A stretch of DNA of 64,000 nt from NCBI RefSeq assembly GCF_900104665.1, contig NZ_LT629967.1, positions 503,624 through 567,623 of the forward strand, written 5' to 3'. Below, piece after piece: positions 1 through 64,000 of this stretch. This stretch comes from Traorella massiliensis. GTDB lineage: Bacteria; Bacillota_I; Bacilli_A; Erysipelotrichales; Erysipelotrichaceae. Below the pieces are notes generated by a model that was not told the origin of the DNA, did no database searches, and saw only the letters and a program-made list of their open reading frames with translations. The translations under genes and the position numbers were made by a program. Each line of letters opens with the position of its first letter. Position 1 is the stretch's first letter.

Positions 1-1
1 T

Positions 2-502
2 CTTCGTTTAGGGAAAATTGATGTTTTAATTGGTATCAATTTATTAAGAGAAGGTCTAGATATTCCTGAAGTGTCGCTCATTGCCATCTTAGATGCCGAT
101 AAAGAAGGTTTCTTACGAAGTGAACGCTCTTTGATTCAGATCATTGGACGTGCAGCCCGTAATGCGCAGGGTAAAGTTATCATGTATGCAGATACTATGA
201 CTGAAAGTATGCGCAAAGCAATTGAGGAAACAAATCGTCGTCGTTCAATTCAAGAGGCGTTCAATGAAGAACATCATATTACACCACAGACAATTGTGAA
301 ACCTGTACAGGAAGTCATGCATTCAAAAGAAACTCAGCAGATGAGTGCAAATTATTTGAAGAAGAAAAGTAAGATGAGCAAGAAAGAGAAGGATAAACTG
401 TTAGCTTCACTGGAAAAAGAAATGAAGCAGGCAGCGAAGGATCTTGATTTTGAAAGAGCTGCAGAACTACGTGATATGTTAATAGAATTAAGAAATGAAT
501 AA
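2..502 (+). CDS. uvrB: UvrABC system protein B, C-terminal part
   Basis: The frame is open from the left edge, so only the last 166 codons are present. UvrB is the DNA-loading helicase-like subunit of nucleotide excision repair in the cytoplasm. The visible part starts inside helicase domain 2 ([13 protein letters not shown]), includes motif VI (QIIGRAARN, about residue 46) and ends in a UVR motif of about 35 residues ([10 protein letters not shown]) that binds UvrC. Within UvrB this sequence is highly conserved, so the identification is firm. The gene continues outside the window. An intrinsic terminator follows about 50 bases after the stop, so uvrB ends its transcription unit here. Confidence 0.97.
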
Positions 503-554
503 AGAATAGAATTAACATCGTACTATAAGTGAGGGAGAAATTCATTTCCCTAAG

Positions 555-578
555 ACGCATAATAAATGCGTTTTTTTT
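555..578 (+). terminator. intrinsic terminator after uvrB
   Basis: A 6-bp stem (ACGCAT/ATGCGT) with a 5-base loop runs directly into eight T residues, about 50 bases after the uvrB stop codon. Confidence 0.85.
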
Positions 579-668
579 GCTTATTTCAATTTATTGTGAC
601 AAATTATACAGATTTTATCTTTTTAAAATAAATGGTGCTATAATGGGAGCAGTAAAAGGAGTAATCTT

Positions 669-1064
669 ATGAGGACATTTAAAGGGAAAAATGCTGTTTG
701 GTTTTATTTCACTTTTATCTTATATAATGTGATTCCTTTTGCTTCTTGGCCATGGGATCTTGGGTTACTGATTATACTTGTTATTTATTATTTGATTGGT
801 GATTTGATTTTTATTCCATGTATGATAAATAATAAAATTGAATTATATGATGATTATTTTATTTTTCATTATATGTTCAGTAAGCAAAAGGTTATGTTGA
901 AGGATATAAAAACGATTAAGAAAAGTCATAGTTTTATCGCATCCAGCGCAAATTCGTTAGATAGGATCTATATAGAAACAAAAAATCAGTCAATGTATAT
1001 TTCATTAAAAGAAAATGATGAATTTATCAGACTTGTGAATGAAAAAAGAGAACATATCCTATAA
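669..1064 (+). CDS. small membrane protein with bacterial PH-like domain
   Basis: This 131-residue protein starts at an ATG with AAAGGAG upstream. Residues about 10-55 form two hydrophobic segments, probably membrane-spanning. The rest resembles the DUF1200-type bacterial PH domain: a short strand-rich module with the typical run SSANSLDRIYI followed by EFIRLVNEK near the end. The function of the family is unknown; membrane-anchored PH-like domains are assumed to be scaffolds. It stands alone, with a TATAAT box at 639-644. The fold assignment is from pattern recognition only. Confidence 0.65.
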   Translation: MRTFKGKNAVWFYFTFILYNVIPFASWPWDLGLLIILVIYYLIGDLIFIPCMINNKIELYDDYFIFHYMFSKQKVMLKDIKTIKKSHSFIASSANSLDRIYIETKNQSMYISLKENDEFIRLVNEKREHIL

Positions 1065-1142
1065 AATGTATCTTTAAACTGTACTTTGGTAGTTTACCGC
1101 TATATAAAATAAGTTTATAATAGCATTATTGGAGGTAGTATC

Positions 1143-2399
1143 ATGGAAAGCAAAGAATATAAATTATTAGAAAAGTTATATTTTGAAAGAATAGGTGGCA
1201 CTGACAAAGAACTGGAGGCTTGTCATATCATTCAAGATGAATTGAAACAATTAGGATTAGAAAGTTATATCGAGGATTTTGATGTAGTAACCAATCATGT
1301 ATCAAAGGTTTCTTTAGAGGTGTTAAAACCATATCAAAAAACATATGAAGCAACGGCTTATATGGGCTGTGTCAATACGCAAGGGCTTGTTGGAGAACTT
1401 TGTTATTTTGAAAGCGATAACGCAGTCAGTAAGAAACAGGTTTGTGGTAAGATAGCTTTGGTAAATGGATATTTAGGTATGAAAACTTTTAAAGCTATTA
1501 CAGAAGCAAAAGCTGTTGGCTTTATTACTTATAATGGTAATATTGATAGAGAAGAAAATGATCTTGATCCAAGAGAATTGCGTGAATCTTTACAAGAGTT
1601 TGGCAACCTGCCAGGTGTCAATATCAGGGTAGAAGATGCAATGGAAATGGTAGCTAAGGGAGCTAGTGAAGTTCGTATCGTAGTGGAACAGACGATTGAA
1701 AAAGTATCTTCGCACAATTTGATTTGTGATATTACAAAAGAAAGCGAGGATATGATCGTTTGTACTGCCCACTATGATTCTGTGCCACATTCAAAGGGAG
1801 CCTATGATAATGCGACGGGTAGTGTTTGTCTGTATGGACTTGCGAAAGAATTAAAAGATAAAAAATTAGCACATAATCTACGTCTTATCTGGTGTGGCAG
1901 CGAAGAGAGAGGTCTTTTAGGATCAAAAGCATATGTAGCAGCTCACCAGGAAGAAATGGAAAATATCAAGTTATGTGTCAATGTTGATATGATTGGTTCT
2001 ATTATGGGACGTAGAATTGCAGTTTGTACAAGTGATATGTCACTTGTTCATTATATGGATTATTTTGGAAAGATCAAAGGATTTCCGATTGAAGTATCTC
2101 AGGGAGTTTATTCGAGTGATTCTACACCATTTGCAGATAATGGTGTACCTGCAGTATCTTTTGCACGTATTACTTCACCGGGTACTGGAGAAATTCATTC
2201 ACGTTATGATGTAATGGAACATCTATCTGAATCAATGCTTCTTCAGGACACCTCTTTTATCTGTGAATTTGTAAGTGAAATGGCAAATTCATTTGTGATT
2301 CCAATACCTAAAGAAATACCTGACAACATGAAAGAAGAAATTGATAAATATTATGGGCGTGATCTGAAAAAGAAAGAAGAGGAAGATAAGAAAGCATGA
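1143..2399 (+). CDS. M28-family zinc aminopeptidase
   Basis: This 418-residue protein is a metallopeptidase that probably removes N-terminal residues from peptides. The M28 zinc ligands are visible in order: HYDS (His about 210), AYDNATG (Asp about 222), EERG (catalytic Glu and ligand about 254-255), NVDMIG (Asp about 282) and HSRYD (His about 352). The insert between about residues 60 and 190 fits a PA-like domain. There is no signal peptide, so it is predicted to be cytoplasmic. The C-terminus is a short charged lysine/glutamate tail. GGAGG precedes the ATG. The stop overlaps the next start by 4 bases (ATGA), so it is translationally coupled to the HAD hydrolase. Confidence 0.9.
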   Translation: MESKEYKLLEKLYFERIGGTDKELEACHIIQDELKQLGLESYIEDFDVVTNHVSKVSLEVLKPYQKTYEATAYMGCVNTQGLVGELCYFESDNAVSKKQVCGKIALVNGYLGMKTFKAITEAKAVGFITYNGNIDREENDLDPRELRESLQEFGNLPGVNIRVEDAMEMVAKGASEVRIVVEQTIEKVSSHNLICDITKESEDMIVCTAHYDSVPHSKGAYDNATGSVCLYGLAKELKDKKLAHNLRLIWCGSEERGLLGSKAYVAAHQEEMENIKLCVNVDMIGSIMGRRIAVCTSDMSLVHYMDYFGKIKGFPIEVSQGVYSSDSTPFADNGVPAVSFARITSPGTGEIHSRYDVMEHLSESMLLQDTSFICEFVSEMANSFVIPIPKEIPDNMKEEIDKYYGRDLKKKEEEDKKA

Positions 2400-3202
2400 G
2401 CATAAAACTTGTTGCCGTAGATATGGATGGCACTTTTCTTACCCATGATAAAACATATGATCGAGAATCATTCCATCGCTTTTTTGAATACTTTCATCAG
2501 AAGAATGGCCACTTTGCCGTTGCTTCTGGGAATCAGTATTATCAGCTAAAAAGCTTTTTTGAAGAATATGGTGATAAGATCAGTTATATTGCGGAAAATG
2601 GTGCATGGATCATGAGTGAAGGTAAAGAGCTTTATTGTGGAGTTATAGATCCTAAAACAGTTAGAGATGTTTTGGCGGAACTTCAGAAATATAGGCAAAT
2701 AAAAATAGTGGTATGTGGTAAAAATTCGGCATATGTTTTAGAGAAAGACGGTTTAGTTTTTTATGAACAAATCCATCGTTATTATCATAAACTAAAACGA
2801 GTCAAAAATTTTGAAGAAGGAATTGTCAGAGATCATATATTAAAGTTTGCACTGATGTGTCCTTTTGATGAGACAAATGAACTGATGAGTCAATTATCTT
2901 TACCTGATCATATTGTTCCAACAAGCGGTGGTCAGGGATGTATCGATTTAATTGTCAAAGGACAAAATAAGGGGAATGCTCTTTTGAAACTATGTCATGA
3001 TCTTGATATATCGCTGGATGAATGTATTGCGTTTGGTGATGGGGGAAATGATGTAGAGATGTTGTCTATGGCTGGTTGTGGCTATGCGGTAGCTAATGCA
3101 GGTGAAGAAGCGAAACAAGCTGCTGATAAAATGATTGATTCAAATGAAAATCAAGGAGTAATCAAGGAATTGCTGAGATTAATGGAAAAGGCAATCCTTT
3201 GA
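2396..3202 (+). CDS. Cof-type HAD hydrolase (class IIB)
   Basis: This 268-residue protein is a haloacid-dehalogenase-type phosphatase, probably acting on small sugar phosphates or cofactors. Motif I is DMDGTFL near residue 9 with the nucleophile and acid aspartates, and motif IV is GDGGNDVEML near residue 220. Its length and the cap between the motifs fit the Cof subgroup. Substrate cannot be read from sequence. The start overlaps the peptidase stop by 4 bases. An intrinsic terminator overlaps its last codons. A second, divergent member is at 25201-26037. Confidence 0.9.
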   Translation: MSIKLVAVDMDGTFLTHDKTYDRESFHRFFEYFHQKNGHFAVASGNQYYQLKSFFEEYGDKISYIAENGAWIMSEGKELYCGVIDPKTVRDVLAELQKYRQIKIVVCGKNSAYVLEKDGLVFYEQIHRYYHKLKRVKNFEEGIVRDHILKFALMCPFDETNELMSQLSLPDHIVPTSGGQGCIDLIVKGQNKGNALLKLCHDLDISLDECIAFGDGGNDVEMLSMAGCGYAVANAGEEAKQAADKMIDSNENQGVIKELLRLMEKAIL

Positions 3203-3212
3203 TTGCTTTTTT
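3190..3212 (+). terminator. intrinsic terminator overlapping HAD gene stop
   Basis: The stem GCAATC/GATTGC is followed by six T residues. The stop codon lies inside the hairpin. Confidence 0.75.
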
Positions 3213-3271
3213 CATTTTAAATTTAATGGAGAAAGTGGTAAAATAAATCAGTATTTAAATGGGGTGAAAAT

Positions 3272-4186
3272 ATGCTGGATATATTGATTAAAGCAATAGG
3301 TTTTATATTTATTATCATCATAGGATATATATTTAAATCAAAAGGAATCTTTCAAAAAGAACATGCTCGGTTTTTATCATTTATCATTATGAATATTACA
3401 CTGCCATGTTCACTATTTAGCTCAGTAGGTCATATTGATATTTCATCATCTCTGTTAATGGCCTTAGTTATTGGATTTGGTGCTAATATCTTAACGATTC
3501 TTGTGGGGTTCATCATGGCTAAAAATGGAACATTGACAGAAAAAGCTATCTATATGATCAATATGTCGGGCTATAATATTGGCACATTTGCTTTACCTTT
3601 TGTACAAAGTTTTTTTCCATCAAATTTATTAGCCTATGTTATTATGTTTGATACTGGAAATGCCATCATGTGTTTAGGTGGCACTTATTCTGTAGCGAGT
3701 TCTATGGTGGTTAAATCAAAAGGGATCAAGATCGTTATTGAATTTATAAAAAGACTTCTTTCCTCGGTCCCGTTTTGTACTTATGTTATTTTATTTATCA
3801 TGTCATTATTGAATTTAACATTGCCATCCCAATTAATCAGTGTCACCAGTATTGCTGGTAATGCGAATGCTTTTCTGGCAATGTTGATGATTGGTATTTC
3901 GTTGGAAATAAAACTTGATTTATCACAAGTGATAAAAATTCGTAATATTCTGATAGGAAGATACGGCTTGATGATCCTGATATCAGTTCTGGTATTCATT
4001 TTCCTTCCTGTTGAAACTGCTGCTAAGCAGATGATCGTATTAAGTCTATTTGCGCCAATTTCTTCTGTAGCCCCGGTTTATTCTTATATGATTGATTCTA
4101 AAACACCTGTACCGGCTGCTGTTAGTTCATTAAGTATGATCATCAGTATTATTACACTTACAGTATTAATTATCATTTTTTCATAA
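3272..4186 (+). CDS. auxin efflux carrier (AEC) family permease
   Basis: This 304-residue protein is almost entirely hydrophobic, with about ten predicted membrane segments in two five-helix halves separated by a short polar stretch near residues 140-155. The N-terminal region (IMNITLPCSLFSS) matches the conserved Asn-Ile-Thr-Leu-Pro pattern of AEC permeases, which export or import organic acids such as malate. The substrate is unknown. It has its own GGGGTG ribosome site and ends at a bidirectional terminator, so it is probably monocistronic. Confidence 0.88.
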   Translation: MLDILIKAIGFIFIIIIGYIFKSKGIFQKEHARFLSFIIMNITLPCSLFSSVGHIDISSSLLMALVIGFGANILTILVGFIMAKNGTLTEKAIYMINMSGYNIGTFALPFVQSFFPSNLLAYVIMFDTGNAIMCLGGTYSVASSMVVKSKGIKIVIEFIKRLLSSVPFCTYVILFIMSLLNLTLPSQLISVTSIAGNANAFLAMLMIGISLEIKLDLSQVIKIRNILIGRYGLMILISVLVFIFLPVETAAKQMIVLSLFAPISSVAPVYSYMIDSKTPVPAAVSSLSMIISIITLTVLIIIFS

Positions 4187-4193
4187 GAATAGT

Positions 4194-4239
4194 AAAAAAG
4201 AGATTATTTATCACTAAAGATATAAAATAATCTCTTTTT
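4194..4239. terminator. bidirectional terminator
   Basis: A near-perfect inverted repeat (AAAAAAGAGATTATTT with its complement) sits between the convergent AEC and WYL genes, with T runs on both strands. Confidence 0.85.
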
Positions 4240-4244
4240 AAATA

Positions 4245-5264
4245 CTATTTATTAGGTTCATATGGATATTTTTTAGATGCCCAGAAATACAGTTCTCCCA
4301 TTCTTGAAGCAAGATCAGCCGGATATTCAATGATTGCATTACTTCCAAAACGTGCAAAATAATTGATGAGCTGGTCATAAGAGCAGTCAAAATAGTAATC
4401 ATTTCCTTCAATTTTGAGTGGCAGTGGTCGATGGACATAAAAACGTTCAAACATTCTTCTTCCATAAGGCTCATTGAGGTGTACCTTAACGAGCTGATCA
4501 TTTGGATGATAAAGAAATTGTACACCATTACGTAAAGCTCTTGTATAAACATTTTTCTCTTGTTCACTAAATTCATGTTTATGATCATGAATGCTTAATC
4601 TTTCAATTTTTGAAAGACGGAATGTTGAAGGCTGTAATGTTACAGTGTCATTATAATTGAGGATGGTTGCTAAAACATAGTTATGTAGTTCTTCAAAGGA
4701 TGCGGCAATCCTGTAAGGTGCAGCCATGTATTTATCTTTTCCTTTATTAAGTGTAAAAATGATCGTTTGTTTTTTCTTGATGGCTTCGTCTAAGGTTTCT
4801 TTTAAATCCTTGAAAAGAATCAGTTCACGTTTATCTTGCGGCAATGATGCATATGAGGCAAACATGGAAGCATAATAAGAAGATATGCTTTGATTCTGAA
4901 GTAAAACTCTTTCAATATATTCTATCGTTGTCTCAGATTTTTTAGTAGGTTTAAATGAAATAGAAACAGATGCTTTTTTTGATATCCGCTGGTTTTTAAC
5001 ATTTTGAATCTGATGTGTAATCTCTTCTGAGAGACGATGATTTTCTTCAGTAGAAAGAGAAGAGTGATTGAGGATATTTTGGATCAATGTATGGAGATAT
5101 TTCTGTTTATTTTGATGTTCATCATAATAGTTAACTATTAAAGTATTGAGAAAGCTATTTATATTCACTTCTCCATTAGATTTGAGAAAACCAAAATTTG
5201 AAGCATCTTTTAATAAAGTTTCTTTTAATTCATTTGTAAGATATATTTTTATTTTTTCGCTCAT
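4245..5264 (-). CDS. WYL-domain transcriptional regulator
   Basis: This 339-residue protein has a long helical N-terminal half (about residues 1-150, rich in Lys, Gln and Asn) without a classical HTH that I can recognise. A WYL-type sensor domain follows at about 155-240 (YMAAPYRIAAS, then FRLSKIERL), and a C-terminal extension ends FGSNAIIEYPADL. WYL proteins act as ligand-responsive regulators, often linked to nucleotides. The first 40 residues (KIKIYLTNELKETL, with NGEVNINSFLN) resemble a ribbon-helix-helix-like DNA-binding start. It reads toward the AEC gene and shares the bidirectional terminator. The region upstream is the large RNA gene, on the opposite strand. Confidence 0.75.
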   Translation of the reverse strand: MSEKIKIYLTNELKETLLKDASNFGFLKSNGEVNINSFLNTLIVNYYDEHQNKQKYLHTLIQNILNHSSLSTEENHRLSEEITHQIQNVKNQRISKKASVSISFKPTKKSETTIEYIERVLLQNQSISSYYASMFASYASLPQDKRELILFKDLKETLDEAIKKKQTIIFTLNKGKDKYMAAPYRIAASFEELHNYVLATILNYNDTVTLQPSTFRLSKIERLSIHDHKHEFSEQEKNVYTRALRNGVQFLYHPNDQLVKVHLNEPYGRRMFERFYVHRPLPLKIEGNDYYFDCSYDQLINYFARFGSNAIIEYPADLASRMGELYFWASKKYPYEPNK

Positions 5265-5390
5265 AAGAATAATATACCTAAAAAGGGGTTATATTTCAAT
5301 ATAAAAAACTAAAAATAATATTTAAATATAATATAAAATGGGGTCGTGGAATTAATGTATTCGACCATTTTATTTTTATTGATTTTAATT

Positions 5391-5396
5391 TATAAT
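5391..5396 (+). promoter_or_regulatory. -10 box of the large RNA gene
   Basis: A perfect TATAAT lies about 6-8 bases before the start of the conserved-looking structured region. The -35 region is poor (TTTTAT). Confidence 0.5.
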
Positions 5397-5401
5397 AATT
5401 G

Positions 5402-5985
5402 TGCAAGGGAAATCCTGCTGATCTTTGACAAATATATCATTGAACCTTATGAAAGATAGGAGAGACACTCCTATAAGGATCAGGCTTGAAACGATGAGTT
5501 TAAGGGGAGGCTCTTAAAGGGTATCGTTAAAACACCAGTAATGTTGTTTTTGGATGAGTGACAACACTCAAAAATAAGTTTGAAGTAGGGTTCAGTTATT
5601 ATCGTAATGTAGATCATCCAGATGGGGTCATCGCCGACAGTACAGTGTATGTGTAGGGTAGTGATGTTAATGGGGTGGTAGCCAGTGACTAGCTATAGAT
5701 ACCAAATAAGCCCTTTGCAGTTGATGAACAGCAATGTTCTATAAGTCCGGATGATCGTGCAAGTAGGGGAAAACTGCACAAAGGTTATATTAGCAGATGG
5801 AAGATCCTATGTCCCTGAACGTTGGTCCCAGGAGGATTCAGAGCTTTGAAGCTAACGCTTAGCTGTGATTGCGTAAGTGTCGCTCGCTTGCAAGGAATCG
5901 CAGTTCTCTTGACAGAATAACGCCCTTAGCTGAATACTTAGTGTGAGAAACACCAATGATATATTTGTCAAAGATCAAATATCAT
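5402..5985 (+). ncRNA. large structured non-coding RNA, ROOL-like candidate
   Basis: No ORF of note occupies this stretch. Bases 5420-5442 are perfectly complementary over 23 bases to 5954-5976, forming one long closing helix around about 510 nt. Inside are nested helices: GATCATCC (near 5614) with GGATGATC (near 5749), AACGAT with ATCGTT around 5478-5528, and a long hairpin at about 5861-5903. GC content is clearly above the AT-rich spacers. A TATAAT box lies just upstream and an intrinsic terminator just downstream, so it is an independent transcript of about 580-620 nt. The size and single closing stem fit ROOL RNAs, a class of large structured RNAs known from Firmicutes and phages. OLE (usually near isoprenoid genes) and GOLLD are alternatives. 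Confidence 0.75.
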
Positions 5986-5986
5986 A

Positions 5987-6026
5987 AAAGGCTTATGCAG
6001 ATAATAAGAAGCATGAGCTTTTTTTC
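5987..6026 (+). terminator. terminator of the large RNA gene
   Basis: AAGGCTTATGC pairs with GCATGAGCTTT (two G-U pairs), followed by a T run ending at about 6025. Confidence 0.75.
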
Positions 6027-6068
6027 GTATTATCGTATATAATAGAGATACGAAAAGGAGAAATTATT

Positions 6069-6620
6069 ATGAGTGAAAAAGAAAAAATGATACGAGGTGA
6101 AGTTTATAATGCTGCTGATCCCAAATTAGTATTAGAGCGTGCCAAAGCCAATCGCATCTGTGCTCGTTACAATAAAAAAGCCTTGAATGAAATCAATATG
6201 CGATCAAGACGAATGAGGAAGTTATTGCATACAGAGGGTAATTTCTGGATCAAGCCACCTTTTTATTGTGATTATGGTTATAATATCTATTTAGGAAAAA
6301 ATGTGCTGATAAATTATGACTGTGTATTTTTAGATGTATGTCCTATTAAGATTGGTGAACATACATTAATAGGTCCGGGTACACATATTTATACAGCGAT
6401 GCATGCTTTAAATGCGAAAGAAAGGGAACAGGATGTGGAATTTGGAAAACCGGTGACTATTGGCAGAAATGTCTGGATAGGAGGTCATTGTACGATACTT
6501 CCAGGTATAACGATTGGTGATAATACTATTATTGGTGCCGGCAGTGTAGTAACAAAAAATATGCCAGCCAATGTTATTGCAGCTGGCAATCCGTGTAGGA
6601 TCATACGAGAAAATAAATAA
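6069..6620 (+). CDS. maa: maltose/galactoside O-acetyltransferase family
   Basis: This 183-residue protein is a left-handed beta-helix acetyltransferase using acetyl-CoA on a sugar. The N-terminal maltose-acetyltransferase cap is visible ([12 protein letters not shown], residues 8-20), then hexapeptide repeats from about residue 70 ([43 protein letters not shown]). The catalytic His is in TAMHAL, about residue 117. Length equals that of Maa/LacA. The exact sugar is not predictable. Its stop codon abuts the stop of the convergent Nudix gene with no spacer. Confidence 0.9.
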
Positions 6621-7103
6621 CTATTGATGATCTAAATAATGAATCAAAAATCTTTTAGCTAAAGAGTTTTCTTTAATAAATTGACGTGCTTCTTCAAAAG
6701 AAAACCATGCTGCTTCATCGACTTCATTTGTTAATGAAAAATCTTCACTGTCACTAATACATAAAAAATTAAACATACAGGTATTTGTCGGTTCAAAATA
6801 TTCGCTAGAATTAAATGATAAGTCATGAACATGTAAGTGAACCTCTTCAAAAACTTCACGTTTTACAGCTTCTAGTGCATTTTCACCTTTATTAATATAA
6901 CCAGCGACCAATATATAAAAAGGTCTTCCATATTGTTTAATAAGCAGGATCTTATCTTTTTGAGGATTTAAGATGATCATGCTTACAGCACTTGAAAAAA
7001 TGGGAAAGCGATATTCATGACATTTTTCACAATAAGGAATCATTCCTTCATGTTCAAGCTCTTTATAAATCAGTTTTGTACCACATTCAACACAATATTT
7101 CAT
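6621..7103 (-). CDS. Nudix hydrolase with N-terminal zinc ribbon (NudC-like)
   Basis: This 160-residue protein has two CxxC pairs at the N-terminus (CVEC at 4-7, CEKC near 25), as in the NudC zinc ribbon, then a Nudix fold. The Nudix box is GYINKGE followed by REVFEEV at about residues 68-90, holding the metal-binding glutamates. Such proteins hydrolyse nucleoside diphosphates linked to another moiety, NADH in NudC; here the large N-terminal domain of true NudC is missing, so NADH specificity is uncertain. The gene converges on maa and is divergent from the next dehydrogenase. Confidence 0.85.
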   Translation of the reverse strand: MKYCVECGTKLIYKELEHEGMIPYCEKCHEYRFPIFSSAVSMIILNPQKDKILLIKQYGRPFYILVAGYINKGENALEAVKREVFEEVHLHVHDLSFNSSEYFEPTNTCMFNFLCISDSEDFSLTNEVDEAAWFSFEEARQFIKENSLAKRFLIHYLDHQ

Positions 7104-7165
7104 GAGAGTATTTTATCACTATCATCTTAAAAGTAAAAGTGGTATATTATTAAAAAGGAGTTGCT

Positions 7166-8119
7166 ATGGAAATAAAAAATGTTGGTTTATATATTCAAAA
7201 AGATGGACTTTTATCTCATTTAAAAGAATATGTAAGTGAGTATCAAAAGATAAGTGTCCTTGCAGATGTTTATGTATTTGAAAAATATCGTAAAACGATT
7301 GTGAATGGATTGAGAGAAGATACCGAGTTTGTGTTTGACATGCAAGATATAAAAGACTGTGATGTTGTTGTAGGTATTGGCGGAGGCAAAATGATGGATC
7401 AGGCAAAGTTTGCGGCTCATCAGCATGATGCTGCTTGCATCTTAGTACCAACAAGTCCTGCTACGGATGCCCCATGTACTTCGGTTGCGGTAATTGATGG
7501 AGAATATATTGAATGTGGATGTCCACAAAAAGTATTGGCAGATGAAGTAATCCTTTCACAGGTACCTTTACGATTTTTTATCAGTGGTTTAGGAGACGGA
7601 TTATCTACTTATTATGAATCAAGGCATTATAAACTGCCTGCTTCTATCGAAACATTATGTTGTATGTGTAAAGATACGATTCTTAAGTATGGAATCCAGG
7701 CAAAAGCCGATTTTGAAGAAGGTCTCATGTCAGAAGCTTTATCAAAGTGTTTTGAAGCTATTCTTTATATGAGTGGAATATCTTTTGCGAATAGTGGCGG
7801 TAGTGGTGCTCATGCTTTGAGTTATGGATTATCAAAGGGATGTCAGAAAGCCTTGCATGGTGAACTGGTTGCTTTTTCTTTGTTAATACAGCTTTTCATG
7901 GAAAATGATGAAAGTATTCATGAGCTTAGGGAATTCTATCATATTGTTGGGTTACCTTGTCATTTGAAAGATCTTGGTCTTGATGATGTTAGTGATGAAG
8001 AGTTATTGGAAATGATCGATGATAGCATGAGTAAAAAATACTCCATGAATCGGATGCCGATGGTCATTCAAAGAGATGATGTATTAGAAGCAATTCGTTT
8101 AGTGGATGCATTTGAATAG
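7166..8119 (+). CDS. iron-containing alcohol/glycerol dehydrogenase family
   Basis: This 317-residue protein resembles GldA. The NAD-binding turn is GIGGGKMMDQAK (about 72-83) and the family signature is PTSPATDAP (about 95). The metal ligands are Asp in GDGLS (about 146), His in GAHALS (about 214) and His in LHGEL (about 232). It is some 40-50 residues shorter than typical glycerol dehydrogenases, mainly at the N- and C-termini, so the substrate may differ. AAAGGAG precedes the ATG. A bidirectional terminator follows. Confidence 0.85.
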   Translation: MEIKNVGLYIQKDGLLSHLKEYVSEYQKISVLADVYVFEKYRKTIVNGLREDTEFVFDMQDIKDCDVVVGIGGGKMMDQAKFAAHQHDAACILVPTSPATDAPCTSVAVIDGEYIECGCPQKVLADEVILSQVPLRFFISGLGDGLSTYYESRHYKLPASIETLCCMCKDTILKYGIQAKADFEEGLMSEALSKCFEAILYMSGISFANSGGSGAHALSYGLSKGCQKALHGELVAFSLLIQLFMENDESIHELREFYHIVGLPCHLKDLGLDDVSDEELLEMIDDSMSKKYSMNRMPMVIQRDDVLEAIRLVDAFE

Positions 8120-8126
8120 GAAAAAT

Positions 8127-8171
8127 AAAAAGCCCTTATTAGAGGTAAGAATACCCTGATAAGAGCTTTTT
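8127..8171. terminator. bidirectional terminator
   Basis: An inverted repeat (AAAAAGC-CTTAT with ATAAG-GCTTTTT) lies between convergent genes at 8119 and 8176. Confidence 0.75.
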
Positions 8172-8175
8172 AGTA

Positions 8176-9021
8176 TTATTTCGAAATATAAAACTTTTGA
8201 ATATTATTTGTACGAAGGGAAGCTTTTGGATAATCTTTATCTAAATAATCTGCAGGTACCAGACAGATTCTGTTTTCATCACGCAATTCATGAGTTTCAT
8301 CTGATTTGATTCCTTTTACCAGAAACATCAGATTTTTACTCATATAAGCTAATAATTGAATAATTGAAACATCTTCACCATTATGAGAAGAATCTTCATT
8401 TAGGGTAATCTTTTCACTTTGATCATTGATAATAGCTTCTCTTAATTCGATAAGAGAAAGGGGCTGAGAGTTTAGATAATAAATCAGATTATTAGAAGGA
8501 TCTAAAAGAACCGTTTTATTTAAATCTTCGCAGAAGACTTCACAAACTACATGAATTTCCGGACTGTTAACATCATCACTATGGCATTCGACAACATTTG
8601 CCTGGAAACCATAGGCTCTTAAAACACCAGAAAGAATAATTGCCATGCCTCGACAGTTTGTATAATTATTTTGTTTTTGTGCAAACTCAATTTGGGCAAT
8701 CGTACCGATATTTTCCTTATCATGACTATAGTTAGCACCATCATGGTGGTAGATTTCAGCCACCTTTTTTTGTAGAGCACAAACAGTTGAAAAGTTATGA
8801 TGATTTTCAACATCAATTCCTTTTTCTTTGACATAATTAAATACTTTTTGATTATTTAATTCATATTTTAAGATTTCCTTACAAGGCTCATTTATATATT
8901 CATTGTGTTGGCGAAGCTTTTCTATGTTGATTTGAGGAATGATATAAGCGTGCTCTGCGAAATCTGGTTCATCACTGATTTGTTTGATCGTAAGGTCTAA
9001 CTTTAATGAAATTGACTTCAT
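8176..9021 (-). CDS. transglutaminase-like cysteine-protease-fold protein
   Basis: This 281-residue protein contains a transglutaminase-like core. A Cys in NCRGMAIILSGVLRAYG (about residue 123) is followed by a His in EIHVVCEV (about 156) and an Asp in LLDPSNN (about 172), the order of the catalytic triad. There is no signal peptide, so it is predicted intracellular. It may cleave or cross-link peptides; the real substrate is unknown. It is the last gene of a minus-strand run (30-codon ORF, XRE regulator, SHOCT-like protein, 75-residue protein), starting 15 bases after the preceding stop, so it is probably under the same XRE control. Confidence 0.7.
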   Translation of the reverse strand: MKSISLKLDLTIKQISDEPDFAEHAYIIPQINIEKLRQHNEYINEPCKEILKYELNNQKVFNYVKEKGIDVENHHNFSTVCALQKKVAEIYHHDGANYSHDKENIGTIAQIEFAQKQNNYTNCRGMAIILSGVLRAYGFQANVVECHSDDVNSPEIHVVCEVFCEDLNKTVLLDPSNNLIYYLNSQPLSLIELREAIINDQSEKITLNEDSSHNGEDVSIIQLLAYMSKNLMFLVKGIKSDETHELRDENRICLVPADYLDKDYPKASLRTNNIQKFYISK

Positions 9022-9036
9022 TTCAAAAGTGCCTTG

Positions 9037-9264
9037 CTATTGGTCATTATTTATTTCTAAATGAATATTGCTAGGCATTCCGTTGATATCAAATATGAAA
9101 TCAGCTGTAGTATCTGTTAACTTAGCTTCATCAACATCGTTATGCATATCACCCATTATAGGGAATGAAACTTGTCCAAAATCTTTCCCATCTTTTTCAC
9201 CAAATGCAATCTGTACTAAGGCAAATCTAAAATCTGTTTCTATAATTCCTTTTAATTTCATCAT
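9037..9264 (-). CDS. hypothetical 75-residue protein of XRE operon
   Basis: The start chosen is the ATG at 9264, because AGGAGG sits six bases upstream. The longer open frame to 9351 would overlap the upstream gene and has no ribosome site. The protein begins MMKLKGII and is acidic at its C-terminal half; I do not recognise a family. It is the third gene of the operon, ten bases after the SHOCT-like gene. No membrane segment or signal peptide is visible. Confidence 0.7.
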   Translation of the reverse strand: MMKLKGIIETDFRFALVQIAFGEKDGKDFGQVSFPIMGDMHNDVDEAKLTDTTADFIFDINGMPSNIHLEINNDQ

Positions 9265-9274
9265 AAAACACCTC

Positions 9275-9529
9275 CTACAAAGTGATTTTAATGATTTCTC
9301 CATCACTTGTTTCGATATGTACCAAGTCAAAATGTCCAAATTGTTTGACATATCTTTTTATTTCTTTCATCAGTATTTTTAGCTGTTCTTTGGTGATCGT
9401 ATTTTCTTGAGTATTCTCTTCAATGACTTTGCCGGCGATCATGGCTCCTAATTTGTTGAAGATCACTCCATTGGGGATTGTAAGCCGTATGTCCTTCTCT
9501 TCTTTTGGTTCATGTATATAGATTTTCAT
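9275..9529 (-). CDS. SHOCT-like domain protein of XRE operon
   Basis: The ATG at 9529 is preferred: it lies one base after the regulator's stop codon with GGAG just upstream, whereas the TTG at 9541 lies inside the regulator. The 84-residue protein begins KIYIHEPKEEK, has a strand IRLTIPNG, a helical centre (ITKEQLKILMKEI) and a final strand pair HFDLVHIETSDGEIIKI. This layout matches small SHOCT-like proteins often found next to XRE regulators. The terminal IETSDGEIIKI resembles IESADGDHIEI at the end of the neighbouring regulator, suggesting a shared interaction module. Confidence 0.7.
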   Translation of the reverse strand: MKIYIHEPKEEKDIRLTIPNGVIFNKLGAMIAGKVIEENTQENTITKEQLKILMKEIKRYVKQFGHFDLVHIETSDGEIIKITL

Positions 9530-9530
9530 A

Positions 9531-10025
9531 TTACTCCACAAAGATCTCTATGTGATCTCCATCTGCACTTTCAATCTCGATCAGCTTTCCTACCAGCCCC
9601 TGATCTACCAGCTTCATGATCTGTTCAAAGTCAATCCCCTGCAATGCTTCCTTGCCGTTTACCTGGGGCATGCTCATTCCAATCGCCATCCCTGCCTTGA
9701 CAAGCGGAATGGGAAGATTGATCCTCACCTTATCTCCATCGCTTGAATTGATCACGATCTTCACCATCATCTGCTCCGGATCCTTTCTTAGCTGGGGCTC
9801 TACGACTCTTGCTATTTCTGCATTCTCTTTCTGGCGGATCAGTTCATCCAAAGATACATTGAAAATATCCGATAATTCGATCAGAATCGGCAGATCGGGA
9901 ATGCTTAGATCATTCTCCCACTTGCTGACTGCCTGTGAGGAGACATTCAGCTTAGAAGCTAATTCTTCCTGTGTCATTTTCTTAAGCTTGCGATATTCGG
10001 CAATTTTTGTTCCTAGTGTTTTCAT
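9531..10025 (-). CDS. XRE-family transcriptional regulator
   Basis: This 164-residue protein has a Cro/C1-type HTH at residues about 6-60 (MTQEELASKLNVSSQAVSKW is a textbook helix 2-3). After a linker (VEPQLRKDPEQMM) comes a C-terminal domain of about 80 residues ending GKLIEIESADGDHIEIFVE. The C-terminal part is related to the next gene's product. Bases here are noticeably more GC-rich than in flanking genes, suggesting acquisition. It follows the 30-codon ORF by two bases and precedes the SHOCT-like gene with one base between. It probably binds the CAAC(T/G)-N3-(A/C)GTTG palindromes upstream and regulates itself. Confidence 0.9.
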   Translation of the reverse strand: MKTLGTKIAEYRKLKKMTQEELASKLNVSSQAVSKWENDLSIPDLPILIELSDIFNVSLDELIRQKENAEIARVVEPQLRKDPEQMMVKIVINSSDGDKVRINLPIPLVKAGMAIGMSMPQVNGKEALQGIDFEQIMKLVDQGLVGKLIEIESADGDHIEIFVE

Positions 10026-10027
10026 GG

Positions 10028-10120
10028 CTATCTTTCCTTTCTCAGAAGAGCTGCGATCATTTTTTCCTGTTCTCTTTTCAATTCATCTCTGACTTCTTCT
10101 TCATGATAATAGTATTTCAT
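10028..10120 (-). CDS. 30-codon ORF at head of XRE operon
   Basis: A short ORF (MKYYYHEEEVRDELKREQEK at its start) begins at an ATG with AGGTGG eight bases upstream and ends two bases before the regulator's ATG. It is highly charged and predicted to be one helix. A similar 30-codon ORF (MRKYYDEKEFKMK at its start) lies at 49457-49549, again downstream of the same palindromes. The function is unknown; it may be a leader peptide for translational coupling or a small regulator partner. Confidence 0.6.
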   Translation of the reverse strand: MKYYYHEEEVRDELKREQEKMIAALLRKER

Positions 10121-10195
10121 AGTTTCTACCACCTTTCATGCCTTCATTATAGAATTAAGAAGAGGAAAAGAGAACAGATTGCCAGTTGAATCTAT

Positions 10196-10230
10196 CAACG
10201 CTTCGTTGTATTTTACTCAACTGTCAGTTG
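10196..10230 (-). promoter_or_regulatory. tandem palindromic operators of XRE operon
   Basis: Two palindromes, CAACGCTTCGTTG (10196-10208) and TCAACTGTCAGTTG (10217-10230), plus a half site CAGTTGA at 10183, lie upstream of a TATAAT (complement of 10146-10151). Almost the same site is found at 49360-49400 upstream of a similar ORF, supporting a specific operator. Confidence 0.6.
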
Positions 10231-10283
10231 GATTATCTTTTTTTTAAGATTATTATGCGCTTTTTTCATTTTTTTGACAAGAA

Positions 10284-10305
10284 AAAAGAGACTCGAGTCT
10301 CTTTT
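10284..10305 (-). terminator. terminator after ZIP transporter gene
   Basis: A perfect 22-bp palindrome (AAAAGAGACTC and its complement) is followed on the minus strand by a T run, right after the stop of the transporter gene. Confidence 0.85.
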
Positions 10306-11076
10306 CTAAAACATTAATGTCAATGGCATTAAACAGATTCCGGCAAAAGCAGCCCATAAGGCAAGGCGTGGATAGCCATAATCTCTGCTTGAAGGCAGCA
10401 ACTCTTCAATAGCAATATACAGCATGATTCCAGAAATAATACCAAAAATGATTCCTAAAGTAACATCATTGATAAATGGGCGTAATACTAAAAATGCCAT
10501 CAAAGCCCCAATCGGTTCTGAAATTGAGGAAAGAAAAGTATAATACATAGCCTTTCCCTTAGAACCCGTTGCGAAATAGACTGGTAAAGCAACAGTAATA
10601 CCTTCAGGAATATTGTGAAAAGCAATCGCAATAGCAATGGCCATCCCTAATGAACCAGAATCATAGCCTGCCATAAAGGTTGCGATACCTTCTGGAAAGT
10701 TATGAATTGCAATCGCCATCATACTGACAATTCCAACACGATAAAGATTTTCATGCTTCAGCTCATGTGTATCCTTTTCTTCTTCATGGGGAATAAATTT
10801 ATCCAATAAGGAAGCAAACAATACACCCAGTATCAAACTGATCACCATATATATCGTACTGAGCTGTTCATTCGCAAATGTACTGAAATAAGATTTTGAA
10901 CTAGGAAGCAGTTCCATGAAAGAAACAGAGATCATGACTCCCCCAGCAAAACCCAATGAAGCTGAAACTAGCTTCTCATTTTTTCGATCAGAAAAGAAAA
11001 TGATCAGTGCTCCGATCATTGTAGAAAATCCGGCAAGTGTTGAGAGTATTAAAGCACGTATAGCTTCTTGTTCCAT
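10306..11076 (-). CDS. zupT: ZIP-family divalent metal transporter
   Basis: The ATG at 11076 is chosen because AGAGAGGTGA precedes it. The 256-residue protein has about eight membrane segments. The two ZIP signatures are visible: HNFPEGIATF in TM4 and HNIPEGITVALP in TM5, with His and Glu metal ligands. A polar, His/Glu-rich loop (HEEEKDTHELKHE) lies between TM3 and TM4, typical of the family. It imports zinc, possibly also iron or manganese. It is transcribed alone and divergently from the GntR-ABC operon. Confidence 0.9.
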   Translation of the reverse strand: MEQEAIRALILSTLAGFSTMIGALIIFFSDRKNEKLVSASLGFAGGVMISVSFMELLPSSKSYFSTFANEQLSTIYMVISLILGVLFASLLDKFIPHEEEKDTHELKHENLYRVGIVSMMAIAIHNFPEGIATFMAGYDSGSLGMAIAIAIAFHNIPEGITVALPVYFATGSKGKAMYYTFLSSISEPIGALMAFLVLRPFINDVTLGIIFGIISGIMLYIAIEELLPSSRDYGYPRLALWAAFAGICLMPLTLMF

Positions 11077-11174
11077 AAAATCACCTCTCTCTATCATATT
11101 GTAGACAAATTGTTATCAATAGGCAAATAAAACAATCCAAATTGTGAATATTTCCATTTGTTTCATAAAAAGGA

Positions 11175-11214
11175 TTGACAAAATAATAAAACTGTAATAC
11201 TGTAATAGTACAGT
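11175..11214 (+). promoter_or_regulatory. promoter and GntR-type operator
   Basis: TTGACA (11175-11180), a 17-base spacer and TACTGT (11198-11203) form a sigma-A promoter. The 16-bp palindrome ACTGTAATAGTACAGT (11199-11214) covers the -10 and start site, the expected place for autorepression by the GntR product. Confidence 0.75.
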
Positions 11215-11234
11215 AAGACGGAAGGAGGAAAAAC

Positions 11235-11615
11235 ATGTTTGTCATTCAAACTAAAGATGATACACCTGTGTATATACAGCTGCAGCATCAGGTCTTAGAT
11301 TATATCGCATTAGGCATTTTAAGAAAAGATGATCAGCTGCCATCAGTACGTACACTTTCAAAAGAACTTGGTATCAATCCCAATACCGTTGCGAAAGCCT
11401 ATTCGAATCTTGAAATGCAAGGCTATGTTTACACCGTACCGGCAAAAGGTGTTTTTGTAAAGAGTGAAAATGTCACAGATCTGGTGTATGAACATAAGCT
11501 GGAGGAATTAAAAACAAAAATGGCAGATTGTAAGAACGTCGGAATTAAAAAAGAGAAAATTCTGGAAGTTGTTAATAAGGTCTACAAGGAGGATGATGGA
11601 TATGCTAAAGGTTGA
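11235..11615 (+). CDS. GntR family regulator (YtrA subfamily)
   Basis: This 126-residue protein is a short GntR repressor: a winged HTH at about residues 8-75 (DDQLPSVRTLSKELGINPNT) with only a short C-terminal dimerisation tail, as in YtrA. These repressors control the ABC operons they head, often responding to cell-wall antibiotics. GGAGGA precedes the ATG. Its last 14 bases overlap the ATPase gene. The operator at 11199-11214 supports autoregulation. A second gene of the same type heads the element operon at 56293-56676. Confidence 0.9.
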   Translation: MFVIQTKDDTPVYIQLQHQVLDYIALGILRKDDQLPSVRTLSKELGINPNTVAKAYSNLEMQGYVYTVPAKGVFVKSENVTDLVYEHKLEELKTKMADCKNVGIKKEKILEVVNKVYKEDDGYAKG

Positions 11616-12492
11616 AGCTGTTTCAAAGAAGCTTGGCAATAAAACCGTACTTGAAAACTGCTCGCTGACGGTACAGAATGGTTCAGTTTTAGGTTTGATC
11701 GGTCCTAATGGAGCAGGAAAATCAACACTATTAAGATGTATCTGTGATGTATATCAGTGTGATGAAGGAAGTATTACCTTAGATGGGGAAACGATTCATG
11801 AAAATGAATATTTAAAACAGAATATACTTTATCTTAGTGATGATCCATATTATATGTACAATGCAACGATCAAAGATATGAAAGAGTTCTATCAGATCTT
11901 TTATCCACAGTTTGATGAACAGCTTTATCAGAAATATTTGAAAATCTTCAAATTGGATGAAAATAAGGTCATGAATAACTTTTCTAAAGGTATGAAACGT
12001 CAGGCTTTTATTCTTATGGCATTGGCAATATCACCAAAACTCCTTCTTTTAGATGAGTCTTTTGACGGACTTGATCCAATGATGCGTCTATTATTTAAAA
12101 GAGCAATCAGTGAATGTATCGAGAAGAAAGATATTTCCATTATTATTTCTTCACATAACTTGAGAGAGCTAGAGGATATTTGTGATGCTTTTGCGATACT
12201 TGAAGATGCTCATATTGAAACAAGCGGTATGATCGATGATACCAAAGAAGCTATTCATAAAATACAGATTGCTTTTAGAGAAGAAAAGAATCGTGAAGAT
12301 TTTGAATCACTGGATATTATGCATTATGCGAAAACAGGAAGAATCATTACCCTTGTAGTAAAAGGTAATCTGGAAGAAATTAAGCATCAGATTCAATCTT
12401 TAGATCCATTAATGATGGATATCTTACCTGTAAATTTAGAAGAAATCTTTATTTATGAAATGGAAAGAAAGGGGGTATTTGTTAATGAATAA
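11602..12492 (+). CDS. ABC transporter ATP-binding protein
   Basis: The start at 11602 has AAGGAGGA upstream. The 296-residue ATPase has Walker A GPNGAGKST (about 36), a signature variant NFSKGMKRQ (about 129) and Walker B LLLLDESFDGLDP (about 150), then the switch His in SSHN. It resembles single-domain ATPases that pair with ABC-2 type permeases such as BcrA or YtrB. The next gene is the permease, overlapping by 8 bases. The complex probably exports a peptide antibiotic or envelope compound. Confidence 0.9.
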   Translation: MLKVEAVSKKLGNKTVLENCSLTVQNGSVLGLIGPNGAGKSTLLRCICDVYQCDEGSITLDGETIHENEYLKQNILYLSDDPYYMYNATIKDMKEFYQIFYPQFDEQLYQKYLKIFKLDENKVMNNFSKGMKRQAFILMALAISPKLLLLDESFDGLDPMMRLLFKRAISECIEKKDISIIISSHNLRELEDICDAFAILEDAHIETSGMIDDTKEAIHKIQIAFREEKNREDFESLDIMHYAKTGRIITLVVKGNLEEIKHQIQSLDPLMMDILPVNLEEIFIYEMERKGVFVNE

Positions 12493-13906
12493 GGTAACAA
12501 CAAATTATTTTAAAAACTTATTCCTTAGAAAAAAGAAGCTATTGATTCTATATTTCTTTGTATGTTTCATGGCTTATCCCTTTGTCATGTTTACAAATTT
12601 ACTAACTACCAATGGTGTTGGCGATGTTCAGATTACCGTCTTTATATTTAATGTTTGTCTATTTGTATTAGGGATATTTGCGATCGTGCTGCCTATCTTT
12701 ACATTTAAGTTTTCACTGACGAAACGTCATGTTGATACGTATTATGCGATTCCGATTAATCGTGATCATCTTTTTAAAACTCATTTTATTGCACCAATAC
12801 TAGGGGTATGTGTGCCAATCCTGATCAATTATCTTATTGGCGGACTGCTTCTTTTAGTAAACCATCACAGCAGTGTATATGTTTACTTTAATTTACTGCT
12901 TATACTTCTTATGGCTTTTGCGGTATTTGTTATAATTTATAGTATCAATACATTCTTTGTTTTGAAATGTAACAATGTTCTTGATGCCTGCATCATCAGT
13001 GCAGCAGTAACGATTTTGCCGATCTTTGTATTTTTGGCCGTTAATATCTTTTTAAGTACACAGACAGTAAATAATGGGATGGTTTCGGTTTCAAACATTC
13101 CTGATCTGGTCTTAAAACTATTATCACCAATGAATGGACTGGTTGTAGTAAGTTCAATTGTACGAGTGCTGCCATTTGAAAATAAGTTTCTTTATTCAGA
13201 AGTTGACTGGATCATGATGGGTTATTATCTAGTGCTCGGTTGCGGAGCAGTTGCCGGTGCTTATTTCATCTTTAAAAATAAAAAAGGTGAAAGTGCTGAA
13301 CAGCTGACAACAGATTTTGTCACATATCCATTGCTTTCTAATATAGCTCTTGCAAGTTTGATACTTTGTTTTAATTTAATGGGCAATGATTTAACAGTAA
13401 ATATTTTAATTGTTGTATCTTTGTTTGTCATTTTCTTTATTGTTAAGGGAATCGCAAGAAGAAGCATGAGATTGACGCCTATGATGGTGGCAGAGTTTGT
13501 CATTTTAATGGTATTGTTTAATGGGTTTAATTTTATTTCTAGAAATACAGAATTTTTTGGAATTAATCGTCAAGTCATTGATTATTCGAAATATAGGGCC
13601 GTTACTTTTGAGTTTTATGGCGATGAAGCTAATGGCTGTACGGAAATTCTTGATAAGGATGTACGGGTACTGGTAAAGAATATGGATGAAAATGACAAAG
13701 CACTATTTGATTATATTGAAGTGCTTCAAAACAAGGCTTCGTTAAATCATAAAATGAATAATGGATATTATTATGTTAATGATTCTTGTGTTACTTTAGA
13801 TATTGTTTATAGTAATGGAAGTAATGATAACAGAATGGTTTATTTTTATCTTGATAAAGAAGATGCGACATCATTAAATACATTGATAAATCAAATAAAG
13901 GAGTAG
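12485..13906 (+). CDS. ABC-2 type membrane permease
   Basis: The ATG at 12485 follows AAAGGGGG at a suitable distance and overlaps the ATPase stop. The 473-residue protein has about ten hydrophobic segments: six from residue 15 to 270, and others near 280-350, followed by a soluble domain of about 120 residues at the C-terminus (from about SKYRAVTFEFYGDE). The large C-terminal extracytoplasmic-looking domain is unusual for a BcrB-like permease and more like YtrC/YtrD-type proteins. It is expected to form the membrane channel for the upstream ATPase. Confidence 0.8.
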   Translation: MNKVTTNYFKNLFLRKKKLLILYFFVCFMAYPFVMFTNLLTTNGVGDVQITVFIFNVCLFVLGIFAIVLPIFTFKFSLTKRHVDTYYAIPINRDHLFKTHFIAPILGVCVPILINYLIGGLLLLVNHHSSVYVYFNLLLILLMAFAVFVIIYSINTFFVLKCNNVLDACIISAAVTILPIFVFLAVNIFLSTQTVNNGMVSVSNIPDLVLKLLSPMNGLVVVSSIVRVLPFENKFLYSEVDWIMMGYYLVLGCGAVAGAYFIFKNKKGESAEQLTTDFVTYPLLSNIALASLILCFNLMGNDLTVNILIVVSLFVIFFIVKGIARRSMRLTPMMVAEFVILMVLFNGFNFISRNTEFFGINRQVIDYSKYRAVTFEFYGDEANGCTEILDKDVRVLVKNMDENDKALFDYIEVLQNKASLNHKMNNGYYYVNDSCVTLDIVYSNGSNDNRMVYFYLDKEDATSLNTLINQIKE

Positions 13907-13908
13907 TT

Positions 13909-14247
13909 ATGTTTTATATATATTGGATTTTAATGATGATTGCTTTATTTACATCATTTGCATATTTTTCTAAAGGAAATCAGAATAAAAACCATTCCTT
14001 GATCATATCAAGTATGGTTCAGTGTTTGCTTACTTTAGCATTACCTTTATTGAATTTTCTGTTTGTTGCAGAGGGAAGATGGATGAACAGCTTTGAGAAT
14101 GAATTTATATTTCTCTGGCAGAAGCTTCATGAAGGGAATATGATTGCTTTTGCCATCTTATTTGGATACCTGGCTTTATTTGCGTTAGTGATCTTAAATG
14201 GGCGATGGTCAGTTGAAGAAAAAAATCGCTCCTCTATTTTTATTTAG
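13909..14247 (+). CDS. hypothetical small membrane protein
   Basis: This 112-residue protein has three hydrophobic stretches (residues about 3-18, 30-52, 80-100). It starts three bases after the permease stop, with AAGGAG upstream, so it belongs to the GntR-ABC operon and may be an accessory membrane subunit. I recognise no family. A terminator follows. Confidence 0.65.
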   Translation: MFYIYWILMMIALFTSFAYFSKGNQNKNHSLIISSMVQCLLTLALPLLNFLFVAEGRWMNSFENEFIFLWQKLHEGNMIAFAILFGYLALFALVILNGRWSVEEKNRSSIFI

Positions 14248-14260
14248 ATCATAATTTTAG

Positions 14261-14291
14261 AGCGAATGCATTAATTGCTTTCGCTCTTTTA
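14261..14291 (+). terminator. terminator of GntR-ABC operon
   Basis: AGAGCGAA pairs with TTCGCTCT, followed by TTTTA. Confidence 0.7.
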
Positions 14292-14321
14292 TAAGATGTT
14301 GAGATAATTTTATGAGGTGTT

Positions 14322-14855
14322 ATGATGAAATATCTGATAGATTTTATGTTTTTAACATTATTGTATATTTGTGTCTTTTTTAGAAGGTGGAAAAGAAAAA
14401 GTAACGATGTATTATTCGTCAATACGCTTATGTATATATATCTTTCTTTCGTTCTGTATTTTACTTTGATGCCAATGATAACTTCTATCCCATTTATACT
14501 CAATCACTCTTATGTACCTATGAATCTGGTGCCATTTATTGATGTTTCAAAAGAAAGAGGTGATTTTTTAAGACAAATCATATTGAATGTGATCATGACC
14601 ATACCTTTTGGTTTTCTGTTTCCAATCACACAAAATAGGAAGGGTTCATTTTCTAAAACGATATTGTGGGTGTTTCTGATGAGCTTAGGTATAGAAATCC
14701 TGCAGCCTATGATCAGTGATGTCAGAGCTTCAGATATAACAGATATCATTACAAATGTGATGGGAGGAATCATTGGGTATATTTTTTATGTTGTGTTTAA
14801 ACCAATGATATTTTGGATCTTAGATTATCTGAAAATAAAAACATCAAAAATATGA
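14322..14855 (+). CDS. VanZ-like membrane protein
   Basis: This 177-residue protein has five predicted membrane segments and the VanZ pattern: a first helix pair, the segment MNLVPFIDV, the helix NVIMTIPFGFLFP (about 88-100), then EILQP and SDVRASDITDIITNVMGGIIGY. In enterococci VanZ gives low-level teicoplanin resistance, but most homologues have no known role. Here it lies just after a GntR-ABC operon. The element cargo at 53785-56676 has the same set of families. Confidence 0.85.
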   Translation: MMKYLIDFMFLTLLYICVFFRRWKRKSNDVLFVNTLMYIYLSFVLYFTLMPMITSIPFILNHSYVPMNLVPFIDVSKERGDFLRQIILNVIMTIPFGFLFPITQNRKGSFSKTILWVFLMSLGIEILQPMISDVRASDITDIITNVMGGIIGYIFYVVFKPMIFWILDYLKIKTSKI

Positions 14856-14859
14856 TATT

Positions 14860-15719
14860 TTATGCATTTAAGATAGACATAAATTCTTCTCCGGTAATTG
14901 TTTCTTTTTCGTATAGGAATTTTGCTAATTCATCTAACTTGTGACGATTTTCTGTTAATATTTGACAAGCTTTATTATGCTGTTTCTTAATTAAAGCTAC
15001 CACTTGTTTGTCAATCTGAGCCTGAGTTTCAGCGGAGCAGGCTAAGGAAGTATCACCACCTAAATATTGATTTGTGACAGTTTCCATAGCTGTCATATCA
15101 AACTCATCACTCATACCAAAGCGTGTAATCATTGCCCGGGCTAATTTAGTAGCTTGTTCAATATCATTGGAGACACCTGTAGTAATTGAATTGAAAATGA
15201 CTTCTTCAGCAGCTCTGCCGCCGGTTAAAGTAGCAATTTTATTTTCTATTTCTTCTTTGCTCATTAAGTTATGTTCACCCTCTTCAACCTGCATCGTATA
15301 ACCTAAGGCACCTGAAGTACGAGGAACGATCGTAATCTTTTGTACGGGAGCAGAGTGGTTTTGCATCGCTGCAACTAAGGCATGACCGATTTCATGATAA
15401 GCTACGATCATCTTTTCTTTATCGCTTAAGATGGCATTTTTCTTCTGATATCCAGCAATAACAACCTCAATACTTTCTTCTAGGTCAGCCTCGCATACGG
15501 TTTTACTGCCAATAAAGTCACTGTCGATGATCGGCTTCCTGCTGCACTTTTCTTTAATAACAGCTCATTTTCGAGATATTCATCTGTTATGTTTTGAAGC
15601 TGCTGCTTGATTTTAGAGTGATCTTGCTGCTGACAGATATAAAGCTGGCTTTGCAATTTTCCAAACTGTTGTTCTAGTTCATAAAGCTTGATTGCAAATA
15701 TTTCTTCACTGAGTTTCAT
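14860..15719 (-). pseudogene. ftsH-like M41 peptidase gene, AAA domain deleted
   Basis: The last 183 residues are a good FtsH protease domain: HEIGHA zinc site, TGGRAAEE, then SNDIEQAT and a typical C-terminus ending GEEFMSIL. Upstream in the same frame the codons continue (DLEESIEVVIAG and GYQKKNAIL), which is also FtsH-like. The first 57 codons from 15719 encode a helical, Gln-rich N-terminus in another frame. Between them the entire AAA+ ATPase domain is missing and the two parts are out of frame near 15480-15540. Without the ATPase and with the frame broken this is most likely a decayed gene. A short independent product from the ATG at 15411 cannot be excluded. Confidence 0.75.
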
Positions 15720-15965
15720 GAGTCTTGCTCCTTTCGATGAATATGTTATATCAAAACATATTCTATTGTTCCATTTGCAGTTTTAAAGATCTGTATGAAC
15801 AGAATTTGAAAAATGTAAAAAAGAACGACAAAACTATATTTTTGTAAAGAAAAAAAAGTAAATGTTTATGTATCTTTTTCTGTGATCTTCTGTTATTCTA
15901 TAATTGAAAATCACTCAAGATTTCTTGTGATATACAATCTCAAAGTGATAATGAAAGTGTGGTGA

Positions 15966-16829
15966 ATGGAGATGATCTATAAAAGAGGTTCAGAAAAGGA
16001 TATCATTCGAATCCTCGTTTCTTTAGATCAAAATTATTTATTTCGCTTTCAAGTTCTTTTAACATCAATTGCAGTAAATAATCCTCAAGAGAAAATGGAA
16101 ATTTATCTGATGCACAGTGATATACCTGAAGAAAAATTAGAAAGTGTAAAAAAACAATGTGCATCATTTGATTATGGATTTTTTTCAATTGCTGTAGATT
16201 CTGCAATCTTTAGCAATGCTCCTGAAACAAAACGTTATCCTCAGGAAATGTATTATCGTTTATTAGCTGCACATCTTCTTCCGCAAGACTTAAAACGTAT
16301 ACTATATTTAGATCCTGATATTATCGTTATCAATGATTTACGTCCTTTATGGGAAACAGAAATGCAAGGTAATCTTTTTGCGGCAGCTTCACATACAGGT
16401 TTAACAGAATTAGCTAATAATGTGAATCGATTACGTTTAGGTACTGATAGTGATTATTATAATTCAGGTGTTCTTTTAATAGATTTAGAGGCTTGTCGAA
16501 AGGAAATCATACCTGAGGAAGTCATCACCTTTTCCACAACTCGGCGTATGAGTCTGGTACTTCCTGATCAGGATATTCTTAATGCAATGTTTGGTCATAG
16601 AATTTTACCTTTAGATGATTCGATCTGGAATTATGACGCTCGTAAATATAATAGCTACTTAGCTCGCAGTTCAGGAAAGACAGATATAAACTGGATATTT
16701 TCACATACGGTGATCCTTCATTTCTGTGGTCGGGCTAAACCATGGAAATCCCGCTATCCTTATCGTTTTGGTTTGTTGTATAAGCATTATGAACAATTGA
16801 CCAGAAGATGGCTTGAAAATCTTGAATAA
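15966..16829 (+). CDS. family 8 glycosyltransferase
   Basis: This 287-residue protein is a retaining GT8 enzyme using a nucleotide sugar. It has a Rossmann-like start (RILVSLDQNYLFRFQVLLTS), the DxD metal motif in ILYLDPDIIV (about 115), the acceptor region DYYNSGVLLID (about 160), LPDQDILN (about 195) and the terminal HFCGRAKPW that contacts the nucleotide. Relatives add glucose or galactose to lipopolysaccharide or cell-wall polymers. It has no membrane segment and stands alone with a terminator. Confidence 0.9.
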   Translation: MEMIYKRGSEKDIIRILVSLDQNYLFRFQVLLTSIAVNNPQEKMEIYLMHSDIPEEKLESVKKQCASFDYGFFSIAVDSAIFSNAPETKRYPQEMYYRLLAAHLLPQDLKRILYLDPDIIVINDLRPLWETEMQGNLFAAASHTGLTELANNVNRLRLGTDSDYYNSGVLLIDLEACRKEIIPEEVITFSTTRRMSLVLPDQDILNAMFGHRILPLDDSIWNYDARKYNSYLARSSGKTDINWIFSHTVILHFCGRAKPWKSRYPYRFGLLYKHYEQLTRRWLENLE

Positions 16830-16844
16830 TAGTATCTGCAAACT

Positions 16845-16869
16845 AAAAGGCATCAGCTGATGCCTTTTT
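16845..16869 (+). terminator. terminator after GT8 gene
   Basis: AAAGGCATCA and TGATGCCTTT form a 10-bp stem around GC, followed by T residues. Confidence 0.85.
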
Positions 16870-16880
16870 ATATTTATTGA

Positions 16881-17267
16881 TTATAACTGATTTTGAGATG
16901 GAAGGAAGCGACATATTTGCTTGGCAAGAATTTTCGTATCCAGATCTTTTTGCTGACAATACATCAGTAACAGACCACTTATGCCAAAGGCATAAAAGTT
17001 AAGAGCTACTTCAACATCACTATAATTAAGTGAAAGATCATGAACTTTATTTTCAATTAAAGCCTGAAGGTATGTTTTTGTAGCGTGAACAAATAATTTT
17101 TCAATCTGTTCTCTTTTTTGAGAGTTCATTAGTTTAAGGGTCAGTTCATGGTTTTTTACGGATGAATCAAGAAGATACACGAATGCCTCTTCCGGACTAT
17201 CTGTATTTAAACATTTCTTATTGATGAAATCATAAAAAATACTTGATTTAACTTTCTTTTGATGGTA
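16881..17267 (-). pseudogene. TetR-type regulator lacking its N-terminus
   Basis: The open frame starts right after a stop codon at 17268-17270 with no ATG. Its first residues (KKVKSSIFYDFINKK) look like the end of a TetR recognition helix region (usually Ser-Thr-Phe-Tyr-His-Phe), followed by an all-helical ligand domain to residue about 125. About 30 residues of the HTH are missing. A GTG at 17180 is the only plausible start and would give a protein with no DNA-binding domain. The upstream end overlaps the rpmE promoter. Confidence 0.6.
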
Positions 17268-17271
17268 TCAT
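17243..17271 (+). promoter_or_regulatory. sigma-A promoter for rpmE
   Basis: TTGATT, a 17-base spacer and TATCAT lie about 55 bases before the rpmE start. Confidence 0.6.
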
Positions 17272-17326
17272 GTATTAGCACTTACTTTGGGTCGATAAGA
17301 CACTCAAGGCGGAAGGAGAATGAAAG

Positions 17327-17530
17327 ATGAAAAAAGGAATTCACCCTACTTACAATCGCATTACTGTGAAATGTAGTTCATGTGGCGCTGAATTTGAAAC
17401 AGGATCAACTGCTAAATCATTAAGAGTTGATACTTGTTCAAACTGTCATCCATTCTATACTGGAAGACAGAGATTTGCAGCTGCTGCAGGTAGAATTGAG
17501 AAATTCAATAAGAAATACGGACTTAAATAA
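17327..17530 (+). CDS. rpmE: 50S ribosomal protein L31, zinc-binding form
   Basis: This 67-residue protein matches L31 over its whole length: MKKGIHPTY start, CSSC and CSNC zinc ligand pairs (about 16-19 and 37-40) and HPFYTGRQR. It is therefore the Cys-containing type, not the zinc-free paralogue used under zinc starvation. GGAAGGAG precedes the ATG. The order rpmE-tdk-prfA-prmC is common in Firmicutes. Confidence 0.97.
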
Positions 17531-17531
17531 G

Positions 17532-17557
17532 AAAAAGAGGACATTAAGTCCTTTTTT
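17532..17557 (+). terminator. terminator after rpmE
   Basis: AAAGAGGAC with GTCCTTTTTT around a short loop, starting just after the stop. Confidence 0.7.
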
Positions 17558-17603
17558 CTTGCCTGAGTTTTGTGTATAATGTATGAGTATTCGAGGTGAA
17601 ATT

Positions 17604-18200
17604 ATGTATCAACAATATAAAGAGGGCTGGATTGAAGTTATTACCGGCTGCATGTTTGCGGGCAAAACGGAAGAACTGATTCGAAGAATCAATGTTTTAC
17701 AATTTGCGAAAAAGAAAATCGTTGTATTTAAACCAAGCATTGATAACCGTTATAGCGTAGATAAGGTGGTTTCGCATGCTGGTACAAGCATTGAAAGCTA
17801 TGCAATCAAAGATTCGGCAGAGATATTAAAACTTTGTGAAGATGCAGAAGTAATTGCGATTGATGAAATACAGTTTTTTGATGAAGGGATCGTAGATATC
17901 TGTAATTATCTTGCTGATCAGGGAAAACGTGTGATGTGTGCCGGCTTAGATATGGATTTCCGTGGAGAGCCTTTTAGTATCATGCCACGTTTAGTAACGC
18001 AAGCAGAGTTTGTAACGAAGCTGACTGCCGTCTGTACAAAATGTGGAGCTCCTGCTACTCGTACGCAGCGAATTATTAACGGAAAACCGGCAAATTATAA
18101 GGATCCGGTAATTCTTGTAGGAGCAAGTGAATCTTATGAGGCACGTTGTCGTCATTGTCATTGTGTTCCAGGGAAAAAAACGATTGGTGAAAAATCTTAG
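17604..18200 (+). CDS. tdk: thymidine kinase
   Basis: The ATG at 17604 is chosen because CGAGGTGA precedes it. The 198-residue protein is a type II thymidine kinase that phosphorylates thymidine with ATP for nucleotide salvage. It shows a P-loop ([10 protein letters not shown], about 14), the Walker B-like DEIQFF (about 88), the lasso and a zinc site of CTKCG and CRHCH pairs. ESYEARCR near the end is typical. It is followed by prfA after about 50 bases. Confidence 0.95.
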
Positions 18201-18248
18201 TTTTAATGTGATTTATAATTTTGTTAATAAGAAAGGAAGGGAATGTTC

Positions 18249-19319
18249 ATGAATCCAATGATAGAAAGACTTGAAAGCATTGTTTCTCGATATAATGAAT
18301 TGGGAGAGCTTTTATTGAAGCCTGAAACATTATCAGATAATCGTTTGATGGCAAAATATGCCAAAGAACAAGCGTCTTTGACACAAGTTGTTGAAACATA
18401 TGCTGAGTATAAAAAAGTAAATGAAGAATTAGAAGCAGCTCATGAATTACTTATGGAAAAAGATGAAGAAATGAAAGAAATGGCAAAGATGGAAATTGAA
18501 GAATTGGAGCCTAAAAAAGAAGAACTTCATCAGAAATTAGAAATTTTATTGATACCAAAAGATCCTATGGATGAAAATAATGCCATTGTGGAAATTCGTG
18601 GAGCAGCTGGCGGTGATGAAGGAAATATTTTCGCTGGTGATTTGTATCGTATGTATAGCCGTTATGCAGAAACTGTTGGATGGAAGATAGAAGTGATGGA
18701 AGAAAGTCCTGCAGAAGCAGGAGGTTTTTCGCTTATCAGTTTTATGGTTAAAGGACAGCATGCCTATGGTGCTTTAAAGTTTGAAAGTGGAAGTCATCGT
18801 GTACAGCGTGTACCTAAGACAGAATCTGCAGGAAGAATTCATACTTCTACAGCTACAGTATTAGTATCACCAGAAGTAGAAGAAGCTGATTTTGAAATTG
18901 ATCCAAACGATCTGGAAATTGAAACTTGCCGTTCAAGCGGAGCAGGCGGACAGCACATTAATAAAACAGATTCTGCTGTACGTATCGTTCATAAGCCTAC
19001 AGGTATTGTTGTTAAGTGTCAGGACGGTAGAAGTCAGCATGCAAATAAAGAAACAGCGATGCGTCTGATTCGTGCCCGTGTCTATGAAGATCACATGGAA
19101 AAAGAAGCAGCAAAAGCTGGTGAAGAGAGAAGAAATAAAATCGGTACAGGAGATCGTAGTGAAAAGATCCGTACCTATAACTATCCACAGAACCGTGTGA
19201 CAGATCATCGTATCAACTTTACATTGAATCAGTTAGATCGTGTCATGGAAGGTAAGTTAGGAGATATTTTAGCTGCCTTAGAAGAATATGATCAGAAATT
19301 AAAACTGGCAGGAAAATAA
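18249..19319 (+). CDS. prfA: peptide chain release factor 1
   Basis: This protein of about 356 residues releases completed peptides at UAA and UAG. The GGQ motif is in SSGAGGQHINKTDSAVR (about 230). The codon-recognition region around RVPKTESAGRIHTS has Pro-Lys-Thr where the RF1 tripeptide Pro-x-Thr is expected. An alternative ATG at 18243 would add two residues. Its GGQ glutamine is expected to be methylated by PrmC, encoded two bases downstream. Confidence 0.97.
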   Translation: MNPMIERLESIVSRYNELGELLLKPETLSDNRLMAKYAKEQASLTQVVETYAEYKKVNEELEAAHELLMEKDEEMKEMAKMEIEELEPKKEELHQKLEILLIPKDPMDENNAIVEIRGAAGGDEGNIFAGDLYRMYSRYAETVGWKIEVMEESPAEAGGFSLISFMVKGQHAYGALKFESGSHRVQRVPKTESAGRIHTSTATVLVSPEVEEADFEIDPNDLEIETCRSSGAGGQHINKTDSAVRIVHKPTGIVVKCQDGRSQHANKETAMRLIRARVYEDHMEKEAAKAGEERRNKIGTGDRSEKIRTYNYPQNRVTDHRINFTLNQLDRVMEGKLGDILAALEEYDQKLKLAGK

Positions 19320-19321
19320 AA

Positions 19322-20176
19322 ATGAATTATCGTGAATGTCTGATGAATGCGAAAAAGCAGATGGTGGCAAGAAATCTCTCAGAAAATGCCGCTATGCTTT
19401 TGATGATGGAAATTACCGGTAAAGAAAATCATGATCTTTACATGGAATTTGAAGATGAAATCAGTGAAGATGTTCTTAAAGAATTTAATGAGAAATTTGA
19501 ACTGTTGCTGACGGGAGAACCTTTACAACATATTCTAGGCTATGAATATTTTTATGGCTATAAGTTTATTGTTAATGAAGATGTTTTGATTCCACGTCCT
19601 GAAACTGAAGAGTTGGTTGCGAATGTACTGGCTTACTATGATGAATATTTTAGTGGTAAAAAAGTGCAGCTATGTGATATTGGTACAGGCAGTGGAGCCA
19701 TTGCGATCACCTTAAAAAAAGAAGAAAATAATCTTCAGGTAACAGCCAGTGATATTTCAGAAAAAGCTATAGAAACAGCTAAGAAAAATGCAGAAAATCT
19801 AAATGCTGATGTGAGTTTTTTAGTAGGTGATATGTGTGAACCTCTCATTGAACAGAATTTGAAAGTTGATATTCTTGTTTCAAATCCACCCTATATTCCA
19901 ACTCATGAAGAAGTGGAACATAGTGTAAAAGATTATGAGCCACATGTAGCTTTATTTGGCGGTGAAGATGGTTTAAAGTTTTATCGAGTTATCTTTGAGA
20001 GAAGTCAGTTATTATTAAAAGAAAAAAGTATGCTGGCTTTTGAGATGGGTTATAATCAGAAGGAAAATCTAACAGCTTTAGCACGACAGTATTTTCCAAA
20101 TAGCCGTATAGAAGTAATCAAAGATATGAGCGGTAAAGACCGAATGTTATTTATATTTAACAATTTAGGAGAGTAA
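19322..20176 (+). CDS. prmC: release factor glutamine methyltransferase
   Basis: This 284-residue SAM-dependent enzyme methylates the Gln of the GGQ motif in release factors. It has an all-helical N-terminal domain (LTGEPLQHILGYEYFYG, about 60-75), the SAM loop DIGTGSGAIA (about 119) and the catalytic NPPY (about 187). It starts two bases after prfA without a ribosome site of its own, so it depends on coupling with prfA. Confidence 0.96.
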   Translation: MNYRECLMNAKKQMVARNLSENAAMLLMMEITGKENHDLYMEFEDEISEDVLKEFNEKFELLLTGEPLQHILGYEYFYGYKFIVNEDVLIPRPETEELVANVLAYYDEYFSGKKVQLCDIGTGSGAIAITLKKEENNLQVTASDISEKAIETAKKNAENLNADVSFLVGDMCEPLIEQNLKVDILVSNPPYIPTHEEVEHSVKDYEPHVALFGGEDGLKFYRVIFERSQLLLKEKSMLAFEMGYNQKENLTALARQYFPNSRIEVIKDMSGKDRMLFIFNNLGE

Positions 20177-20188
20177 TTCTCCTTTTTT
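20167..20188 (+). terminator. terminator overlapping prmC stop
   Basis: AGGAGA and TCTCCT around GTAAT, then six T residues. Confidence 0.75.
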
Positions 20189-20292
20189 ATTACTTATGAC
20201 AAAAATGTGAGATTTATTGAGAATGAAGATGAAGATAAATATAATATGAAAAGAAATAAGGTTCATGAACCCTTATTCAGGAGGTAATTTGT

Positions 20293-20466
20293 ATGGACCG
20301 TTTTAAGAAAACTTATGTGCAGGGTAGTCTTGAAGTATTTGAAATCTGGGTAGATACAGAAACAGGTGTCAATTATATATTTCATAGAAACGGAAATGTA
20401 GCTGGCTTTACACCATTACTTGATGAAAATGGGCAGCCAATCGTAATGCCTGTTACAAGTTTATAA
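20293..20466 (+). CDS. small DUF6440-like protein
   Basis: A 57-codon ORF with AGGAGGT eight bases before its ATG. The product starts MDRFKKTYVQGSL and includes EIWVDTETGVNYIFH and GFTPLLDENGQP, a pattern I know from small Firmicute proteins annotated as DUF6440 (an Asp-x-Glu-Thr-Gly-Val-x-Tyr strand followed by G-x-Thr-Pro-Leu). The function is unknown. It is flanked by terminators, so it is a separate transcription unit. Confidence 0.75.
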   Translation: MDRFKKTYVQGSLEVFEIWVDTETGVNYIFHRNGNVAGFTPLLDENGQPIVMPVTSL

Positions 20467-20483
20467 AAAAAGTGTAATTCTAT

Positions 20484-20514
20484 AAAGAGATTTCTATTAT
20501 TGGAGATCTCTTTT
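20484..20514 (+). terminator. terminator after DUF6440-like gene
   Basis: AAAGAGAT pairs with ATCTCTTT, followed by TTAT. Confidence 0.65.
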
Positions 20515-20520
20515 ATTATT

Positions 20521-20543
20521 AAAAAAGTGGGTCCTACCCACTT
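20521..20543 (-). terminator. terminator of tRNA-Pro gene
   Basis: On the minus strand AAGTGGGT and ACCCACTT form a hairpin just downstream of the tRNA, followed by T residues. Confidence 0.75.
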
Positions 20544-20552
20544 GTAATTTCA

Positions 20553-20629
20553 TGGTCGGGATGACCGGATTTGAACCGACGACCTCTTGTTCCCGAAACA
20601 AGCGCACTACCAAGCTGTGCTACATCCCG
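20553..20629 (-). tRNA. tRNA-Pro (anticodon CGG)
   Basis: The minus strand folds as a complete cloverleaf: acceptor CGGGATG/CATCCCG, D arm with AGCTTGGTAG, anticodon stem CTTGT/ACAAG enclosing TTCGGGA, T arm with GGTTCAAATCC and an encoded CCA. The anticodon CGG reads the proline codon CCG, and position 37 is G as in proline tRNAs. Confidence 0.95.
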
Positions 20630-20740
20630 ATTGCTTTATTATTGTACTTCTCTAATTTCTTTTTTTCAATAGTTTCTTCAATTTTATTCAAAGGTACTTT
20701 ACAATTCTTTACAAGAGGAGTATTATAAAAATGCATAAAA

Positions 20741-20855
20741 TAACTTCAGGGCAGAGTGAAATTCTCTACTGGCGGTATACTCCGCGAACCAAATGATTGG
20801 CCGAATCGGTGAAACTCCGATAGCAACAGTTAAAGTCTGGATGAAAGAAGAGTAT
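20741..20855 (+). ncRNA. FMN riboswitch (RFN element)
   Basis: The conserved RFN blocks appear in order: TCAGGGCAGAGTGAAATTC, CTACTGGCGGTA, CCGCGAACC, CGAATCGGTGAAACTCCGAT and AAGTCTGGATGAAAGAAG. It binds flavin mononucleotide. It sits upstream of a terminator hairpin and the ribU-type gene, so it most likely stops transcription when FMN is plentiful. Confidence 0.97.
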
Positions 20856-20882
20856 TTTGTTGTATTCCTATATAGCAAGTAT

Positions 20883-20915
20883 ACGTACCTAGAAGGATAT
20901 TTTAGGCACGTTTTT
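20883..20915 (+). terminator. riboswitch expression-platform terminator
   Basis: CGTACCT and AGGCACG pair with one mismatch, followed by five T residues, between the FMN aptamer and ribU. Confidence 0.6.
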
Positions 20916-20936
20916 CTTTGTGATAGGAGGGATACG

Positions 20937-21578
20937 ATGAATACAAAGAAAATTACTACAATAGGTATTCTATGTGCCATGGCGGTTGTCATCAATGTAT
21001 TGATTCATTTTCCTATGGTTCCAGCTGTTTCTTTTTTGAGTTATGATCCAAAAGATATCATTATCGTAATTGGCGGATTTATCTATGGACCAATGATTTC
21101 ACTTTTAATGAGCGGAATTACATCTGTACTTGAATTAATGTATCGTGGCGGAACGATATTAGATGTTGTGATGAATATGGTATCTACTTGTGCCTTTGCC
21201 TGTACGGCTGCCTTTATCTATAAGAAGATGCATAATAAAAAAGGTGCATTAATAGGATTAGTAGCCGGGGTTATTAGTATGACCGTCATGATGGTCATTT
21301 GGAATTACATTGTGACACCGATATATTATGGAATGCCTCGAGAAGCGGTAGTAGCCATGATGCTTCCAGGAATTATCCCCTTTAATCTTTTGAAAAGTGG
21401 TTTAAATGCAGGTATTACGTTATTATTATACAAACCGATCGTAGGAGCTTTGCGTTATACTAACTTAGTTGAAAAGAAGGATAATAATGGCAAAAGTAAT
21501 ACTGGATTTATAATTCTTGGCTTATTTATTATAGCTACGGCATTCTTTGTAGTACTAGCATTACAGGGAATTATATAG
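20937..21578 (+). CDS. ribU: riboflavin ECF transporter S component
   Basis: The ATG at 20937 is chosen because ATAGGAGGGA precedes it; the frame runs further upstream only through the riboswitch. The 213-residue protein has six membrane segments and RibU features (KKITTIGILCAMAVVINVL start and SYDPKDIIIVIGGFIYGP near 40-57). As the substrate-binding subunit it works with the shared ECF energising module, encoded elsewhere. The FMN riboswitch strongly supports riboflavin as the substrate. Confidence 0.95.
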   Translation: MNTKKITTIGILCAMAVVINVLIHFPMVPAVSFLSYDPKDIIIVIGGFIYGPMISLLMSGITSVLELMYRGGTILDVVMNMVSTCAFACTAAFIYKKMHNKKGALIGLVAGVISMTVMMVIWNYIVTPIYYGMPREAVVAMMLPGIIPFNLLKSGLNAGITLLLYKPIVGALRYTNLVEKKDNNGKSNTGFIILGLFIIATAFFVVLALQGII

Positions 21579-21594
21579 AATAAAGGAGTGAAAA

Positions 21595-22053
21595 ATGATG
21601 GAATTTAATGAAGCAAAAAAATTGATGGATCAAAAATTAGGTGACTGGAAAATTATGGCTTTAGCAAGTTGTGTAGATAATTATCCAATGGTTCGTAATG
21701 TCAGCTGTATTTTCTATAATGATAAGATCTATTTTAAGACAGATAAGAACTTCCGTAAGACACAGCAGCTTTTTCAAAATAATCGAGTAGCAATGTGCTT
21801 TAACGGTGTTCAAGTAGAAGGAATTGCGAAAAATCTAGGCTTGGTCGTTGATGAAGAAGGAAGGGTATTCGAAAAGAAATATAAAGAATATTTATGGCAA
21901 AGTTATAATGCTTATTCTCATGTTGATACAGAAATTCTGATAGAAGTAACGCCGCAGTTTGTGGAAATCTGGGATGAAGATGAGAATCGTAATGCCTTTC
22001 AGCTTTTTATTGATTTTAATACAAAAGAAGTGACTTATAAACCATATGATTAA
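21595..22053 (+). CDS. PNPOx-fold flavin-binding protein
   Basis: This 152-residue protein has the split-barrel fold of pyridoxamine 5'-phosphate oxidase relatives (LGDWKIMALASCVDNYPMVRNVS start and YFKTDKNFRKTQQLFQNN). Members bind FMN or F420. It starts 17 bases after ribU with AAAGGAGTG, so it is co-transcribed behind the FMN riboswitch, which supports flavin as the cofactor. The substrate is unknown. Confidence 0.85.
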   Translation: MMEFNEAKKLMDQKLGDWKIMALASCVDNYPMVRNVSCIFYNDKIYFKTDKNFRKTQQLFQNNRVAMCFNGVQVEGIAKNLGLVVDEEGRVFEKKYKEYLWQSYNAYSHVDTEILIEVTPQFVEIWDEDENRNAFQLFIDFNTKEVTYKPYD

Positions 22054-22058
22054 GAAAA

Positions 22059-22092
22059 CAAAGCATTTGATGTTCATCATTGAATGCTTTTT
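22059..22092 (+). terminator. terminator of riboswitch operon
   Basis: AAAGCATT pairs with AATGCTTT, followed by T residues. Confidence 0.75.
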
Positions 22093-22136
22093 GTATATTT
22101 TTTTATTTCCGGGGAAATATCTAATTAGGTGATCTT

Positions 22137-22514
22137 ATGCGGAAAGCGATTTTATCAATTTTATTGTGTTTTTTATTTTTTAGTATGCCTGTAGAATCTA
22201 AATCAAAAGATTTGAGATTCATAATTGTTTTTGATTCTAATGAAGATGAATTGATAGAAAGAAAAAAAGAAATTGTTGATCTTGTTAATGATATGTTAGA
22301 TCATGTTGGTGAAAATAGTTTCTATGAATTGCTTGAAAATGCTGTAGATGAACTAACGACTGAGGATCGTGAAGTTTATTTTTATAAATCGACCTTGTTT
22401 TTCTATTTGGGAGATACTAAAGGAATTAAAATAGAAGGCAGTTTTGTAAAGAACAGTTTTTGTATGGCAGAGGTAAAACCAAAATCTTTTATAAGGCAAT
22501 GGTTTAATTTTTAG
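22137..22514 (+). CDS. hypothetical secreted protein
   Basis: This 125-residue protein begins with a clear signal peptide (MRKAILSILLCFLFFSMPVES, cleavage probably after residue 21). The remainder is acidic and mixed helix/strand (RFIIVFDSNEDELIERKKEI). I recognise no family. It precedes a DUF1146-type membrane protein by 28 bases, so the two may be co-expressed. Confidence 0.65.
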   Translation: MRKAILSILLCFLFFSMPVESKSKDLRFIIVFDSNEDELIERKKEIVDLVNDMLDHVGENSFYELLENAVDELTTEDREVYFYKSTLFFYLGDTKGIKIEGSFVKNSFCMAEVKPKSFIRQWFNF

Positions 22515-22542
22515 TGTATAATGATGATGTGGAGGTTTTGAT

Positions 22543-22737
22543 ATGAATTTATATAAAATCTTAAGCGTTTTTATTTATTTATTTAGTTTTGCATTTGCAT
22601 TTATTGGACTTAGCAGCATTCAGTTCGAAAAATTCTGTAATGTGAAAAAACCTGTGCAGGTACAAATCCTTTTATTTGCGTTATCGATGGGATTAGGGTA
22701 TTTTATTGCCCAGTTTTTAGTAATGTTTATAATGTGA
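22543..22737 (+). CDS. DUF1146-like small membrane protein
   Basis: This 64-residue protein has two membrane helices separated by a short polar loop (SSIQFEKFCN), the arrangement of the YwzB/DUF1146 family in Firmicutes. GGAGG lies upstream. The function is unknown. It precedes the LUD gene by seven bases, so it is in one operon with it. Confidence 0.7.
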   Translation: MNLYKILSVFIYLFSFAFAFIGLSSIQFEKFCNVKKPVQVQILLFALSMGLGYFIAQFLVMFIM

Positions 22738-22744
22738 GGGCGCT

Positions 22745-23347
22745 ATGATTATTGATGAATTAAAAAGAAATTGTGAAATTAATCGTTTTGGTTTTGATTA
22801 TGTGGAAACGATAGAGGAAGGCTGTCAATTAGTGAATCAAATGATCCATGAAGGCGATGTTGTCAGTCATGGCGGCAGCGTAACTTTAAATGAATGTGGC
22901 ATTATCGATCTTTTAAAAAGTCGAAAAGATATTACTTATTTGGATCGTGAAAACTGTGAAGATGTGCAAAAACTCTATCGTGAATGTTTTAGTGCGGATG
23001 TTTATCTGACAAGTTCAAATGCCATTACAAAAAAAGGTGAATTATATAATGTTGATGGTAATGGAAATCGTGTAGCTGCCATGCTTTTTGGCCCTAAAAA
23101 GGTCATTGTAATTATAGGTGTTAATAAAATTGTTGAAAACATTGATGAAGCTGTAAAAAGAGTAGAGGAAGTTGCAGCTGTAAAAAATAATATCCGTTTA
23201 AATAAGAAAAATCCCTGTGTACAGGCAGGACACTGTGTTCATTGTAATTCACCGGTAAAAATATGTCGTGAATATACATTGATTACGAGCAGTGCTATTG
23301 AAAAAAGAATACATATTATATGTGTAAATCAAAATCTGGGGTATTAG
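22745..23347 (+). CDS. LUD-domain protein (LutC/YkgG-like)
   Basis: This 200-residue protein matches the LUD superfamily: GDVVSHGGSVTLNECGI (about 37-53), YLTSSNAITKKGELYNVDGNGNR (about 82-104) and a conserved Lys-Val-Ile-Val-Ile-x-Gly turn. It ends with a cluster of cysteines (CVQAGHCVHCNSPVKIC). LutC proteins take part in lactate utilisation, but this short single-domain type without LutA/LutB neighbours has no proven role. It starts seven bases after the DUF1146 gene. Confidence 0.8.
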   Translation: MIIDELKRNCEINRFGFDYVETIEEGCQLVNQMIHEGDVVSHGGSVTLNECGIIDLLKSRKDITYLDRENCEDVQKLYRECFSADVYLTSSNAITKKGELYNVDGNGNRVAAMLFGPKKVIVIIGVNKIVENIDEAVKRVEEVAAVKNNIRLNKKNPCVQAGHCVHCNSPVKICREYTLITSSAIEKRIHIICVNQNLGY

Positions 23348-23348
23348 A

Positions 23349-24485
23349 ATGAAAATTGTTGTTGGCAGTTCTTCAATGGCAAAGAAGATATATTTTGAAG
23401 AATATTTTAAGGATTATGATTGTGAATTTGTTTTGGGAAAAGATTTAGGAATTGAAGAACCTGTTGAAAATGGTCTAACTTCTTATGAAAATGCTTTGAT
23501 CAAGGCACATCATTATTCAAGAAAAAGTAATCTTCCAGCTATAGCGTTAGATAGTTCACTTCTTTTTCTGGACTTTCCCATAGATCATCCGATACAAGTC
23601 GGTTCACATGTGAAAAGTCCCCAGGGAAAAGAATTAAGTCCTATTGAAATGAAAAATTATTATCAACAGTTAGCTTGTAAGCATGGCGGTAAGCTACGCT
23701 GTGCGTGGATCGATGCATATGCACTGGCTGATGGTGAGCTTGAATACTGTCGTGATGATAAAGATATTTCAAAAGATCAAAGCTTTTATTTATGTGATGA
23801 AAGTCATGAGAAATTTATTGCATCTCAGCCTTTGGACAGTATTTCTAAAAATCTTTCTAATGTATTTTTCTATGATCTTGAAGAGCCTGGAGAAAATGAA
23901 CTTTTAATTAAAGAAGATCATGGTCAAAATAAATACCATTTATTTGTGGAAAAAGTTGTTGATGAAATAGCAGAATTATTAAATTTGAAAAGAAAGCAGG
24001 AAGGAACTATGAAAGAGTTGAGACGATTTAAACAGAAAATGGATAAAAAAGAAATTGTTGAAATACTCGATCGAAATACTCATGGCATATTAAGTGTATA
24101 TGGACTAGAAGGTTATCCTTATCCGATTCCATTAAGCTATGTGCAAGTTGATCAAACATTATATTTTCACTGTGCCAAAAGCGGACATAAGATTGATGCT
24201 ATTTTAAAAAATCCTAAAGTATCTTTTTGTGTTGTGGATGATGATACGATCGTACCTGAAAAGTTTACGACTTATTTTAAAAGTGTCATTGTTTATGGGT
24301 CAGCATTGATCGTTAATGATGAAGATGAACGTAGAAAAGCTTTTGATGCATTAGCTAATAAGTATTCAAAAGATGTTGCTGAGCATTTAAAGAATGAAGA
24401 AATAAGAAAAGCAGGTCCGGCAGCCTTGATCGTACGTATAGATATTGAACATATGTCAGGGAAAAAAGCCATTGAATATGTTTAA
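23349..24485 (+). CDS. Ham1-like domain fused to PNPOx-fold domain
   Basis: One 378-codon frame holds two domains. Residues 1-215 resemble the Ham1/RdgB inosine-triphosphate pyrophosphatase fold (KIVVGSSSMAKK start, ENGLTSYENALIKA, ALDSSLLFLD), but degenerate in the later motifs. Residues about 221-378 resemble PNPOx-fold proteins of the NimA type (THGILSVYGLEGYPYPIPLSY, YFHCAKSGHKIDAI). At the join, codon 221 is an ATG (24009) preceded by GGAAGGAA, a good internal ribosome site, so the second domain may also be made alone. It follows the LUD gene with one base between. The function is unknown; a housecleaning role is possible. Confidence 0.7.
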   Translation: MKIVVGSSSMAKKIYFEEYFKDYDCEFVLGKDLGIEEPVENGLTSYENALIKAHHYSRKSNLPAIALDSSLLFLDFPIDHPIQVGSHVKSPQGKELSPIEMKNYYQQLACKHGGKLRCAWIDAYALADGELEYCRDDKDISKDQSFYLCDESHEKFIASQPLDSISKNLSNVFFYDLEEPGENELLIKEDHGQNKYHLFVEKVVDEIAELLNLKRKQEGTMKELRRFKQKMDKKEIVEILDRNTHGILSVYGLEGYPYPIPLSYVQVDQTLYFHCAKSGHKIDAILKNPKVSFCVVDDDTIVPEKFTTYFKSVIVYGSALIVNDEDERRKAFDALANKYSKDVAEHLKNEEIRKAGPAALIVRIDIEHMSGKKAIEYV

Positions 24486-24575
24486 AAGTTTTTTGTTAAT
24501 CAAAGTGAACTGGTTTAAAAATCCTGTAGCATTTATCGACAAAATAAGTATAATAGAACATGCAGGAGGGATTCG

Positions 24576-25112
24576 ATGTCAGATAGACAGCTTACATTAT
24601 TTTCTAAAACAGTCATTCAATTAATGAGTGAAGGACAGTTGCATGTAATGCATCGTTATATCCAGCATGGAAGTATTACGACCTTAGATCATTCTTTGAT
24701 GGTGGCTTATTACAGCTGGCGTTTAAACCGACGTTTCAGATTGAAGGCTGATGAAATTTCACTGATCAGAGGAGCACTTCTACATGACTATTTTCTTTAT
24801 GACTGGCATGTTTCAGAGAAGTGGCATCGGTTCCATGGATTTCGTCATCCTACATTTGCACTTGTGAATGCTCGTCAAGATTATCAATTAAATAAAATAG
24901 AAGAAGAAATTATAAAGAAACATATGTGGCCTCTGACGGTTATTCCACCTACTTGCAGAGAAGCATGGATCGTAAATGTAATGGATACTTTTTCATCAAT
25001 CGTTGAAGTGATGATGGAGTATCGTATCTTTGCAGGTTTGAAAAGAAAATGGTATGAACGTTTAGATGAAGCAATTTTTAAATATATTAAAGAAAATATT
25101 ATTGAAGCATAA
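24576..25112 (+). CDS. HD-domain phosphohydrolase
   Basis: This 178-residue protein has a His at DHSLMVAYYSW (about 38), then the HD pair in GALLHDYFLYDWH (about 70), a later His in HPTFALVNA and Asp in NVMDTFSSI, an order fitting HD metal-dependent phosphohydrolases. Similar small Firmicute proteins are annotated as HD family hydrolases of unknown substrate, perhaps nucleotides. GGAGGG precedes the ATG; a terminator follows. Confidence 0.75.
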   Translation: MSDRQLTLFSKTVIQLMSEGQLHVMHRYIQHGSITTLDHSLMVAYYSWRLNRRFRLKADEISLIRGALLHDYFLYDWHVSEKWHRFHGFRHPTFALVNARQDYQLNKIEEEIIKKHMWPLTVIPPTCREAWIVNVMDTFSSIVEVMMEYRIFAGLKRKWYERLDEAIFKYIKENIIEA

Positions 25113-25124
25113 ATATGATAATAT

Positions 25125-25147
25125 AAACACCGTTCAGGTGTTTTTTT
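25125..25147 (+). terminator. terminator after HD gene
   Basis: AACACC and GGTGTT around GTTCA, followed by seven T residues. Confidence 0.85.
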
Positions 25148-25200
25148 AAACTGATTTAATTTTGTTTAGGTGATATAATATACCTGGTTAGGAGGCTTTT

Positions 25201-26037
25201 ATGGAATGTAAGGTCATTTTTATTGATGTAGATGGAACACTTGTGGATTATGAAAATAATCTTCCTGCTTCCGCAAAAGAAGCGATTGTGAAAGCAAGAA
25301 GAAATGGTCATCGTGTTTATATATGTACAGGAAGAAGCAAGGCGGAAGTCTATGACGAGATTTGGAATATTGGCTTAGATGGTATGATTGGGGCCAATGG
25401 CGGTTATATAGAAGATCATGGGAAAACTATTTTAGATTTGAAACTTAGCTATGAGGAATGTAAACATATTGTAGATTGGCTGAAATCAAGGAATCTTGAA
25501 TTTTATTTAGAAAGTAAGAATGGCTTATTTGCCAGTGAAAATTTTGAAGAAAGGGGAAGGTCGGCAATTCAAGAGTATTCCCGACGTAAAGGAAAAGATC
25601 ATATTGAAAAGATAAGTGTTCGTGATGTCTTTCCGGATATGATTTTTGGAGCTTGTTTATATCGTGAGGATGTTAGTAAGATTAGTTTTGTTTTAAATAG
25701 TTATCAGGATCATCTTGATTCTATAAAGGAATTTAAGGATTTAAAATGTTCAACATGGGGAGGTAAAGGAGAAATTGCTTTATTTGGAGATGTTGGTGTA
25801 AAAGATGTGACAAAAGCTTATGCAATTGAAAAACTTTTAAAACATATCGGTGCAAGAAAAGAAGATACGATTGCTTTTGGTGATGCGAAGGTAGACATAC
25901 CAATGCTAGAGTATTGTCGGCTAGGTGTAGCGATGGCTAGTGGCGGTGAAGAAATTAAAGCCATGGCAGATATGGTGACAGATGGGGTCGATGAAGATGG
26001 CCTTTATAATGCTTTTGTTCAACTGCATCTGATTTAA
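25201..26037 (+). CDS. HAD superfamily hydrolase, Cof-type
   Basis: This 278-residue phosphatase begins with motif I DVDGTLVD (about 9-16), has motif II TGRS (about 44), and near its end FGDAKVDIPMLEY, the position of the usual GDGxND motif, here with Ala-Lys-Val replacing Gly-x-Asn. It differs clearly from the HAD protein at 2396-3202. The substrate is unknown. GGAGG lies upstream of the ATG. Confidence 0.88.
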   Translation: MECKVIFIDVDGTLVDYENNLPASAKEAIVKARRNGHRVYICTGRSKAEVYDEIWNIGLDGMIGANGGYIEDHGKTILDLKLSYEECKHIVDWLKSRNLEFYLESKNGLFASENFEERGRSAIQEYSRRKGKDHIEKISVRDVFPDMIFGACLYREDVSKISFVLNSYQDHLDSIKEFKDLKCSTWGGKGEIALFGDVGVKDVTKAYAIEKLLKHIGARKEDTIAFGDAKVDIPMLEYCRLGVAMASGGEEIKAMADMVTDGVDEDGLYNAFVQLHLI

Positions 26038-26061
26038 AAATAAGAGTTATTCAACAAGAGG

Positions 26062-26092
26062 ACAGTCCTGCTCATGTGGGATTGTTTTTTTT
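26062..26092 (+). terminator. terminator after HAD gene
   Basis: ACAGTCC and GGATTGT pair, followed by eight T residues. Confidence 0.65.
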
Positions 26093-26129
26093 ATGCGCAG
26101 AATTTACATGTCCTTTTATGCCGCATGTA

Positions 26130-26160
26130 TTGCTATCACGTTTGCGTGATAGTGTAAGCT
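26130..26160 (+). promoter_or_regulatory. MerR-type promoter with 19-bp spacer and dyad
   Basis: TTGCTA (26130-26135) and TAAGCT (26155-26160) are 19 bases apart and the spacer contains CTATCACG-TTTG-CGTGATAG (26133-26152). An over-long spacer with central dyad is the hallmark of MerR-activated promoters. The -10 box is weak. Confidence 0.5.
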
Positions 26161-26187
26161 TAAGATGCGGGGAAAGGAAAGGCCGTA

Positions 26188-26595
26188 ATGAAAGGTATAA
26201 GTGAAGTTAGCAAGCTGACAGGTGTAAGTAGAAGGACACTACAGTATTACGATGATGAGGGGTTACTTTTAGTTGAAAGATCATTAAATAATCATCGTAT
26301 CTTTGACCAGCAGGATCTTGTAAGGATTTGGGAGATTTTAGTTTATAAGGAAATACAGTTTGAACTAAAAGAAATCAAAAATATTTTACATGTATCAAGT
26401 GATGAGCAAAAGGTGATTTTATTACAACGGAAGGAGGCTATAGAAAATAAAATCACAAAATTGAAAGAACAGATAAACCTGATTACGTGGATTCTTGATC
26501 ATGGTATGCCTGCCCCACCCACAGCAAATAGTGAGAAAACATATGTGGAAAGTATTATAGAGTTAAGAAGTTTAATAAGTAATGGGAAAAAATAG
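26188..26595 (+). CDS. MerR family regulator
   Basis: This 135-residue protein has an N-terminal winged HTH (ISEVSKLTGVSRRTLQYYDDEGLL, residues 4-27), then a second DNA-contact helix and a long coiled-coil (IENKITKLKEQINLI) for dimerisation. There is no effector domain beyond about 30 residues, as in short MerR proteins. The effector is unknown. The next gene is a frameshifted membrane protein about 90 bases downstream, which is the likely target. Confidence 0.9.
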   Translation: MKGISEVSKLTGVSRRTLQYYDDEGLLLVERSLNNHRIFDQQDLVRIWEILVYKEIQFELKEIKNILHVSSDEQKVILLQRKEAIENKITKLKEQINLITWILDHGMPAPPTANSEKTYVESIIELRSLISNGKK

Positions 26596-26686
26596 AATTG
26601 CTATGTTGTAGAAGCATGGAAAATAATGGGATAGAATCATCAAATTTTATTGAATAGTGATTGTTGATGTAAAGGGAGATGGTAGT

Positions 26687-27563
26687 ATGAAATTATTCGA
26701 TAAATTAAAAAATCTTACAAAAGCAGAAATAATTATGATCATATTCCTGATCTTAGGAATTCTGGTATCAGTTTTCGTATTAGAACCGGCATTTACAAAT
26801 GTTGACATGCATGCCGGAAGCATTATCTATCTCGATCAAAAAAGTAGTGATATTATTACATTAAGTGCTTCTACAACAGCTGCTTCGGCAGCTATATCCC
26901 TGATACCCACTGATGCAGGAGCACCTATTGCTGAACAGTTAATGGATTTTAATCTATATTTTCTAATTATTTTTGTGTGGAATATTTATAGAAAAATATT
27001 TACTTACGATATCGGGATACATTGTTTTCAATTTCTTGATCCCTATTGCCAGTGTTTGCGGTATAGGATATATTTTATTAAAAAGTCAAAGGGCTAAAAT
27101 GATTGGAGAAAAGCTTTGTGCCTTTAGCGTCGTTTTGATATTAGTGGTGCCTACGAGTGTACAGCTTTCTAAGCTGATCGATCAAACACATCAAATTTCG
27201 CTCCAGCAGAATATTGAAGATAGTGATTCACTGACGGAAGAAAGTGAGGGAATTGAAAATGAAGAAGGAGAAGGTAACTGGCTGGATAATCTGGGAAATA
27301 TGATTGGTGATGGAATTTCTTCATTAACGAGTGGTGTCAGCGATCTGGTAAATAAAGGAGAAGCTTTATTAAGCAATCTTCTTGAAACGGTGGCAGTCAT
27401 GATCATTACTTCATGTTTTATACCAATTCTGGTTTTTCTCATATTATACTGGGCTACTAAATTAATCTTAGGAGTAGAGATTCCATTACCTCAAAAAAGA
27501 CTAAAATTGAATAAAAAAGAAGAAAAAGAAAACGAAGTTGTGAATGAGTATATAGAAGCATAG
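26687..27563 (+). pseudogene. membrane protein gene with frameshift
   Basis: The ATG at 26687 follows AGGGAGATGG. The first frame gives about 97 residues (one TM helix, then an acidic extracellular part ending DFNLYFLIIFV), then runs on in what looks like nonsense. A second frame from about 26976 carries a natural continuation (GIFIEKYLLTISGYIVFNFL) with three further membrane helices, an acidic Glu/Ser-rich segment and a charged tail. A single-base change near 26970-26980 would restore one protein of about 290 residues. It is either a genuine inactivation, a sequencing error or a recoding event. I recognise no family. Confidence 0.7.
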
Positions 27564-27685
27564 TCTTATAAAAAACAATTTAAACAGGTCATCAGCAAAT
27601 ACGATGATCTGTTTTATTTTTTTGTGATTTACTACTATTTTGATGAATGGAAACCAGAAGATGTATATATCGTGGAAAAATATGG

Positions 27686-27714
27686 TTGCATTTATAACAA
27701 ATTGATAGTATGAT
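27686..27714 (+). promoter_or_regulatory. sigma-A promoter of leader-peptide/ABC operon
   Basis: TTGCAT (27686-27691), a 17-base spacer and TATGAT (27709-27714). A TGTAC-N5-GTACA inverted repeat (27724-27738) lies at the predicted start of the RNA. Confidence 0.75.
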
Positions 27715-27757
27715 GAAATAGGCTGTACATAAAGTACACAGGAAAGGAGGTAAATAC

Positions 27758-27859
27758 ATGTTCATGTTTAAAGATTCATTAGTGATGGAATTAAATTATG
27801 TAGATACTGAATTTTCAGGTGTATTTTTTCAATATGCGATTGAGGTCAAGACTCATTGA
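27758..27859 (+). CDS. 33-codon leader peptide before ABC exporter
   Basis: The ATG is preceded by a near-perfect AAAGGAGG at ideal distance. The peptide starts MFMFKDSLVMELNYVDTE and has no Cys, leader-protease site or signal sequence, which argues against a bacteriocin. It lies between a strong promoter and an intrinsic terminator, immediately before two ABC half-transporters, as BmrB does in the Bacillus subtilis bmrBCD operon. Within the ORF AGGTGTA (27817-27823) can pair with TGCACCT of the terminator 3' arm and so could act as antiterminator when a ribosome stalls earlier. Function is inferred from this layout. Confidence 0.7.
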   Translation: MFMFKDSLVMELNYVDTEFSGVFFQYAIEVKTH

Positions 27860-27881
27860 TTTTTTGATATCGTATAGATAG

Positions 27882-27906
27882 GGTGCACTTGTGTGCACCT
27901 TTTTTT
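27882..27906 (+). terminator. attenuator terminator before ABC exporter
   Basis: GGTGCAC and GTGCACC form a 7-bp stem with a 4-base loop followed by seven T residues. It lies 20 bases before the first ABC gene and after the leader ORF, so read-through must be regulated. Confidence 0.85.
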
Positions 27907-27926
27907 GTAGGTAAGTGGGGGATAAT

Positions 27927-29711
27927 ATGAAAGACTTAAAATTTATTATACGGTTTTCTAAACCACATCAGTTTAAGGTAGCAGCGCTTTTAATTGATGT
28001 TGTCATCTATGTCTCAGGACTTCTGGCAGCTCCATTAATTCTTTCTTATATGATTGATAATGTGATTCAGGGAATTCCATTAGAAGAAGGTCTGGTGTTG
28101 AATATTGTGAATGCTTTAGGTGGAATTGATCATCTGCGTTCGAATCTGTGGATTGGCGGATTACTGGTCATTACTGCATATGCACTTGTTGGTTTTGGAA
28201 TTCATCGCCGAGCTAGAAACTGTGGTATTTTATCGGAAACGTTTGCTGAGAATGCACGTAATGAACTTTATAATCATATGCAGAAGCTTCCGTTTCGTTA
28301 TCATAAGATGAAGGATAGCGGGGATCTGCTTCAGCGAAGTACTTCTGATATAGATACGATACGTAGATTTTTATCTGGACAGATTTCAGAATTATTATAT
28401 TCCATTATCATTATAGGATTAAGTGCTGCTGTTTTATTTTCAAGAAATATACCTTTAGCGTTAATTGCTTTATGTATGACACCATTAACGTTTCTTGTTA
28501 CTTATATTTTTTATAAGGTATCAAAGAAGGCTTTTCTTGAATGTGATGAAAGTGAAGCTAGAATGATGGCTGTTATTCAGGAAAACTTAAATGGTACACG
28601 AATTGTTAAGGCTTTTAATCAGGAAATTCACGAAATTGAAAAATTTGAAACTGCAAATGAAGAATTCAGAAATCTTCTTTATCGAATGATTCATGTCTTG
28701 GCTATCTATTGGTTTGTGAGTGATTTGATTGGTACGATTCAGATTTTTATCATGGTGCTTGCTGGCATTTTTATGGCAATGAATGGAGAAATCACGGTAG
28801 GAACATTTTCGGTTTTCATTTCTTATGAAAGTATGATTATCTGGCCAATTCGACAGTTGGGCCGTATTATTTCTGATATGGGTAAGATTAGCGTTTCTAT
28901 TGGCCGTATTCAAGAGGTATTAAATGAAGAATGTGAGGATTTAGAAAGTGGCATAAAGCCTGAAATTATCGGGGATATTGAGTTTTCTCATGTGAATTTC
29001 GCTTATGCGGATGCGACAGTTGCAACGCTGCATGATATTAGTTTTCGTATCAAAGCACATACCAAAGTGGCTATTATGGGACCCACAGGCAGTGGTAAAA
29101 GCTCGCTGATTCATTTGTTAAATCGGATTTATGATTATGATAGTGGAAGTATTACGATTGATGGCATCGACATTCGTGATATTAATAAATCCTGGTTAAG
29201 AAAAAATGTACAGATCGTTTTACAGGAACCGTTTTTATATTCTAAAACGATCAAGGATAATATTGGGGTAGCTGTGACATCTTCTTTTGAAGAAATTCGC
29301 AGTGTCGCAAAGACAGCAAGTATCGATCATGTTATTCAGGAATTTGACCAAGGATATGATACAGAAGTTGGTGAAAAAGGGGTGACGCTCTCAGGAGGGC
29401 AAAAACAGCGTGTAGCAATCGCAAGAACTTTGATTTTAAAGAGTCCTATCGTTGTTTTTGATGATTCTTTGAGTGCTTTGGATTCTAAAACAGATGCAGC
29501 GATTCAAAAAGCTCTTAATGAACTGGATTATCCGGTTACTACACTTATGATCACGCATCGTATCAATTCTGCTAAGAGTGCTGATCAGATTATTGTTTTA
29601 GATGAAGGCCGTGTCGTTCAGCAGGGAACCCATGATGAACTGATTCATCAAGAGGGCATTTATAAGCGAATTTATGAAATTCAAAATGAAGGGGGTGATT
29701 CTTTTGAGTAG
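27927..29711 (+). CDS. heterodimeric ABC multidrug exporter, first half
   Basis: The ATG at 27927 follows GGGGGATA. The 594-residue half-transporter has six membrane helices (about 20-300) and a C-terminal ATPase: Walker A GPTGSGKSS (about 381), signature LSGGQKQR (about 487) and Walker B VVFDDSLSALD. The catalytic Glu after Walker B is replaced by Asp, as in degenerate-site subunits such as BmrC. It overlaps the second half by 8 bases. Probably exports drugs or lipids. Confidence 0.9.
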   Translation: MKDLKFIIRFSKPHQFKVAALLIDVVIYVSGLLAAPLILSYMIDNVIQGIPLEEGLVLNIVNALGGIDHLRSNLWIGGLLVITAYALVGFGIHRRARNCGILSETFAENARNELYNHMQKLPFRYHKMKDSGDLLQRSTSDIDTIRRFLSGQISELLYSIIIIGLSAAVLFSRNIPLALIALCMTPLTFLVTYIFYKVSKKAFLECDESEARMMAVIQENLNGTRIVKAFNQEIHEIEKFETANEEFRNLLYRMIHVLAIYWFVSDLIGTIQIFIMVLAGIFMAMNGEITVGTFSVFISYESMIIWPIRQLGRIISDMGKISVSIGRIQEVLNEECEDLESGIKPEIIGDIEFSHVNFAYADATVATLHDISFRIKAHTKVAIMGPTGSGKSSLIHLLNRIYDYDSGSITIDGIDIRDINKSWLRKNVQIVLQEPFLYSKTIKDNIGVAVTSSFEEIRSVAKTASIDHVIQEFDQGYDTEVGEKGVTLSGGQKQRVAIARTLILKSPIVVFDDSLSALDSKTDAAIQKALNELDYPVTTLMITHRINSAKSADQIIVLDEGRVVQQGTHDELIHQEGIYKRIYEIQNEGGDSFE

Positions 29712-31539
29712 TATTTTAAAGGAGAAAGAATATACGTCTGAAAAATTTGATTTAGTTTTGTGGAAAAAACTATTTAAAATTTTATGGGAGCATAAAAGAC
29801 TGGTAATCTGGCTCATTATTTTTAATATTTTTATTGCAGCCAATGATGTCATATTTCCATTATTGAATCGAAGTGCTATTAATGATTTTGCTATCAATAA
29901 AGGAGAAAATGCAAATTTAACTGTTTTTTGTATTGTTTATATTGGTATGATTGCTTTTAAATCATTCTGTCTGTTTTCATTTTTTAAGTATGCAGGACAT
30001 GTGGAAAGTGATTTTGGAAAGAATCTCCGTAAAAAATGTTTTGATCATGTACAACAGTTATCTTTTCCGTATTTTGATCGTACAGCCAATGGATGGATCA
30101 TGGCAAGGATTTCTTCAGATTGCAGCAGAATTGCGGAAACATTGGCATGGAGCTTTGTCGATTTGATTTGGGGAGCTTTTTTGATCGTTGAATTGACGAT
30201 CGTTATGTTGATCATTGATTGGAAGATGGCACTTGCAGTATTGGCAATCGTACCTATCTTATTTGTTGTTTCTTTGTATTTTCAAAAAAGAATCTTGCGG
30301 GAACAAAGGGCGACTCGTAAAGCTAATTCTTTAGTAACAGCAGGATTTTCAGAAAGCATCAATGGTGCCAAAACTACGAAAACATTAGGTGTTGAAGAAA
30401 GAAACTTTGAAGAATTCATGGAAAAGACCCATTCTTTTAAATTACATTCTTTAAAAGCGGTTTATTTGAATTCTATCTTTCAGCCGATTGTCTTTTTATT
30501 GGCAGCTTTGGTCATTGCAATGCTGATGACGATTGGCGGACAGGAAGTTCTTTTACAAACGATTGAGTTTGGAACTCTTTCATTGTTTATCAACTATGCT
30601 GATTTATTCTTTGAACCACTTAAACAGATTGCTCGAATCATGAGTGAGGTTCAGGTAGCACAGGCAAATGGGGAACGTATTATCTCACTGATTGAAGAAC
30701 CGATAGAAATACAAGATCGTGAAGATGTTATTGAAAAATATGGAACCTTGTTGAATCCTAAGGTGGAAAACTATGAAAAACTATATGGTGATATTGATTT
30801 TAACCATGTTGATTTCTATTATAATGAAAATGAACCGGTCTTGCGTGATTTTGATTTACATGTGAAGCAGGGAAGCATGGTAGCTTTAGTAGGGGAAACA
30901 GGAAGTGGCAAGAGTACGATCGTGAATCTTTTATGTCGTTTCTATGAACCGAAAAAAGGTGAAATATGGATCGATGGTCATAATGTACAGGATCGTAGCA
31001 TTGGCTGGCTTCATTCGAATATCGGTTATGTCTTACAGACACCTTCACTTTTCTCTGGAACGATCTTAGATAATATTCGATTTGGAAAACCAGAGGCCAG
31101 TGAAGAGGAAGTGATTGCAGTTGCGAAGCTGATCCATGCTCATGAATTTATCATGAAGATGGAAAAAGGATACGATAGTCAAGTAGGTGAAGGTGGCGAT
31201 CTTCTTTCAACAGGAGAAAAACAATTGATTTCGTTTGCAAGAGCGTTACTTTCTGATCCGCGCATCGTAATTCTTGATGAGGCTACCAGCAGTATTGATA
31301 CAGAAAGTGAGAAGCTGATTCAAAATGCGATTGCAACTTTATTGAAAGACAGGACAAGCTTTGTAGTAGCACACCGTCTTTCTACGATCGTTGATGCAGA
31401 TATGATTTTAGTACTGGATCATGGTAAGATCATGGAAAAGGGAACGCATAGTGAATTGATGAAGCTAAAAGGGATGTATTATGAATTATTTACGTCACAG
31501 GCAATTGCACAGAAAACACAGTCAATCTTAAATGAGTGA
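29704..31539 (+). CDS. heterodimeric ABC multidrug exporter, second half
   Basis: A TTG at 29704 (after GGGGGTGATT) is the best-spaced start; an ATG at 29674 lies inside the first half-gene. The product of about 611 residues has six membrane helices and an ATPase with Walker A GETGSGKST, a normal Walker B with catalytic Glu (VILDEATSSID) and a degenerate signature LSTGE in place of LSGGQ. The degenerate signature here faces the degenerate Walker B of the first half, giving one inactive and one active ATP site, as in BmrCD-type exporters. Confidence 0.9.
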   Translation: MSSILKEKEYTSEKFDLVLWKKLFKILWEHKRLVIWLIIFNIFIAANDVIFPLLNRSAINDFAINKGENANLTVFCIVYIGMIAFKSFCLFSFFKYAGHVESDFGKNLRKKCFDHVQQLSFPYFDRTANGWIMARISSDCSRIAETLAWSFVDLIWGAFLIVELTIVMLIIDWKMALAVLAIVPILFVVSLYFQKRILREQRATRKANSLVTAGFSESINGAKTTKTLGVEERNFEEFMEKTHSFKLHSLKAVYLNSIFQPIVFLLAALVIAMLMTIGGQEVLLQTIEFGTLSLFINYADLFFEPLKQIARIMSEVQVAQANGERIISLIEEPIEIQDREDVIEKYGTLLNPKVENYEKLYGDIDFNHVDFYYNENEPVLRDFDLHVKQGSMVALVGETGSGKSTIVNLLCRFYEPKKGEIWIDGHNVQDRSIGWLHSNIGYVLQTPSLFSGTILDNIRFGKPEASEEEVIAVAKLIHAHEFIMKMEKGYDSQVGEGGDLLSTGEKQLISFARALLSDPRIVILDEATSSIDTESEKLIQNAIATLLKDRTSFVVAHRLSTIVDADMILVLDHGKIMEKGTHSELMKLKGMYYELFTSQAIAQKTQSILNE

Positions 31540-31546
31540 GGGAATT

Positions 31547-32041
31547 ATGGAAGTAAATTTAAAATTATATACGAATGAATATGAGAAAGAATTAATTGCT
31601 GATATCATAGCTTTCTGGAAAACACACAACTGCGAACCAACAGAAGGTGATGCTTTGGAAGACTTGAAACATTGGACCAGTATTGGACATCTATTATTTC
31701 TTATTTATGTGGATGGTCTTATGTGTGGATTTGTTCATTTAGGAAGTCGTGGGTCGGGTATTGATTGGTTGGAGGATATTTTTGTAAGAGAAGAATATCG
31801 TGGTCAAGGTATTGGTTCACAAGCCATTGAATGGATATGGGAATATATTCGAAAACAAGGATTTGAAACGCTTTATTTAGAGGTTGTTCCTGCTAATATT
31901 GAAGCACTTCGTTTATATCATAAATTAGGGTTTACTAATCTAAATACATTGACACTGAATCGTTCGATAAAAAAGAAAGAAGTTATGGGTGAAGAAACGA
32001 TACAAGGTTTTACTTTTAAAACGTATCGGCCAAATAAGTAA
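31547..32041 (+). CDS. GNAT-family N-acetyltransferase
   Basis: The ATG at 31547 is chosen for GTGAGGG five bases upstream; it lies seven bases after the ABC stop. The 164-residue protein carries the acetyl-CoA loop EYRGQGIGSQAIE (about 83-95) and the C-terminal NIEALRLYHKLGF (about 122), both typical of GNAT enzymes. The substrate is unknown. Its position suggests co-transcription with the exporter. Confidence 0.85.
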   Translation: MEVNLKLYTNEYEKELIADIIAFWKTHNCEPTEGDALEDLKHWTSIGHLLFLIYVDGLMCGFVHLGSRGSGIDWLEDIFVREEYRGQGIGSQAIEWIWEYIRKQGFETLYLEVVPANIEALRLYHKLGFTNLNTLTLNRSIKKKEVMGEETIQGFTFKTYRPNK

Positions 32042-32063
32042 ATATGATAATAATTATGGTAGA

Positions 32064-32094
32064 AAAGATGAACCAGAATGGTTTGTCTTTTTTT
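32064..32094 (+). terminator. terminator of ABC/GNAT operon
   Basis: AAGATGAACCA and TGGTTTGTCTT form an imperfect stem followed by T residues. Confidence 0.65.
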
Positions 32095-32213
32095 GTAGAA
32101 TTTTAATAATTTTTTGGAAAAAAGAAGATTGAACTATTATAGTGATACAAGCTTGAATGCGAATTTAGAAAATGCTATTATTAATAAGGAAAACTTATTA
32201 ATGGGGGTGTAAG

Positions 32214-33101
32214 ATGAATACCTTTCAATTATCCTGTTTTTTAGCGGTAGCAGAAACTTTAAATTTTGCCAGAGCTGCTGAACAGTTACATGTAACCCAG
32301 CCGGCAGTCACTCAGCAGATTCGTTCGCTTGAAAGTGATTTAAATGTAAAACTGTTTAAACGGACGACACGTACGGTCAAGCTGACAGAAGAGGGGAAAA
32401 TATTTATTCATGATGCAAAGCAGATCGTGGCACTTTCTCAGCGTGCCATAAAAAGATTTGAAGATCCCCGTGATGAGCATCTTCAATTTCTTGCAATCGG
32501 CTGTTATAGCTATGTTCATTTATTTCTTTTGCCTGATATCTTAAAAAAATTAGTAGAACTTCATCCAGGGCTTCATCCACGTCTGCAGGTTGTTCCGTTT
32601 GCACATTTATATCGACTGTTAGAAGAAGATGATGTTGACGCAATTATTGGCTTTAAAGGATCTTCTTCAAAAAGAATACGTGCTAATTATCGTGAGATTG
32701 CGAAAGTATCTATTGTCTGTGCAGCTCCTTGTGATCATCCGATTGCCAAAAAGAAGATGGTTACGATGGATGATTTAAAAAAAGAAAAACTCGTGTTGTT
32801 AGATCCTGCTAAAGCCCAGCATGATGTTGCCCGTATTCAAGGGGAGCTGATGGATGGCAGGACGCCTTCGGACTTCTATTTTTGTGAGAGTGCAGAAACG
32901 GTGACAATTTTAGTTCAGGCAGGATTAGGAATATCGATTTTACCTGATTTATTTTTACCGCCAGATATGAATGTGCAGCGTATTCCTATCAGGGGTATCA
33001 AAGATGTTTCTTTTGGTATCTATTATAAATCAGTGCAAGGAAATCCTTCTTTGAGAGATTTTATGTCACTTATGAAGGAATGCAAAATAAAGCGTACATA
33101 G
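32214..33101 (+). CDS. LysR family transcriptional regulator
   Basis: This 295-residue protein has the LysR N-terminal HTH (FQLSCFLAVAETLNFARAAE, then VTQPAVTQQIRSLE, about residues 3-40) and a two-lobed co-inducer domain. Near the C-terminus QAGLGISILPDLFLP is a standard LysR run. LysR genes usually face their target; here the upstream gene is in the same direction, so the regulated gene is not evident. Confidence 0.93.
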   Translation: MNTFQLSCFLAVAETLNFARAAEQLHVTQPAVTQQIRSLESDLNVKLFKRTTRTVKLTEEGKIFIHDAKQIVALSQRAIKRFEDPRDEHLQFLAIGCYSYVHLFLLPDILKKLVELHPGLHPRLQVVPFAHLYRLLEEDDVDAIIGFKGSSSKRIRANYREIAKVSIVCAAPCDHPIAKKKMVTMDDLKKEKLVLLDPAKAQHDVARIQGELMDGRTPSDFYFCESAETVTILVQAGLGISILPDLFLPPDMNVQRIPIRGIKDVSFGIYYKSVQGNPSLRDFMSLMKECKIKRT

Positions 33102-33170
33102 AAATAAAATATTTTAATTGGTTTAGGCATTCTATTAGGCATTTATCATATTCTTCCATATAATAAAAGT

Positions 33171-34010
33171 ATGGACAAGATTGAAATAAGAAAAGATGAA
33201 TATTTAAAAGAATATACGACACTTCATATAGGAGGAAAATGTAAAAAGATCTTCTTTCCCAAAAATGAAGAAGAAGTAAAAAAAATCTTAGCGGTTTATC
33301 AGCCGATCATTTTAGGAAATGGCAGCAATGTATTGATCAGTGATGAGCGTGAATTTGAAACAGCTATGATTCTGACACAAATGAATCATATTGAATGTCA
33401 TAAAGATATGATTATTGCTGATGCAGGTGCGAAACTTATGGATGTCTGCCTGTTTGCTTATCAAAAAGGTTTAAGTGGGCTGGAATTTGCTTATGGAATA
33501 CCAGGGAGCACTGGCGGAGCAATATTGATGAATGCTGGAGCTTATGGCGGGGAAATCAGTGATGTCGTTGAACGTGTAAAAACGATCAAAAAGGAATATT
33601 CTAAAGAAGAATGTGCATTTAAATATCGTCACTCTATCTTTTCTGATAATGATGAATGCATCACGATGGCAGTTTTTCGGCTGAAAAAAGGCGATCCGGA
33701 AATGATTCGTATGAAAATGAAAGAATTGATTGCGAAAAGGATCGAAAAGCAGCCGCTTGATCAATATAGTGCGGGTTCAACATTTAAAAGAGGTCCGGAT
33801 TTTTATGCAAGCCAGCTTATTAATGACTGCAATTTAAAAGGTTATCGTGTAGGTGATGCGGCAGTATCAGAAAAACATGCGGGATTTCTGATCAATCGTG
33901 GACATGCCAGCTTTCATGATTTTTTAACGCTGATCCAGAAAGTACAAAAAATTGTTTATGAAAAAACATCTAAGAAGTTAGAGTGTGAAATTAAAATTAT
34001 TGAATCGTGA
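33171..34010 (+). CDS. murB: UDP-N-acetylenolpyruvoylglucosamine reductase
   Basis: This 279-residue flavoenzyme makes UDP-MurNAc for peptidoglycan. The FAD part shows YTTLHIGGKCKKIFFPKNEEE (about 15-35) and LGNGSNVLISD (about 47), and the substrate domain has the catalytic Ser in SAGSTFKRG (about 203) and the EKHAGFLINRGHASFHDF stretch, as in type II MurB. There is no ribosome site upstream, and a TATAAT lies only seven bases before the ATG, so the mRNA may be leaderless. Confidence 0.95.
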   Translation: MDKIEIRKDEYLKEYTTLHIGGKCKKIFFPKNEEEVKKILAVYQPIILGNGSNVLISDEREFETAMILTQMNHIECHKDMIIADAGAKLMDVCLFAYQKGLSGLEFAYGIPGSTGGAILMNAGAYGGEISDVVERVKTIKKEYSKEECAFKYRHSIFSDNDECITMAVFRLKKGDPEMIRMKMKELIAKRIEKQPLDQYSAGSTFKRGPDFYASQLINDCNLKGYRVGDAAVSEKHAGFLINRGHASFHDFLTLIQKVQKIVYEKTSKKLECEIKIIES

Positions 34011-34048
34011 TATTTTTAAGTTTTTGATATAATTTGAGAGGTGATGTA

Positions 34049-34465
34049 ATGATAGCAGTTAGTAAATGTCTTTTGGGTGAGAACTGTCGATATGATGGCG
34101 GTCATTGTAAGGATGAGAAAATTATGGCTTATCTAAAGGATAAAGAGTTTGTAGCTATTTGTCCGGAATGTCTTGGTGGTTTGCCGATTCCCCGTGAGCC
34201 TAGTGAGATCATTGATGGTAAAGTATATTCAAAGTCACTAAAGAGCGTTGACGAAGCTTTTCATCTTGGCGCTGAAAAAGCTCTTCAGATCATAAAGGAG
34301 CATGGATGCAGGGCAGCAATCTTAAAAGAGAATTCTCCTAGCTGTGGTATTCATTGGGTTTATGATGGCACTTTTAGCGGAAAAAAGATTGCCGGAAAAG
34401 GAATTTGTACACAGCTATTGGAAGAAAATGGAATCAGATGTTTTTCTAGTGAAGAAATTGAATAA
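34049..34465 (+). CDS. DUF523 family protein
   Basis: The ATG at 34049 follows GAGAGGTGATG. The 138-residue protein carries DUF523 marks: SKCLLGENCRYDGGHC (about 4-19), ICPECLGGLPIPREP (about 38-52) and LKENSPSCG. The Cys-rich pattern suggests metal or 2-thiouracil-type chemistry; relatives are called desulfidases of the TudS group. The role here is not proven. Confidence 0.85.
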   Translation: MIAVSKCLLGENCRYDGGHCKDEKIMAYLKDKEFVAICPECLGGLPIPREPSEIIDGKVYSKSLKSVDEAFHLGAEKALQIIKEHGCRAAILKENSPSCGIHWVYDGTFSGKKIAGKGICTQLLEENGIRCFSSEEIE

Positions 34466-34546
34466 GAAAATGAGAAAATATGCTTGTAACTGTTTGCAAT
34501 TTGGGTTAAAATACAAATGATGATTATTTAGGAGGAAATGTAAAAT

Positions 34547-34813
34547 ATGAAACAAATTACTGTTCAAGTTATTGATCCAGTTGGATTACATGCACGTCCT
34601 GCAACAGTGGCTGTAAGCGCTGCAAGTAAATTTAAATGTGAGGTTAGCGTAGCTTTTAAAGGCCGTGAAGTAAACATGAAATCTATTATGGGTGTTATGT
34701 CACTGGGTATTCCTACGCAGTCTGAAATTACGATCACTTTCAATGGTGAAGATGAAGAAGCTGCTATGACAGCTATCGAAGATATTCTGCGTGCTCAGAA
34801 AATCATCGCATAA
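34547..34813 (+). CDS. ptsH: phosphocarrier protein HPr
   Basis: This 88-residue protein carries phosphate from enzyme I to sugar PTS enzymes II. The active His is in GLHARPAT (about residue 15) and the regulatory Ser in NMKSIMGVMSLG (about 46), the target of HPr kinase and the basis of CcpA-dependent catabolite repression. AGGAGG precedes the ATG. It is monocistronic, with a terminator behind; enzyme I is not in the window. Confidence 0.97.
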   Translation: MKQITVQVIDPVGLHARPATVAVSAASKFKCEVSVAFKGREVNMKSIMGVMSLGIPTQSEITITFNGEDEEAAMTAIEDILRAQKIIA

Positions 34814-34828
34814 TTAAAGAAGATCAAT

Positions 34829-34855
34829 AAAAACATATCGATTCGATATGTTTTT
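34829..34855 (+). terminator. terminator after ptsH
   Basis: AAACATATCG and CGATATGTTT pair around ATT, followed by T residues. Confidence 0.85.
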
Positions 34856-34874
34856 ATTTTAATGAGGTTATAAA

Positions 34875-35290
34875 ATGAAAACACGATATAAGCGGATGTA
34901 CCATACAGTCTTCATGATATGCGAATAGAAAAAATGAAAGTGATGGATCATTCATTAAAATTATTTTTTGAACATGGTTTTATACAATCTAAAAAACCAT
35001 ATAAACAGGTTGATGGTACGATTCTTTTAGAAAAGATCAACCTTGATTTTTGTTTTGTTTATTTATTAAATAATAATGGTAAACTAGGTGAATTTTATGG
35101 ACATAAAATGACTTTGACAGAGTTTCTCAAGCGATATGAAGATTTTTCTTTTGAAGTGATTGGTGAAAGTTATGGATACAACTTTGCAGTATATAATGGC
35201 TATCTTATGCTTCCCAAACAAAATGACTTTAATGAATTATCAATCATGATTTGTTATGAAGGGGATATGATTTATGAAACAGATGAATAA
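34875..35290 (+). pseudogene. hypothetical protein gene with N-terminal frameshift
   Basis: An ATG with GAGG at the right distance lies at 34875, but its frame stops after 17 codons. The long frame (ATG at 34919, 123 residues) lacks a ribosome site and can be read upstream in frame to about 34895 (ADVPYSLHD before MRIEK). SLHDMRI followed by a beta-strand-rich body (HGFIQSKKPYKQVDGTILLE) looks like the N-terminus of a family of small acidic proteins I know only as hypothetical. One base inserted or deleted near 34890 would join the two. An error in the sequence is possible. Confidence 0.6.
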
Positions 35291-35374
35291 TATTCGTTTC
35301 ATTGAATTATAAAATTAAACTACATTTTTGAGTGTGATTATGATATATTATTAGCATTAGGAAAGAGGGTTATT

Positions 35375-35893
35375 ATGGATATTGTCAGTTTGATCATCAT
35401 ATTGCTGGTCGCTGCTTTTTTAGTGTATGAAGGTAAAGAAGCATTTAGCGGACTTATTGTAATGCGTAAAACAGTAGAAGAAATTAAAAAGAATAAAGAA
35501 AATGTTCAAATTTGTAAAGATTATATGCATATAGTTCTTGCATATGTTGTATTTGCTGTGTTAATGGTCGTATTTGGAATCTATTTTTTCATGGATCAGA
35601 ATTATTTGTATGGCATGATGTTTATCGTTTTAGCATTTTTTTGTGTAGTGTTTATTGCAGAATCAGTTCTGACACGTACGCTTGTATTATATGATAATGG
35701 TTTTCTTTATGCAGGGAAAATGTTCAAATACCGCAGTGTATTAAAAATAGAAGATAAGAAGAAGTTTTTAAGAGGATATCGTGTTAAGCTTACAAGTGAT
35801 GATGAGGTTTATGTTTCGAAGAAAGTAAGACCGTTGCTGGAAGAAAGACTTCAGGAGTTTAAGAACAGAAAGAAGGGCCGACATGCGAAATAG
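35375..35893 (+). CDS. hypothetical membrane protein
   Basis: This 172-residue protein has one N-terminal membrane helix, a charged loop and two further helices (about residues 52-95), then a basic cytoplasmic region (VLKIEDKKKFLRGYRVKL) that may be a small PH-like domain. GAAAGAGGG precedes the ATG. Its last 11 bases overlap dut. No family is recognised. Confidence 0.7.
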   Translation: MDIVSLIIILLVAAFLVYEGKEAFSGLIVMRKTVEEIKKNKENVQICKDYMHIVLAYVVFAVLMVVFGIYFFMDQNYLYGMMFIVLAFFCVVFIAESVLTRTLVLYDNGFLYAGKMFKYRSVLKIEDKKKFLRGYRVKLTSDDEVYVSKKVRPLLEERLQEFKNRKKGRHAK

Positions 35894-36344
35894 AGGATTT
35901 GAAGTTGCGAAAGGGTTTGAGGATATGAATATCTGTCTTCCGCAAAGAAGTACACAGAGATCAGCGGGATATGATATAGAAGCTGCGCAAGATTGTGTGA
36001 TCATGCCTTTTAAATTAGGGGATAAACCTTATTTGGTGGAAACAGGTCTTAAAGCATATATGCCAGAAGATGAGTTTTTGATGTTATGTAATCGTAGTTC
36101 TAATCCATTTAAAAAGGGGCTTGTGATGGCTAATAGCATAGGTATCATTGATGCAGATTACTATGGGAATAGCGATAACGATGGAGCAATAAAATTTGCT
36201 TTTTATAATTTCAAAGATGAACCGGTTATGATTTCTAAACATGAGCGAATCGGGCAGGCGATTTTCATGAAATATCAGAAAGCGGATGATGATCGCAGTG
36301 AAGGTGAAAGAAGCGGAGGATTTGGAAGTACGGATCATAAATAA
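35883..36344 (+). CDS. dut: dUTP diphosphatase
   Basis: This 153-residue trimeric enzyme hydrolyses dUTP to dUMP, keeping uracil out of DNA. Motif 1 is RSAGYDIEAA (about 26), motif 2 NRSS, motif 3 GIIDADYYGN (about 86), motif 4 ERIGQAIF and motif 5 GERSGGFGSTDH (about 141), all intact. The gene overlaps the preceding membrane gene by 11 bases, so it is coupled to it. Confidence 0.96.
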   Translation: MRNRGFEVAKGFEDMNICLPQRSTQRSAGYDIEAAQDCVIMPFKLGDKPYLVETGLKAYMPEDEFLMLCNRSSNPFKKGLVMANSIGIIDADYYGNSDNDGAIKFAFYNFKDEPVMISKHERIGQAIFMKYQKADDDRSEGERSGGFGSTDHK

Positions 36345-36401
36345 ATCAGTTTAGGTTGACATTTATTTCTTTTCTCCCTATTATTAAGTCAGGTGATTAC
36401 A

Positions 36402-37250
36402 ATGAAAATTAGAAAAGAATTTCAAATATTCTTTGTTATATTGGTCATGCTTCTTGTAGTTTCATATTATTTTGATTATCAAATCAGTGAAGAATTGTAC
36501 AATCGTTCTTCGCTTATATGCCGAAGCATTCATGTCTTTGCACAACTGCCGGCATATCTTTTGATGGCTTTTTTCAGTGCTGGTATCTTTAATAGCCGCA
36601 GCAGGGATTATTCAGCTTATTCAATGTTAAGTGCAGCAGGTGGTTTTCTATTAACAGCAGTATTTGGTTTTCTTTGTGGTTACGTTTTTCTTTATAATCT
36701 TGGACTTTATTCTATCACTTTGATAATGGCAATAGATATAGGCATATTTGTATGTTGTTATATGGTAACAAAGTTAATTTGTGATCATGATGCTTTAGCA
36801 CTTAGGAAGGCTTCAAAGTTAGGGCTTAGCAGTTTTGCTTTGATTTTATTTATTACACTAATAGGTACTGCTTTTTTTGATCGAATACCTTTTCGTAGAT
36901 TAGATGGAACAGTGAATGTTTTTGAACCATGGTATTTGTCAGGTTTTTCTTTTGAGCCAACAGGTTTTTTGAATAGAAGTTTTCCTTCTATTACTATGGC
37001 TTTAACAGCGGATATCTTGCTTATCAATCTGGTACCGGAATTTGCCAGAAGATTTAGAGACAGAAAAACAATTCTATCTATGATTAGTTTTTCTTGGATC
37101 TTGCTTGCTGCAATCAGTCAGCTTATTTTGGGATATTCATATCTGAGTGATATTCTAATCGGACTTTTGATTGGATGTTTATCAATCTTATTATTTTCTA
37201 TAATATACTATAGAAAACCTAAAGTTAATTCTTCAGAAAATCTGTCTTAG
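36402..37250 (+). CDS. PAP2-like membrane protein, catalytic residues altered
   Basis: The ATG at 36402 follows AGGTGAT. The 282-residue protein has six membrane helices and the general PAP2 (phosphatidic acid phosphatase 2) layout. However, the usual Pro-Ser-Gly-His motif reads FPSITM (about 189) and the final motif reads LGYSYLSDILIG (about 242), where the catalytic His is replaced by Ser. If the alignment is right it is unlikely to be an active phosphatase of that type; it may bind lipid or have another role. A terminator overlaps its stop. Confidence 0.65.
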   Translation: MKIRKEFQIFFVILVMLLVVSYYFDYQISEELYNRSSLICRSIHVFAQLPAYLLMAFFSAGIFNSRSRDYSAYSMLSAAGGFLLTAVFGFLCGYVFLYNLGLYSITLIMAIDIGIFVCCYMVTKLICDHDALALRKASKLGLSSFALILFITLIGTAFFDRIPFRRLDGTVNVFEPWYLSGFSFEPTGFLNRSFPSITMALTADILLINLVPEFARRFRDRKTILSMISFSWILLAAISQLILGYSYLSDILIGLLIGCLSILLFSIIYYRKPKVNSSENLS

Positions 37251-37262
37251 GACAGATTTTTT
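37237..37262 (+). terminator. terminator of PAP2-like gene
   Basis: AATCTGTC and GACAGATT around TTAG, followed by T residues; it overlaps the last codons. Confidence 0.75.
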
Positions 37263-37267
37263 ATAAA

Positions 37268-37298
37268 AAGTCCCTCTTTTTTCTTAAAAGAGGGACTA
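37268..37298 (-). terminator. terminator of SDR gene
   Basis: AGTCCCTCTTTT and AAAAGAGGGACT form a 12-bp stem right after the SDR stop, with T residues on the minus strand. Confidence 0.75.
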
Positions 37299-37305
37299 TA
37301 TATAA

Positions 37306-38055
37306 TTAACAAGCAGACATACCGCCATCAACTGAAATTACTGCACCATTGATCCATGTCGCTTCATCACTGCATAAGAAGGCACAGATATTCGCAATTT
37401 CTTCAGGCTGTCCAAAGCTTTTGACTGGCATTGCTTTGATTAGATTTGATAAGCATGCTTGAGCTTCGTGATATTTTTGACCGCCTAGAGTAAGATTTGT
37501 AGCACATCCACCAGGATGAACAATGTTGCAGCGAATATTATTTTTCGCAAAACTAAAGGCAATGCTTCTTGTTAATCCTTCCAGTCCAGCTTTAGCAGCC
37601 GTATAGCTAGGACCATGATTACCCCTTAAAGCAGCGTAAGAACCGATGTTGACGATGCTTCCACCGCCATTTTCAATCATCAATGGCATCATTTCTCTAA
37701 GAATTCTAAAAGGTGCCTTTAAATCAATGTTCATAACATTATCCCACCTTTCATCATCTGTTTCTAATAATGGATAACTTAAATCATTGATACCTGCAAT
37801 GTTACATACTCCATCAAGATGACCATAGGTTTCTTTGACTGTTTTCGCCATATTTTTAATGTCATCCAGCTTTGTGACATCAGCAATTAAAGGAGTGATT
37901 TGATCATGTCCGTCCCATACCTCTATAACAGATGTGTTACGGTCAACAGCTACTATATAAGCTCCTTCAGCTTCAAATTTGGTAACCGTTGCTTTTCCCA
38001 TGCCACTTGCGGCACCGGTAATTAGAAAGACTTTATTCTCAAGTTTTTTGCTCAT
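37306..38055 (-). CDS. short-chain dehydrogenase/reductase
   Basis: This 249-residue classical SDR shows the NAD(P) turn TGAASGMGKAT (about 14-24), NIAG (about 87), and the catalytic Ser (SIVNIGSYAAL), Tyr and Lys (PSYTAAKAGLEGLTRS, about 150). An Asp after the second strand (VAVDRN) favours NAD over NADP. The start overlaps AGGT. It is divergent from a TetR gene, which probably represses it. It may be a hydroxysteroid or 3-oxoacyl-type reductase; substrate unresolved. Confidence 0.9.
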   Translation of the reverse strand: MSKKLENKVFLITGAASGMGKATVTKFEAEGAYIVAVDRNTSVIEVWDGHDQITPLIADVTKLDDIKNMAKTVKETYGHLDGVCNIAGINDLSYPLLETDDERWDNVMNIDLKAPFRILREMMPLMIENGGGSIVNIGSYAALRGNHGPSYTAAKAGLEGLTRSIAFSFAKNNIRCNIVHPGGCATNLTLGGQKYHEAQACLSNLIKAMPVKSFGQPEEIANICAFLCSDEATWINGAVISVDGGMSAC

Positions 38056-38163
38056 TTTTTAAACCTCCATTAATCAAGCATACTTGCTAAATTTATTATA
38101 AAATCATAAAATGAATTCATCAATCATCAAAAATACATCATGTGTTGACTATTTGGAGGAAAT

Positions 38164-38706
38164 ATGAATCAAAAAAAGAATAAGCATTATCAGCAGACAC
38201 ATCAAAAAATTAAAGATACTCTTTTAGAAATCATTTATGAAAAAAAGAAAGTAAATATTGCTCAGATTTGTCGTCATGCAGGAATCAATCGGACAACTTT
38301 CTATCAGCATTATGAAGATATTGTTGAACTGATCGAAGATGTACAGTCTTCCATATTTAAACAGTTAATAAAGACGTATGACAACGAACCTGAAAAGATA
38401 GAATTTATGTCTTTTCGTTCTTATGAGATCTTTGCTCTGCATGTGAAAGAAAATCAACATTTTTATAAGCTATATTTTGAAATGAATACTACTTTTCCTT
38501 TAAAAGATGGTTTAGAAGAAATGTGGGAAGCAATAATCGTACCTTATTTTCATGATCGCGGTATTTATGATGAAGAGGTGATGGCATTACGCTTTATCTG
38601 TTATCAGGCAGGATTTACGATTACTTTGAAAAAATGGGTGGATCAGAATTGTCATTTAAAGATCCAGGAGGTGGCTCAAATCCTTACAGAGTGCTTAAGA
38701 ATGTAA
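38164..38706 (+). CDS. TetR family regulator
   Basis: This 180-residue protein has a TetR HTH (VNIAQICRHAGINRTTFYQHY, roughly residues 35-55) and an all-helical C-terminal domain like the TetR_C_7 group (FALHVKENQHFYKLYF). GGAGGAAAT precedes the ATG. It is transcribed divergently from the SDR gene, the normal arrangement for regulator and target. Confidence 0.9.
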   Translation: MNQKKNKHYQQTHQKIKDTLLEIIYEKKKVNIAQICRHAGINRTTFYQHYEDIVELIEDVQSSIFKQLIKTYDNEPEKIEFMSFRSYEIFALHVKENQHFYKLYFEMNTTFPLKDGLEEMWEAIIVPYFHDRGIYDEEVMALRFICYQAGFTITLKKWVDQNCHLKIQEVAQILTECLRM

Positions 38707-38708
38707 AA

Positions 38709-38735
38709 AAAAAGCAAACGTTAATTTGCTTTTTG
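38709..38735. terminator. bidirectional terminator between TetR and MATE genes
   Basis: AAAAGCAAA and TTTGCTTTT pair around CGTTAA, with A and T runs on the two sides. Confidence 0.75.
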
Positions 38736-40079
38736 AGTTAATAAATGTTTGAAATAAATCGTAAACAATGTAACAGTCGTGCATACAGCTAAAAAGTCTG
38801 CTACCGGTTCTGCCATGAAGACGGCAATTGCCTGATCGGCAAAGAAATTTGGAAGAATATAGATCAATGGAATCAGCAGGATAATTTTTCGTAAAACAGC
38901 CAGGAATACACTTGTTTTCGCATTTCCTAAAGCAATGAAAGTCTGCTGACAGGCAATCTGGGCCCCAAATAAACAGCTTGTAGACATGTAAATTTGTAAG
39001 GCGTGTTGAGTATAAGCAGCCAGTTCAGGCTTATCAGTGAAGATACTGACAAACAATTGAGGTGTAAATACGCTGATGGCCCAAAGAGTTGTCGAATAGA
39101 TCATACAGCTGACTAAAAGATAAGTGAAGGTCTTTTTAACTCTATCTAGATTTCCAGCTCCATAATTATAAGATACAATGGGTTGCGAGCCCTGGGTCAT
39201 ACCCTGCAGCGGCAACATTGAAAATTGCATGACACTGGAAAGGATCGTCATTGCCCCAACAGCGATATCGCCGCCATATTTTAATAATGAAGTATTAAAA
39301 CAAACCGTAATGACACTTTCTGTAAATTGCATGATAAAAGGTGATAAACCTAATGCAATACAAGGCAAGAAAACAGATGGTCTTAATGTCATATATTTCT
39401 TTTTTAATTTCAGTGAAGTTTTCTTTCCACATAGAAATAAGATGACCCATACACAAGAAACAGCCTGTGAGAGAATTGTTGCCAGTGCTGCCCCCTGAAC
39501 TCCCATATTCAATGGAAACATAAAAATAGGGTCTAAAATAATATTAAGAATAGCACCGATCAAAATTGTTTTCATAGCTTCAGTTGAAAAACCCTGAGCA
39601 CTGATAAAGGCATTAAGTCCTAAGGTCAGCTGTACAAAGATAGTTCCACATGCATAAATCTGAAGATAACTCCATCCGTACTGAACAGTATTTTCACTCG
39701 CACCAAAGAAAAGAAGCAGATCCCAGCCGAAAATTAGGATCAGTGCTGTAGTGATGATAGCAATAACGATCAGCAGTACAAAGCTATTACCAAGGATATT
39801 TTCAGCTTCATCATTTTTCTTGCGTCCCATCATGATACTGGCCCTTGGGGCAGACCCCATACTTACAAGAGCAGCAAAGGCACTCACGGCCATGATGATC
39901 GGCATCGTCACACCAACACCAGTTAAGGCTATATCCCCGATGCCTTCAATATGGCCGATATACATACGATCGACCATGTTGTATAAAACATTGATGATTT
40001 GCGCAACAATGGCAGGCAAGGCAAGCTTAAATAGGAGTTTTCCTACTGATCCTTGTCCTAAATTAGCAGATTGATTCAT
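38721..40079 (-). CDS. MATE family efflux transporter
   Basis: The ATG at 40079 is preferred because GTGAGGTGG precedes it; the frame to 40151 adds 24 residues without a ribosome site. The product has 452 residues and twelve membrane helices in two halves. It shows MATE marks near the start (LALPAIVAQIINVLYNMVDR, MYIGHI) and GSAPRASIMMGRKK. MATE pumps expel cationic drugs with Na+ or H+. The substrate is unknown. Confidence 0.92.
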   Translation of the reverse strand: MNQSANLGQGSVGKLLFKLALPAIVAQIINVLYNMVDRMYIGHIEGIGDIALTGVGVTMPIIMAVSAFAALVSMGSAPRASIMMGRKKNDEAENILGNSFVLLIVIAIITTALILIFGWDLLLFFGASENTVQYGWSYLQIYACGTIFVQLTLGLNAFISAQGFSTEAMKTILIGAILNIILDPIFMFPLNMGVQGAALATILSQAVSCVWVILFLCGKKTSLKLKKKYMTLRPSVFLPCIALGLSPFIMQFTESVITVCFNTSLLKYGGDIAVGAMTILSSVMQFSMLPLQGMTQGSQPIVSYNYGAGNLDRVKKTFTYLLVSCMIYSTTLWAISVFTPQLFVSIFTDKPELAAYTQHALQIYMSTSCLFGAQIACQQTFIALGNAKTSVFLAVLRKIILLIPLIYILPNFFADQAIAVFMAEPVADFLAVCTTVTLFTIYFKHLLTQKAN

Positions 40080-40174
40080 AATTTCCACCTCACAACATAT
40101 TATTATATCAAAAAATATAACTTGAATTAGAATAGATTTAAAAGAAAACAAGACAAAAAAAGAAAATTGTTTAA

Positions 40175-40188
40175 CTAAAACGCTTTCA
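40175..40188 (+). promoter_or_regulatory. candidate cre site before pgm
   Basis: The reverse strand reads TGAAAGCGTTTTAG, matching the CcpA consensus at all fixed positions except the final CA. It overlaps the region just before the TATAAT of pgm. The site is imperfect. Confidence 0.35.
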
Positions 40189-40223
40189 CATGTTGTATAA
40201 TAAAAATATCAGGAGGGAATCAT

Positions 40224-41912
40224 ATGATTTTAGAACAATATAATAGATGGGTGAACCATCCAAATATCGATCCAGCTTTAAAAGAAGAGCTTTTAAACAT
40301 GGATGAAAAAACAAAAAATGATGCTTTTTATACCAACATTGAGTTTGGTACAGCAGGGATGAGAGGACTATTAGGAGCCGGTACGAACCGTATCAATGTA
40401 CATACGATCCGTAAAGCCAATGTAGGCTTTGCGAATTATATCTTATCGTTAGGTGAAGATGCGAAGGATAAAGGCGTTGCAATCGGCTATGACAATCGTC
40501 ATATGTCTTATGAATTTGCGATGGATAGCGCAAAAGTACTTTCTAGCTTTGGAATTACGACTTATGTTTTTGAAAGCCTGCGACCAACACCGGAGCTGAG
40601 CTTTGCTGTACGTCATTTAGGATGTGCAGGCGGTATCATGATTACTGCTTCTCACAATCCAAAAGAATACAATGGATATAAGCTTTATGATGAAAAGGGC
40701 TGCCAGCTGGTTCCTGCTTTGGCTAGTAAAGTGATTGCCCTTGTCAATGCAGTAGAAGATGAATTGGCAATTAAGACGGATAAAGCAGATGAATCTTTGA
40801 TTCATATCATTGGCAAAGAAGTTGATGAAGAATATTACAAGAATGTCTTAGCGATTCAATTGAATCCAGATGTAAATAAAGATGATATCAAAATTATTTT
40901 TACACCTCAGCATGGAACAAGCAATATTCCGGTAAAAGAAATTTATGATCGTACAGGATATCATTATGTGGCTGTAGAAGAACAGTGTACACCAGACCCT
41001 GATTTTTCAAATACACCAACTCCTAATCCGGAAGAACCATCTTCTTATAATTTAGCTTTAGAATATGCAGTTAGAGAAGATGCAGATATTGTACTGAGCT
41101 GTGACCCGGATGCTGACCGTATGGGCGTTGCTGTTAAACATAATGGTGAATATGTGCTTTTGACGGGCAACCAGTCAGGTTCTGTTTTGATTGAATATAT
41201 TTTCTCACAGTTAACTGAAAAGGGCAGAATGCCAAAAAATGCTGTTATGTTTAATACGGTCGTGACTAGTGATTTAGGTGAGAAGATTGCTTCTAAATAT
41301 GGTGTAGAAACAGAAAAGACGTTGACAGGCTTTAAATTTATTGGTGAAAAGGTTGCGAAATATGAAGTGACTCATGAAAAAGAATATGTTTTTGGCTATG
41401 AAGAAAGTTATGGATCACTCATTTCACCATTTGTACGTGATAAAGATGCTCCTCAGGCTTGTTTGATGCTTGCGGAAGCTGCCTGCTATTATCATGCGCA
41501 AGGCAAGACACTGGTAGATGTGCTGAATGGCTTGTATGCTGAATTAGGTACTTATCAGGAAAGCCAGACATCACTTTCCTTAGCAGGACAGGAAGGTGCT
41601 ATGCGTATCAAACAGATCATGGCAACTTTAAGAGAACATACACCTAAAGAAATTGCCAAAACAGCTGTTGTGGCTTATGAGGATTATAAGACACTTAAAC
41701 GAGTTGAAAATGGACAGGAAACGGATCTGAATGGTTTTACTAATTCAGATGTATTAAAATTCTATCTAAAAGATGGCAGCTGGGTAGCGGTTCGTCCAAG
41801 CGGTACGGAACCAAAATGTAAATTTTATTATTGTGTAAAAGGAAATTCCATTCAGGAGGCTAAAGAGAAGACAGAAGCATATCAGAAGGCCATGTCTGAT
41901 GCCATCCAATAG
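40224..41912 (+). CDS. pgm: phosphoglucomutase/phosphomannomutase
   Basis: This 562-residue enzyme interconverts glucose-1-phosphate and glucose-6-phosphate. The phosphoserine loop is TASHNPKEYNGYK (about 140), the metal loop is SCDPDADRMG (about 293), and FGYEESYG (about 393) is the sugar-binding GEESG-type loop. RPSGTEPK (about 515) is the phosphate-binding loop. The length fits the PgcA subgroup of Firmicutes. It precedes glgB by 13 bases and so provides glucose-1-phosphate for glycogen metabolism. Confidence 0.95.
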   Translation: MILEQYNRWVNHPNIDPALKEELLNMDEKTKNDAFYTNIEFGTAGMRGLLGAGTNRINVHTIRKANVGFANYILSLGEDAKDKGVAIGYDNRHMSYEFAMDSAKVLSSFGITTYVFESLRPTPELSFAVRHLGCAGGIMITASHNPKEYNGYKLYDEKGCQLVPALASKVIALVNAVEDELAIKTDKADESLIHIIGKEVDEEYYKNVLAIQLNPDVNKDDIKIIFTPQHGTSNIPVKEIYDRTGYHYVAVEEQCTPDPDFSNTPTPNPEEPSSYNLALEYAVREDADIVLSCDPDADRMGVAVKHNGEYVLLTGNQSGSVLIEYIFSQLTEKGRMPKNAVMFNTVVTSDLGEKIASKYGVETEKTLTGFKFIGEKVAKYEVTHEKEYVFGYEESYGSLISPFVRDKDAPQACLMLAEAACYYHAQGKTLVDVLNGLYAELGTYQESQTSLSLAGQEGAMRIKQIMATLREHTPKEIAKTAVVAYEDYKTLKRVENGQETDLNGFTNSDVLKFYLKDGSWVAVRPSGTEPKCKFYYCVKGNSIQEAKEKTEAYQKAMSDAIQ

Positions 41913-41925
41913 AGAGGTGAAGGCA

Positions 41926-43764
41926 ATGGATTTAAAAGAATTTTTTGAAGGAAATATGTGCAACGCTTATGAGTATTTTGGCGCACATATAGAAAATGAC
42001 GGAGTTGTATTCAGAACATATGCACCTCATGCCCAGAATATTTATGTTATCGGTGAATTCAATGACTGGACAGATAGTGAAGAATCAAAGATGAAACGCA
42101 TCGATGAGAGAGGAGTGTATGAATTATTTATTGGCGGTGCTAAAAAAGGCCAGCTATATAAATTTCGTATCATTCAGGCATTAGGCAATACAGCTGACAA
42201 AGCAGATCCTTATGCTTTTTACTCACAGCTAAGACCTGATACTGCGTCTGTGATCGAAGAGATTCATACACCGATTTTTAAGGATTCTAAGTGGATGAAA
42301 AAACGTACTCGTAATCTTGATCAGCCAATGAATATTTATGAGATGCATTTTGGCTCATGGAAAAAGCCTCAAGATGGACGTAAGTGGTTTAATTATGATG
42401 AGATTGCAGATGAGTTAATTGATTATGTCAAGAAAATGAATTATACGCATGTAGAATTCATGCCGTTAAATGAATATCCTTTTGATGGTTCATGGGGATA
42501 TCAGACAAGCGGATATTTTTCAGTGACAAGCCGTTATGGAAAGATCAATGATTTAAAGAAACTGATCAATCGCCTTCATCAGAATGATATTGGTGTCATC
42601 ATGGATTTTGTACCTGTACATTTTGTTAAGGATAATTATTCATTAAATTACTTTGATGGGACCCCTTTATATGAATATGATAATGATAATGATGCAAATT
42701 CACAGTGGGGAACCAGCAACTTTAATTTATGGAGAGAAGAGGTACGCTCATTCCTGATGTCAGCAGCCAATTTCTGGCTAGATATTTTTCATGTAGATGG
42801 ATTGCGCATGGATGCGATCGCAAATATGATCTTTTGGCAAGGAAATAAGGATAAGGGAGTCAACGAAGGAGCTTTATATTTCATCAAGCGAATGAATAAT
42901 AATCTTCATAAGCTCCATCCGGAAGTATTTTTAATTGCAGAAGATTCGAGTGATTTTCCAAAAGTTTGCGCACCTGCATGGGATGGCGGCTTAGAATTTG
43001 ATTACAAGTGGGATTTAGGATGGATGCATGATACGTTGAAATATCTTGAAAAAGATCCGATCTATCGTCAATATCATCATAATCAGGTTACTTTTTCAAT
43101 GGCTTATTTCTATTCTGAAAAATTTATCATGCCTTTATCACATGATGAAGTTGTTCATGGAAAACATACGATCGTAGATAAGATGTGGGGCAATTATGAA
43201 CAGAAATTTGCCCAAGCAAGAACATTGTATATGTATATGATGACACATCCAGGAAAGAAATTAAATTTCATGGGTAATGAAATTGCTCAATTTAGAGAAT
43301 GGGATGAAGAAAAAGAAAATGATTGGTTTATGTTAGAATATCCAATGCATGATTCCTTTTCACATTACATTGCAGACTTAAATAAACTCGTTGTTGAGAA
43401 TCCTGCTTTTTATGAACTGGATTATACATGGGAAGGCTTTAAGTGGATCGATGCTGATAATAAGGCAGATAATATGTTTATCTATCAGCGTATGAATGAG
43501 GATCAGAAATTTATTATTGTTTTGAATTTCTCACCAAACCACTATGCTAATTTCAGGATCGGTGTGGAAAAAAATTCAACACTAAAGGAAGTACTAAATA
43601 CAGATACGGATATTTATAGCGGAAGCAATATTAGAAATAAAAAAGCTTTACGTACAAAAAAAGTACCTCATAATTTTTTGGATTACAGCTGTGAAATTGA
43701 AATTGCACCTTTCAGTGGTATCATCTTCGAAGTAAAAGAAATTAAATCTAAAAAATCTGAATAA
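41926..43764 (+). CDS. glgB: 1,4-alpha-glucan branching enzyme
   Basis: The ATG at 41926 follows AGAGGTGAAG. The 612-residue GH13 enzyme makes alpha-1,6 branches in glycogen. It has an N-terminal CBM48 (GVVFRTYAPHAQNIYVIGEF), GH13 region I DFVPVHF (about 220), region II GLRMDAIANM (about 295, nucleophile Asp), region III LIAEDSSD (Glu) and region IV LSHDEVVH. It is shorter than Gram-negative GlgB because the N1 domain is absent. Its terminator is split by the IS insertion. Confidence 0.96.
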   Translation: MDLKEFFEGNMCNAYEYFGAHIENDGVVFRTYAPHAQNIYVIGEFNDWTDSEESKMKRIDERGVYELFIGGAKKGQLYKFRIIQALGNTADKADPYAFYSQLRPDTASVIEEIHTPIFKDSKWMKKRTRNLDQPMNIYEMHFGSWKKPQDGRKWFNYDEIADELIDYVKKMNYTHVEFMPLNEYPFDGSWGYQTSGYFSVTSRYGKINDLKKLINRLHQNDIGVIMDFVPVHFVKDNYSLNYFDGTPLYEYDNDNDANSQWGTSNFNLWREEVRSFLMSAANFWLDIFHVDGLRMDAIANMIFWQGNKDKGVNEGALYFIKRMNNNLHKLHPEVFLIAEDSSDFPKVCAPAWDGGLEFDYKWDLGWMHDTLKYLEKDPIYRQYHHNQVTFSMAYFYSEKFIMPLSHDEVVHGKHTIVDKMWGNYEQKFAQARTLYMYMMTHPGKKLNFMGNEIAQFREWDEEKENDWFMLEYPMHDSFSHYIADLNKLVVENPAFYELDYTWEGFKWIDADNKADNMFIYQRMNEDQKFIIVLNFSPNHYANFRIGVEKNSTLKEVLNTDTDIYSGSNIRNKKALRTKKVPHNFLDYSCEIEIAPFSGIIFEVKEIKSKKSE

Positions 43765-43783
43765 GTAAGAGAAGAGCTATATC

Positions 43784-43791
43784 AAAAATAG
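43784..43791 (+). repeat. 8-bp target-site duplication, left copy
   Basis: AAAAATAG is repeated at 45493-45500 on the other side of the IS, in direct orientation. Confidence 0.8.
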
Positions 43792-45492
43792 GGGATTCTA
43801 AATAATTCTGTGGTCTAGGCTATAAACAGCGTGTGGGTCAGGCTATCACAACCATGTGGAAAGTTATAACAGAGTGTGTGGTATGACTATGACAAATCTG
43901 TGGTTTATATGAGGAAAAAGGTGATCGGTTCGATCGCCTTTTCTGTTCAAAATCACTTGTATTATCGTTATATACTGTAGCTGTTTTTAAATTTTAAAAG
44001 TGTCTTTTTTATTCAGGCAGTAAAGTATTCTGTTACGGGTTCTTTTGAAATTTCTAAACCCGTTTGCATTCATCATCAGTCTTTCCAGCTGATTGTTTCT
44101 TGATTCAATATAGCTGTTGTTGATTCTTCTGCCGCTGACAGCAGAAAATGAATGGACGATCTCTTCATTCCAGTTAATCAAAAGATTGTAGAAGCCAGCA
44201 TATTCACTGATTCCGGAATCTGCAAACTGCCGGATCTGATCTGCAAGCTTTTCCTTTGCATTCTGCACGCAGCAGGACTCGTTGAAGAGAATATAGCCTT
44301 CTTTCAGTTCATAGGCTTTCTTCAGATCAGGGAAACGCTCAAACAGGATGGTCTGCATGTCTCTGTAGTTCATGCGGCGCTTGAATCTTTTATTGTACTT
44401 AGGATCGTTGTCGAGATTGAAGCCATGACTGAAGATATACTTGAACTTTGTAAGAAGATACCGGAGATTTTCATCTTCGGTGTTTCTTCTGCACCTCAGA
44501 CGGACAGCTCTGAAGGCCTCAGTGAGATGTTTGAGAACGTGAAAGGAATCGGCGCAGATGAGAGCTTTAGGAAAATAAATCTGAGCAATGATTTTATAAG
44601 GCTTGTAGAGATCAATCGAGACATATCTGACATTGTCGAGTTCGCTTTTTCCGGTCTTTTCATCGTAAGTATCCAGCCGCACTTTAGTAAAATAGCCGGC
44701 AAGATAATCTTTTTTTCTGTCAGGAAGCACATCGATGATGGTGCCGTCCTCAAAATCCATCAGAAGACAGCAGTAGAGAGAATCATAGCTGGATTCAGGA
44801 AAATGGTGTTCATCGATAGACAGGACTTCCGGCAAAGGCTTTCTGGGGATATTGACATGGGCATCAAAGATGCGCTGGACTTTGGTGGCAGAAAGATGAT
44901 AGCGGGCAGCCGTAGAAGTGTAGGTATTATTGACGAACTTGAGATCCTTGAGAACATTGACCTTGGTTTCAAAGGTCACATTTTCAGAAGAATTGATGAA
45001 AGGATTCTCTTCAAAGAAAGTCATCTCACACGAATCACATCTGAATCTTCTGCGTTCATAAAAGATGGTGCATTTTCTGTTGACAAGAGTGGAATGGATC
45101 AGTTTTCTTAAGGAATAGCCATGGATATGGACTTTTCCGCCGCATACAGGGCAGCAGATATCTTTCTTGGCTTTCAGTCTGATTCTAAGATTTACAGAAC
45201 CGTCAGAAAGATCAAAGGAATCAATCTTATCAATATTATCCGGTTTAATGTTCAGCATATCTGTGATAAACTTATGTAAGGACATGAATATGTCTACCTC
45301 CTTTTCTGTATAAAGTGATTTTGAACACACACATTATACGACAAGGAGGATTTTATTTTACAAGCAAAAACCACAGAAATGTCATAGGACTACCACAAAA
45401 ACTGTTATACCAGACCACATAGTCACATAATTTTCACATAACCACATTTTCTGTTATAGGGGTAACCACACCACACGATATGGTATATACCG
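43792..45492 (-). mobile_element. ISL3-family insertion sequence, 1701 bp
   Basis: Bounded by the direct repeat AAAAATAG, it carries one transposase gene. The ends share an imperfect inverted repeat (both have GG-x2-T-x-TA near the tip and TGTGGT-x-T further in). Both ends also carry several copies of a motif TGTGGT-N5-CTAT-x-ACA spaced at about 25 bases, probably transposase-binding sites. Removing the IS and one duplicate restores a perfect hairpin terminator for glgB, which confirms the boundaries. Confidence 0.9.
43987..45285 (-). CDS. ISL3-family transposase
   Basis: The ATG at 45285 has AGGAGG upstream. The 432-residue protein begins with an HTH-like helix pair, then a zinc finger (CPVCGGKVHIHGYS and CDSCEMTF, about 35-85), a second HTH (SATKVQRIFDAH) and the catalytic domain with Asp residues in SIDEHHFP and YVSIDLYKPY and a late Glu. 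This order matches ISL3 transposases. The gene appears intact, so the IS may be active. Confidence 0.92.
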   Translation of the reverse strand: MSLHKFITDMLNIKPDNIDKIDSFDLSDGSVNLRIRLKAKKDICCPVCGGKVHIHGYSLRKLIHSTLVNRKCTIFYERRRFRCDSCEMTFFEENPFINSSENVTFETKVNVLKDLKFVNNTYTSTAARYHLSATKVQRIFDAHVNIPRKPLPEVLSIDEHHFPESSYDSLYCCLLMDFEDGTIIDVLPDRKKDYLAGYFTKVRLDTYDEKTGKSELDNVRYVSIDLYKPYKIIAQIYFPKALICADSFHVLKHLTEAFRAVRLRCRRNTEDENLRYLLTKFKYIFSHGFNLDNDPKYNKRFKRRMNYRDMQTILFERFPDLKKAYELKEGYILFNESCCVQNAKEKLADQIRQFADSGISEYAGFYNLLINWNEEIVHSFSAVSGRRINNSYIESRNNQLERLMMNANGFRNFKRTRNRILYCLNKKDTFKI

Positions 45493-45500
45493 AAAAATAG
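45493..45500 (+). repeat. 8-bp target-site duplication, right copy
   Basis: Second copy of AAAAATAG, followed by the 3' arm (AGCTCTTTTT) of the glgB terminator. Confidence 0.8.
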
Positions 45501-45616
45501 CTCTTTTTGATTTAAATAGCAAAATAAATATATCATTATATTGTATTATATGATATAATTTATATGTAAATAGTATCGTTTATTGTTTAAATTTAAAACT
45601 TTAAGCTTAGGGAGTA

Positions 45617-46749
45617 GTGGCTGATTCTAGAATGAAAAGAGGTGAGTTCGAGATAAATATAAAAAATGAAATTATTCAGTTCGTAGATGGTGAATTAAAA
45701 CTTGATGTAACGGTTACTCCGCAAGAAGAAACTGTATGGCTTACTCAAACTCAGATGGGAGAATTATTTGGCAGAGCTGCATCAACGATAAATGAGCATA
45801 TAAAAAATATTTATAAAAGCAAAGAACTGGAAGAAGAAACTACTATGACTAAATTCGGAAATTCCGAATTTAGTGATAAGCCTACCTATTATTATAATCT
45901 TGATATGATTATTTCTGTCGGCTATCGAGTAAAATCAAAAAGAGGCATTGCCTTCAGAAAATGGGCTACTAAAATATTAAAAGATTACATGATTCAGGGA
46001 TATGCTGTTAATGAAAAAAGAATGGCACTATTGCAGAGAAAAATAGAGGTGCAGCAAACTCTTATAAGTGGTTTTGCTGATATGGCTGGACTGGAAGCAG
46101 ATGAGATTCTTCAGGTTATCGAAGCATATTCACAGGCACTGGATCTGCTTGATGATTATGATCATCAAAGAATTACAAAACCTCAAGGAAGAAAATGATG
46201 TATGAATATGAATTATTGGATTCCTGTGAAAACAAGTAAAACAACCAAAACAATGACTTTCATCCAGATCCCCATTTTCCGTATGTGGATAATCCGCATG
46301 TGGAAAATCCGTTAGGTGGTAAACCAGGGTCTATAATTAAACTAAAAGAATTAGACTTAATAAATAATACTGAAATAATTAAAGAAGATATGATTGATGA
46401 ATATATAGAAGGAAATGGCAAGAATTGAAACTCCAAAATAACCAGACTTCCATAAATAAAGTGGTTTTAAACAATGAAGTTTTCTAAGAAATCTGATTTA
46501 TTTGGAAAAGAACTGTATTCAATTCTTGTCAAAGATCATATTTATTTTGATGGGAATAAACGTTTGGCCGCTATTTTGTTTCTTGAATTTTTGAATCGCA
46601 ATCATGCTTTGTTTGATGAAGAAAAAAATATGGTTTTAAGTAATGATGCTTTAGTAGCGATAACATTGATGATTGCAGAATCAAAGCCTCAGGAAAAAGA
46701 GATGATGGTTGATATTGTCATGAACTTATTAGTACCATCTGCAATATAA
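45617..46749 (+). pseudogene. RhuM-Fic/Doc fusion gene, decayed
   Basis: The first 193 codons (start GTG at 45617; an ATG at 45632 is possible) encode a RhuM domain: ETVWLTQTQMGELFG, then TYYYNLDMIISVGYRVKS (about 92-110). Codons at 46474-46749 encode a Fic/Doc C-terminus with the motif HIYFDGNKR and AEVKP-like tail SKPQEKEM. In intact homologues these are one protein. Between them about 270 bases hold stop codons and a fragment of an unrelated frame (FHPDPHFPYVDNPH, ending EYIEGNGKN) of unknown origin. The two parts are now separate. Confidence 0.7.
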
Positions 46750-46835
46750 AATATGAATGAGGATCATTTTTAGATATTGATGATAGTAGTGAATCGTGAT
46801 GATATGCATGAAAATTTTAGAAAAGAATTTATATG

Positions 46836-46867
46836 AAAAGCCTTTTATCGCAAAAAAGGCTTTTTTT
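46836..46867 (+). terminator. terminator upstream of glgP
   Basis: AAAAGCCTTTT and AAAAAGGCTTTT around ATCGC, followed by T residues; it insulates glgP from the decayed gene. Confidence 0.75.
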
Positions 46868-46911
46868 AATGCTTAAAAAGTGTTAAAATCATAGCGCTAT
46901 GGGAGGTAATT

Positions 46912-49326
46912 ATGGGATATAAATTTAAAGACAAAGAAGAATTTAAAGAAGAATTTAAAACTAGAATTATCGCAAAATATGGCCGTTCCATTGAACAATC
47001 CCACATCACCGAAAAGTATATGGTACTTGGAACAATGATCCGTGACTATGCTGCTATGAACTGGAAAGCAAGCAAGGAAGAGATTGCTAAGAAAAATGAA
47101 AAACAGATGTATTATTTTTCTATGGAATTTTTAGTTGGCCGATTACTGACAAACAATCTAATGAATCTTGGAATTTATGACATTGTCAAAGATGGTTTGA
47201 ATGACTTAGGTATTGATATTAATGAACTTGAAGAAATGGAAAGCGATGCTGGATTAGGAAATGGCGGACTGGGGCGTCTTGCTGCATGCTTCCTTGATTC
47301 ACTAGCTTCATTGGGCTATGCCGGACATGGTAACTGTATTCGTTATGAATATGGTCTTTTCAAACAGAAAATTGTAGATGGCAAGCAGGTAGAAGTGCCT
47401 GATCAGTGGTTAAAGCTAGGAAATGTTTGGGAAGTAAGAAAACCAAAACATGCAGTTAATGTTAAGTTCTATGGTTCAGTAGAAATGGAAATGGATATCT
47501 ATGGAAAGGCGAAGATCAATCATGTAGGTGCTCAGATCATTCGTGCTGTGCCATATGATATGGAAGTAGTGGGGCATAATACAAATCTGACGAATACTCT
47601 TCGTTTGTGGAGTGCTGAACCTGCTGAAGATGCTTCTAACTCACAGGAATTCGGTGAATATATCAGAGATGTGATTGCAATCAATCAAAATGTTTATCCG
47701 GATGATTCTACTGAAGCTGGTAGATATCTACGATTAAAACAACAATATTTCTTTGTGTCAGCAGGACTGACGGCTTTGATCAAAGCTCATTTACGTGTAT
47801 ATGATACGTTAGATAACTTTGCGGAAAAGAATGCAATTCAGTTAAATGATACGCATCCTGTATTGGCAATTCCTGAATTGATGCGTATCTTAATGGATGA
47901 TTATCTGTATGAATGGGATGATGCATTTAGAATCGTTCAGGAAGCAGTTGCATATACAAATCATACAGTATTGTCAGAAGCATTAGAGAAATGGCCGGTA
48001 AATATGGTTCGTACTTTATTGCCAAGAATCTATATGATCATTGAAGAAATCGATCGTCGTTACTGCTATGATTTGAATTATAAATATTATCGTTCAGATT
48101 TGATTAATTCGACAAGAATTATTATTGATGGACAAGTACATATGGCTAATTTAGCCATCATTGGTTCTCATTCTGTGAACGGTGTTGCGGCATTGCATAC
48201 ACATATTCTGATCAATGATGTCTTTAAGAATCAGTATGCGATCGGACCTCAAAAATTCAATAATAAGACCAATGGTATTACACATCGTCGCTGGTTGGTA
48301 TATTCAAATCCACAACTAAAGGCTTTATTAGATAAAACAATTGGTGAGAGTTATATCGAACATCCTCAGGATTTAGAAAAACTGATGAATTATGTAGATG
48401 ATGTTCAGGTTCAGGAAGAATTCTTACAAGTAAAACTGGAAAGAAAGAAGATTTTGGCGGCTTATATCAAAGAAGTAACAGGAATTGAAGTAGATGTTAA
48501 TTCTATTTTTGATGTCCAGGCAAAACGTCTGCATGCTTATAAACGTCAGCTTCTGAATGTCATGCATATTATTTACTTGTATCAGAAAATGAAAGAAGAC
48601 CCAAATTTTAGAATCTTCCCACGTACTTTCATTTTTGCGGCTAAGGCAGCTCCGGCCTATACTTTTGCGAAGAAAGTTATTCAGCTGATTCATGCGATTG
48701 CTGAAAGAGTTAACAATGATCCTGATATTTCACAGTATATGAAGGTTGTCTTTATTCCTAATTATGGTGTCAGCATTGCGGAAATCTTAATGAATGCTGC
48801 TGATGTCAGTGAACAGATTTCAACTGCCGGAAAAGAAGCCAGTGGTACAGGAAATATGAAATTTATGATGAATGGTGCGATTACTTTAGGAACTTTAGAT
48901 GGTGCGAATGTAGAAATCGTTGATCGTGTTGGTTATGATAATGCCTTGATATTTGGATTAAAGGTAGAAGACGTTGAAACGATGAAGCGTGCGAATTCTT
49001 ATAATGTGTGGGATTATTATAACCATATTCCACATTTAAAGAAAATCGTTGATTCATTTATTGATGGTACATGGTCAGACAACAAAGATGAGTTCAAGAT
49101 CATTTATGATGAATTAATGTTTAAGAATGATGAATATTTCTTATTAGCTGATTTTGATGCTTATCAGGCTACTCAGGCACGCATCCGTGAACACTATAAA
49201 GATCGTCATCACTGGGCAAGAATGTGTTTAGTAAATATTGCTAAGAGCGGTTACTTCTCAAGTGATAGAACGATAGAAGAATATGCTCGTGATATCTGGC
49301 ATTTAAATAAGATTACAGTAAAATAG
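46912..49326 (+). CDS. glgP: glycogen/starch phosphorylase
   Basis: This 804-residue enzyme (GT35) releases glucose-1-phosphate from alpha-glucan. The pyridoxal-phosphate Lys is in EASGTGNMKFMMNG (about 644); the N-terminal half shows ESDAGLGNGGLGRLAACFLDS (about 104) and NGITHRRW near residue 452. GGGAGGT precedes the ATG. With pgm and glgB it forms a glycogen breakdown and branching group; glgC and glgA are not in the window. A clean terminator follows. Confidence 0.97.
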   Translation: MGYKFKDKEEFKEEFKTRIIAKYGRSIEQSHITEKYMVLGTMIRDYAAMNWKASKEEIAKKNEKQMYYFSMEFLVGRLLTNNLMNLGIYDIVKDGLNDLGIDINELEEMESDAGLGNGGLGRLAACFLDSLASLGYAGHGNCIRYEYGLFKQKIVDGKQVEVPDQWLKLGNVWEVRKPKHAVNVKFYGSVEMEMDIYGKAKINHVGAQIIRAVPYDMEVVGHNTNLTNTLRLWSAEPAEDASNSQEFGEYIRDVIAINQNVYPDDSTEAGRYLRLKQQYFFVSAGLTALIKAHLRVYDTLDNFAEKNAIQLNDTHPVLAIPELMRILMDDYLYEWDDAFRIVQEAVAYTNHTVLSEALEKWPVNMVRTLLPRIYMIIEEIDRRYCYDLNYKYYRSDLINSTRIIIDGQVHMANLAIIGSHSVNGVAALHTHILINDVFKNQYAIGPQKFNNKTNGITHRRWLVYSNPQLKALLDKTIGESYIEHPQDLEKLMNYVDDVQVQEEFLQVKLERKKILAAYIKEVTGIEVDVNSIFDVQAKRLHAYKRQLLNVMHIIYLYQKMKEDPNFRIFPRTFIFAAKAAPAYTFAKKVIQLIHAIAERVNNDPDISQYMKVVFIPNYGVSIAEILMNAADVSEQISTAGKEASGTGNMKFMMNGAITLGTLDGANVEIVDRVGYDNALIFGLKVEDVETMKRANSYNVWDYYNHIPHLKKIVDSFIDGTWSDNKDEFKIIYDELMFKNDEYFLLADFDAYQATQARIREHYKDRHHWARMCLVNIAKSGYFSSDRTIEEYARDIWHLNKITVK

Positions 49327-49356
49327 ATCTCTATGTGAAAACATAGAGATTTTTTT
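49327..49356 (+). terminator. terminator after glgP
   Basis: ATCTCTATGT and ACATAGAGAT pair around GAAA, followed by seven T residues. Confidence 0.9.
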
Positions 49357-49359
49357 GGT

Positions 49360-49400
49360 TCAACTATCAGTTGAATTCCTCTTTTCAACTAATAAGTTAT
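49360..49400 (+). promoter_or_regulatory. tandem palindromic operators, second locus
   Basis: TCAACTATCAGTTGA (49360-49374) and CAACTAATAAGTTAT (49386-49400) resemble the operators at 10196-10230. The second abuts the -35 box. Confidence 0.6.
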
Positions 49401-49428
49401 TGGCAAAAAAGACTTTTGTCTTTACGAT
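49400..49428 (+). promoter_or_regulatory. sigma-A promoter of 30-codon ORF
   Basis: TTGGCA, a 17-base spacer and TACGAT, directly after the operator pair. Confidence 0.75.
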
Positions 49429-49456
49429 ACAGTTGTTAGACGAGGGAGGAGATACT

Positions 49457-49549
49457 ATGAGAAAATACTATGATGAAAAAGAATTTAAAATGAAAAAAAA
49501 TAAATTGTTCAAAGAGAATACTACCTATATTTTTATTAGAATAATTTAA
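49457..49549 (+). CDS. 30-codon ORF, second locus
   Basis: It begins MRKYYDEKEFKMKKN after a strong AGGGAGGAG site. It has the same length as, and a similar N-terminus to, the ORF at 10028-10120 and lies behind the same operators and a good promoter. No XRE gene follows; instead the conjugative element begins almost at the stop codon. It may therefore be the head of an operon cut by the insertion. A role as leader or regulator partner is only inferred. Confidence 0.55.
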   Translation: MRKYYDEKEFKMKKNKLFKENTTYIFIRII

Positions 49550-49679
49550 TAGATTTCTAATTATCTCTTTAGATGTTCTTATATGCCGGTATAGCCCGTT
49601 ACTTCGGGCTTTTCCGGCACTTTTCATATCGGAAGAACCTCACAAATCTTTTTATTACCCCTCATGTTTTCACTCTCAA

Positions 49680-49710
49680 AAGTAGTAAAAGTAGTAGTAA
49701 ATTCTGCGTA
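49680..49710. repeat. short direct repeats at element end
   Basis: AGTAGTA occurs in tandem with variants just downstream of the integrase stop. Tn916-type integrases bind short direct repeats near their ends, so these are candidate arm-type sites. Confidence 0.35.
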
Positions 49711-49714
49711 CTAC

Positions 49715-50992
49715 TTATGCCGCCTTGGTTTCCTCGGCGTTTTCCGCCGCAGTTTCCGGCTTGGCCTCTGTGGTGGTTTTTGCCTTGGCTTGCAGCCGTT
49801 CCATTTCCTCCTGTGCGGAATGGAAAGTAGCGTGGGCGTAATAGTTCAGCGTCATTACAATGTTGGCGTGTCCCATGATGTACTGCAATGCTTTGGGGTT
49901 CATGCCCGCGTTTGCCATTCTGGTACAGAATGTATGCCGCATGGTGTGCGGCGTCATCACATCGGGCAGCGGCTCCTTGTGGCACTTGTTGTACTTCTTG
50001 GCAAGGCACTTGAACATGGCGTCATAGTTGACGGCGGTTTTGGGCAGGCCATCCCGGTTCAGGAACAGGAAGTCCTTATAACCATCAACCTTAATGCACC
50101 TGCCGTCCCTGCGCTTCTTCAACACGCGCTCAAACGCTTCATAGGCGGCTGCGCTCATCGGCACTTGACGGAATCCGCTTTCTGTTTTTGGCGCTTCGAT
50201 ATAGTAGCCGTCCTCGGTGCTTCTCAAAAGCTGGTGGTCTACATTCACAAAGCGCTTCTCAAAATTCAGGTCGGCTGGCGTCAGGCCGCAGAGTTCGGAA
50301 ATACGAAGCCCGGTTTCCAGCAGGATCACCACCTCGTCATAATACTTGGCATAGACAGGATCGTTCTGCATGAAGTCCAAAAGCTCGTTTTCCTGTGTAG
50401 GGGTAAGCGGCACCTTTGGTACGGTATCGTCGTTGATAACCTCATTGATCTGGAAGTCAAAAGGATTCTTGCGGAGGCAATCGTCCTGTACGGCCATATA
50501 AAAGATGGCTTTTAAGGAACGCTTGCTGTTGCAGATGGTGTTGTAGGCAACGCCCTTTTCCTGCATACGCAAGGCCCATTCTTTTGCGTCGGACAGCTTC
50601 ACGCTGTCAATGCTGGCCGCGCCCAGCTTATCTTCGGACAGAAGTTTCATTAACTGCTGGCGGCTCTTTTGGGTTCCTTTCCGCACATTCCCGCGCTGCC
50701 GGGTGTACTTTTCATAAAGCTGGCACACGGTCATTTTCTTGCCGATGGTGTCTATCCCGTCGTCAAGGTCTTTCTGTATCTGCTTGATCTTCTCGCGCAG
50801 GGAAAGACAGGGCCGTTTCCCGGCAGGTACTTTGTCGGTAGGTACTAACTTCCATGAGTAAACAAACTGGGTTTCTCCAAAGGTGTCAATGTATTTGTAA
50901 GCGTATCTTCCATCTGATCGCTGGCTCTCTCCAGACTTCAAAAGGCGGCCTTTGTTGTCCCGTCTTTTTTCATCTCGTTCTTTTCTTGGCAT
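49715..50992 (-). CDS. int: Tn916-family tyrosine integrase
   Basis: This 425-residue protein closely follows Tn916 Int in layout: an N-terminal arm-binding domain (DNKGRLLKSGESQRSDGRY, VYSWKLVPTDKVPAGKR), a SAM-like core domain, and a catalytic domain with Arg in TGLRISELCGL (about 226), HTMRHTFCTRMANAGMNPKA (about 350) and the nucleophile Tyr in NYYAHA (about 386). It inserts and excises the element as a circle. The gene points to the element's left end as Tn916 int points to its right end. The C-terminus is extended by an Ala/Glu tail. Confidence 0.96.
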   Translation of the reverse strand: MPRKERDEKRRDNKGRLLKSGESQRSDGRYAYKYIDTFGETQFVYSWKLVPTDKVPAGKRPCLSLREKIKQIQKDLDDGIDTIGKKMTVCQLYEKYTRQRGNVRKGTQKSRQQLMKLLSEDKLGAASIDSVKLSDAKEWALRMQEKGVAYNTICNSKRSLKAIFYMAVQDDCLRKNPFDFQINEVINDDTVPKVPLTPTQENELLDFMQNDPVYAKYYDEVVILLETGLRISELCGLTPADLNFEKRFVNVDHQLLRSTEDGYYIEAPKTESGFRQVPMSAAAYEAFERVLKKRRDGRCIKVDGYKDFLFLNRDGLPKTAVNYDAMFKCLAKKYNKCHKEPLPDVMTPHTMRHTFCTRMANAGMNPKALQYIMGHANIVMTLNYYAHATFHSAQEEMERLQAKAKTTTEAKPETAAENAEETKAA

Positions 50993-51071
50993 TTCGTCAT
51001 GCTCCTTTCCATGACGGAAAGAGCCTTGACACGCTTATAACCTATTATAACACGAGCAAGGCCCTTTTTCA

Positions 51072-51275
51072 CTATATTGTGTCAAGGGAATCAATAATTT
51101 TTTCAAACTGCTTCCGTTTGATCTGGATGCGGTTGCCGTTCAGGATCACCCAGCCAGCGGTGGGGTTTTCCTCGGCAAGCCGACGCAGTTTGTTTTCCCC
51201 GATCCGAAAATATTTAGACGCTTCCTCAATGGTGAGCGTGTATTTTTCCCAAATAGGCACATCGTTATTACTCAT
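51072..51275 (-). CDS. xis: Tn916-type excisionase
   Basis: The ATG at 51275 is chosen because the GGGGG site lies about seven bases before it and the protein then matches Xis. The 67-residue product ([33 protein letters not shown], ending [13 protein letters not shown]) has the winged-helix excisionase fold and is nearly colinear with Tn916 Xis. It bends DNA at the ends to favour excision with Int. It lies 80 bases upstream of int. Confidence 0.95.
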
Positions 51276-51708
51276 AACATGGCCCCCTTTCTTTTCAAAA
51301 CAAAGGTTATTGTTGTGAAAGTGGGCAGAAAGTAACGGACGGCTGCTGGCACAGCTCCACGGGAATCTCACCCCTGCGTGGTTCTCACGCGGCCCTGCTC
51401 GTTGCCTGCGACGCTTCAAACGCTCGGACTACGACGGCAAGGGAGTATCATTGTCCTGTCTGCGCGTCGTCGCCCGCAGGCTGCCACACCTGCTTTACGG
51501 CCCGGTAAAATCGCTCCGCTTATCCCAATGAGGGAAAACCTCTTGGCGCACCTGCCGCCCGGCTCGGCGCAGACAGAATGTATCCGTCTGCCCTATGACG
51601 CGCCGCCATTGTCCTGCGGGCGTATTTGTCAAGGAGCAAAGGGGCCGCCGGGAAAACAGGCAGGCGGGGAAAGGGAAAGCCGCCTGTCTATGGCCGGGGC
51701 CTTAACCG
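51276..51708. other. intergenic region, no convincing gene
   Basis: About 430 GC-rich bases between xis and the Orf8-like gene. ORFs on the plus strand have unusual composition (Pro/Arg/Leu-rich, no ribosome site). It corresponds to the stretch between xis and orf8 of Tn916 that holds regulatory sequences and small reading frames. I see no clear terminator or tRNA. Confidence 0.5.
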
Positions 51709-51951
51709 TCAGTCGCCAATGGGACTAACGATGGAATGGATCAGCTTGATTTGCAATCGGCGCTTCATATACTCGTCAATGCAGATATGAGGCTGACCGC
51801 TGCCGTCATAGAGCGTCCGGGTACACAGCTTATTGATATAGCCGTCATAATGCTGCAAGACACGCTCCACGGCTTCGGCGTTACCGGCGCAGGCCGCGTC
51901 GATCACAAAATCAGGCAGAGGGCTTTTGCCCTTGTAACTGGATTGCTTCAT
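51709..51951 (-). CDS. Tn916 Orf8-like helix-turn-helix protein
   Basis: This 80-residue protein has the HTH_16-type content seen in Tn916 Orf8: LPDFVIDAACAGNAEAVERVL near residue 12, then INKLCTRTL and EYMKRRLQIKLIHSI. In Tn916 Orf7 and Orf8 regulate expression of the transfer genes. Six bases separate it from the sigma factor stop, so they are co-transcribed. Confidence 0.85.
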   Translation of the reverse strand: MKQSSYKGKSPLPDFVIDAACAGNAEAVERVLQHYDGYINKLCTRTLYDGSGQPHICIDEYMKRRLQIKLIHSIVSPIGD

Positions 51952-51957
51952 CCGCGT

Positions 51958-52389
51958 TTAACCTCCCTCCGGCATGAACGCCATCAATTTTACACGCAGG
52001 TCTTTTAAGGTGCTTGTCCTGTGGCGCTGTACTGCGCTGCGGGACATTCCCATCAGGCGGCCAATTTCTTCGTCAGTCAAATCCAGAACAAAGCGGAGAA
52101 TCAAAATACTCTGCTCGTCTTTTGGCAGGCTGGCAAACGCTTCGGCCACAAGCTCGTTGTCGATATGTAGGTCATAGCCATGCGAACTGAATGTAAAGCT
52201 GTCGCAGGAATACCGATCTACGGTCGAGAGCTTGTCCCAATCAGCCGGGGAAAGAGCGTCCAGCGACACTTCACGGTCGCGGCGGCACTTCATTTCCCGC
52301 AGATAATCTATCGCCTCATGGTACAGAACCAGCTTGCAGTAGCGGTCAAACTGGCCCCATTCACCGTATTTGCGGGGGATCGCTTCCAT
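51958..52389 (-). CDS. sigma-70-like factor (Tn916 Orf7-like)
   Basis: This 143-residue protein has a sigma region 2-like N-terminus (RYCKLVLYHEAIDYLREMK) and a region 4 HTH near the end (LTDEEIGRLMGMSRSAVQRHR, about 107-127). An AAAGGGGGTGAGAAG site precedes the ATG. In Tn916 the equivalent Orf7 promotes transcription of the element's own excision and transfer genes. Confidence 0.88.
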   Translation of the reverse strand: MEAIPRKYGEWGQFDRYCKLVLYHEAIDYLREMKCRRDREVSLDALSPADWDKLSTVDRYSCDSFTFSSHGYDLHIDNELVAEAFASLPKDEQSILILRFVLDLTDEEIGRLMGMSRSAVQRHRTSTLKDLRVKLMAFMPEGG

Positions 52390-52535
52390 CTTCTCACCCC
52401 CTTTCTATGGGGGATGTGGTGGTTCTCTCCCTTTCCGCCAATAGAGCGAATGGAATCTCTCTGGCTGCCCGCTAAACGCCTCCTTTTTTCACTTTTTTGA
52501 AATTTCTTTTTGCGCCGGATAGCAGACCGCAGGAA

Positions 52536-52570
52536 ATAACAAAATTCGCCCGGCAGATCAAAGACCCGCT
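52536..52570 (-). terminator. terminator after 35-codon ORF
   Basis: On the minus strand TTCGCCC and GGGCGAA close a hairpin followed by TTTTGTTATTT. Confidence 0.55.
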
Positions 52571-52600
52571 GGGCGAAACAAAAAGCAATATGTTCTTTTC

Positions 52601-52708
52601 CTACATAGTATAGTACATACGCACAGCCGCTTGTCCCCGCTGCCGGGGGACGGCTTTTTTTGACAGGCTAACCCCTGTCGGAATTTGTCGAAGTAGTTTT
52701 CGTTGCAT
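52601..52708 (-). CDS. 35-codon leader-type ORF
   Basis: MQRKLLRQIPTGVSLSKKAV is its start; the ATG has a perfect AGGAGG eight bases upstream. The ribosome site is in the loop of a hairpin whose stem includes the AT of the start codon, so translation may be controlled by this structure. It lies where Tn916 has its leader peptide and tet(M). The first residues recall the N-termini of serine recombinases of clostridial elements, so an alternative is a remnant of such a gene. Confidence 0.5.
   Translation of the reverse strand: MQRKLLRQIPTGVSLSKKAVPRQRGQAAVRMYYTM
52623..52659 (+). terminator. strong terminator on plus strand
   Basis: GTCCCCGCTGCCGGGGGAC hairpin flanked by GCCG/CGGC and followed by seven T residues on the plus strand. 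No plus-strand gene precedes it, so it may end an undescribed or antisense RNA. Confidence 0.55.
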
Positions 52709-52733
52709 GGCGGCTCCCTCCTAAAGCCGCCAT
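52707..52733 (-). promoter_or_regulatory. hairpin covering ribosome site of 35-codon ORF
   Basis: ATGGCGGCT and AGCCGCCAT form a 9-bp stem with a 9-base loop that contains the AGGAGG of the ORF at 52601-52708. The start codon is half in the stem. Confidence 0.65.
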
Positions 52734-52952
52734 GCCAGAACACGGTGCAGGGGTCGTCGAAGCAAAAAGAAACGGCGGCCTTGATCTACTCAAAACCGCC
52801 GTATCCGTCAGTGATACAGGAAAGCGCACGAAATCCTCTGCCCGTCAGCGGTTTTTTTCTTTTCCCCGCTGTGGAGGCAGATGTTTGAATATGCAGGTAT
52901 GTTTCATGCCGCAAAGGCCACAAAACATACCATGTTAGTCATTCAATTTGAA

Positions 52953-53210
52953 TTAGAGTTCAATTCTTGCTTTCGATGGCTTATCTTCACAATAGATAAC
53001 TTTAATCGTTGTTCCCTTGTCAGGGACTTTGTTTCCTGCGCCAATCCATTTTCGGCAGATGTAATCTTTGCCGTCTATCGTATATTTGACCTTGATAGTA
53101 TGCGGAAAGGCTGCGCCATCCATCGCATGAACGCGGGCAGGTTTACGATTCACTTTTAACCACCATTGTTTTATAACTGAAATTACAGTTCCCATTGTTT
53201 CTTTTTCCAT
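52953..53210 (-). CDS. conserved element protein, sugar ABC-like small domain
   Basis: This 85-residue protein (METMG start, ISVIKQWWLKVNRKPARVHA, then KVKYTIDGKDYICRKWIGAG and IKVIYCEDKPSKARIEL) is a pattern I know from many clostridial elements as a conserved hypothetical, close to DUF3592-like small beta proteins. No membrane segment is seen, though a Trp-Trp pair near residue 16 may interact with the membrane. The function is unknown. Confidence 0.6.
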   Translation of the reverse strand: MEKETMGTVISVIKQWWLKVNRKPARVHAMDGAAFPHTIKVKYTIDGKDYICRKWIGAGNKVPDKGTTIKVIYCEDKPSKARIEL

Positions 53211-53258
53211 AAGTTATACCTCCAATGATATTTTTGATTGATGATACCTATTTTCTAT

Positions 53259-53400
53259 TCAGCCTTTTCTTTGTTTGTAGTAAAAGCGGAACGCTGCTGC
53301 GCCGGTGGCCGCCAACTGTACCAGAATCAGCACAGCAAACAGACCGAAGCTCTCATAGTAGAACAGTTCATCCCAAAAATATAGTCTGTTCAAATGATGC
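53259..53400 (-). pseudogene. fragment of a membrane protein C-terminus
   Basis: The last 35 codons read ELFYYESFGLFAVLILVQLA and end FYYKQRKG, one hydrophobic helix and a basic end typical of the C-terminus of a multi-pass protein. Nothing upstream continues it. It may be a remnant of earlier cargo. Confidence 0.4.
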
Positions 53401-53712
53401 CATTTATTGTATTCTAAATTTGTAGGTAAGCTGAACGGGTAACTTACCAAGGGATAGCGGCAACAGATGTCTATCTAACCATACTACCATTGAGATCGAA
53501 AAGTATGAATTGAAGAGTACAATAATAGGGTTGATTGAGGATCAACTTTTATTTTTTGTACCTTCATGTTAGAAGCCGTTGTGGACTATTACCTAAAAAT
53601 AATAGATATAACACAAAGAGAATTATTCAATCTGTCCAAGCATAACAGGAAGGAAAAGATTGAAATTCCATAGGTAGTGGCTTCGTTGACGCGACTAAGT
53701 TCAATACGGAAA
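53401..53712. other. intergenic stretch with no gene
   Basis: About 310 AT-richer bases. A short hairpin GGTTGAT-x2-GGATCAAC occurs near 53531-53550. I find no ORF with a ribosome site. The base composition resembles the cargo to the right, so this is likely the left edge of the inserted cargo. Confidence 0.4.
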
Positions 53713-53770
53713 AATCGGTCTGCAGGTGTGTCAAACAGAAGACACTATTTTTTTATATCTGAGACCGATT
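53713..53770 (-). terminator. terminator of the cargo operon
   Basis: AATCGGTCT and AGACCGATT form a 9-bp outer stem with an inner GTGTC/GACAC stem, 15 bases after the VanZ stop, followed on the minus strand by T residues. Confidence 0.6.
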
Positions 53771-53784
53771 GTTTCCGATACAAT

Positions 53785-54510
53785 TTATGGAACATTCAGC
53801 ACATCATGGACAAACCAAGTCTGAGCCGTGACCATAATGGCAAATGTGCAAATAGCAAAGAGAAGTACTTCAGCCACAGCATTGACACGGCTGGATTGAA
53901 GTTGCTTTTTCAGATTGGCAGGCAAGATTCTTGACAGCAGACAATAAACTAAAAATCCAATACAGGCTCCAGCGGTATTTGTCATCAAGTCATTGATGTC
54001 GGAAGAACCCCAGCCAAACATCTGGACAATTTCAACAGCCAAAGAAAACAGAAAGCCAGTCAATGCAACCGTCTTCATGTGATGATATTTCTTGTACAGC
54101 AGCGGCAGGAAAAATCCCAACGGGACAAACAGAATAATATTCAGAATGGTATCAATTGGCCCAGTTATCATACCGATAAATGGAGTCCAAGAAATGTTCG
54201 GGCGAAAGGTCATTGTGCTTGTAAAGCCGATGCCTGTGACGGTCAAAAGTCCGAATAAATAATAACCAAAAACAAACACTGCAGCGGTATGGAGAAAACT
54301 TTGTGTTCTCCCCAATTTTTTGAGCCACAAGAAATACAGTACGAAGACTGGAACCATAAACACATACCCACTAATTGAGCGGATGAGAATATCAGAAATT
54401 GGTATCATTATTATCTCCTTGTCAAATTCAAATTTATTGCCCATTCCAGCATTGAGCATTTTCTCATAAAGCAAACAGAATACTGTCATTAGTAACGACG
54501 GTATTCCCAT
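53785..54510 (-). CDS. VanZ-like membrane protein of element cargo
   Basis: This 241-residue protein has about six membrane helices with the VanZ pattern (DTILNIILFVPLGFFLPLLY, FSLAVEIVQMFGWGSSDINDLMTNTAG). It overlaps the KTR gene by 22 bases and has no ribosome site of its own, so it is coupled to it. VanZ homologues are linked to glycopeptide or lipid effects but this has no vancomycin gene cluster around it. A relative is encoded in the chromosome at 14322-14855. Confidence 0.9.
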   Translation of the reverse strand: MGIPSLLMTVFCLLYEKMLNAGMGNKFEFDKEIIMIPISDILIRSISGYVFMVPVFVLYFLWLKKLGRTQSFLHTAAVFVFGYYLFGLLTVTGIGFTSTMTFRPNISWTPFIGMITGPIDTILNIILFVPLGFFLPLLYKKYHHMKTVALTGFLFSLAVEIVQMFGWGSSDINDLMTNTAGACIGFLVYCLLSRILPANLKKQLQSSRVNAVAEVLLFAICTFAIMVTAQTWFVHDVLNVP

Positions 54511-54668
54511 AATGCTAATCGTAAGTCTAATTGTTCAATGTCGATTAGACATTCACTTTTACATTTTGGACAAAAGAGAGGAAAATTTTTAAGTACGGTA
54601 TCTTCCCGAATTTTGTCGCGTGTTTTATTCCCGCAGACTGGGCAGCGGATGAACTCTGTTTTCTCCAT
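54489..54668 (-). CDS. cysteine-rich KTR-domain protein
   Basis: The ATG at 54668 has GGAG eight bases upstream. The 59-residue protein has two Cys pairs, CPVCGNKTRDKIREDT and FCPKCKSECLI, i.e. the Lys-Thr-Arg zinc-ribbon family common in clostridial mobile elements. It ends in the overlap with VanZ (LALWEYRRY). The function is unknown. Confidence 0.85.
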   Translation of the reverse strand: MEKTEFIRCPVCGNKTRDKIREDTVLKNFPLFCPKCKSECLIDIEQLDLRLALWEYRRY

Positions 54669-54673
54669 ATTGT

Positions 54674-54787
54674 TCACTCCGAATTGCGATCATTCTTTTT
54701 CTTATCCCGATATTTCCGTATGAGTTTATTACGGATAGGAACGCCAACACCAATCAAAAGCACAACTGCCAAAATTGTGAAATCCAT
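54674..54787 (-). CDS. 37-codon single-helix peptide
   Basis: MDFTILAVVLLIGVGVP at the start is a membrane helix, followed by a basic tail (RNKLIRKYRDKKKNDRN). GTGAGGTGAT precedes the ATG. Its stop lies six bases before the KTR start and its own start nine bases after the permease stop, so it is in the same operon. It may be a small subunit of the ABC transporter. Confidence 0.7.
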   Translation of the reverse strand: MDFTILAVVLLIGVGVPIRNKLIRKYRDKKKNDRNSE

Positions 54788-54796
54788 ACAATCACC

Positions 54797-55456
54797 TCAC
54801 ATTTCCTTATTCTTCATAACCCGAATGGACAAGAAGATTGAAACCGCATACATCACGACAATAGCAAAAACCGCAAGGAAAACGAGAAGTATCGGAGAAG
54901 ATTCAACGACTGAAATAATTGAGTTCCCGATAGCTGGCATTTTAGAGAGAAGAAGTAAAGTCACCAAAAAACCGGCCACTGGAATATACATAAATACCCG
55001 TCCTTTGATTGAGCCGTACTTGTAATATCCCGGAATCTGGAACACGGTATAGAGTGCAAATAAGAATACTCCTGCAATAGCGGCAGTTACAATATCAAAT
55101 ACGCCAACTGTTTCACCCAGCACTTTCAAGACAAGCGGCTGTGCAATCAAAGAAATAATCAAGGAAAGAAGCCCCATTGCAAGGACAAAAACATAGCGTC
55201 CGATCACAAGCTCGCTTTTACGAACAGGTAAAATACCAAACAGACGATCCATGCTGTTTTTTTCTGTGATGGAAAAGGTATATCCCGTCGTCATGGCAAT
55301 AAAGCACATAGCAAATGATACCCCTGTCAGCAAAGAACGATTGATTGCGGCAAACACAATCGGCAGGAGCAGGGTAAAGCAAATCGTCTTAAAATATGGT
55401 TTTACCAATGCAATATCTAATTTTGTGGATTTCAAAATATTACTCATAATCGTCAC
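54797..55456 (-). CDS. ABC-2 type permease
   Basis: This 219-residue protein has six membrane helices and matches ABC-2 permeases of small Firmicute operons (FSITEKNSMDRLFGILPVRK, about 50-69, and GRYVFVLAMGLLSL). It overlaps the ATPase gene by 17 bases. With the ATPase it would export a peptide or drug across the membrane. Confidence 0.88.
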   Translation of the reverse strand: MTIMSNILKSTKLDIALVKPYFKTICFTLLLPIVFAAINRSLLTGVSFAMCFIAMTTGYTFSITEKNSMDRLFGILPVRKSELVIGRYVFVLAMGLLSLIISLIAQPLVLKVLGETVGVFDIVTAAIAGVFLFALYTVFQIPGYYKYGSIKGRVFMYIPVAGFLVTLLLLSKMPAIGNSIISVVESSPILLVFLAVFAIVVMYAVSIFLSIRVMKNKEM

Positions 55457-56300
55457 CTTTCTTGCTTGTAAACACTACAATTTCATCAATGGTGGCAGGA
55501 TCAACGGTCAGGTTAGGGAAACCGCTAATATCTTCGGTTTTCATCAGAGCCTCAAATCCCGTAGGGAATGCACGAATACCAGCCGCCTTATTTTTCAGAT
55601 CATCGGACAATTCCTCAATTCCACCTTTTACAATGCGGAACATATCTACAAAATCATCTTTGCTGCCAGTAAAGTACAGCTCGCCATAACTGATGTAGGT
55701 AATATAATCGGCTGCACGCTCCAAATCGCCTGTGATATGGGTGGAGAACAAAACACTATGCTCGCCATCTTCAATATACTCTGAAAGAATTTTCAAAAGT
55801 TCATCTCTGGAAACCGGATCAAGTCCACTGGTCGGCTCGTCGAGGATCAGCAGCTTGGCGTCGTATGAAAACGCACAGGCAAGCATTAACTTCATCTGCA
55901 TACCTTTGGAAAGTTCTTTTACCTTTTTGGTTGGTGCAATGTGAAATTTCCGTAACATATCCGCAAATTTCTGGCTGTCCCAATTTGGATAAAATACCGA
56001 AATGGATTTTTCAACCTGCGACACTTTCCAATCATCACTGAAATAATTTGTATCGAAAACAACGCCCAGCTCTGATTTTACTTTTTGTTCTTCTGCGATA
56101 TTATCCAGCCCCATCACTTTGACTGTGCCACCGGTGCGCTTGAGCATATTCAAAATCAGTTTGATTGTCGTTGTTTTGCCAGAACCATTCGGGCCAATCA
56201 AGCCCATAATATATCCCTTTGGCAAAGTAAAGCTGATATTGTGAAGCTGAAAAGAATCAAAAGATTTTGAAAGATTCGTTACCTCTAAATAATTAGTCAT
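55440..56300 (-). CDS. ABC transporter ATP-binding protein
   Basis: This 286-residue ATPase shows Walker A GPNGSGKTTT (about 36), signature KELSKGMQMKL (about 131), Walker B LLILDEPTSGLDP (about 153) and the switch His in FSTHI. The family is the YtrB/EcsA type with a single nucleotide-binding domain. It overlaps the GntR gene by eight bases. Together with the permease and repressor it is a typical GntR-regulated exporter. Confidence 0.92.
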   Translation of the reverse strand: MTNYLEVTNLSKSFDSFQLHNISFTLPKGYIMGLIGPNGSGKTTTIKLILNMLKRTGGTVKVMGLDNIAEEQKVKSELGVVFDTNYFSDDWKVSQVEKSISVFYPNWDSQKFADMLRKFHIAPTKKVKELSKGMQMKLMLACAFSYDAKLLILDEPTSGLDPVSRDELLKILSEYIEDGEHSVLFSTHITGDLERAADYITYISYGELYFTGSKDDFVDMFRIVKGGIEELSDDLKNKAAGIRAFPTGFEALMKTEDISGFPNLTVDPATIDEIVVFTSKKGDDYE

Positions 56301-56676
56301 CTGTTTTTACCTCCGTTAAAATGTCCAAAAGGCGATGTAATTCCTCTGTGGATAGATTTGCCATTCTTGCAGCTTTTATTGCTTCGGTGAGATTGTTTTC
56401 TACTTTGCAAATAAGCTGCTCCTTAATCAGTTCTGAACCAGACCCCATTACGAAACATCCACGCCCCTGCACATTTTTAACAAAGCCCTCTTGCTCTAAT
56501 TCTGTGTATGCCTTTGTCACTGTTAAGACGCTGATCTTTAAGTCTTTGGCAAGTGTTCTAAGGGAGGGCAAAGTTTCTTCGGCTTGAAGCTCGCCAGATA
56601 AAATAGCCGCCTTGATCTGCTGTTTAATCTGCTCGTATATGGGGATGCCAGATACATTTGAAATAATCAGTTTCAT
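56293..56676 (-). CDS. GntR family regulator (YtrA subfamily)
   Basis: This 127-residue repressor has a winged HTH (EETLPSLRTLAKDLKISVLT, roughly 40-60) and a short C-terminal tail (TEAIKAARMANLSTEELHRLLDI). It has the same size and type as the chromosomal GntR at 11235-11615, but differs in sequence. It heads the cargo operon; a palindromic operator lies just upstream of its start. Confidence 0.92.
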   Translation of the reverse strand: MKLIISNVSGIPIYEQIKQQIKAAILSGELQAEETLPSLRTLAKDLKISVLTVTKAYTELEQEGFVKNVQGRGCFVMGSGSELIKEQLICKVENNLTEAIKAARMANLSTEELHRLLDILTEVKTDD

Positions 56677-56700
56677 TGCTGCATCCTCCGTGTGTTTTAA

Positions 56701-56724
56701 CTGTTATGCTGTTTTGTATAACAG
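56701..56724 (-). promoter_or_regulatory. operator of element GntR operon
   Basis: CTGTTAT and ATAACAG arms are separated by ten bases, with further TATAACA half sites, in the promoter region of the GntR gene. Confidence 0.55.
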
Positions 56725-56886
56725 TATAACACGAGAGGCGTATCTTGTCAATATTTCAAAAAGGGGGGTGGCAATAATTTCCTCTGCCTATGTTTCGGGA
56801 TATGAATTATAAAGTTTAATCTTACTGCATATAGCAACATTCCATTGAGAAAATATGAAATATACAATGTAAATGGGTGGTGCTAT

Positions 56887-57255
56887 ATGGCAAATATCAA
56901 AGATTGTCCCGGCTTTGAAACTTTCGGCGCAGATGTAAAAGAGGCGCGGAAAGTCAAGCAGTTATCGCGTAAGACGCTGGCGGAACAGGTCAATATCGAC
57001 TGGCGCTATCTTGCCAACATCGAAAATGACGGCACGATTCCCAGCCTGCCGGTTATCATACAGCTTATTAAAATCTGCGGGCTTCCCGTGGAACGGTATT
57101 TTAACCCGGAGATCATGCGGGAGGAAAGCGCACAGCGGCAGCGGGTCAGCCACAAGCTGAAACTCTGCCCGGAAGAATTTCTGCCGATCATCGAGGGCGC
57201 GATTGACGGGGCCATTCAAATTCAACAGAAGAATGACGAAACGGAGGGTGCATGA
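56887..57255 (+). CDS. XRE-family regulator of element
   Basis: The ATG at 56887 follows GGGTGGTG; the frame extends upstream without a ribosome site. The 122-residue protein has a Cro/C1 HTH (KQLSRKTLAEQVNIDWRYLA, roughly residues 22-42) and a short acidic C-terminus (EFLPIIEGAIDGAIQIQQ). It is divergent from the GntR operon and precedes the mobilization genes, which it probably regulates. Confidence 0.88.
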   Translation: MANIKDCPGFETFGADVKEARKVKQLSRKTLAEQVNIDWRYLANIENDGTIPSLPVIIQLIKICGLPVERYFNPEIMREESAQRQRVSHKLKLCPEEFLPIIEGAIDGAIQIQQKNDETEGA

Positions 57256-57386
57256 CAACCCTCTGTTTTGTTTTTGGGAGGACGCAAGGCTGCGCCCTCT
57301 CTTTTTTTATGCGTTTTTCGGAAAAACCGGGATTTTGCGGGTATTTCTTTGGGGTCAGAACGCTTTTTAGGGGAAGAAGAACAAAG

Positions 57387-57424
57387 ACAGCAAGCATAGG
57401 GAGTGTAGCCACACTCCCGGCAAA
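57387..57424. repeat. 38-bp hairpin repeat, copy 1
   Basis: Identical in inverted orientation to 63864-63901. It contains GGGAGTGT-AGCC-ACACTCCC. About 20 bases on, both copies are followed by a second hairpin of the type TTGGGGA-x-TCCCCAA and AACCC. It lies upstream of mobC and may be part of oriT or a shared regulatory leader. Confidence 0.9.
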
Positions 57425-57484
57425 CGGCTTCCCGTTTGTATCTTGGGGAAATCCCCAAACCCCTGAATGAATGGAGGTGCGAAA

Positions 57485-57814
57485 GTGGCAAACCGAAAAC
57501 GAAAGTTTGTGCTGCGCGTCCCGGTGACGCCGGAGGAACGGGCGCTGATCCAGCAGAAGATGGCCCAGCTTGGCACAAAAAACTTTTCTGCCTACGCCCG
57601 GAAAATGCTGATTGACGGCTATATCGTCCATATCGACACCGGCCCTGTCCGGGCGCAGACCGCAGAGCTGCAAAAAATCGGCGTCAACATCAACCAGATT
57701 GCAAGGCGTATCAACAGTACCGGGACTGTGTACGCGCAGGACTTGGAGGACATCAAGGGGGCGCTGGCACAGATATGGCAGTTACAAAGATCCATCCTAT
57801 CAAGTCAACGCTGA
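57485..57814 (+). CDS. mobC: MobC-type relaxosome accessory protein
   Basis: The GTG at 57485 follows GGAGGTG. The 109-residue protein has a ribbon-helix-helix-like start (RKFVLRVPVTPEERALIQQK) and a MobC signature (ELQKIGVNINQIARRIN, about 70-86). MobC helps the relaxase melt oriT. Its end overlaps the relaxase gene by 40 bases. Confidence 0.9.
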   Translation: MANRKRKFVLRVPVTPEERALIQQKMAQLGTKNFSAYARKMLIDGYIVHIDTGPVRAQTAELQKIGVNINQIARRINSTGTVYAQDLEDIKGALAQIWQLQRSILSSQR

Positions 57815-59109
57815 AAAAAGCGCTGGACTACATCGAGAACCCGGACAAGACCGATGAAAAGCTGTTCGTTTCTTCCTATGGCTGTTCCTATGAAACGGCG
57901 GATATTGAATTTCAAATGCTGTTAGATCAGGCGTACCAAAAGGGCAACAATCTGGCCCACCACCTGATACAAGCCTTTGAACCGGGGGAAACCACGGCGG
58001 AGCAGGCCCACGAGATCGGGCGGCAGCTTGCCGATGAAGTGCTGCAAGGCAAATACCCCTATGTGATTACCACCCACATTGACAAGGGCCATCTGCATAA
58101 CCACATCATTTTCTGTGCCGTGGATATGGCGAACCAGCGCAAGTACATTTCCAACCGCCAGAGCTATGCCTTTATCCGGCGCACCAGCGACCGGCTGTGC
58201 AAGGAACACGGCCTGTCTGTGGTAAAGCCCGGCAAGGACAAGGGCAAGACCTACGCCGAGTGGGACGCACAGAAAAAGGGCAAGAGCTGGAAAGCAAAAC
58301 TGAAAATTGCTATCGACGCGGCCATTCCGCAGGCCAAAGACTTTGATAGTTTTCTGCGGCTCATGGAGGCGCAGGGCTATGAAGTCAAACAGGGCAAGTT
58401 TATTTCATTCCGCGCCCCCGGACAGGAACGCTTCACCCGCTGCAAGACCTTGGGGGAGGATTACACCGAGGAACGGATCACCCAGCGAATCAAGGGCATT
58501 TCCATAGACCGGGGGCCGCGCAGAAGAAGCACCGGGGAAATCTCCCTGCGGATCGCCTTGGAGGACAGTATCAAGGCCCAGCAGTCGGCGGGCTATGCGC
58601 GGTGGGCGAAGCTGCACAACTTGAAGCAGGCCGCCAATTCCTTAAACTTCATCACAGAACACCAGATCGACAGCTACGAGGGCTTGGAAAGCAGGCTGGC
58701 CGAGATCAGCGCGGCAAACGACGCGGCGGCCTCCGCCTTGAAAGACGCAGAACGCCGCCTTGGGGATATGGCGCTGCTGATAAAAAACCTCTCCGCCTAC
58801 AAGCAGCTCCGGCCTGTGGCGCTGGAACTGCGAAATACCAAAGACAAGGCCGCGTTCCGGCGGCAGCATGAAAGCCAACTGATCTTGTATGAGGCGGCGG
58901 CAAAGGCGCTCAAAGAGGCCGGGGTCACAAAGCTCCCCAACCTGTACGCCCTCAAAACCGAGTATAAAAAGCTGGACGCAGAACGGGAACGGCTGTCCGC
59001 ACAGTACAGCGAAGCGAAACAGAAGTTGAAAGAATACGGCATTGTCAAACAGAATGTAGACAGCATTTTGCGGACAGCGCCGGGAAAGGAGCATACGCAG
59101 GAACGATGA
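57775..59109 (+). CDS. mobA: MobA/VirD2-family relaxase
   Basis: This 444-residue relaxase nicks oriT and pilots the strand during conjugation. The likely nucleophile Tyr is in ALDYIENPDKT (about 22) and the metal-binding His triad is in THIDKGHLHNHIIF (about 101). An oriT-binding and helical region follows to the C-terminus with coiled-coil segments (DAERERLSAQYSEAKQKLKE). Tn916 itself uses a different relaxase (Orf20), so this module has another origin. It overlaps both neighbours. Confidence 0.93.
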   Translation: MAVTKIHPIKSTLKKALDYIENPDKTDEKLFVSSYGCSYETADIEFQMLLDQAYQKGNNLAHHLIQAFEPGETTAEQAHEIGRQLADEVLQGKYPYVITTHIDKGHLHNHIIFCAVDMANQRKYISNRQSYAFIRRTSDRLCKEHGLSVVKPGKDKGKTYAEWDAQKKGKSWKAKLKIAIDAAIPQAKDFDSFLRLMEAQGYEVKQGKFISFRAPGQERFTRCKTLGEDYTEERITQRIKGISIDRGPRRRSTGEISLRIALEDSIKAQQSAGYARWAKLHNLKQAANSLNFITEHQIDSYEGLESRLAEISAANDAAASALKDAERRLGDMALLIKNLSAYKQLRPVALELRNTKDKAAFRRQHESQLILYEAAAKALKEAGVTKLPNLYALKTEYKKLDAERERLSAQYSEAKQKLKEYGIVKQNVDSILRTAPGKEHTQER

Positions 59110-59477
59110 ACATACCGAGAATGAGTTACCCCCAATACCGCAAGGCCCGCAGGCTCACCCATGAGTGCTGCAACTACTGTAACGGGAACTGCCTCCTGCT
59201 GGACGATGGGGAGGAATGTGTCTGTGTGCAGAGTATTTCCTATTCGCTGCTGTGCCGGTGGTTCAAGGTGGCCGTCCTGCCGCTGGACGCGGCCCTGTGC
59301 GCCGAGATCACCAAAGGCCGGGACGAGATCAAACGCTGCGCCGTCTGCGGGGCGGCGTTTACGCCCAACTCCAACCGGGCCAAATACTGCCCGGATTGTG
59401 CGGTGCAGGTACGCCGGAAGAAAGAGGCGGAACGCCAGCGGAAAAGATACCTCCTGTCTACGCATTTAGGGCGGTAA
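59106..59477 (+). CDS. Cys-rich VLP-domain protein
   Basis: This 123-residue protein matches the Cys_rich_VLP family of clostridial elements: CCNYCNGNCLLLDDGEEC (about 22-39), WFKVAVLPLDAALC (the Val-Leu-Pro run) and a second zinc ribbon (CAVCGAAFTP and KYCPDCAVQVRRKK). It overlaps the relaxase stop by four bases. The role is unknown, probably DNA or RNA binding. Confidence 0.85.
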   Translation: MNIPRMSYPQYRKARRLTHECCNYCNGNCLLLDDGEECVCVQSISYSLLCRWFKVAVLPLDAALCAEITKGRDEIKRCAVCGAAFTPNSNRAKYCPDCAVQVRRKKEAERQRKRYLLSTHLGR

Positions 59478-59589
59478 AAGTCCACGGAAATCAAGGGTTT
59501 TTCCGCATGGTCGGCAGGCAGGTGGATAAAGTTATCCTGTTCCCCTCAAAACGGGGTTCTAAATGCGGGAAAATGGACAAAAAAAGAAG

Positions 59590-59632
59590 CGCCGGACGCA
59601 GAGGCTTTGACAGCCCCCGCACCCGGCGTTTT
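59590..59632. terminator. bidirectional terminator
   Basis: CGCCGG and CCGGCG arms around a long loop, with T residues on both strands, lie between convergent genes. The loop is long, so the call is tentative. Confidence 0.45.
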
Positions 59633-59634
59633 GC

Positions 59635-59835
59635 TTATTCGTCTGTGAAGTGGAACCGCTGCGCCGCAAAGTCGGCGTCGCTCATGGCGTCCAGCTTATC
59701 GGCGGTCTGACAGGCCAGCACCGCCATTTCCTTGTCCATGTCCGGCAAAGCTGCCCGGAGATTTGCCGCCGTCTTGCGGCGGTCGGCGTTGTGGTACAGA
59801 CAGATCAGGTTTTCTTCTTCCACGGTGAAATACAT
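59635..59835 (-). CDS. transposon-transfer assisting protein (TTRAP)
   Basis: This 66-residue protein matches the TTRAP family of Firmicute elements: YFTVEEENLICLYHNADRRK near the start, then LPDMDKEMAVLACQTADKL and a final DADFAAQRF. It is the last gene of the minus-strand transfer operon, three bases after the large gene's stop. The function is assumed from linkage to transfer genes. Confidence 0.85.
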   Translation of the reverse strand: MYFTVEEENLICLYHNADRRKTAANLRAALPDMDKEMAVLACQTADKLDAMSDADFAAQRFHFTDE

Positions 59836-59838
59836 TCC

Positions 59839-62800
59839 TCATACCTCCATTTCTTTTGATTTTTCCCGCGCCGGGGGTTTCTTTTTCTGTTCCTCCTTGG
59901 CGGCGGCAAGCTGCGCCCGGATGGACGGTTTCTTTTGCTTCTGCGTCGTCTTTCGGGTCTGCTTGGGCTTTTTGGCCTCCGCCTTGGCTGCCTCGGCCAC
60001 ATCCAAAAGGGAAATCTGTTCCCCGGCTTTTGCCCTTGCTTCCAGTTCCTCCATAGACGGGGCATTGTTCATCATGCCATCGATCATGTTGTAGTTCTGC
60101 TCGGTGGACATTTCCGCCGTCTTGATATGGCTTTCCTGCTGGGCGGGGATGGCAAAGGCCCTTGTGCCGTTTGCCATAATAAGATACCTGCCGTCCTCCG
60201 ACTGGTGGTGGAATCCATACCCGGCGGCCTCCATCTGTTCCCGGCTCCTGTCGGTCAGATAGAAACGGCCCCTTGGCGTCTGGATTTGTTCGCCGGTCAT
60301 GCACTCGTCCGGCGTGAGCTGCTTTTCCGGCTGGGCGAAAAACTCCGGCACCTGCCGGTAGTCGGCCCCCTCGTCCACATAGTAGGCAGTCTGTTTCCCA
60401 TCCTGCCGGAACACCACAATATCCCCCGTAGAGAGGGAATGTCCCTTGTAATCGGAGGGATGTTCTATGTTGAAGCGGCGGTAAATCTCGTCCAGTGTGG
60501 TGTCCTTGTCCAGCGGCGCGGTGTAGACAAGCTGATAATTCTTCCTGTCCACCGAAAGCCCGTCCGCCTGCAAGTCCTCATAGGAACGATAGCGGAAGTC
60601 GCGCCCCTCTGGGCCGGGCGGCACTTGGTAGATGGAAAAGTTGGGCTGCGCTGGTGCTTCATAATCAGAGGCAACATATTCCTCCACCGTCAGCCCGGCA
60701 GCGGCGGCCTCCTGTTCCAGCTCTGCCTCGATCTGTTTTTTGTAGTCCTGCAAGTTCTGGTCGAAATCGGCAAGCTGCGGCGGCTCCGGCAAATGGTACT
60801 GGCCCTGATTGAGAAGCGGGCGGCACTCCTTTACATAGTCCAGAACCGCGTTGAAATAAGCGGTCTGTTCCGGCGTCAGGGTTTCCCCGGATCGCAGGGG
60901 ACGCCGGGCCTCCTGCTCCATAGCGGCCAGATTGCAATGCAGTTCCATATATGGGACGAACTCATGCAGCAGCATATCCCGCTGGGCCTTGTCCGCCTCC
61001 CATGCCTCCGGCCCCTCATGGTGCAGCACATGGTTTTTCCAGCTTTCATCCTGTGCATAGTATTCGTGGTAGCCCCGGATATGTTGGATCAGGGAACCGT
61101 CCCCGTCGCCAAAGTCCTGCCGTCCCTCGTAGCTGTCCGGCTGGCCCTGCATGGTAAAGTCAATGCGGAACTTGGTCTTGTCGTACCAATGGCCCGTATA
61201 GCCCGGCTGCTCCCGTTCATGGCGTCTGGCACTGTCCAGCTCCTTGAAAACGGCCTCGGCCTCATGCAGCGGCATTTGCTGTCCGTCTTTCAGATGGGGA
61301 CTTTCGCTCCAAAGGATCGTGACAACCGGCTCCGCTGCCGGATTCTGCGCGATCTGCCGCTGGGCGTTGGCAACGGCAATCTCACTTCCGATCTCGCTTT
61401 TCACAAAGGAATCCATCTGGCCCTTTTGCAGCTCATAGCCCTGTTCGCACAGGCGGTTGATAAGCCCGATTACTTTGTCGGTATCGCCCACGGCCTCGGC
61501 ATAGGCCACGATCAACTGCCGTTCCTCGCTGCCCAAACGCGGGGCGTTTTTCTCTGCCAGTTCAATCAGAGCGGCGGCTCGGTCAGCCGGGGACGCCTCC
61601 GGCATGAACGGCTTTCCATTCAACAGGCCGTCGATCCCATTCCACGCCTGCGGCTGGGGAATGGCGTTGGCCTGTTCGGTTGCTTCCAGAAAATCATCCA
61701 GCCCGTCGCCGGTCAGGGGTTCCATTGTCCCAGCCGGTCGCTCATGGATCGCAAGGATTTCTTTTCCGGCTTCCACAAGGGACAGGCCGGGATTGTCAAG
61801 CTGGCCTCCGTCCAGTTCTTTGTAGTCGGGGCCGTACAGCGTGTAATCATAGCCGGTTTCCGATGTCTGGATATACAGGTAATCGCCGCTTTCCAGACGG
61901 TAGGCGGCCTCCTGCGGGGCTTTGGCCTGTTCCAGCGTTCCATCCCCGGCAATGGTAAAGCCCTGCACCTGCGCCGCCTCCTTGGTTCCCTGCGACACTT
62001 CGCCGGTGGATTTCAAATCCGCGTCAATCAGGGTTTGCAGCATAGCTTTTACGCTGGCGGTCATTTCCTGCTGTTGCTCCGGGGGCAGCTTGGAAAATAC
62101 GCTGTCCGGGTCTGGCTGCTCGGCGGCCTGTTCCAGCGGCGCGGCCTGCGGCTGCTCCTGCTGGGCCTGCCGTTCTTTCTGAAGCTGGGCAAGGTGGCCG
62201 TCAATGGTGGTAATCAGTTCATGGGCGGTGGCCCGGATGGTTTCAAGGGAGGCTTTCAGCTCTTTCAAGTCCTTGCCGGAACTCCAACCGGCCACATAGC
62301 CAAAGGAATAGTCGGAGGTGTCCAGCCCGTAATGCTGGCATACGGCATAGGCCACGCTTTCAGCCTGCACTTCGCGGGTGCGGCTGTCGGGGCGGTCGGC
62401 CTGCTCAATGGCCGGGGCTTCCGGGTCGATGGCGTGGAGCTTGGAATGGGCGATCTCATGGATGGCTGTCTTTAGGGTCTGTAATTCGCTCATGCCCTCC
62501 TGAATGGCGATCCGCTTTTCCGTCAGGTGGTAATAGCCGTGGGAACCGCCCGGAATGTCCTCAAAACCAATGGGAACCGGGGAGGTCTGTTCCAGCGCCT
62601 TGAAAAATTCCCCGTAGCGTTCCACGCTGCCGGTCAGTTCTTCCACGCCGATAGAGGGCAGCGGTTCCCCCTCGGTCTGGCTCACATCAAAGACAGAAAC
62701 GATCTTAAAGGCCGGAACCTGTATTTCCTGTACTTCGGTAACAGGCTTTCCGTCTTTTCCCATCACCGGCCTGCCCTGTGCGTCCAGCTTTTGCACTTCC

Positions 62801-63777
62801 TTTTTCGCCTTGAACGGGGCCGGGGCCAGTATCTTGATGGCCTTTTCGCCTTTCTTTACATTGCGGTGAAAATCGTCCCGCCACTTGTTGTAGCCCGCCA
62901 CAAGCTGTCCGCCCTGCATGGCGATCAGGAGGGTGTTGTTGAAGCTGTAACTGTGGAACTTGGACATGGTGGTGAGATAGGCTTTGTAGCGTTCACTCTC
63001 GAAAAGCTCCTGTATGCCGGTTTCCAGCCGGTCGGTGATCTCTTTCATGCGCTCGGCGCTGTTCTGGCCGTTTAAGAGAATGGGGGTGACAGGCTGCGGG
63101 GCCTTTGTAGGCGCTGCCGCCTCCGGCTGTACCTTGCTTTCCTCCCGCAGAATTTCCGGCGCAGGATAGGCCATCACCCGGTATTGTTCCGGCACTGGCT
63201 GGCCCTCATGGACGCGCTGCCATTCGTCGCCGCTTTTTACCAGATAGCCATAATCGGTAAAAACACCATGCTCTGTGTTGGCAATATGCAGGCCAAAACG
63301 GGGCAGGAGAATCCCTGCTTTCCATTCCTCCGGCATATCCACCATGCCGGAACGGTTTAGATAGTAGTCGCCCAACTGTCCTGTGCTGGTGACATCCGGC
63401 AAATGCACATAAAAGTCCACATTTTCGGGATAGTCGATAATCTGGCCGATATTGTGAAAATCACTCTGCGGGCTTGTCAGGGCGGCGTTCAGCTCCGTAA
63501 GTTCGGCGGCGTCCAGCTTTTCCAATCTTGCAGCAAGGAAGTTTAATTCATCCATGCCTGCGGACAGCACCATATCACGGGGCAGCTTAATAGGTCGCTT
63601 CTGTGGGCTTCTATACCCATATAGAAAAAAGTCCTGTGGATTGTCGGTGCTGATTCCGATTTCCCGCAGGGCTGCTTGCAGTTTTTCGGTTGTGGTCGGC
63701 AGAGAAAACCATAGGCCCTCTTTGCCTTGCTCATAACGCTGTCGGTTATGAAGAAGTACGGAAAACACTTCGCTCAT
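59839..63777 (-). CDS. 1312-residue ArdC/zincin/YodL/DUF4316 protein
   Basis: The ATG at 63777 follows AAAGGAGCG. Regions in order: an ArdA-like start (LWFSLPTTTEKLQAALREIG), an ArdC single-strand DNA-binding domain (about 240-370: YKAYLTTMSKFHSYSFNNT, GYNKWRDDFHRNVKKGEKA), a zinc protease-like part with HEIAH (about 439) and ESVAYAV (about 469), several linker domains, a YodL domain (about 1050-1145: PPGPEGRDFRYRSYEDLQ) and a DUF4316 C-terminus ending in a basic Lys-rich tail. Such proteins protect the transferred strand from host restriction; the individual domain roles are inferred. Confidence 0.85.
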   Translation of the reverse strand: MSEVFSVLLHNRQRYEQGKEGLWFSLPTTTEKLQAALREIGISTDNPQDFFLYGYRSPQKRPIKLPRDMVLSAGMDELNFLAARLEKLDAAELTELNAALTSPQSDFHNIGQIIDYPENVDFYVHLPDVTSTGQLGDYYLNRSGMVDMPEEWKAGILLPRFGLHIANTEHGVFTDYGYLVKSGDEWQRVHEGQPVPEQYRVMAYPAPEILREESKVQPEAAAPTKAPQPVTPILLNGQNSAERMKEITDRLETGIQELFESERYKAYLTTMSKFHSYSFNNTLLIAMQGGQLVAGYNKWRDDFHRNVKKGEKAIKILAPAPFKAKKEVQKLDAQGRPVMGKDGKPVTEVQEIQVPAFKIVSVFDVSQTEGEPLPSIGVEELTGSVERYGEFFKALEQTSPVPIGFEDIPGGSHGYYHLTEKRIAIQEGMSELQTLKTAIHEIAHSKLHAIDPEAPAIEQADRPDSRTREVQAESVAYAVCQHYGLDTSDYSFGYVAGWSSGKDLKELKASLETIRATAHELITTIDGHLAQLQKERQAQQEQPQAAPLEQAAEQPDPDSVFSKLPPEQQQEMTASVKAMLQTLIDADLKSTGEVSQGTKEAAQVQGFTIAGDGTLEQAKAPQEAAYRLESGDYLYIQTSETGYDYTLYGPDYKELDGGQLDNPGLSLVEAGKEILAIHERPAGTMEPLTGDGLDDFLEATEQANAIPQPQAWNGIDGLLNGKPFMPEASPADRAAALIELAEKNAPRLGSEERQLIVAYAEAVGDTDKVIGLINRLCEQGYELQKGQMDSFVKSEIGSEIAVANAQRQIAQNPAAEPVVTILWSESPHLKDGQQMPLHEAEAVFKELDSARRHEREQPGYTGHWYDKTKFRIDFTMQGQPDSYEGRQDFGDGDGSLIQHIRGYHEYYAQDESWKNHVLHHEGPEAWEADKAQRDMLLHEFVPYMELHCNLAAMEQEARRPLRSGETLTPEQTAYFNAVLDYVKECRPLLNQGQYHLPEPPQLADFDQNLQDYKKQIEAELEQEAAAAGLTVEEYVASDYEAPAQPNFSIYQVPPGPEGRDFRYRSYEDLQADGLSVDRKNYQLVYTAPLDKDTTLDEIYRRFNIEHPSDYKGHSLSTGDIVVFRQDGKQTAYYVDEGADYRQVPEFFAQPEKQLTPDECMTGEQIQTPRGRFYLTDRSREQMEAAGYGFHHQSEDGRYLIMANGTRAFAIPAQQESHIKTAEMSTEQNYNMIDGMMNNAPSMEELEARAKAGEQISLLDVAEAAKAEAKKPKQTRKTTQKQKKPSIRAQLAAAKEEQKKKPPAREKSKEMEV

Positions 63778-63863
63778 TGAATCGCTCCTTTCACATAATA
63801 TAAGGGTTTGGGGCTTCCCCAAAGAGAAAATCCCCGGCCCGGCAGGTGCGCCGGGTCAGGAAT

Positions 63864-63901
63864 TTTGCCGGGAGTGTGGCTACACTCCCTATGCTTGCTG
63901 T
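63864..63901. repeat. 38-bp hairpin repeat, copy 2
   Basis: Inverted copy of 57387-57424, in the leader of the large ArdC-type gene; the second hairpin (TTGGGGAAGCCCCAA type) lies at about 63808-63824. Confidence 0.9.
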
Positions 63902-63903
63902 TT

Positions 63904-64000
63904 TTAGTTTTTGCCCCTCTGTTCCACGCGGTAGTTCACATACTTGCCGCCGGTATCGGCCAAAAGCACCGTCCCGTCATAGGTTTTGCCGATTTTCATG
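63904..64000 (-). CDS. probable DNA topoisomerase III, C-terminal end
   Basis: Only the last 31 codons are in the window. MKIGKTYDGTVLLADTGGKY and NYRVEQRGKN resemble the end of plasmid or element TopB proteins, where a Lys-Thr-Gly-Lys-Thr-Tyr-x-Ala strand is followed by DDTGGKYVNF. The gene order (topoisomerase before the large ArdC-type gene) fits clostridial elements. With so few residues the call is tentative. Confidence 0.5.
   Translation of the reverse strand, partial: MKIGKTYDGTVLLADTGGKYVNYRVEQRGKN

Follow-up and report, generated by a model that had tools for sequence, protein, structure and literature searches.

ROOL RNAs are among the largest natural RNA-only structures, and we know of no function that has been assigned to them. 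In the literature they come from phages and prophages, often from the neighbourhood of tRNA islands. ROOL was shown to form an octameric RNA nanocage (Kretsch et al. 2025, PMC12286853), and an octameric nanocage is likewise attributed to Ling et al. 2025 in PMC12515178. The authors of the ROOL cryo-EM structures have already put forward phage tRNAs as a possible cargo, on grounds other than those given below. Two further systems bear on the locus reported here. In Salmonella, the Rsr-Y RNA-RtcB operons react to damaged tRNA (PMC7790460). RspWYL1, an accessory protein of Cas13d, is a dimer composed of an RHH, a WYL and a C-terminal domain, and it binds ssRNA (PDB 6OAW, PMC6547453).

The 64,000-nt stretch of Traorella massiliensis DNA that was analyzed, hereafter the window, contains a ROOL RNA between a gene for a WYL regulator and maa. 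Like described ROOLs, this RNA matches the RF03087 model over its full length, has a closing helix, measures about 600 nt and is provided with its own promoter and terminator. Unlike them, it is chromosomal, its gene order is kept in two host species, neither a tRNA island nor phage genes accompany it, and it would be controlled by a WYL-type promoter of RNA repair. The loci of this kind resemble Salmonella rsr-yrlBA-rtcBA (PMC7790460) in having a regulator divergent to a structured RNA and an RtcB ligase operon and, where ROOL is lacking, a Ro60-like protein and a tRNA-like RNA. By contrast to Salmonella RtcR, a CARF/sigma-54 protein, the regulator is an RHH-WYL protein; the RNA is ROOL instead of a Y RNA, and the Traorella locus includes neither RtcB nor a Ro60-like protein. 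The regulator is homologous to RspWYL1 over its full length, with the same three domains, but no Cas13d was seen adjoining it, and it is placed divergent to ROOL or rtcB. The evidence set out below indicates that the host-encoded ROOL is probably the non-coding output of an RNA-damage regulon under the control of the RHH-WYL protein.

The ROOL RNA of Traorella

A preliminary description, made from the letters of this DNA, had recognized a large structured, ROOL-like RNA and called for a covariance scan. When a short stretch was scanned with Rfam models under permissive filters, RF03087 (ROOL) was matched at 5421-5972 (+) with 169.7 bits (GA 99.1, E 4.3e-38) over positions 1-574 of the 574 of the model, which bore out the assignment. 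ROOL was alone in reaching a meaningful E-value among 4227 families, and OLE and GOLLD gave no match. When the Rfam models were run over the entire window in gathering mode, no match was returned at this place, most likely owing to the speed filters, and divergent ROOLs such as the Traorella copy may escape routine annotation.

The RNA is closed by a perfect helix with arms at 5419-5442 (+) and 5954-5977 (+), of 24 bp and not 23 bp as first described, and the 511 nt between the arms agree with the earlier figure of about 510 nt. The predicted fold of 5402-6026 had an energy of -193.4 kcal/mol (z -5.95), and none of 20 shuffled sequences folded equally well. Other elements named in the preliminary description were found as well: the interval from the start of the WYL gene (5264) to maa (6069) has no ORF reaching 60 aa, a TATAAT -10 hexamer occupies 5391-5396 (+), and an intrinsic terminator, consisting of a hairpin of 13 pairs with a 12-nt loop and a following T run, is located at 5986-6023 (+). 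A terminator scan skipped this hairpin only because of its loop limit of 8. The transcript would start about 7 nt past the -10 hexamer and end at the terminator, covering 5403-6024 (+), ca. 620 nt, with a small 5' hairpin ahead of the closing helix (5403-5418, +) that is stronger in the second Traorella genome described below. The base pairs of the Rfam model were mapped onto the window sequence. UGGU at 5676-5679 is complementary to ACCA at 5701-5704, a candidate for the J6/8-L8 kissing contact by which ROOL monomers are bridged, in a part where the MAFFT alignment is unreliable and the published numbering is unmapped. The helix arms have no second occurrence in the 2.6-Mb genome and the element is single-copy; a MITE, to which the inverted repeat could have belonged, was ruled out on this ground.

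In the second Traorella genome (G003), ROOL is 93% identical to that of the window and the order WYL, ROOL, maa, NUDIX and alcohol dehydrogenase is kept. Identity between the two genomes was 79–89% for the neighboring genes and 73–80% for the flanking non-coding DNA, and G003 has a terminator hairpin of different sequence at the same place. Among the Rfam pairs formed in the window, 14 differ in G003, of which 12 still pair, three of them by double change. One altered but kept pair, 5434/5962, is inside the closing helix, and is A-U in the window and G-C in G003. When the same substitutions were placed at random, 7.8 pairs were broken on average, with a probability of 0.0004 of breaking two or fewer. 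This comparison of two sequences, the window and G003, yielded the compensatory changes that had been suggested as a check, and supports the view that the structure of ROOL is under selection in Traorella.

The genes around ROOL are host genes, with no visible phage genes or prophage; known phages showed no meaningful similarity, and the single tRNA of the window is 15 kb away. A host location outside any recognizable prophage, as proposed at first, is therefore retained. By contrast, the two flanking genes had been taken as unrelated to the RNA, and for WYL this has to be abandoned: in other genera, too, the regulator is found divergent to ROOL or to an RtcB operon, and the promoter layout is common to these loci. 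ROOL and WYL are both missing from three other Traorella genomes. Elsewhere in the window, a pemK RNA motif (RF02913, 57.9 bits) was detected at 51357-51454 (-) and an FMN riboswitch at 20738-20856 (+).

The WYL regulator and the shared promoter layout

The gene divergent to ROOL (4245-5264, -) encodes an RHH-WYL protein of 339 aa, a proposed activator and sensor. Pfam WYL was found in 9 of 11 members of this WYL family, the window member by itself falling under the cut-off, and a profile of the family matched RspWYL1 (6OAW) over the full length with an E-value of 5.8e-33. WYL relatives were found in at least 39 of the 273 genomes of the taxonomic family. None of this kind was present in the phage records and viral contigs searched, nor in the plasmid set, except for one weak match from Fusobacterium. 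The regulator that neighbors the L. salivarius lncRNA (pMP118, 177.9 kb) is a small HTH protein and not a WYL protein.

Upstream of close WYL relatives, two direct GKGGTY boxes, 54–56 nt apart and reading toward the partner of the regulator, were found at 26 WYL loci, those with ROOL included. A -10-like hexamer follows 51–52 nt past the second box at 25 of them, and the remaining locus has masked N there. In the window the boxes are GGGGTT at 5285-5290 (+) and GGGGTC at 5340-5345 (+), 55 nt apart, and the -10 hexamer at 5391 comes 51 nt after the start of the second box. The window thus has the layout that marks the WYL/RtcB regulon, namely a divergent RHH-WYL gene, the box pair and the -10. 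The pair is unique in the window on both strands, and its strict form, present once, was absent from all of 100 shuffles. Across the fetched loci of the family, all 27 box pairs belong to promoters of WYL or of ROOL. The one beyond the 26 WYL loci is that of the ROOL of genome G163, which is 3.4 kb from WYL and has a box pair and -10 of its own, indicating that the boxes belong to the promoter of the output and not to the WYL gene alone. Genome G115, whose WYL protein is a distant relative (23%), lacks the GKGGTY boxes and has instead a direct repeat of 11 nt at a distance of 66 nt. At locus L105 (genome G178) the spacing of the boxes is 67 nt, which exceeds the usual value by about one helical turn, and the interval from WYL to rtcB contains a gene for a 149-aa protein and another RNA with a T-arm-like stretch.

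The binding of ssRNA by the nearest solved relative of the regulator (PMC6547453), and the position of ROOL as first product of the promoter facing WYL, would also fit a ROOL that acts as ligand or decoy of WYL, a feedback RNA titrating an RNA-binding protein. However, most loci run the same regulator and promoter without ROOL, and distant ROOL lineages occupy the same place, so that this role is very improbable.

Linkage of ROOL, WYL and RtcB in related genera

The survey covered one bacterial family, represented mostly by draft genomes, and few candidates were scored per genome (one search missed the ROOL of the window itself), which makes the counts lower bounds. WYL was found divergent to RtcB, often together with DUF2828, at 19 of 41 mapped loci without ROOL and at 4 with ROOL. 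In the repair operon of these related genera a tRNA-like RNA comes first, often followed by a DUF2828/DUF7788 vWA protein, which is taken to be Ro60-like, and then by RtcB (PF01139). No hidden ROOL was found in the other WYL loci.

Other RNAs were noted at such loci. Ten of them (L085, L086, L088, L092, L094-L096, L098, L102 and L117) have an RNA of about 500 nt between WYL and DUF2828. Three to four stem modules follow one another in it, the motif ACAGCAA recurs, and stretches resembling the T-arm of a tRNA are inserted (GGTTCGAATCCC). In appearance it is an elaborate Y RNA of several modules that would partner the Ro60-like protein. At the RtcB loci L092, L095, L096 and L098, as many as 10 tRNA genes form an array behind the WYL gene and convergent to it.

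ROOL is the immediate divergent partner of WYL in seven genomes, those of the window, G003, G085, G089, G103, G115 and G177; of the nine genomes with a WYL relative as well as a ROOL, eight have the two no more than 4 kb apart. The order in G085, G089 and G103 is WYL(-), ROOL(+), rtcB(+), with ROOL 33–34 nt from the start codon of rtcB, a Shine-Dalgarno sequence and no terminator in between. In G163, WYL(-) and DUF2828(+) come first and, farther on, ROOL(+), an ORF and rtcB(+), with ROOL 22 nt before the ORF and about 330 nt before rtcB. An RNA that serves three genomes as 5' leader of rtcB, and that is so close to an ORF in a fourth, could be a cis element controlling the downstream gene (rtcB in these three, maa in Traorella) in the manner of a riboswitch or stability element. 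By contrast, ROOL has a terminator hairpin of its own behind it in both the window and G003, and in the window some 45 nt separate this hairpin from maa; the ROOLs of solved structure exist as free, stable octamers (PMC12286853), and in L. salivarius the lncRNA reaches the abundance of 16S rRNA (PMC5643018). Regulation in cis is for these reasons quite unlikely.

In Traorella massiliensis itself no RtcB was found in the genome and no Ro60-like protein at the locus, so that the link to repair runs there through the regulator and the promoter only. None of 80 viral RtcB contigs has ROOL within 4 kb. This result counts against ROOL as a regulon output; together with the absence of WYL from phage and viral records, it makes the linkage of WYL with ROOL and RtcB a feature of host loci. 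The literature searched, mostly outside subscription journals, yielded no joint mention of ROOL with WYL or RtcB.

At least 25 ROOL copies were found in the family. Many are in apparent mobile elements, some with tRNA islands; the box pair is missing from 18 of the 25, and 17 lie away from WYL, which also counts against the regulon. Two species have tandem ROOLs about 30 nt apart (L077:9127-10236 and L078:9244-10362), one of ca. 575–587 nt and the other of ca. 505 nt, near tRNA-Ile and tRNA-Ala; no rRNA was found at the L077 pair. The ROOLs of L014 and L074 adjoin arrays of 19 and 22 tRNA genes, the usual setting in mobile elements, and directly downstream of that of L014 is a gene for a TraG-like/terminase-like ATPase.

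Trees were used to count the origins of the association. The ROOL tree rejected a single origin of the WYL-linked ROOLs (AU p 7e-6 with eight rows, 0.002 with the seven box-linked ones), and the WYL tree rejected a single clade of ROOL-linked WYL proteins (AU p 9e-5), its well-supported branches forcing at least three changes. A ROOL tree that unites the Traorella pair and the G163/G177 pair was not rejected (p 0.42), and at least two separate associations are therefore the safe statement. The best trees suggest three to four such associations.

These results bear on the idea of ROOL as a passenger, derived from a phage or other element and settled beside a WYL gene that the boxes alone would serve, any function being that of phage ROOLs. 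The abundance of family ROOLs in apparent mobile elements and the three Traorella genomes devoid of both genes would be expected of such a passenger. The boxes, however, match the -10 of the output RNA everywhere in orientation and phase (51–52 nt), the G163 ROOL keeps a box pair of its own far from WYL, pairing is kept in G003, and the linkage arose repeatedly. A passenger origin thus appears unlikely.

A proposed role in RNA repair

ROOL identity, structural conservation, promoter architecture and repeated linkage to WYL and rtcB are supported by sequence, and they underlie our view of ROOL as output of a WYL-controlled regulon. In this regulon, the divergent RHH-WYL protein would sense RNA, as judged from the ssRNA binding of its relative RspWYL1, and would switch on an activator-type promoter with GKGGTY boxes 55 nt apart and the -10 hexamer 51 nt on; we infer both the binding to the boxes and a damage signal. 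In related bacteria, this regulator with its promoter would drive the tRNA-like RNA, the DUF2828/vWA (Ro60-like) protein and RtcB, and in some lineages ROOL would have been inserted ahead of rtcB as 5' leader. With WYL in the position of the regulator, ROOL would replace or join the Y RNA/Ro60-like/RtcB output, and in Traorella, where RtcB is absent, it would be the output of the regulon.

ROOL would then build up when RNA is damaged. If it behaves like the solved ROOLs, it could form a hollow octamer in which tRNAs or RNA fragments are held or shielded for as long as translation is stalled. More tentatively, and as a possibility to which we give somewhat less than even weight, ROOL may be an RNA-cage effector of bacterial RNA repair, switched by WYL, that guards or sequesters tRNAs or tRNA fragments. 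Besides the counts and the lack of RtcB in Traorella mentioned above, two observations speak against the regulon: the output of WYL is more often an RtcB operon than ROOL, and the knock-out of the L. salivarius lncRNA (PMC5643018), called ROOL in PMC12286853, had no clear phenotype.

The Traorella locus provides a host-encoded ROOL held in place across two species, apart from phage genomes. The repeated genomic and promoter link with WYL and RtcB names a stress (tRNA cleavage, RNA damage) and a gene (WYL), and so makes the function directly testable. If the proposal is true, it would give a natural RNA nanocage its first function, and the ROOLs that phages carry next to tRNA islands would serve phage tRNAs in the same way.
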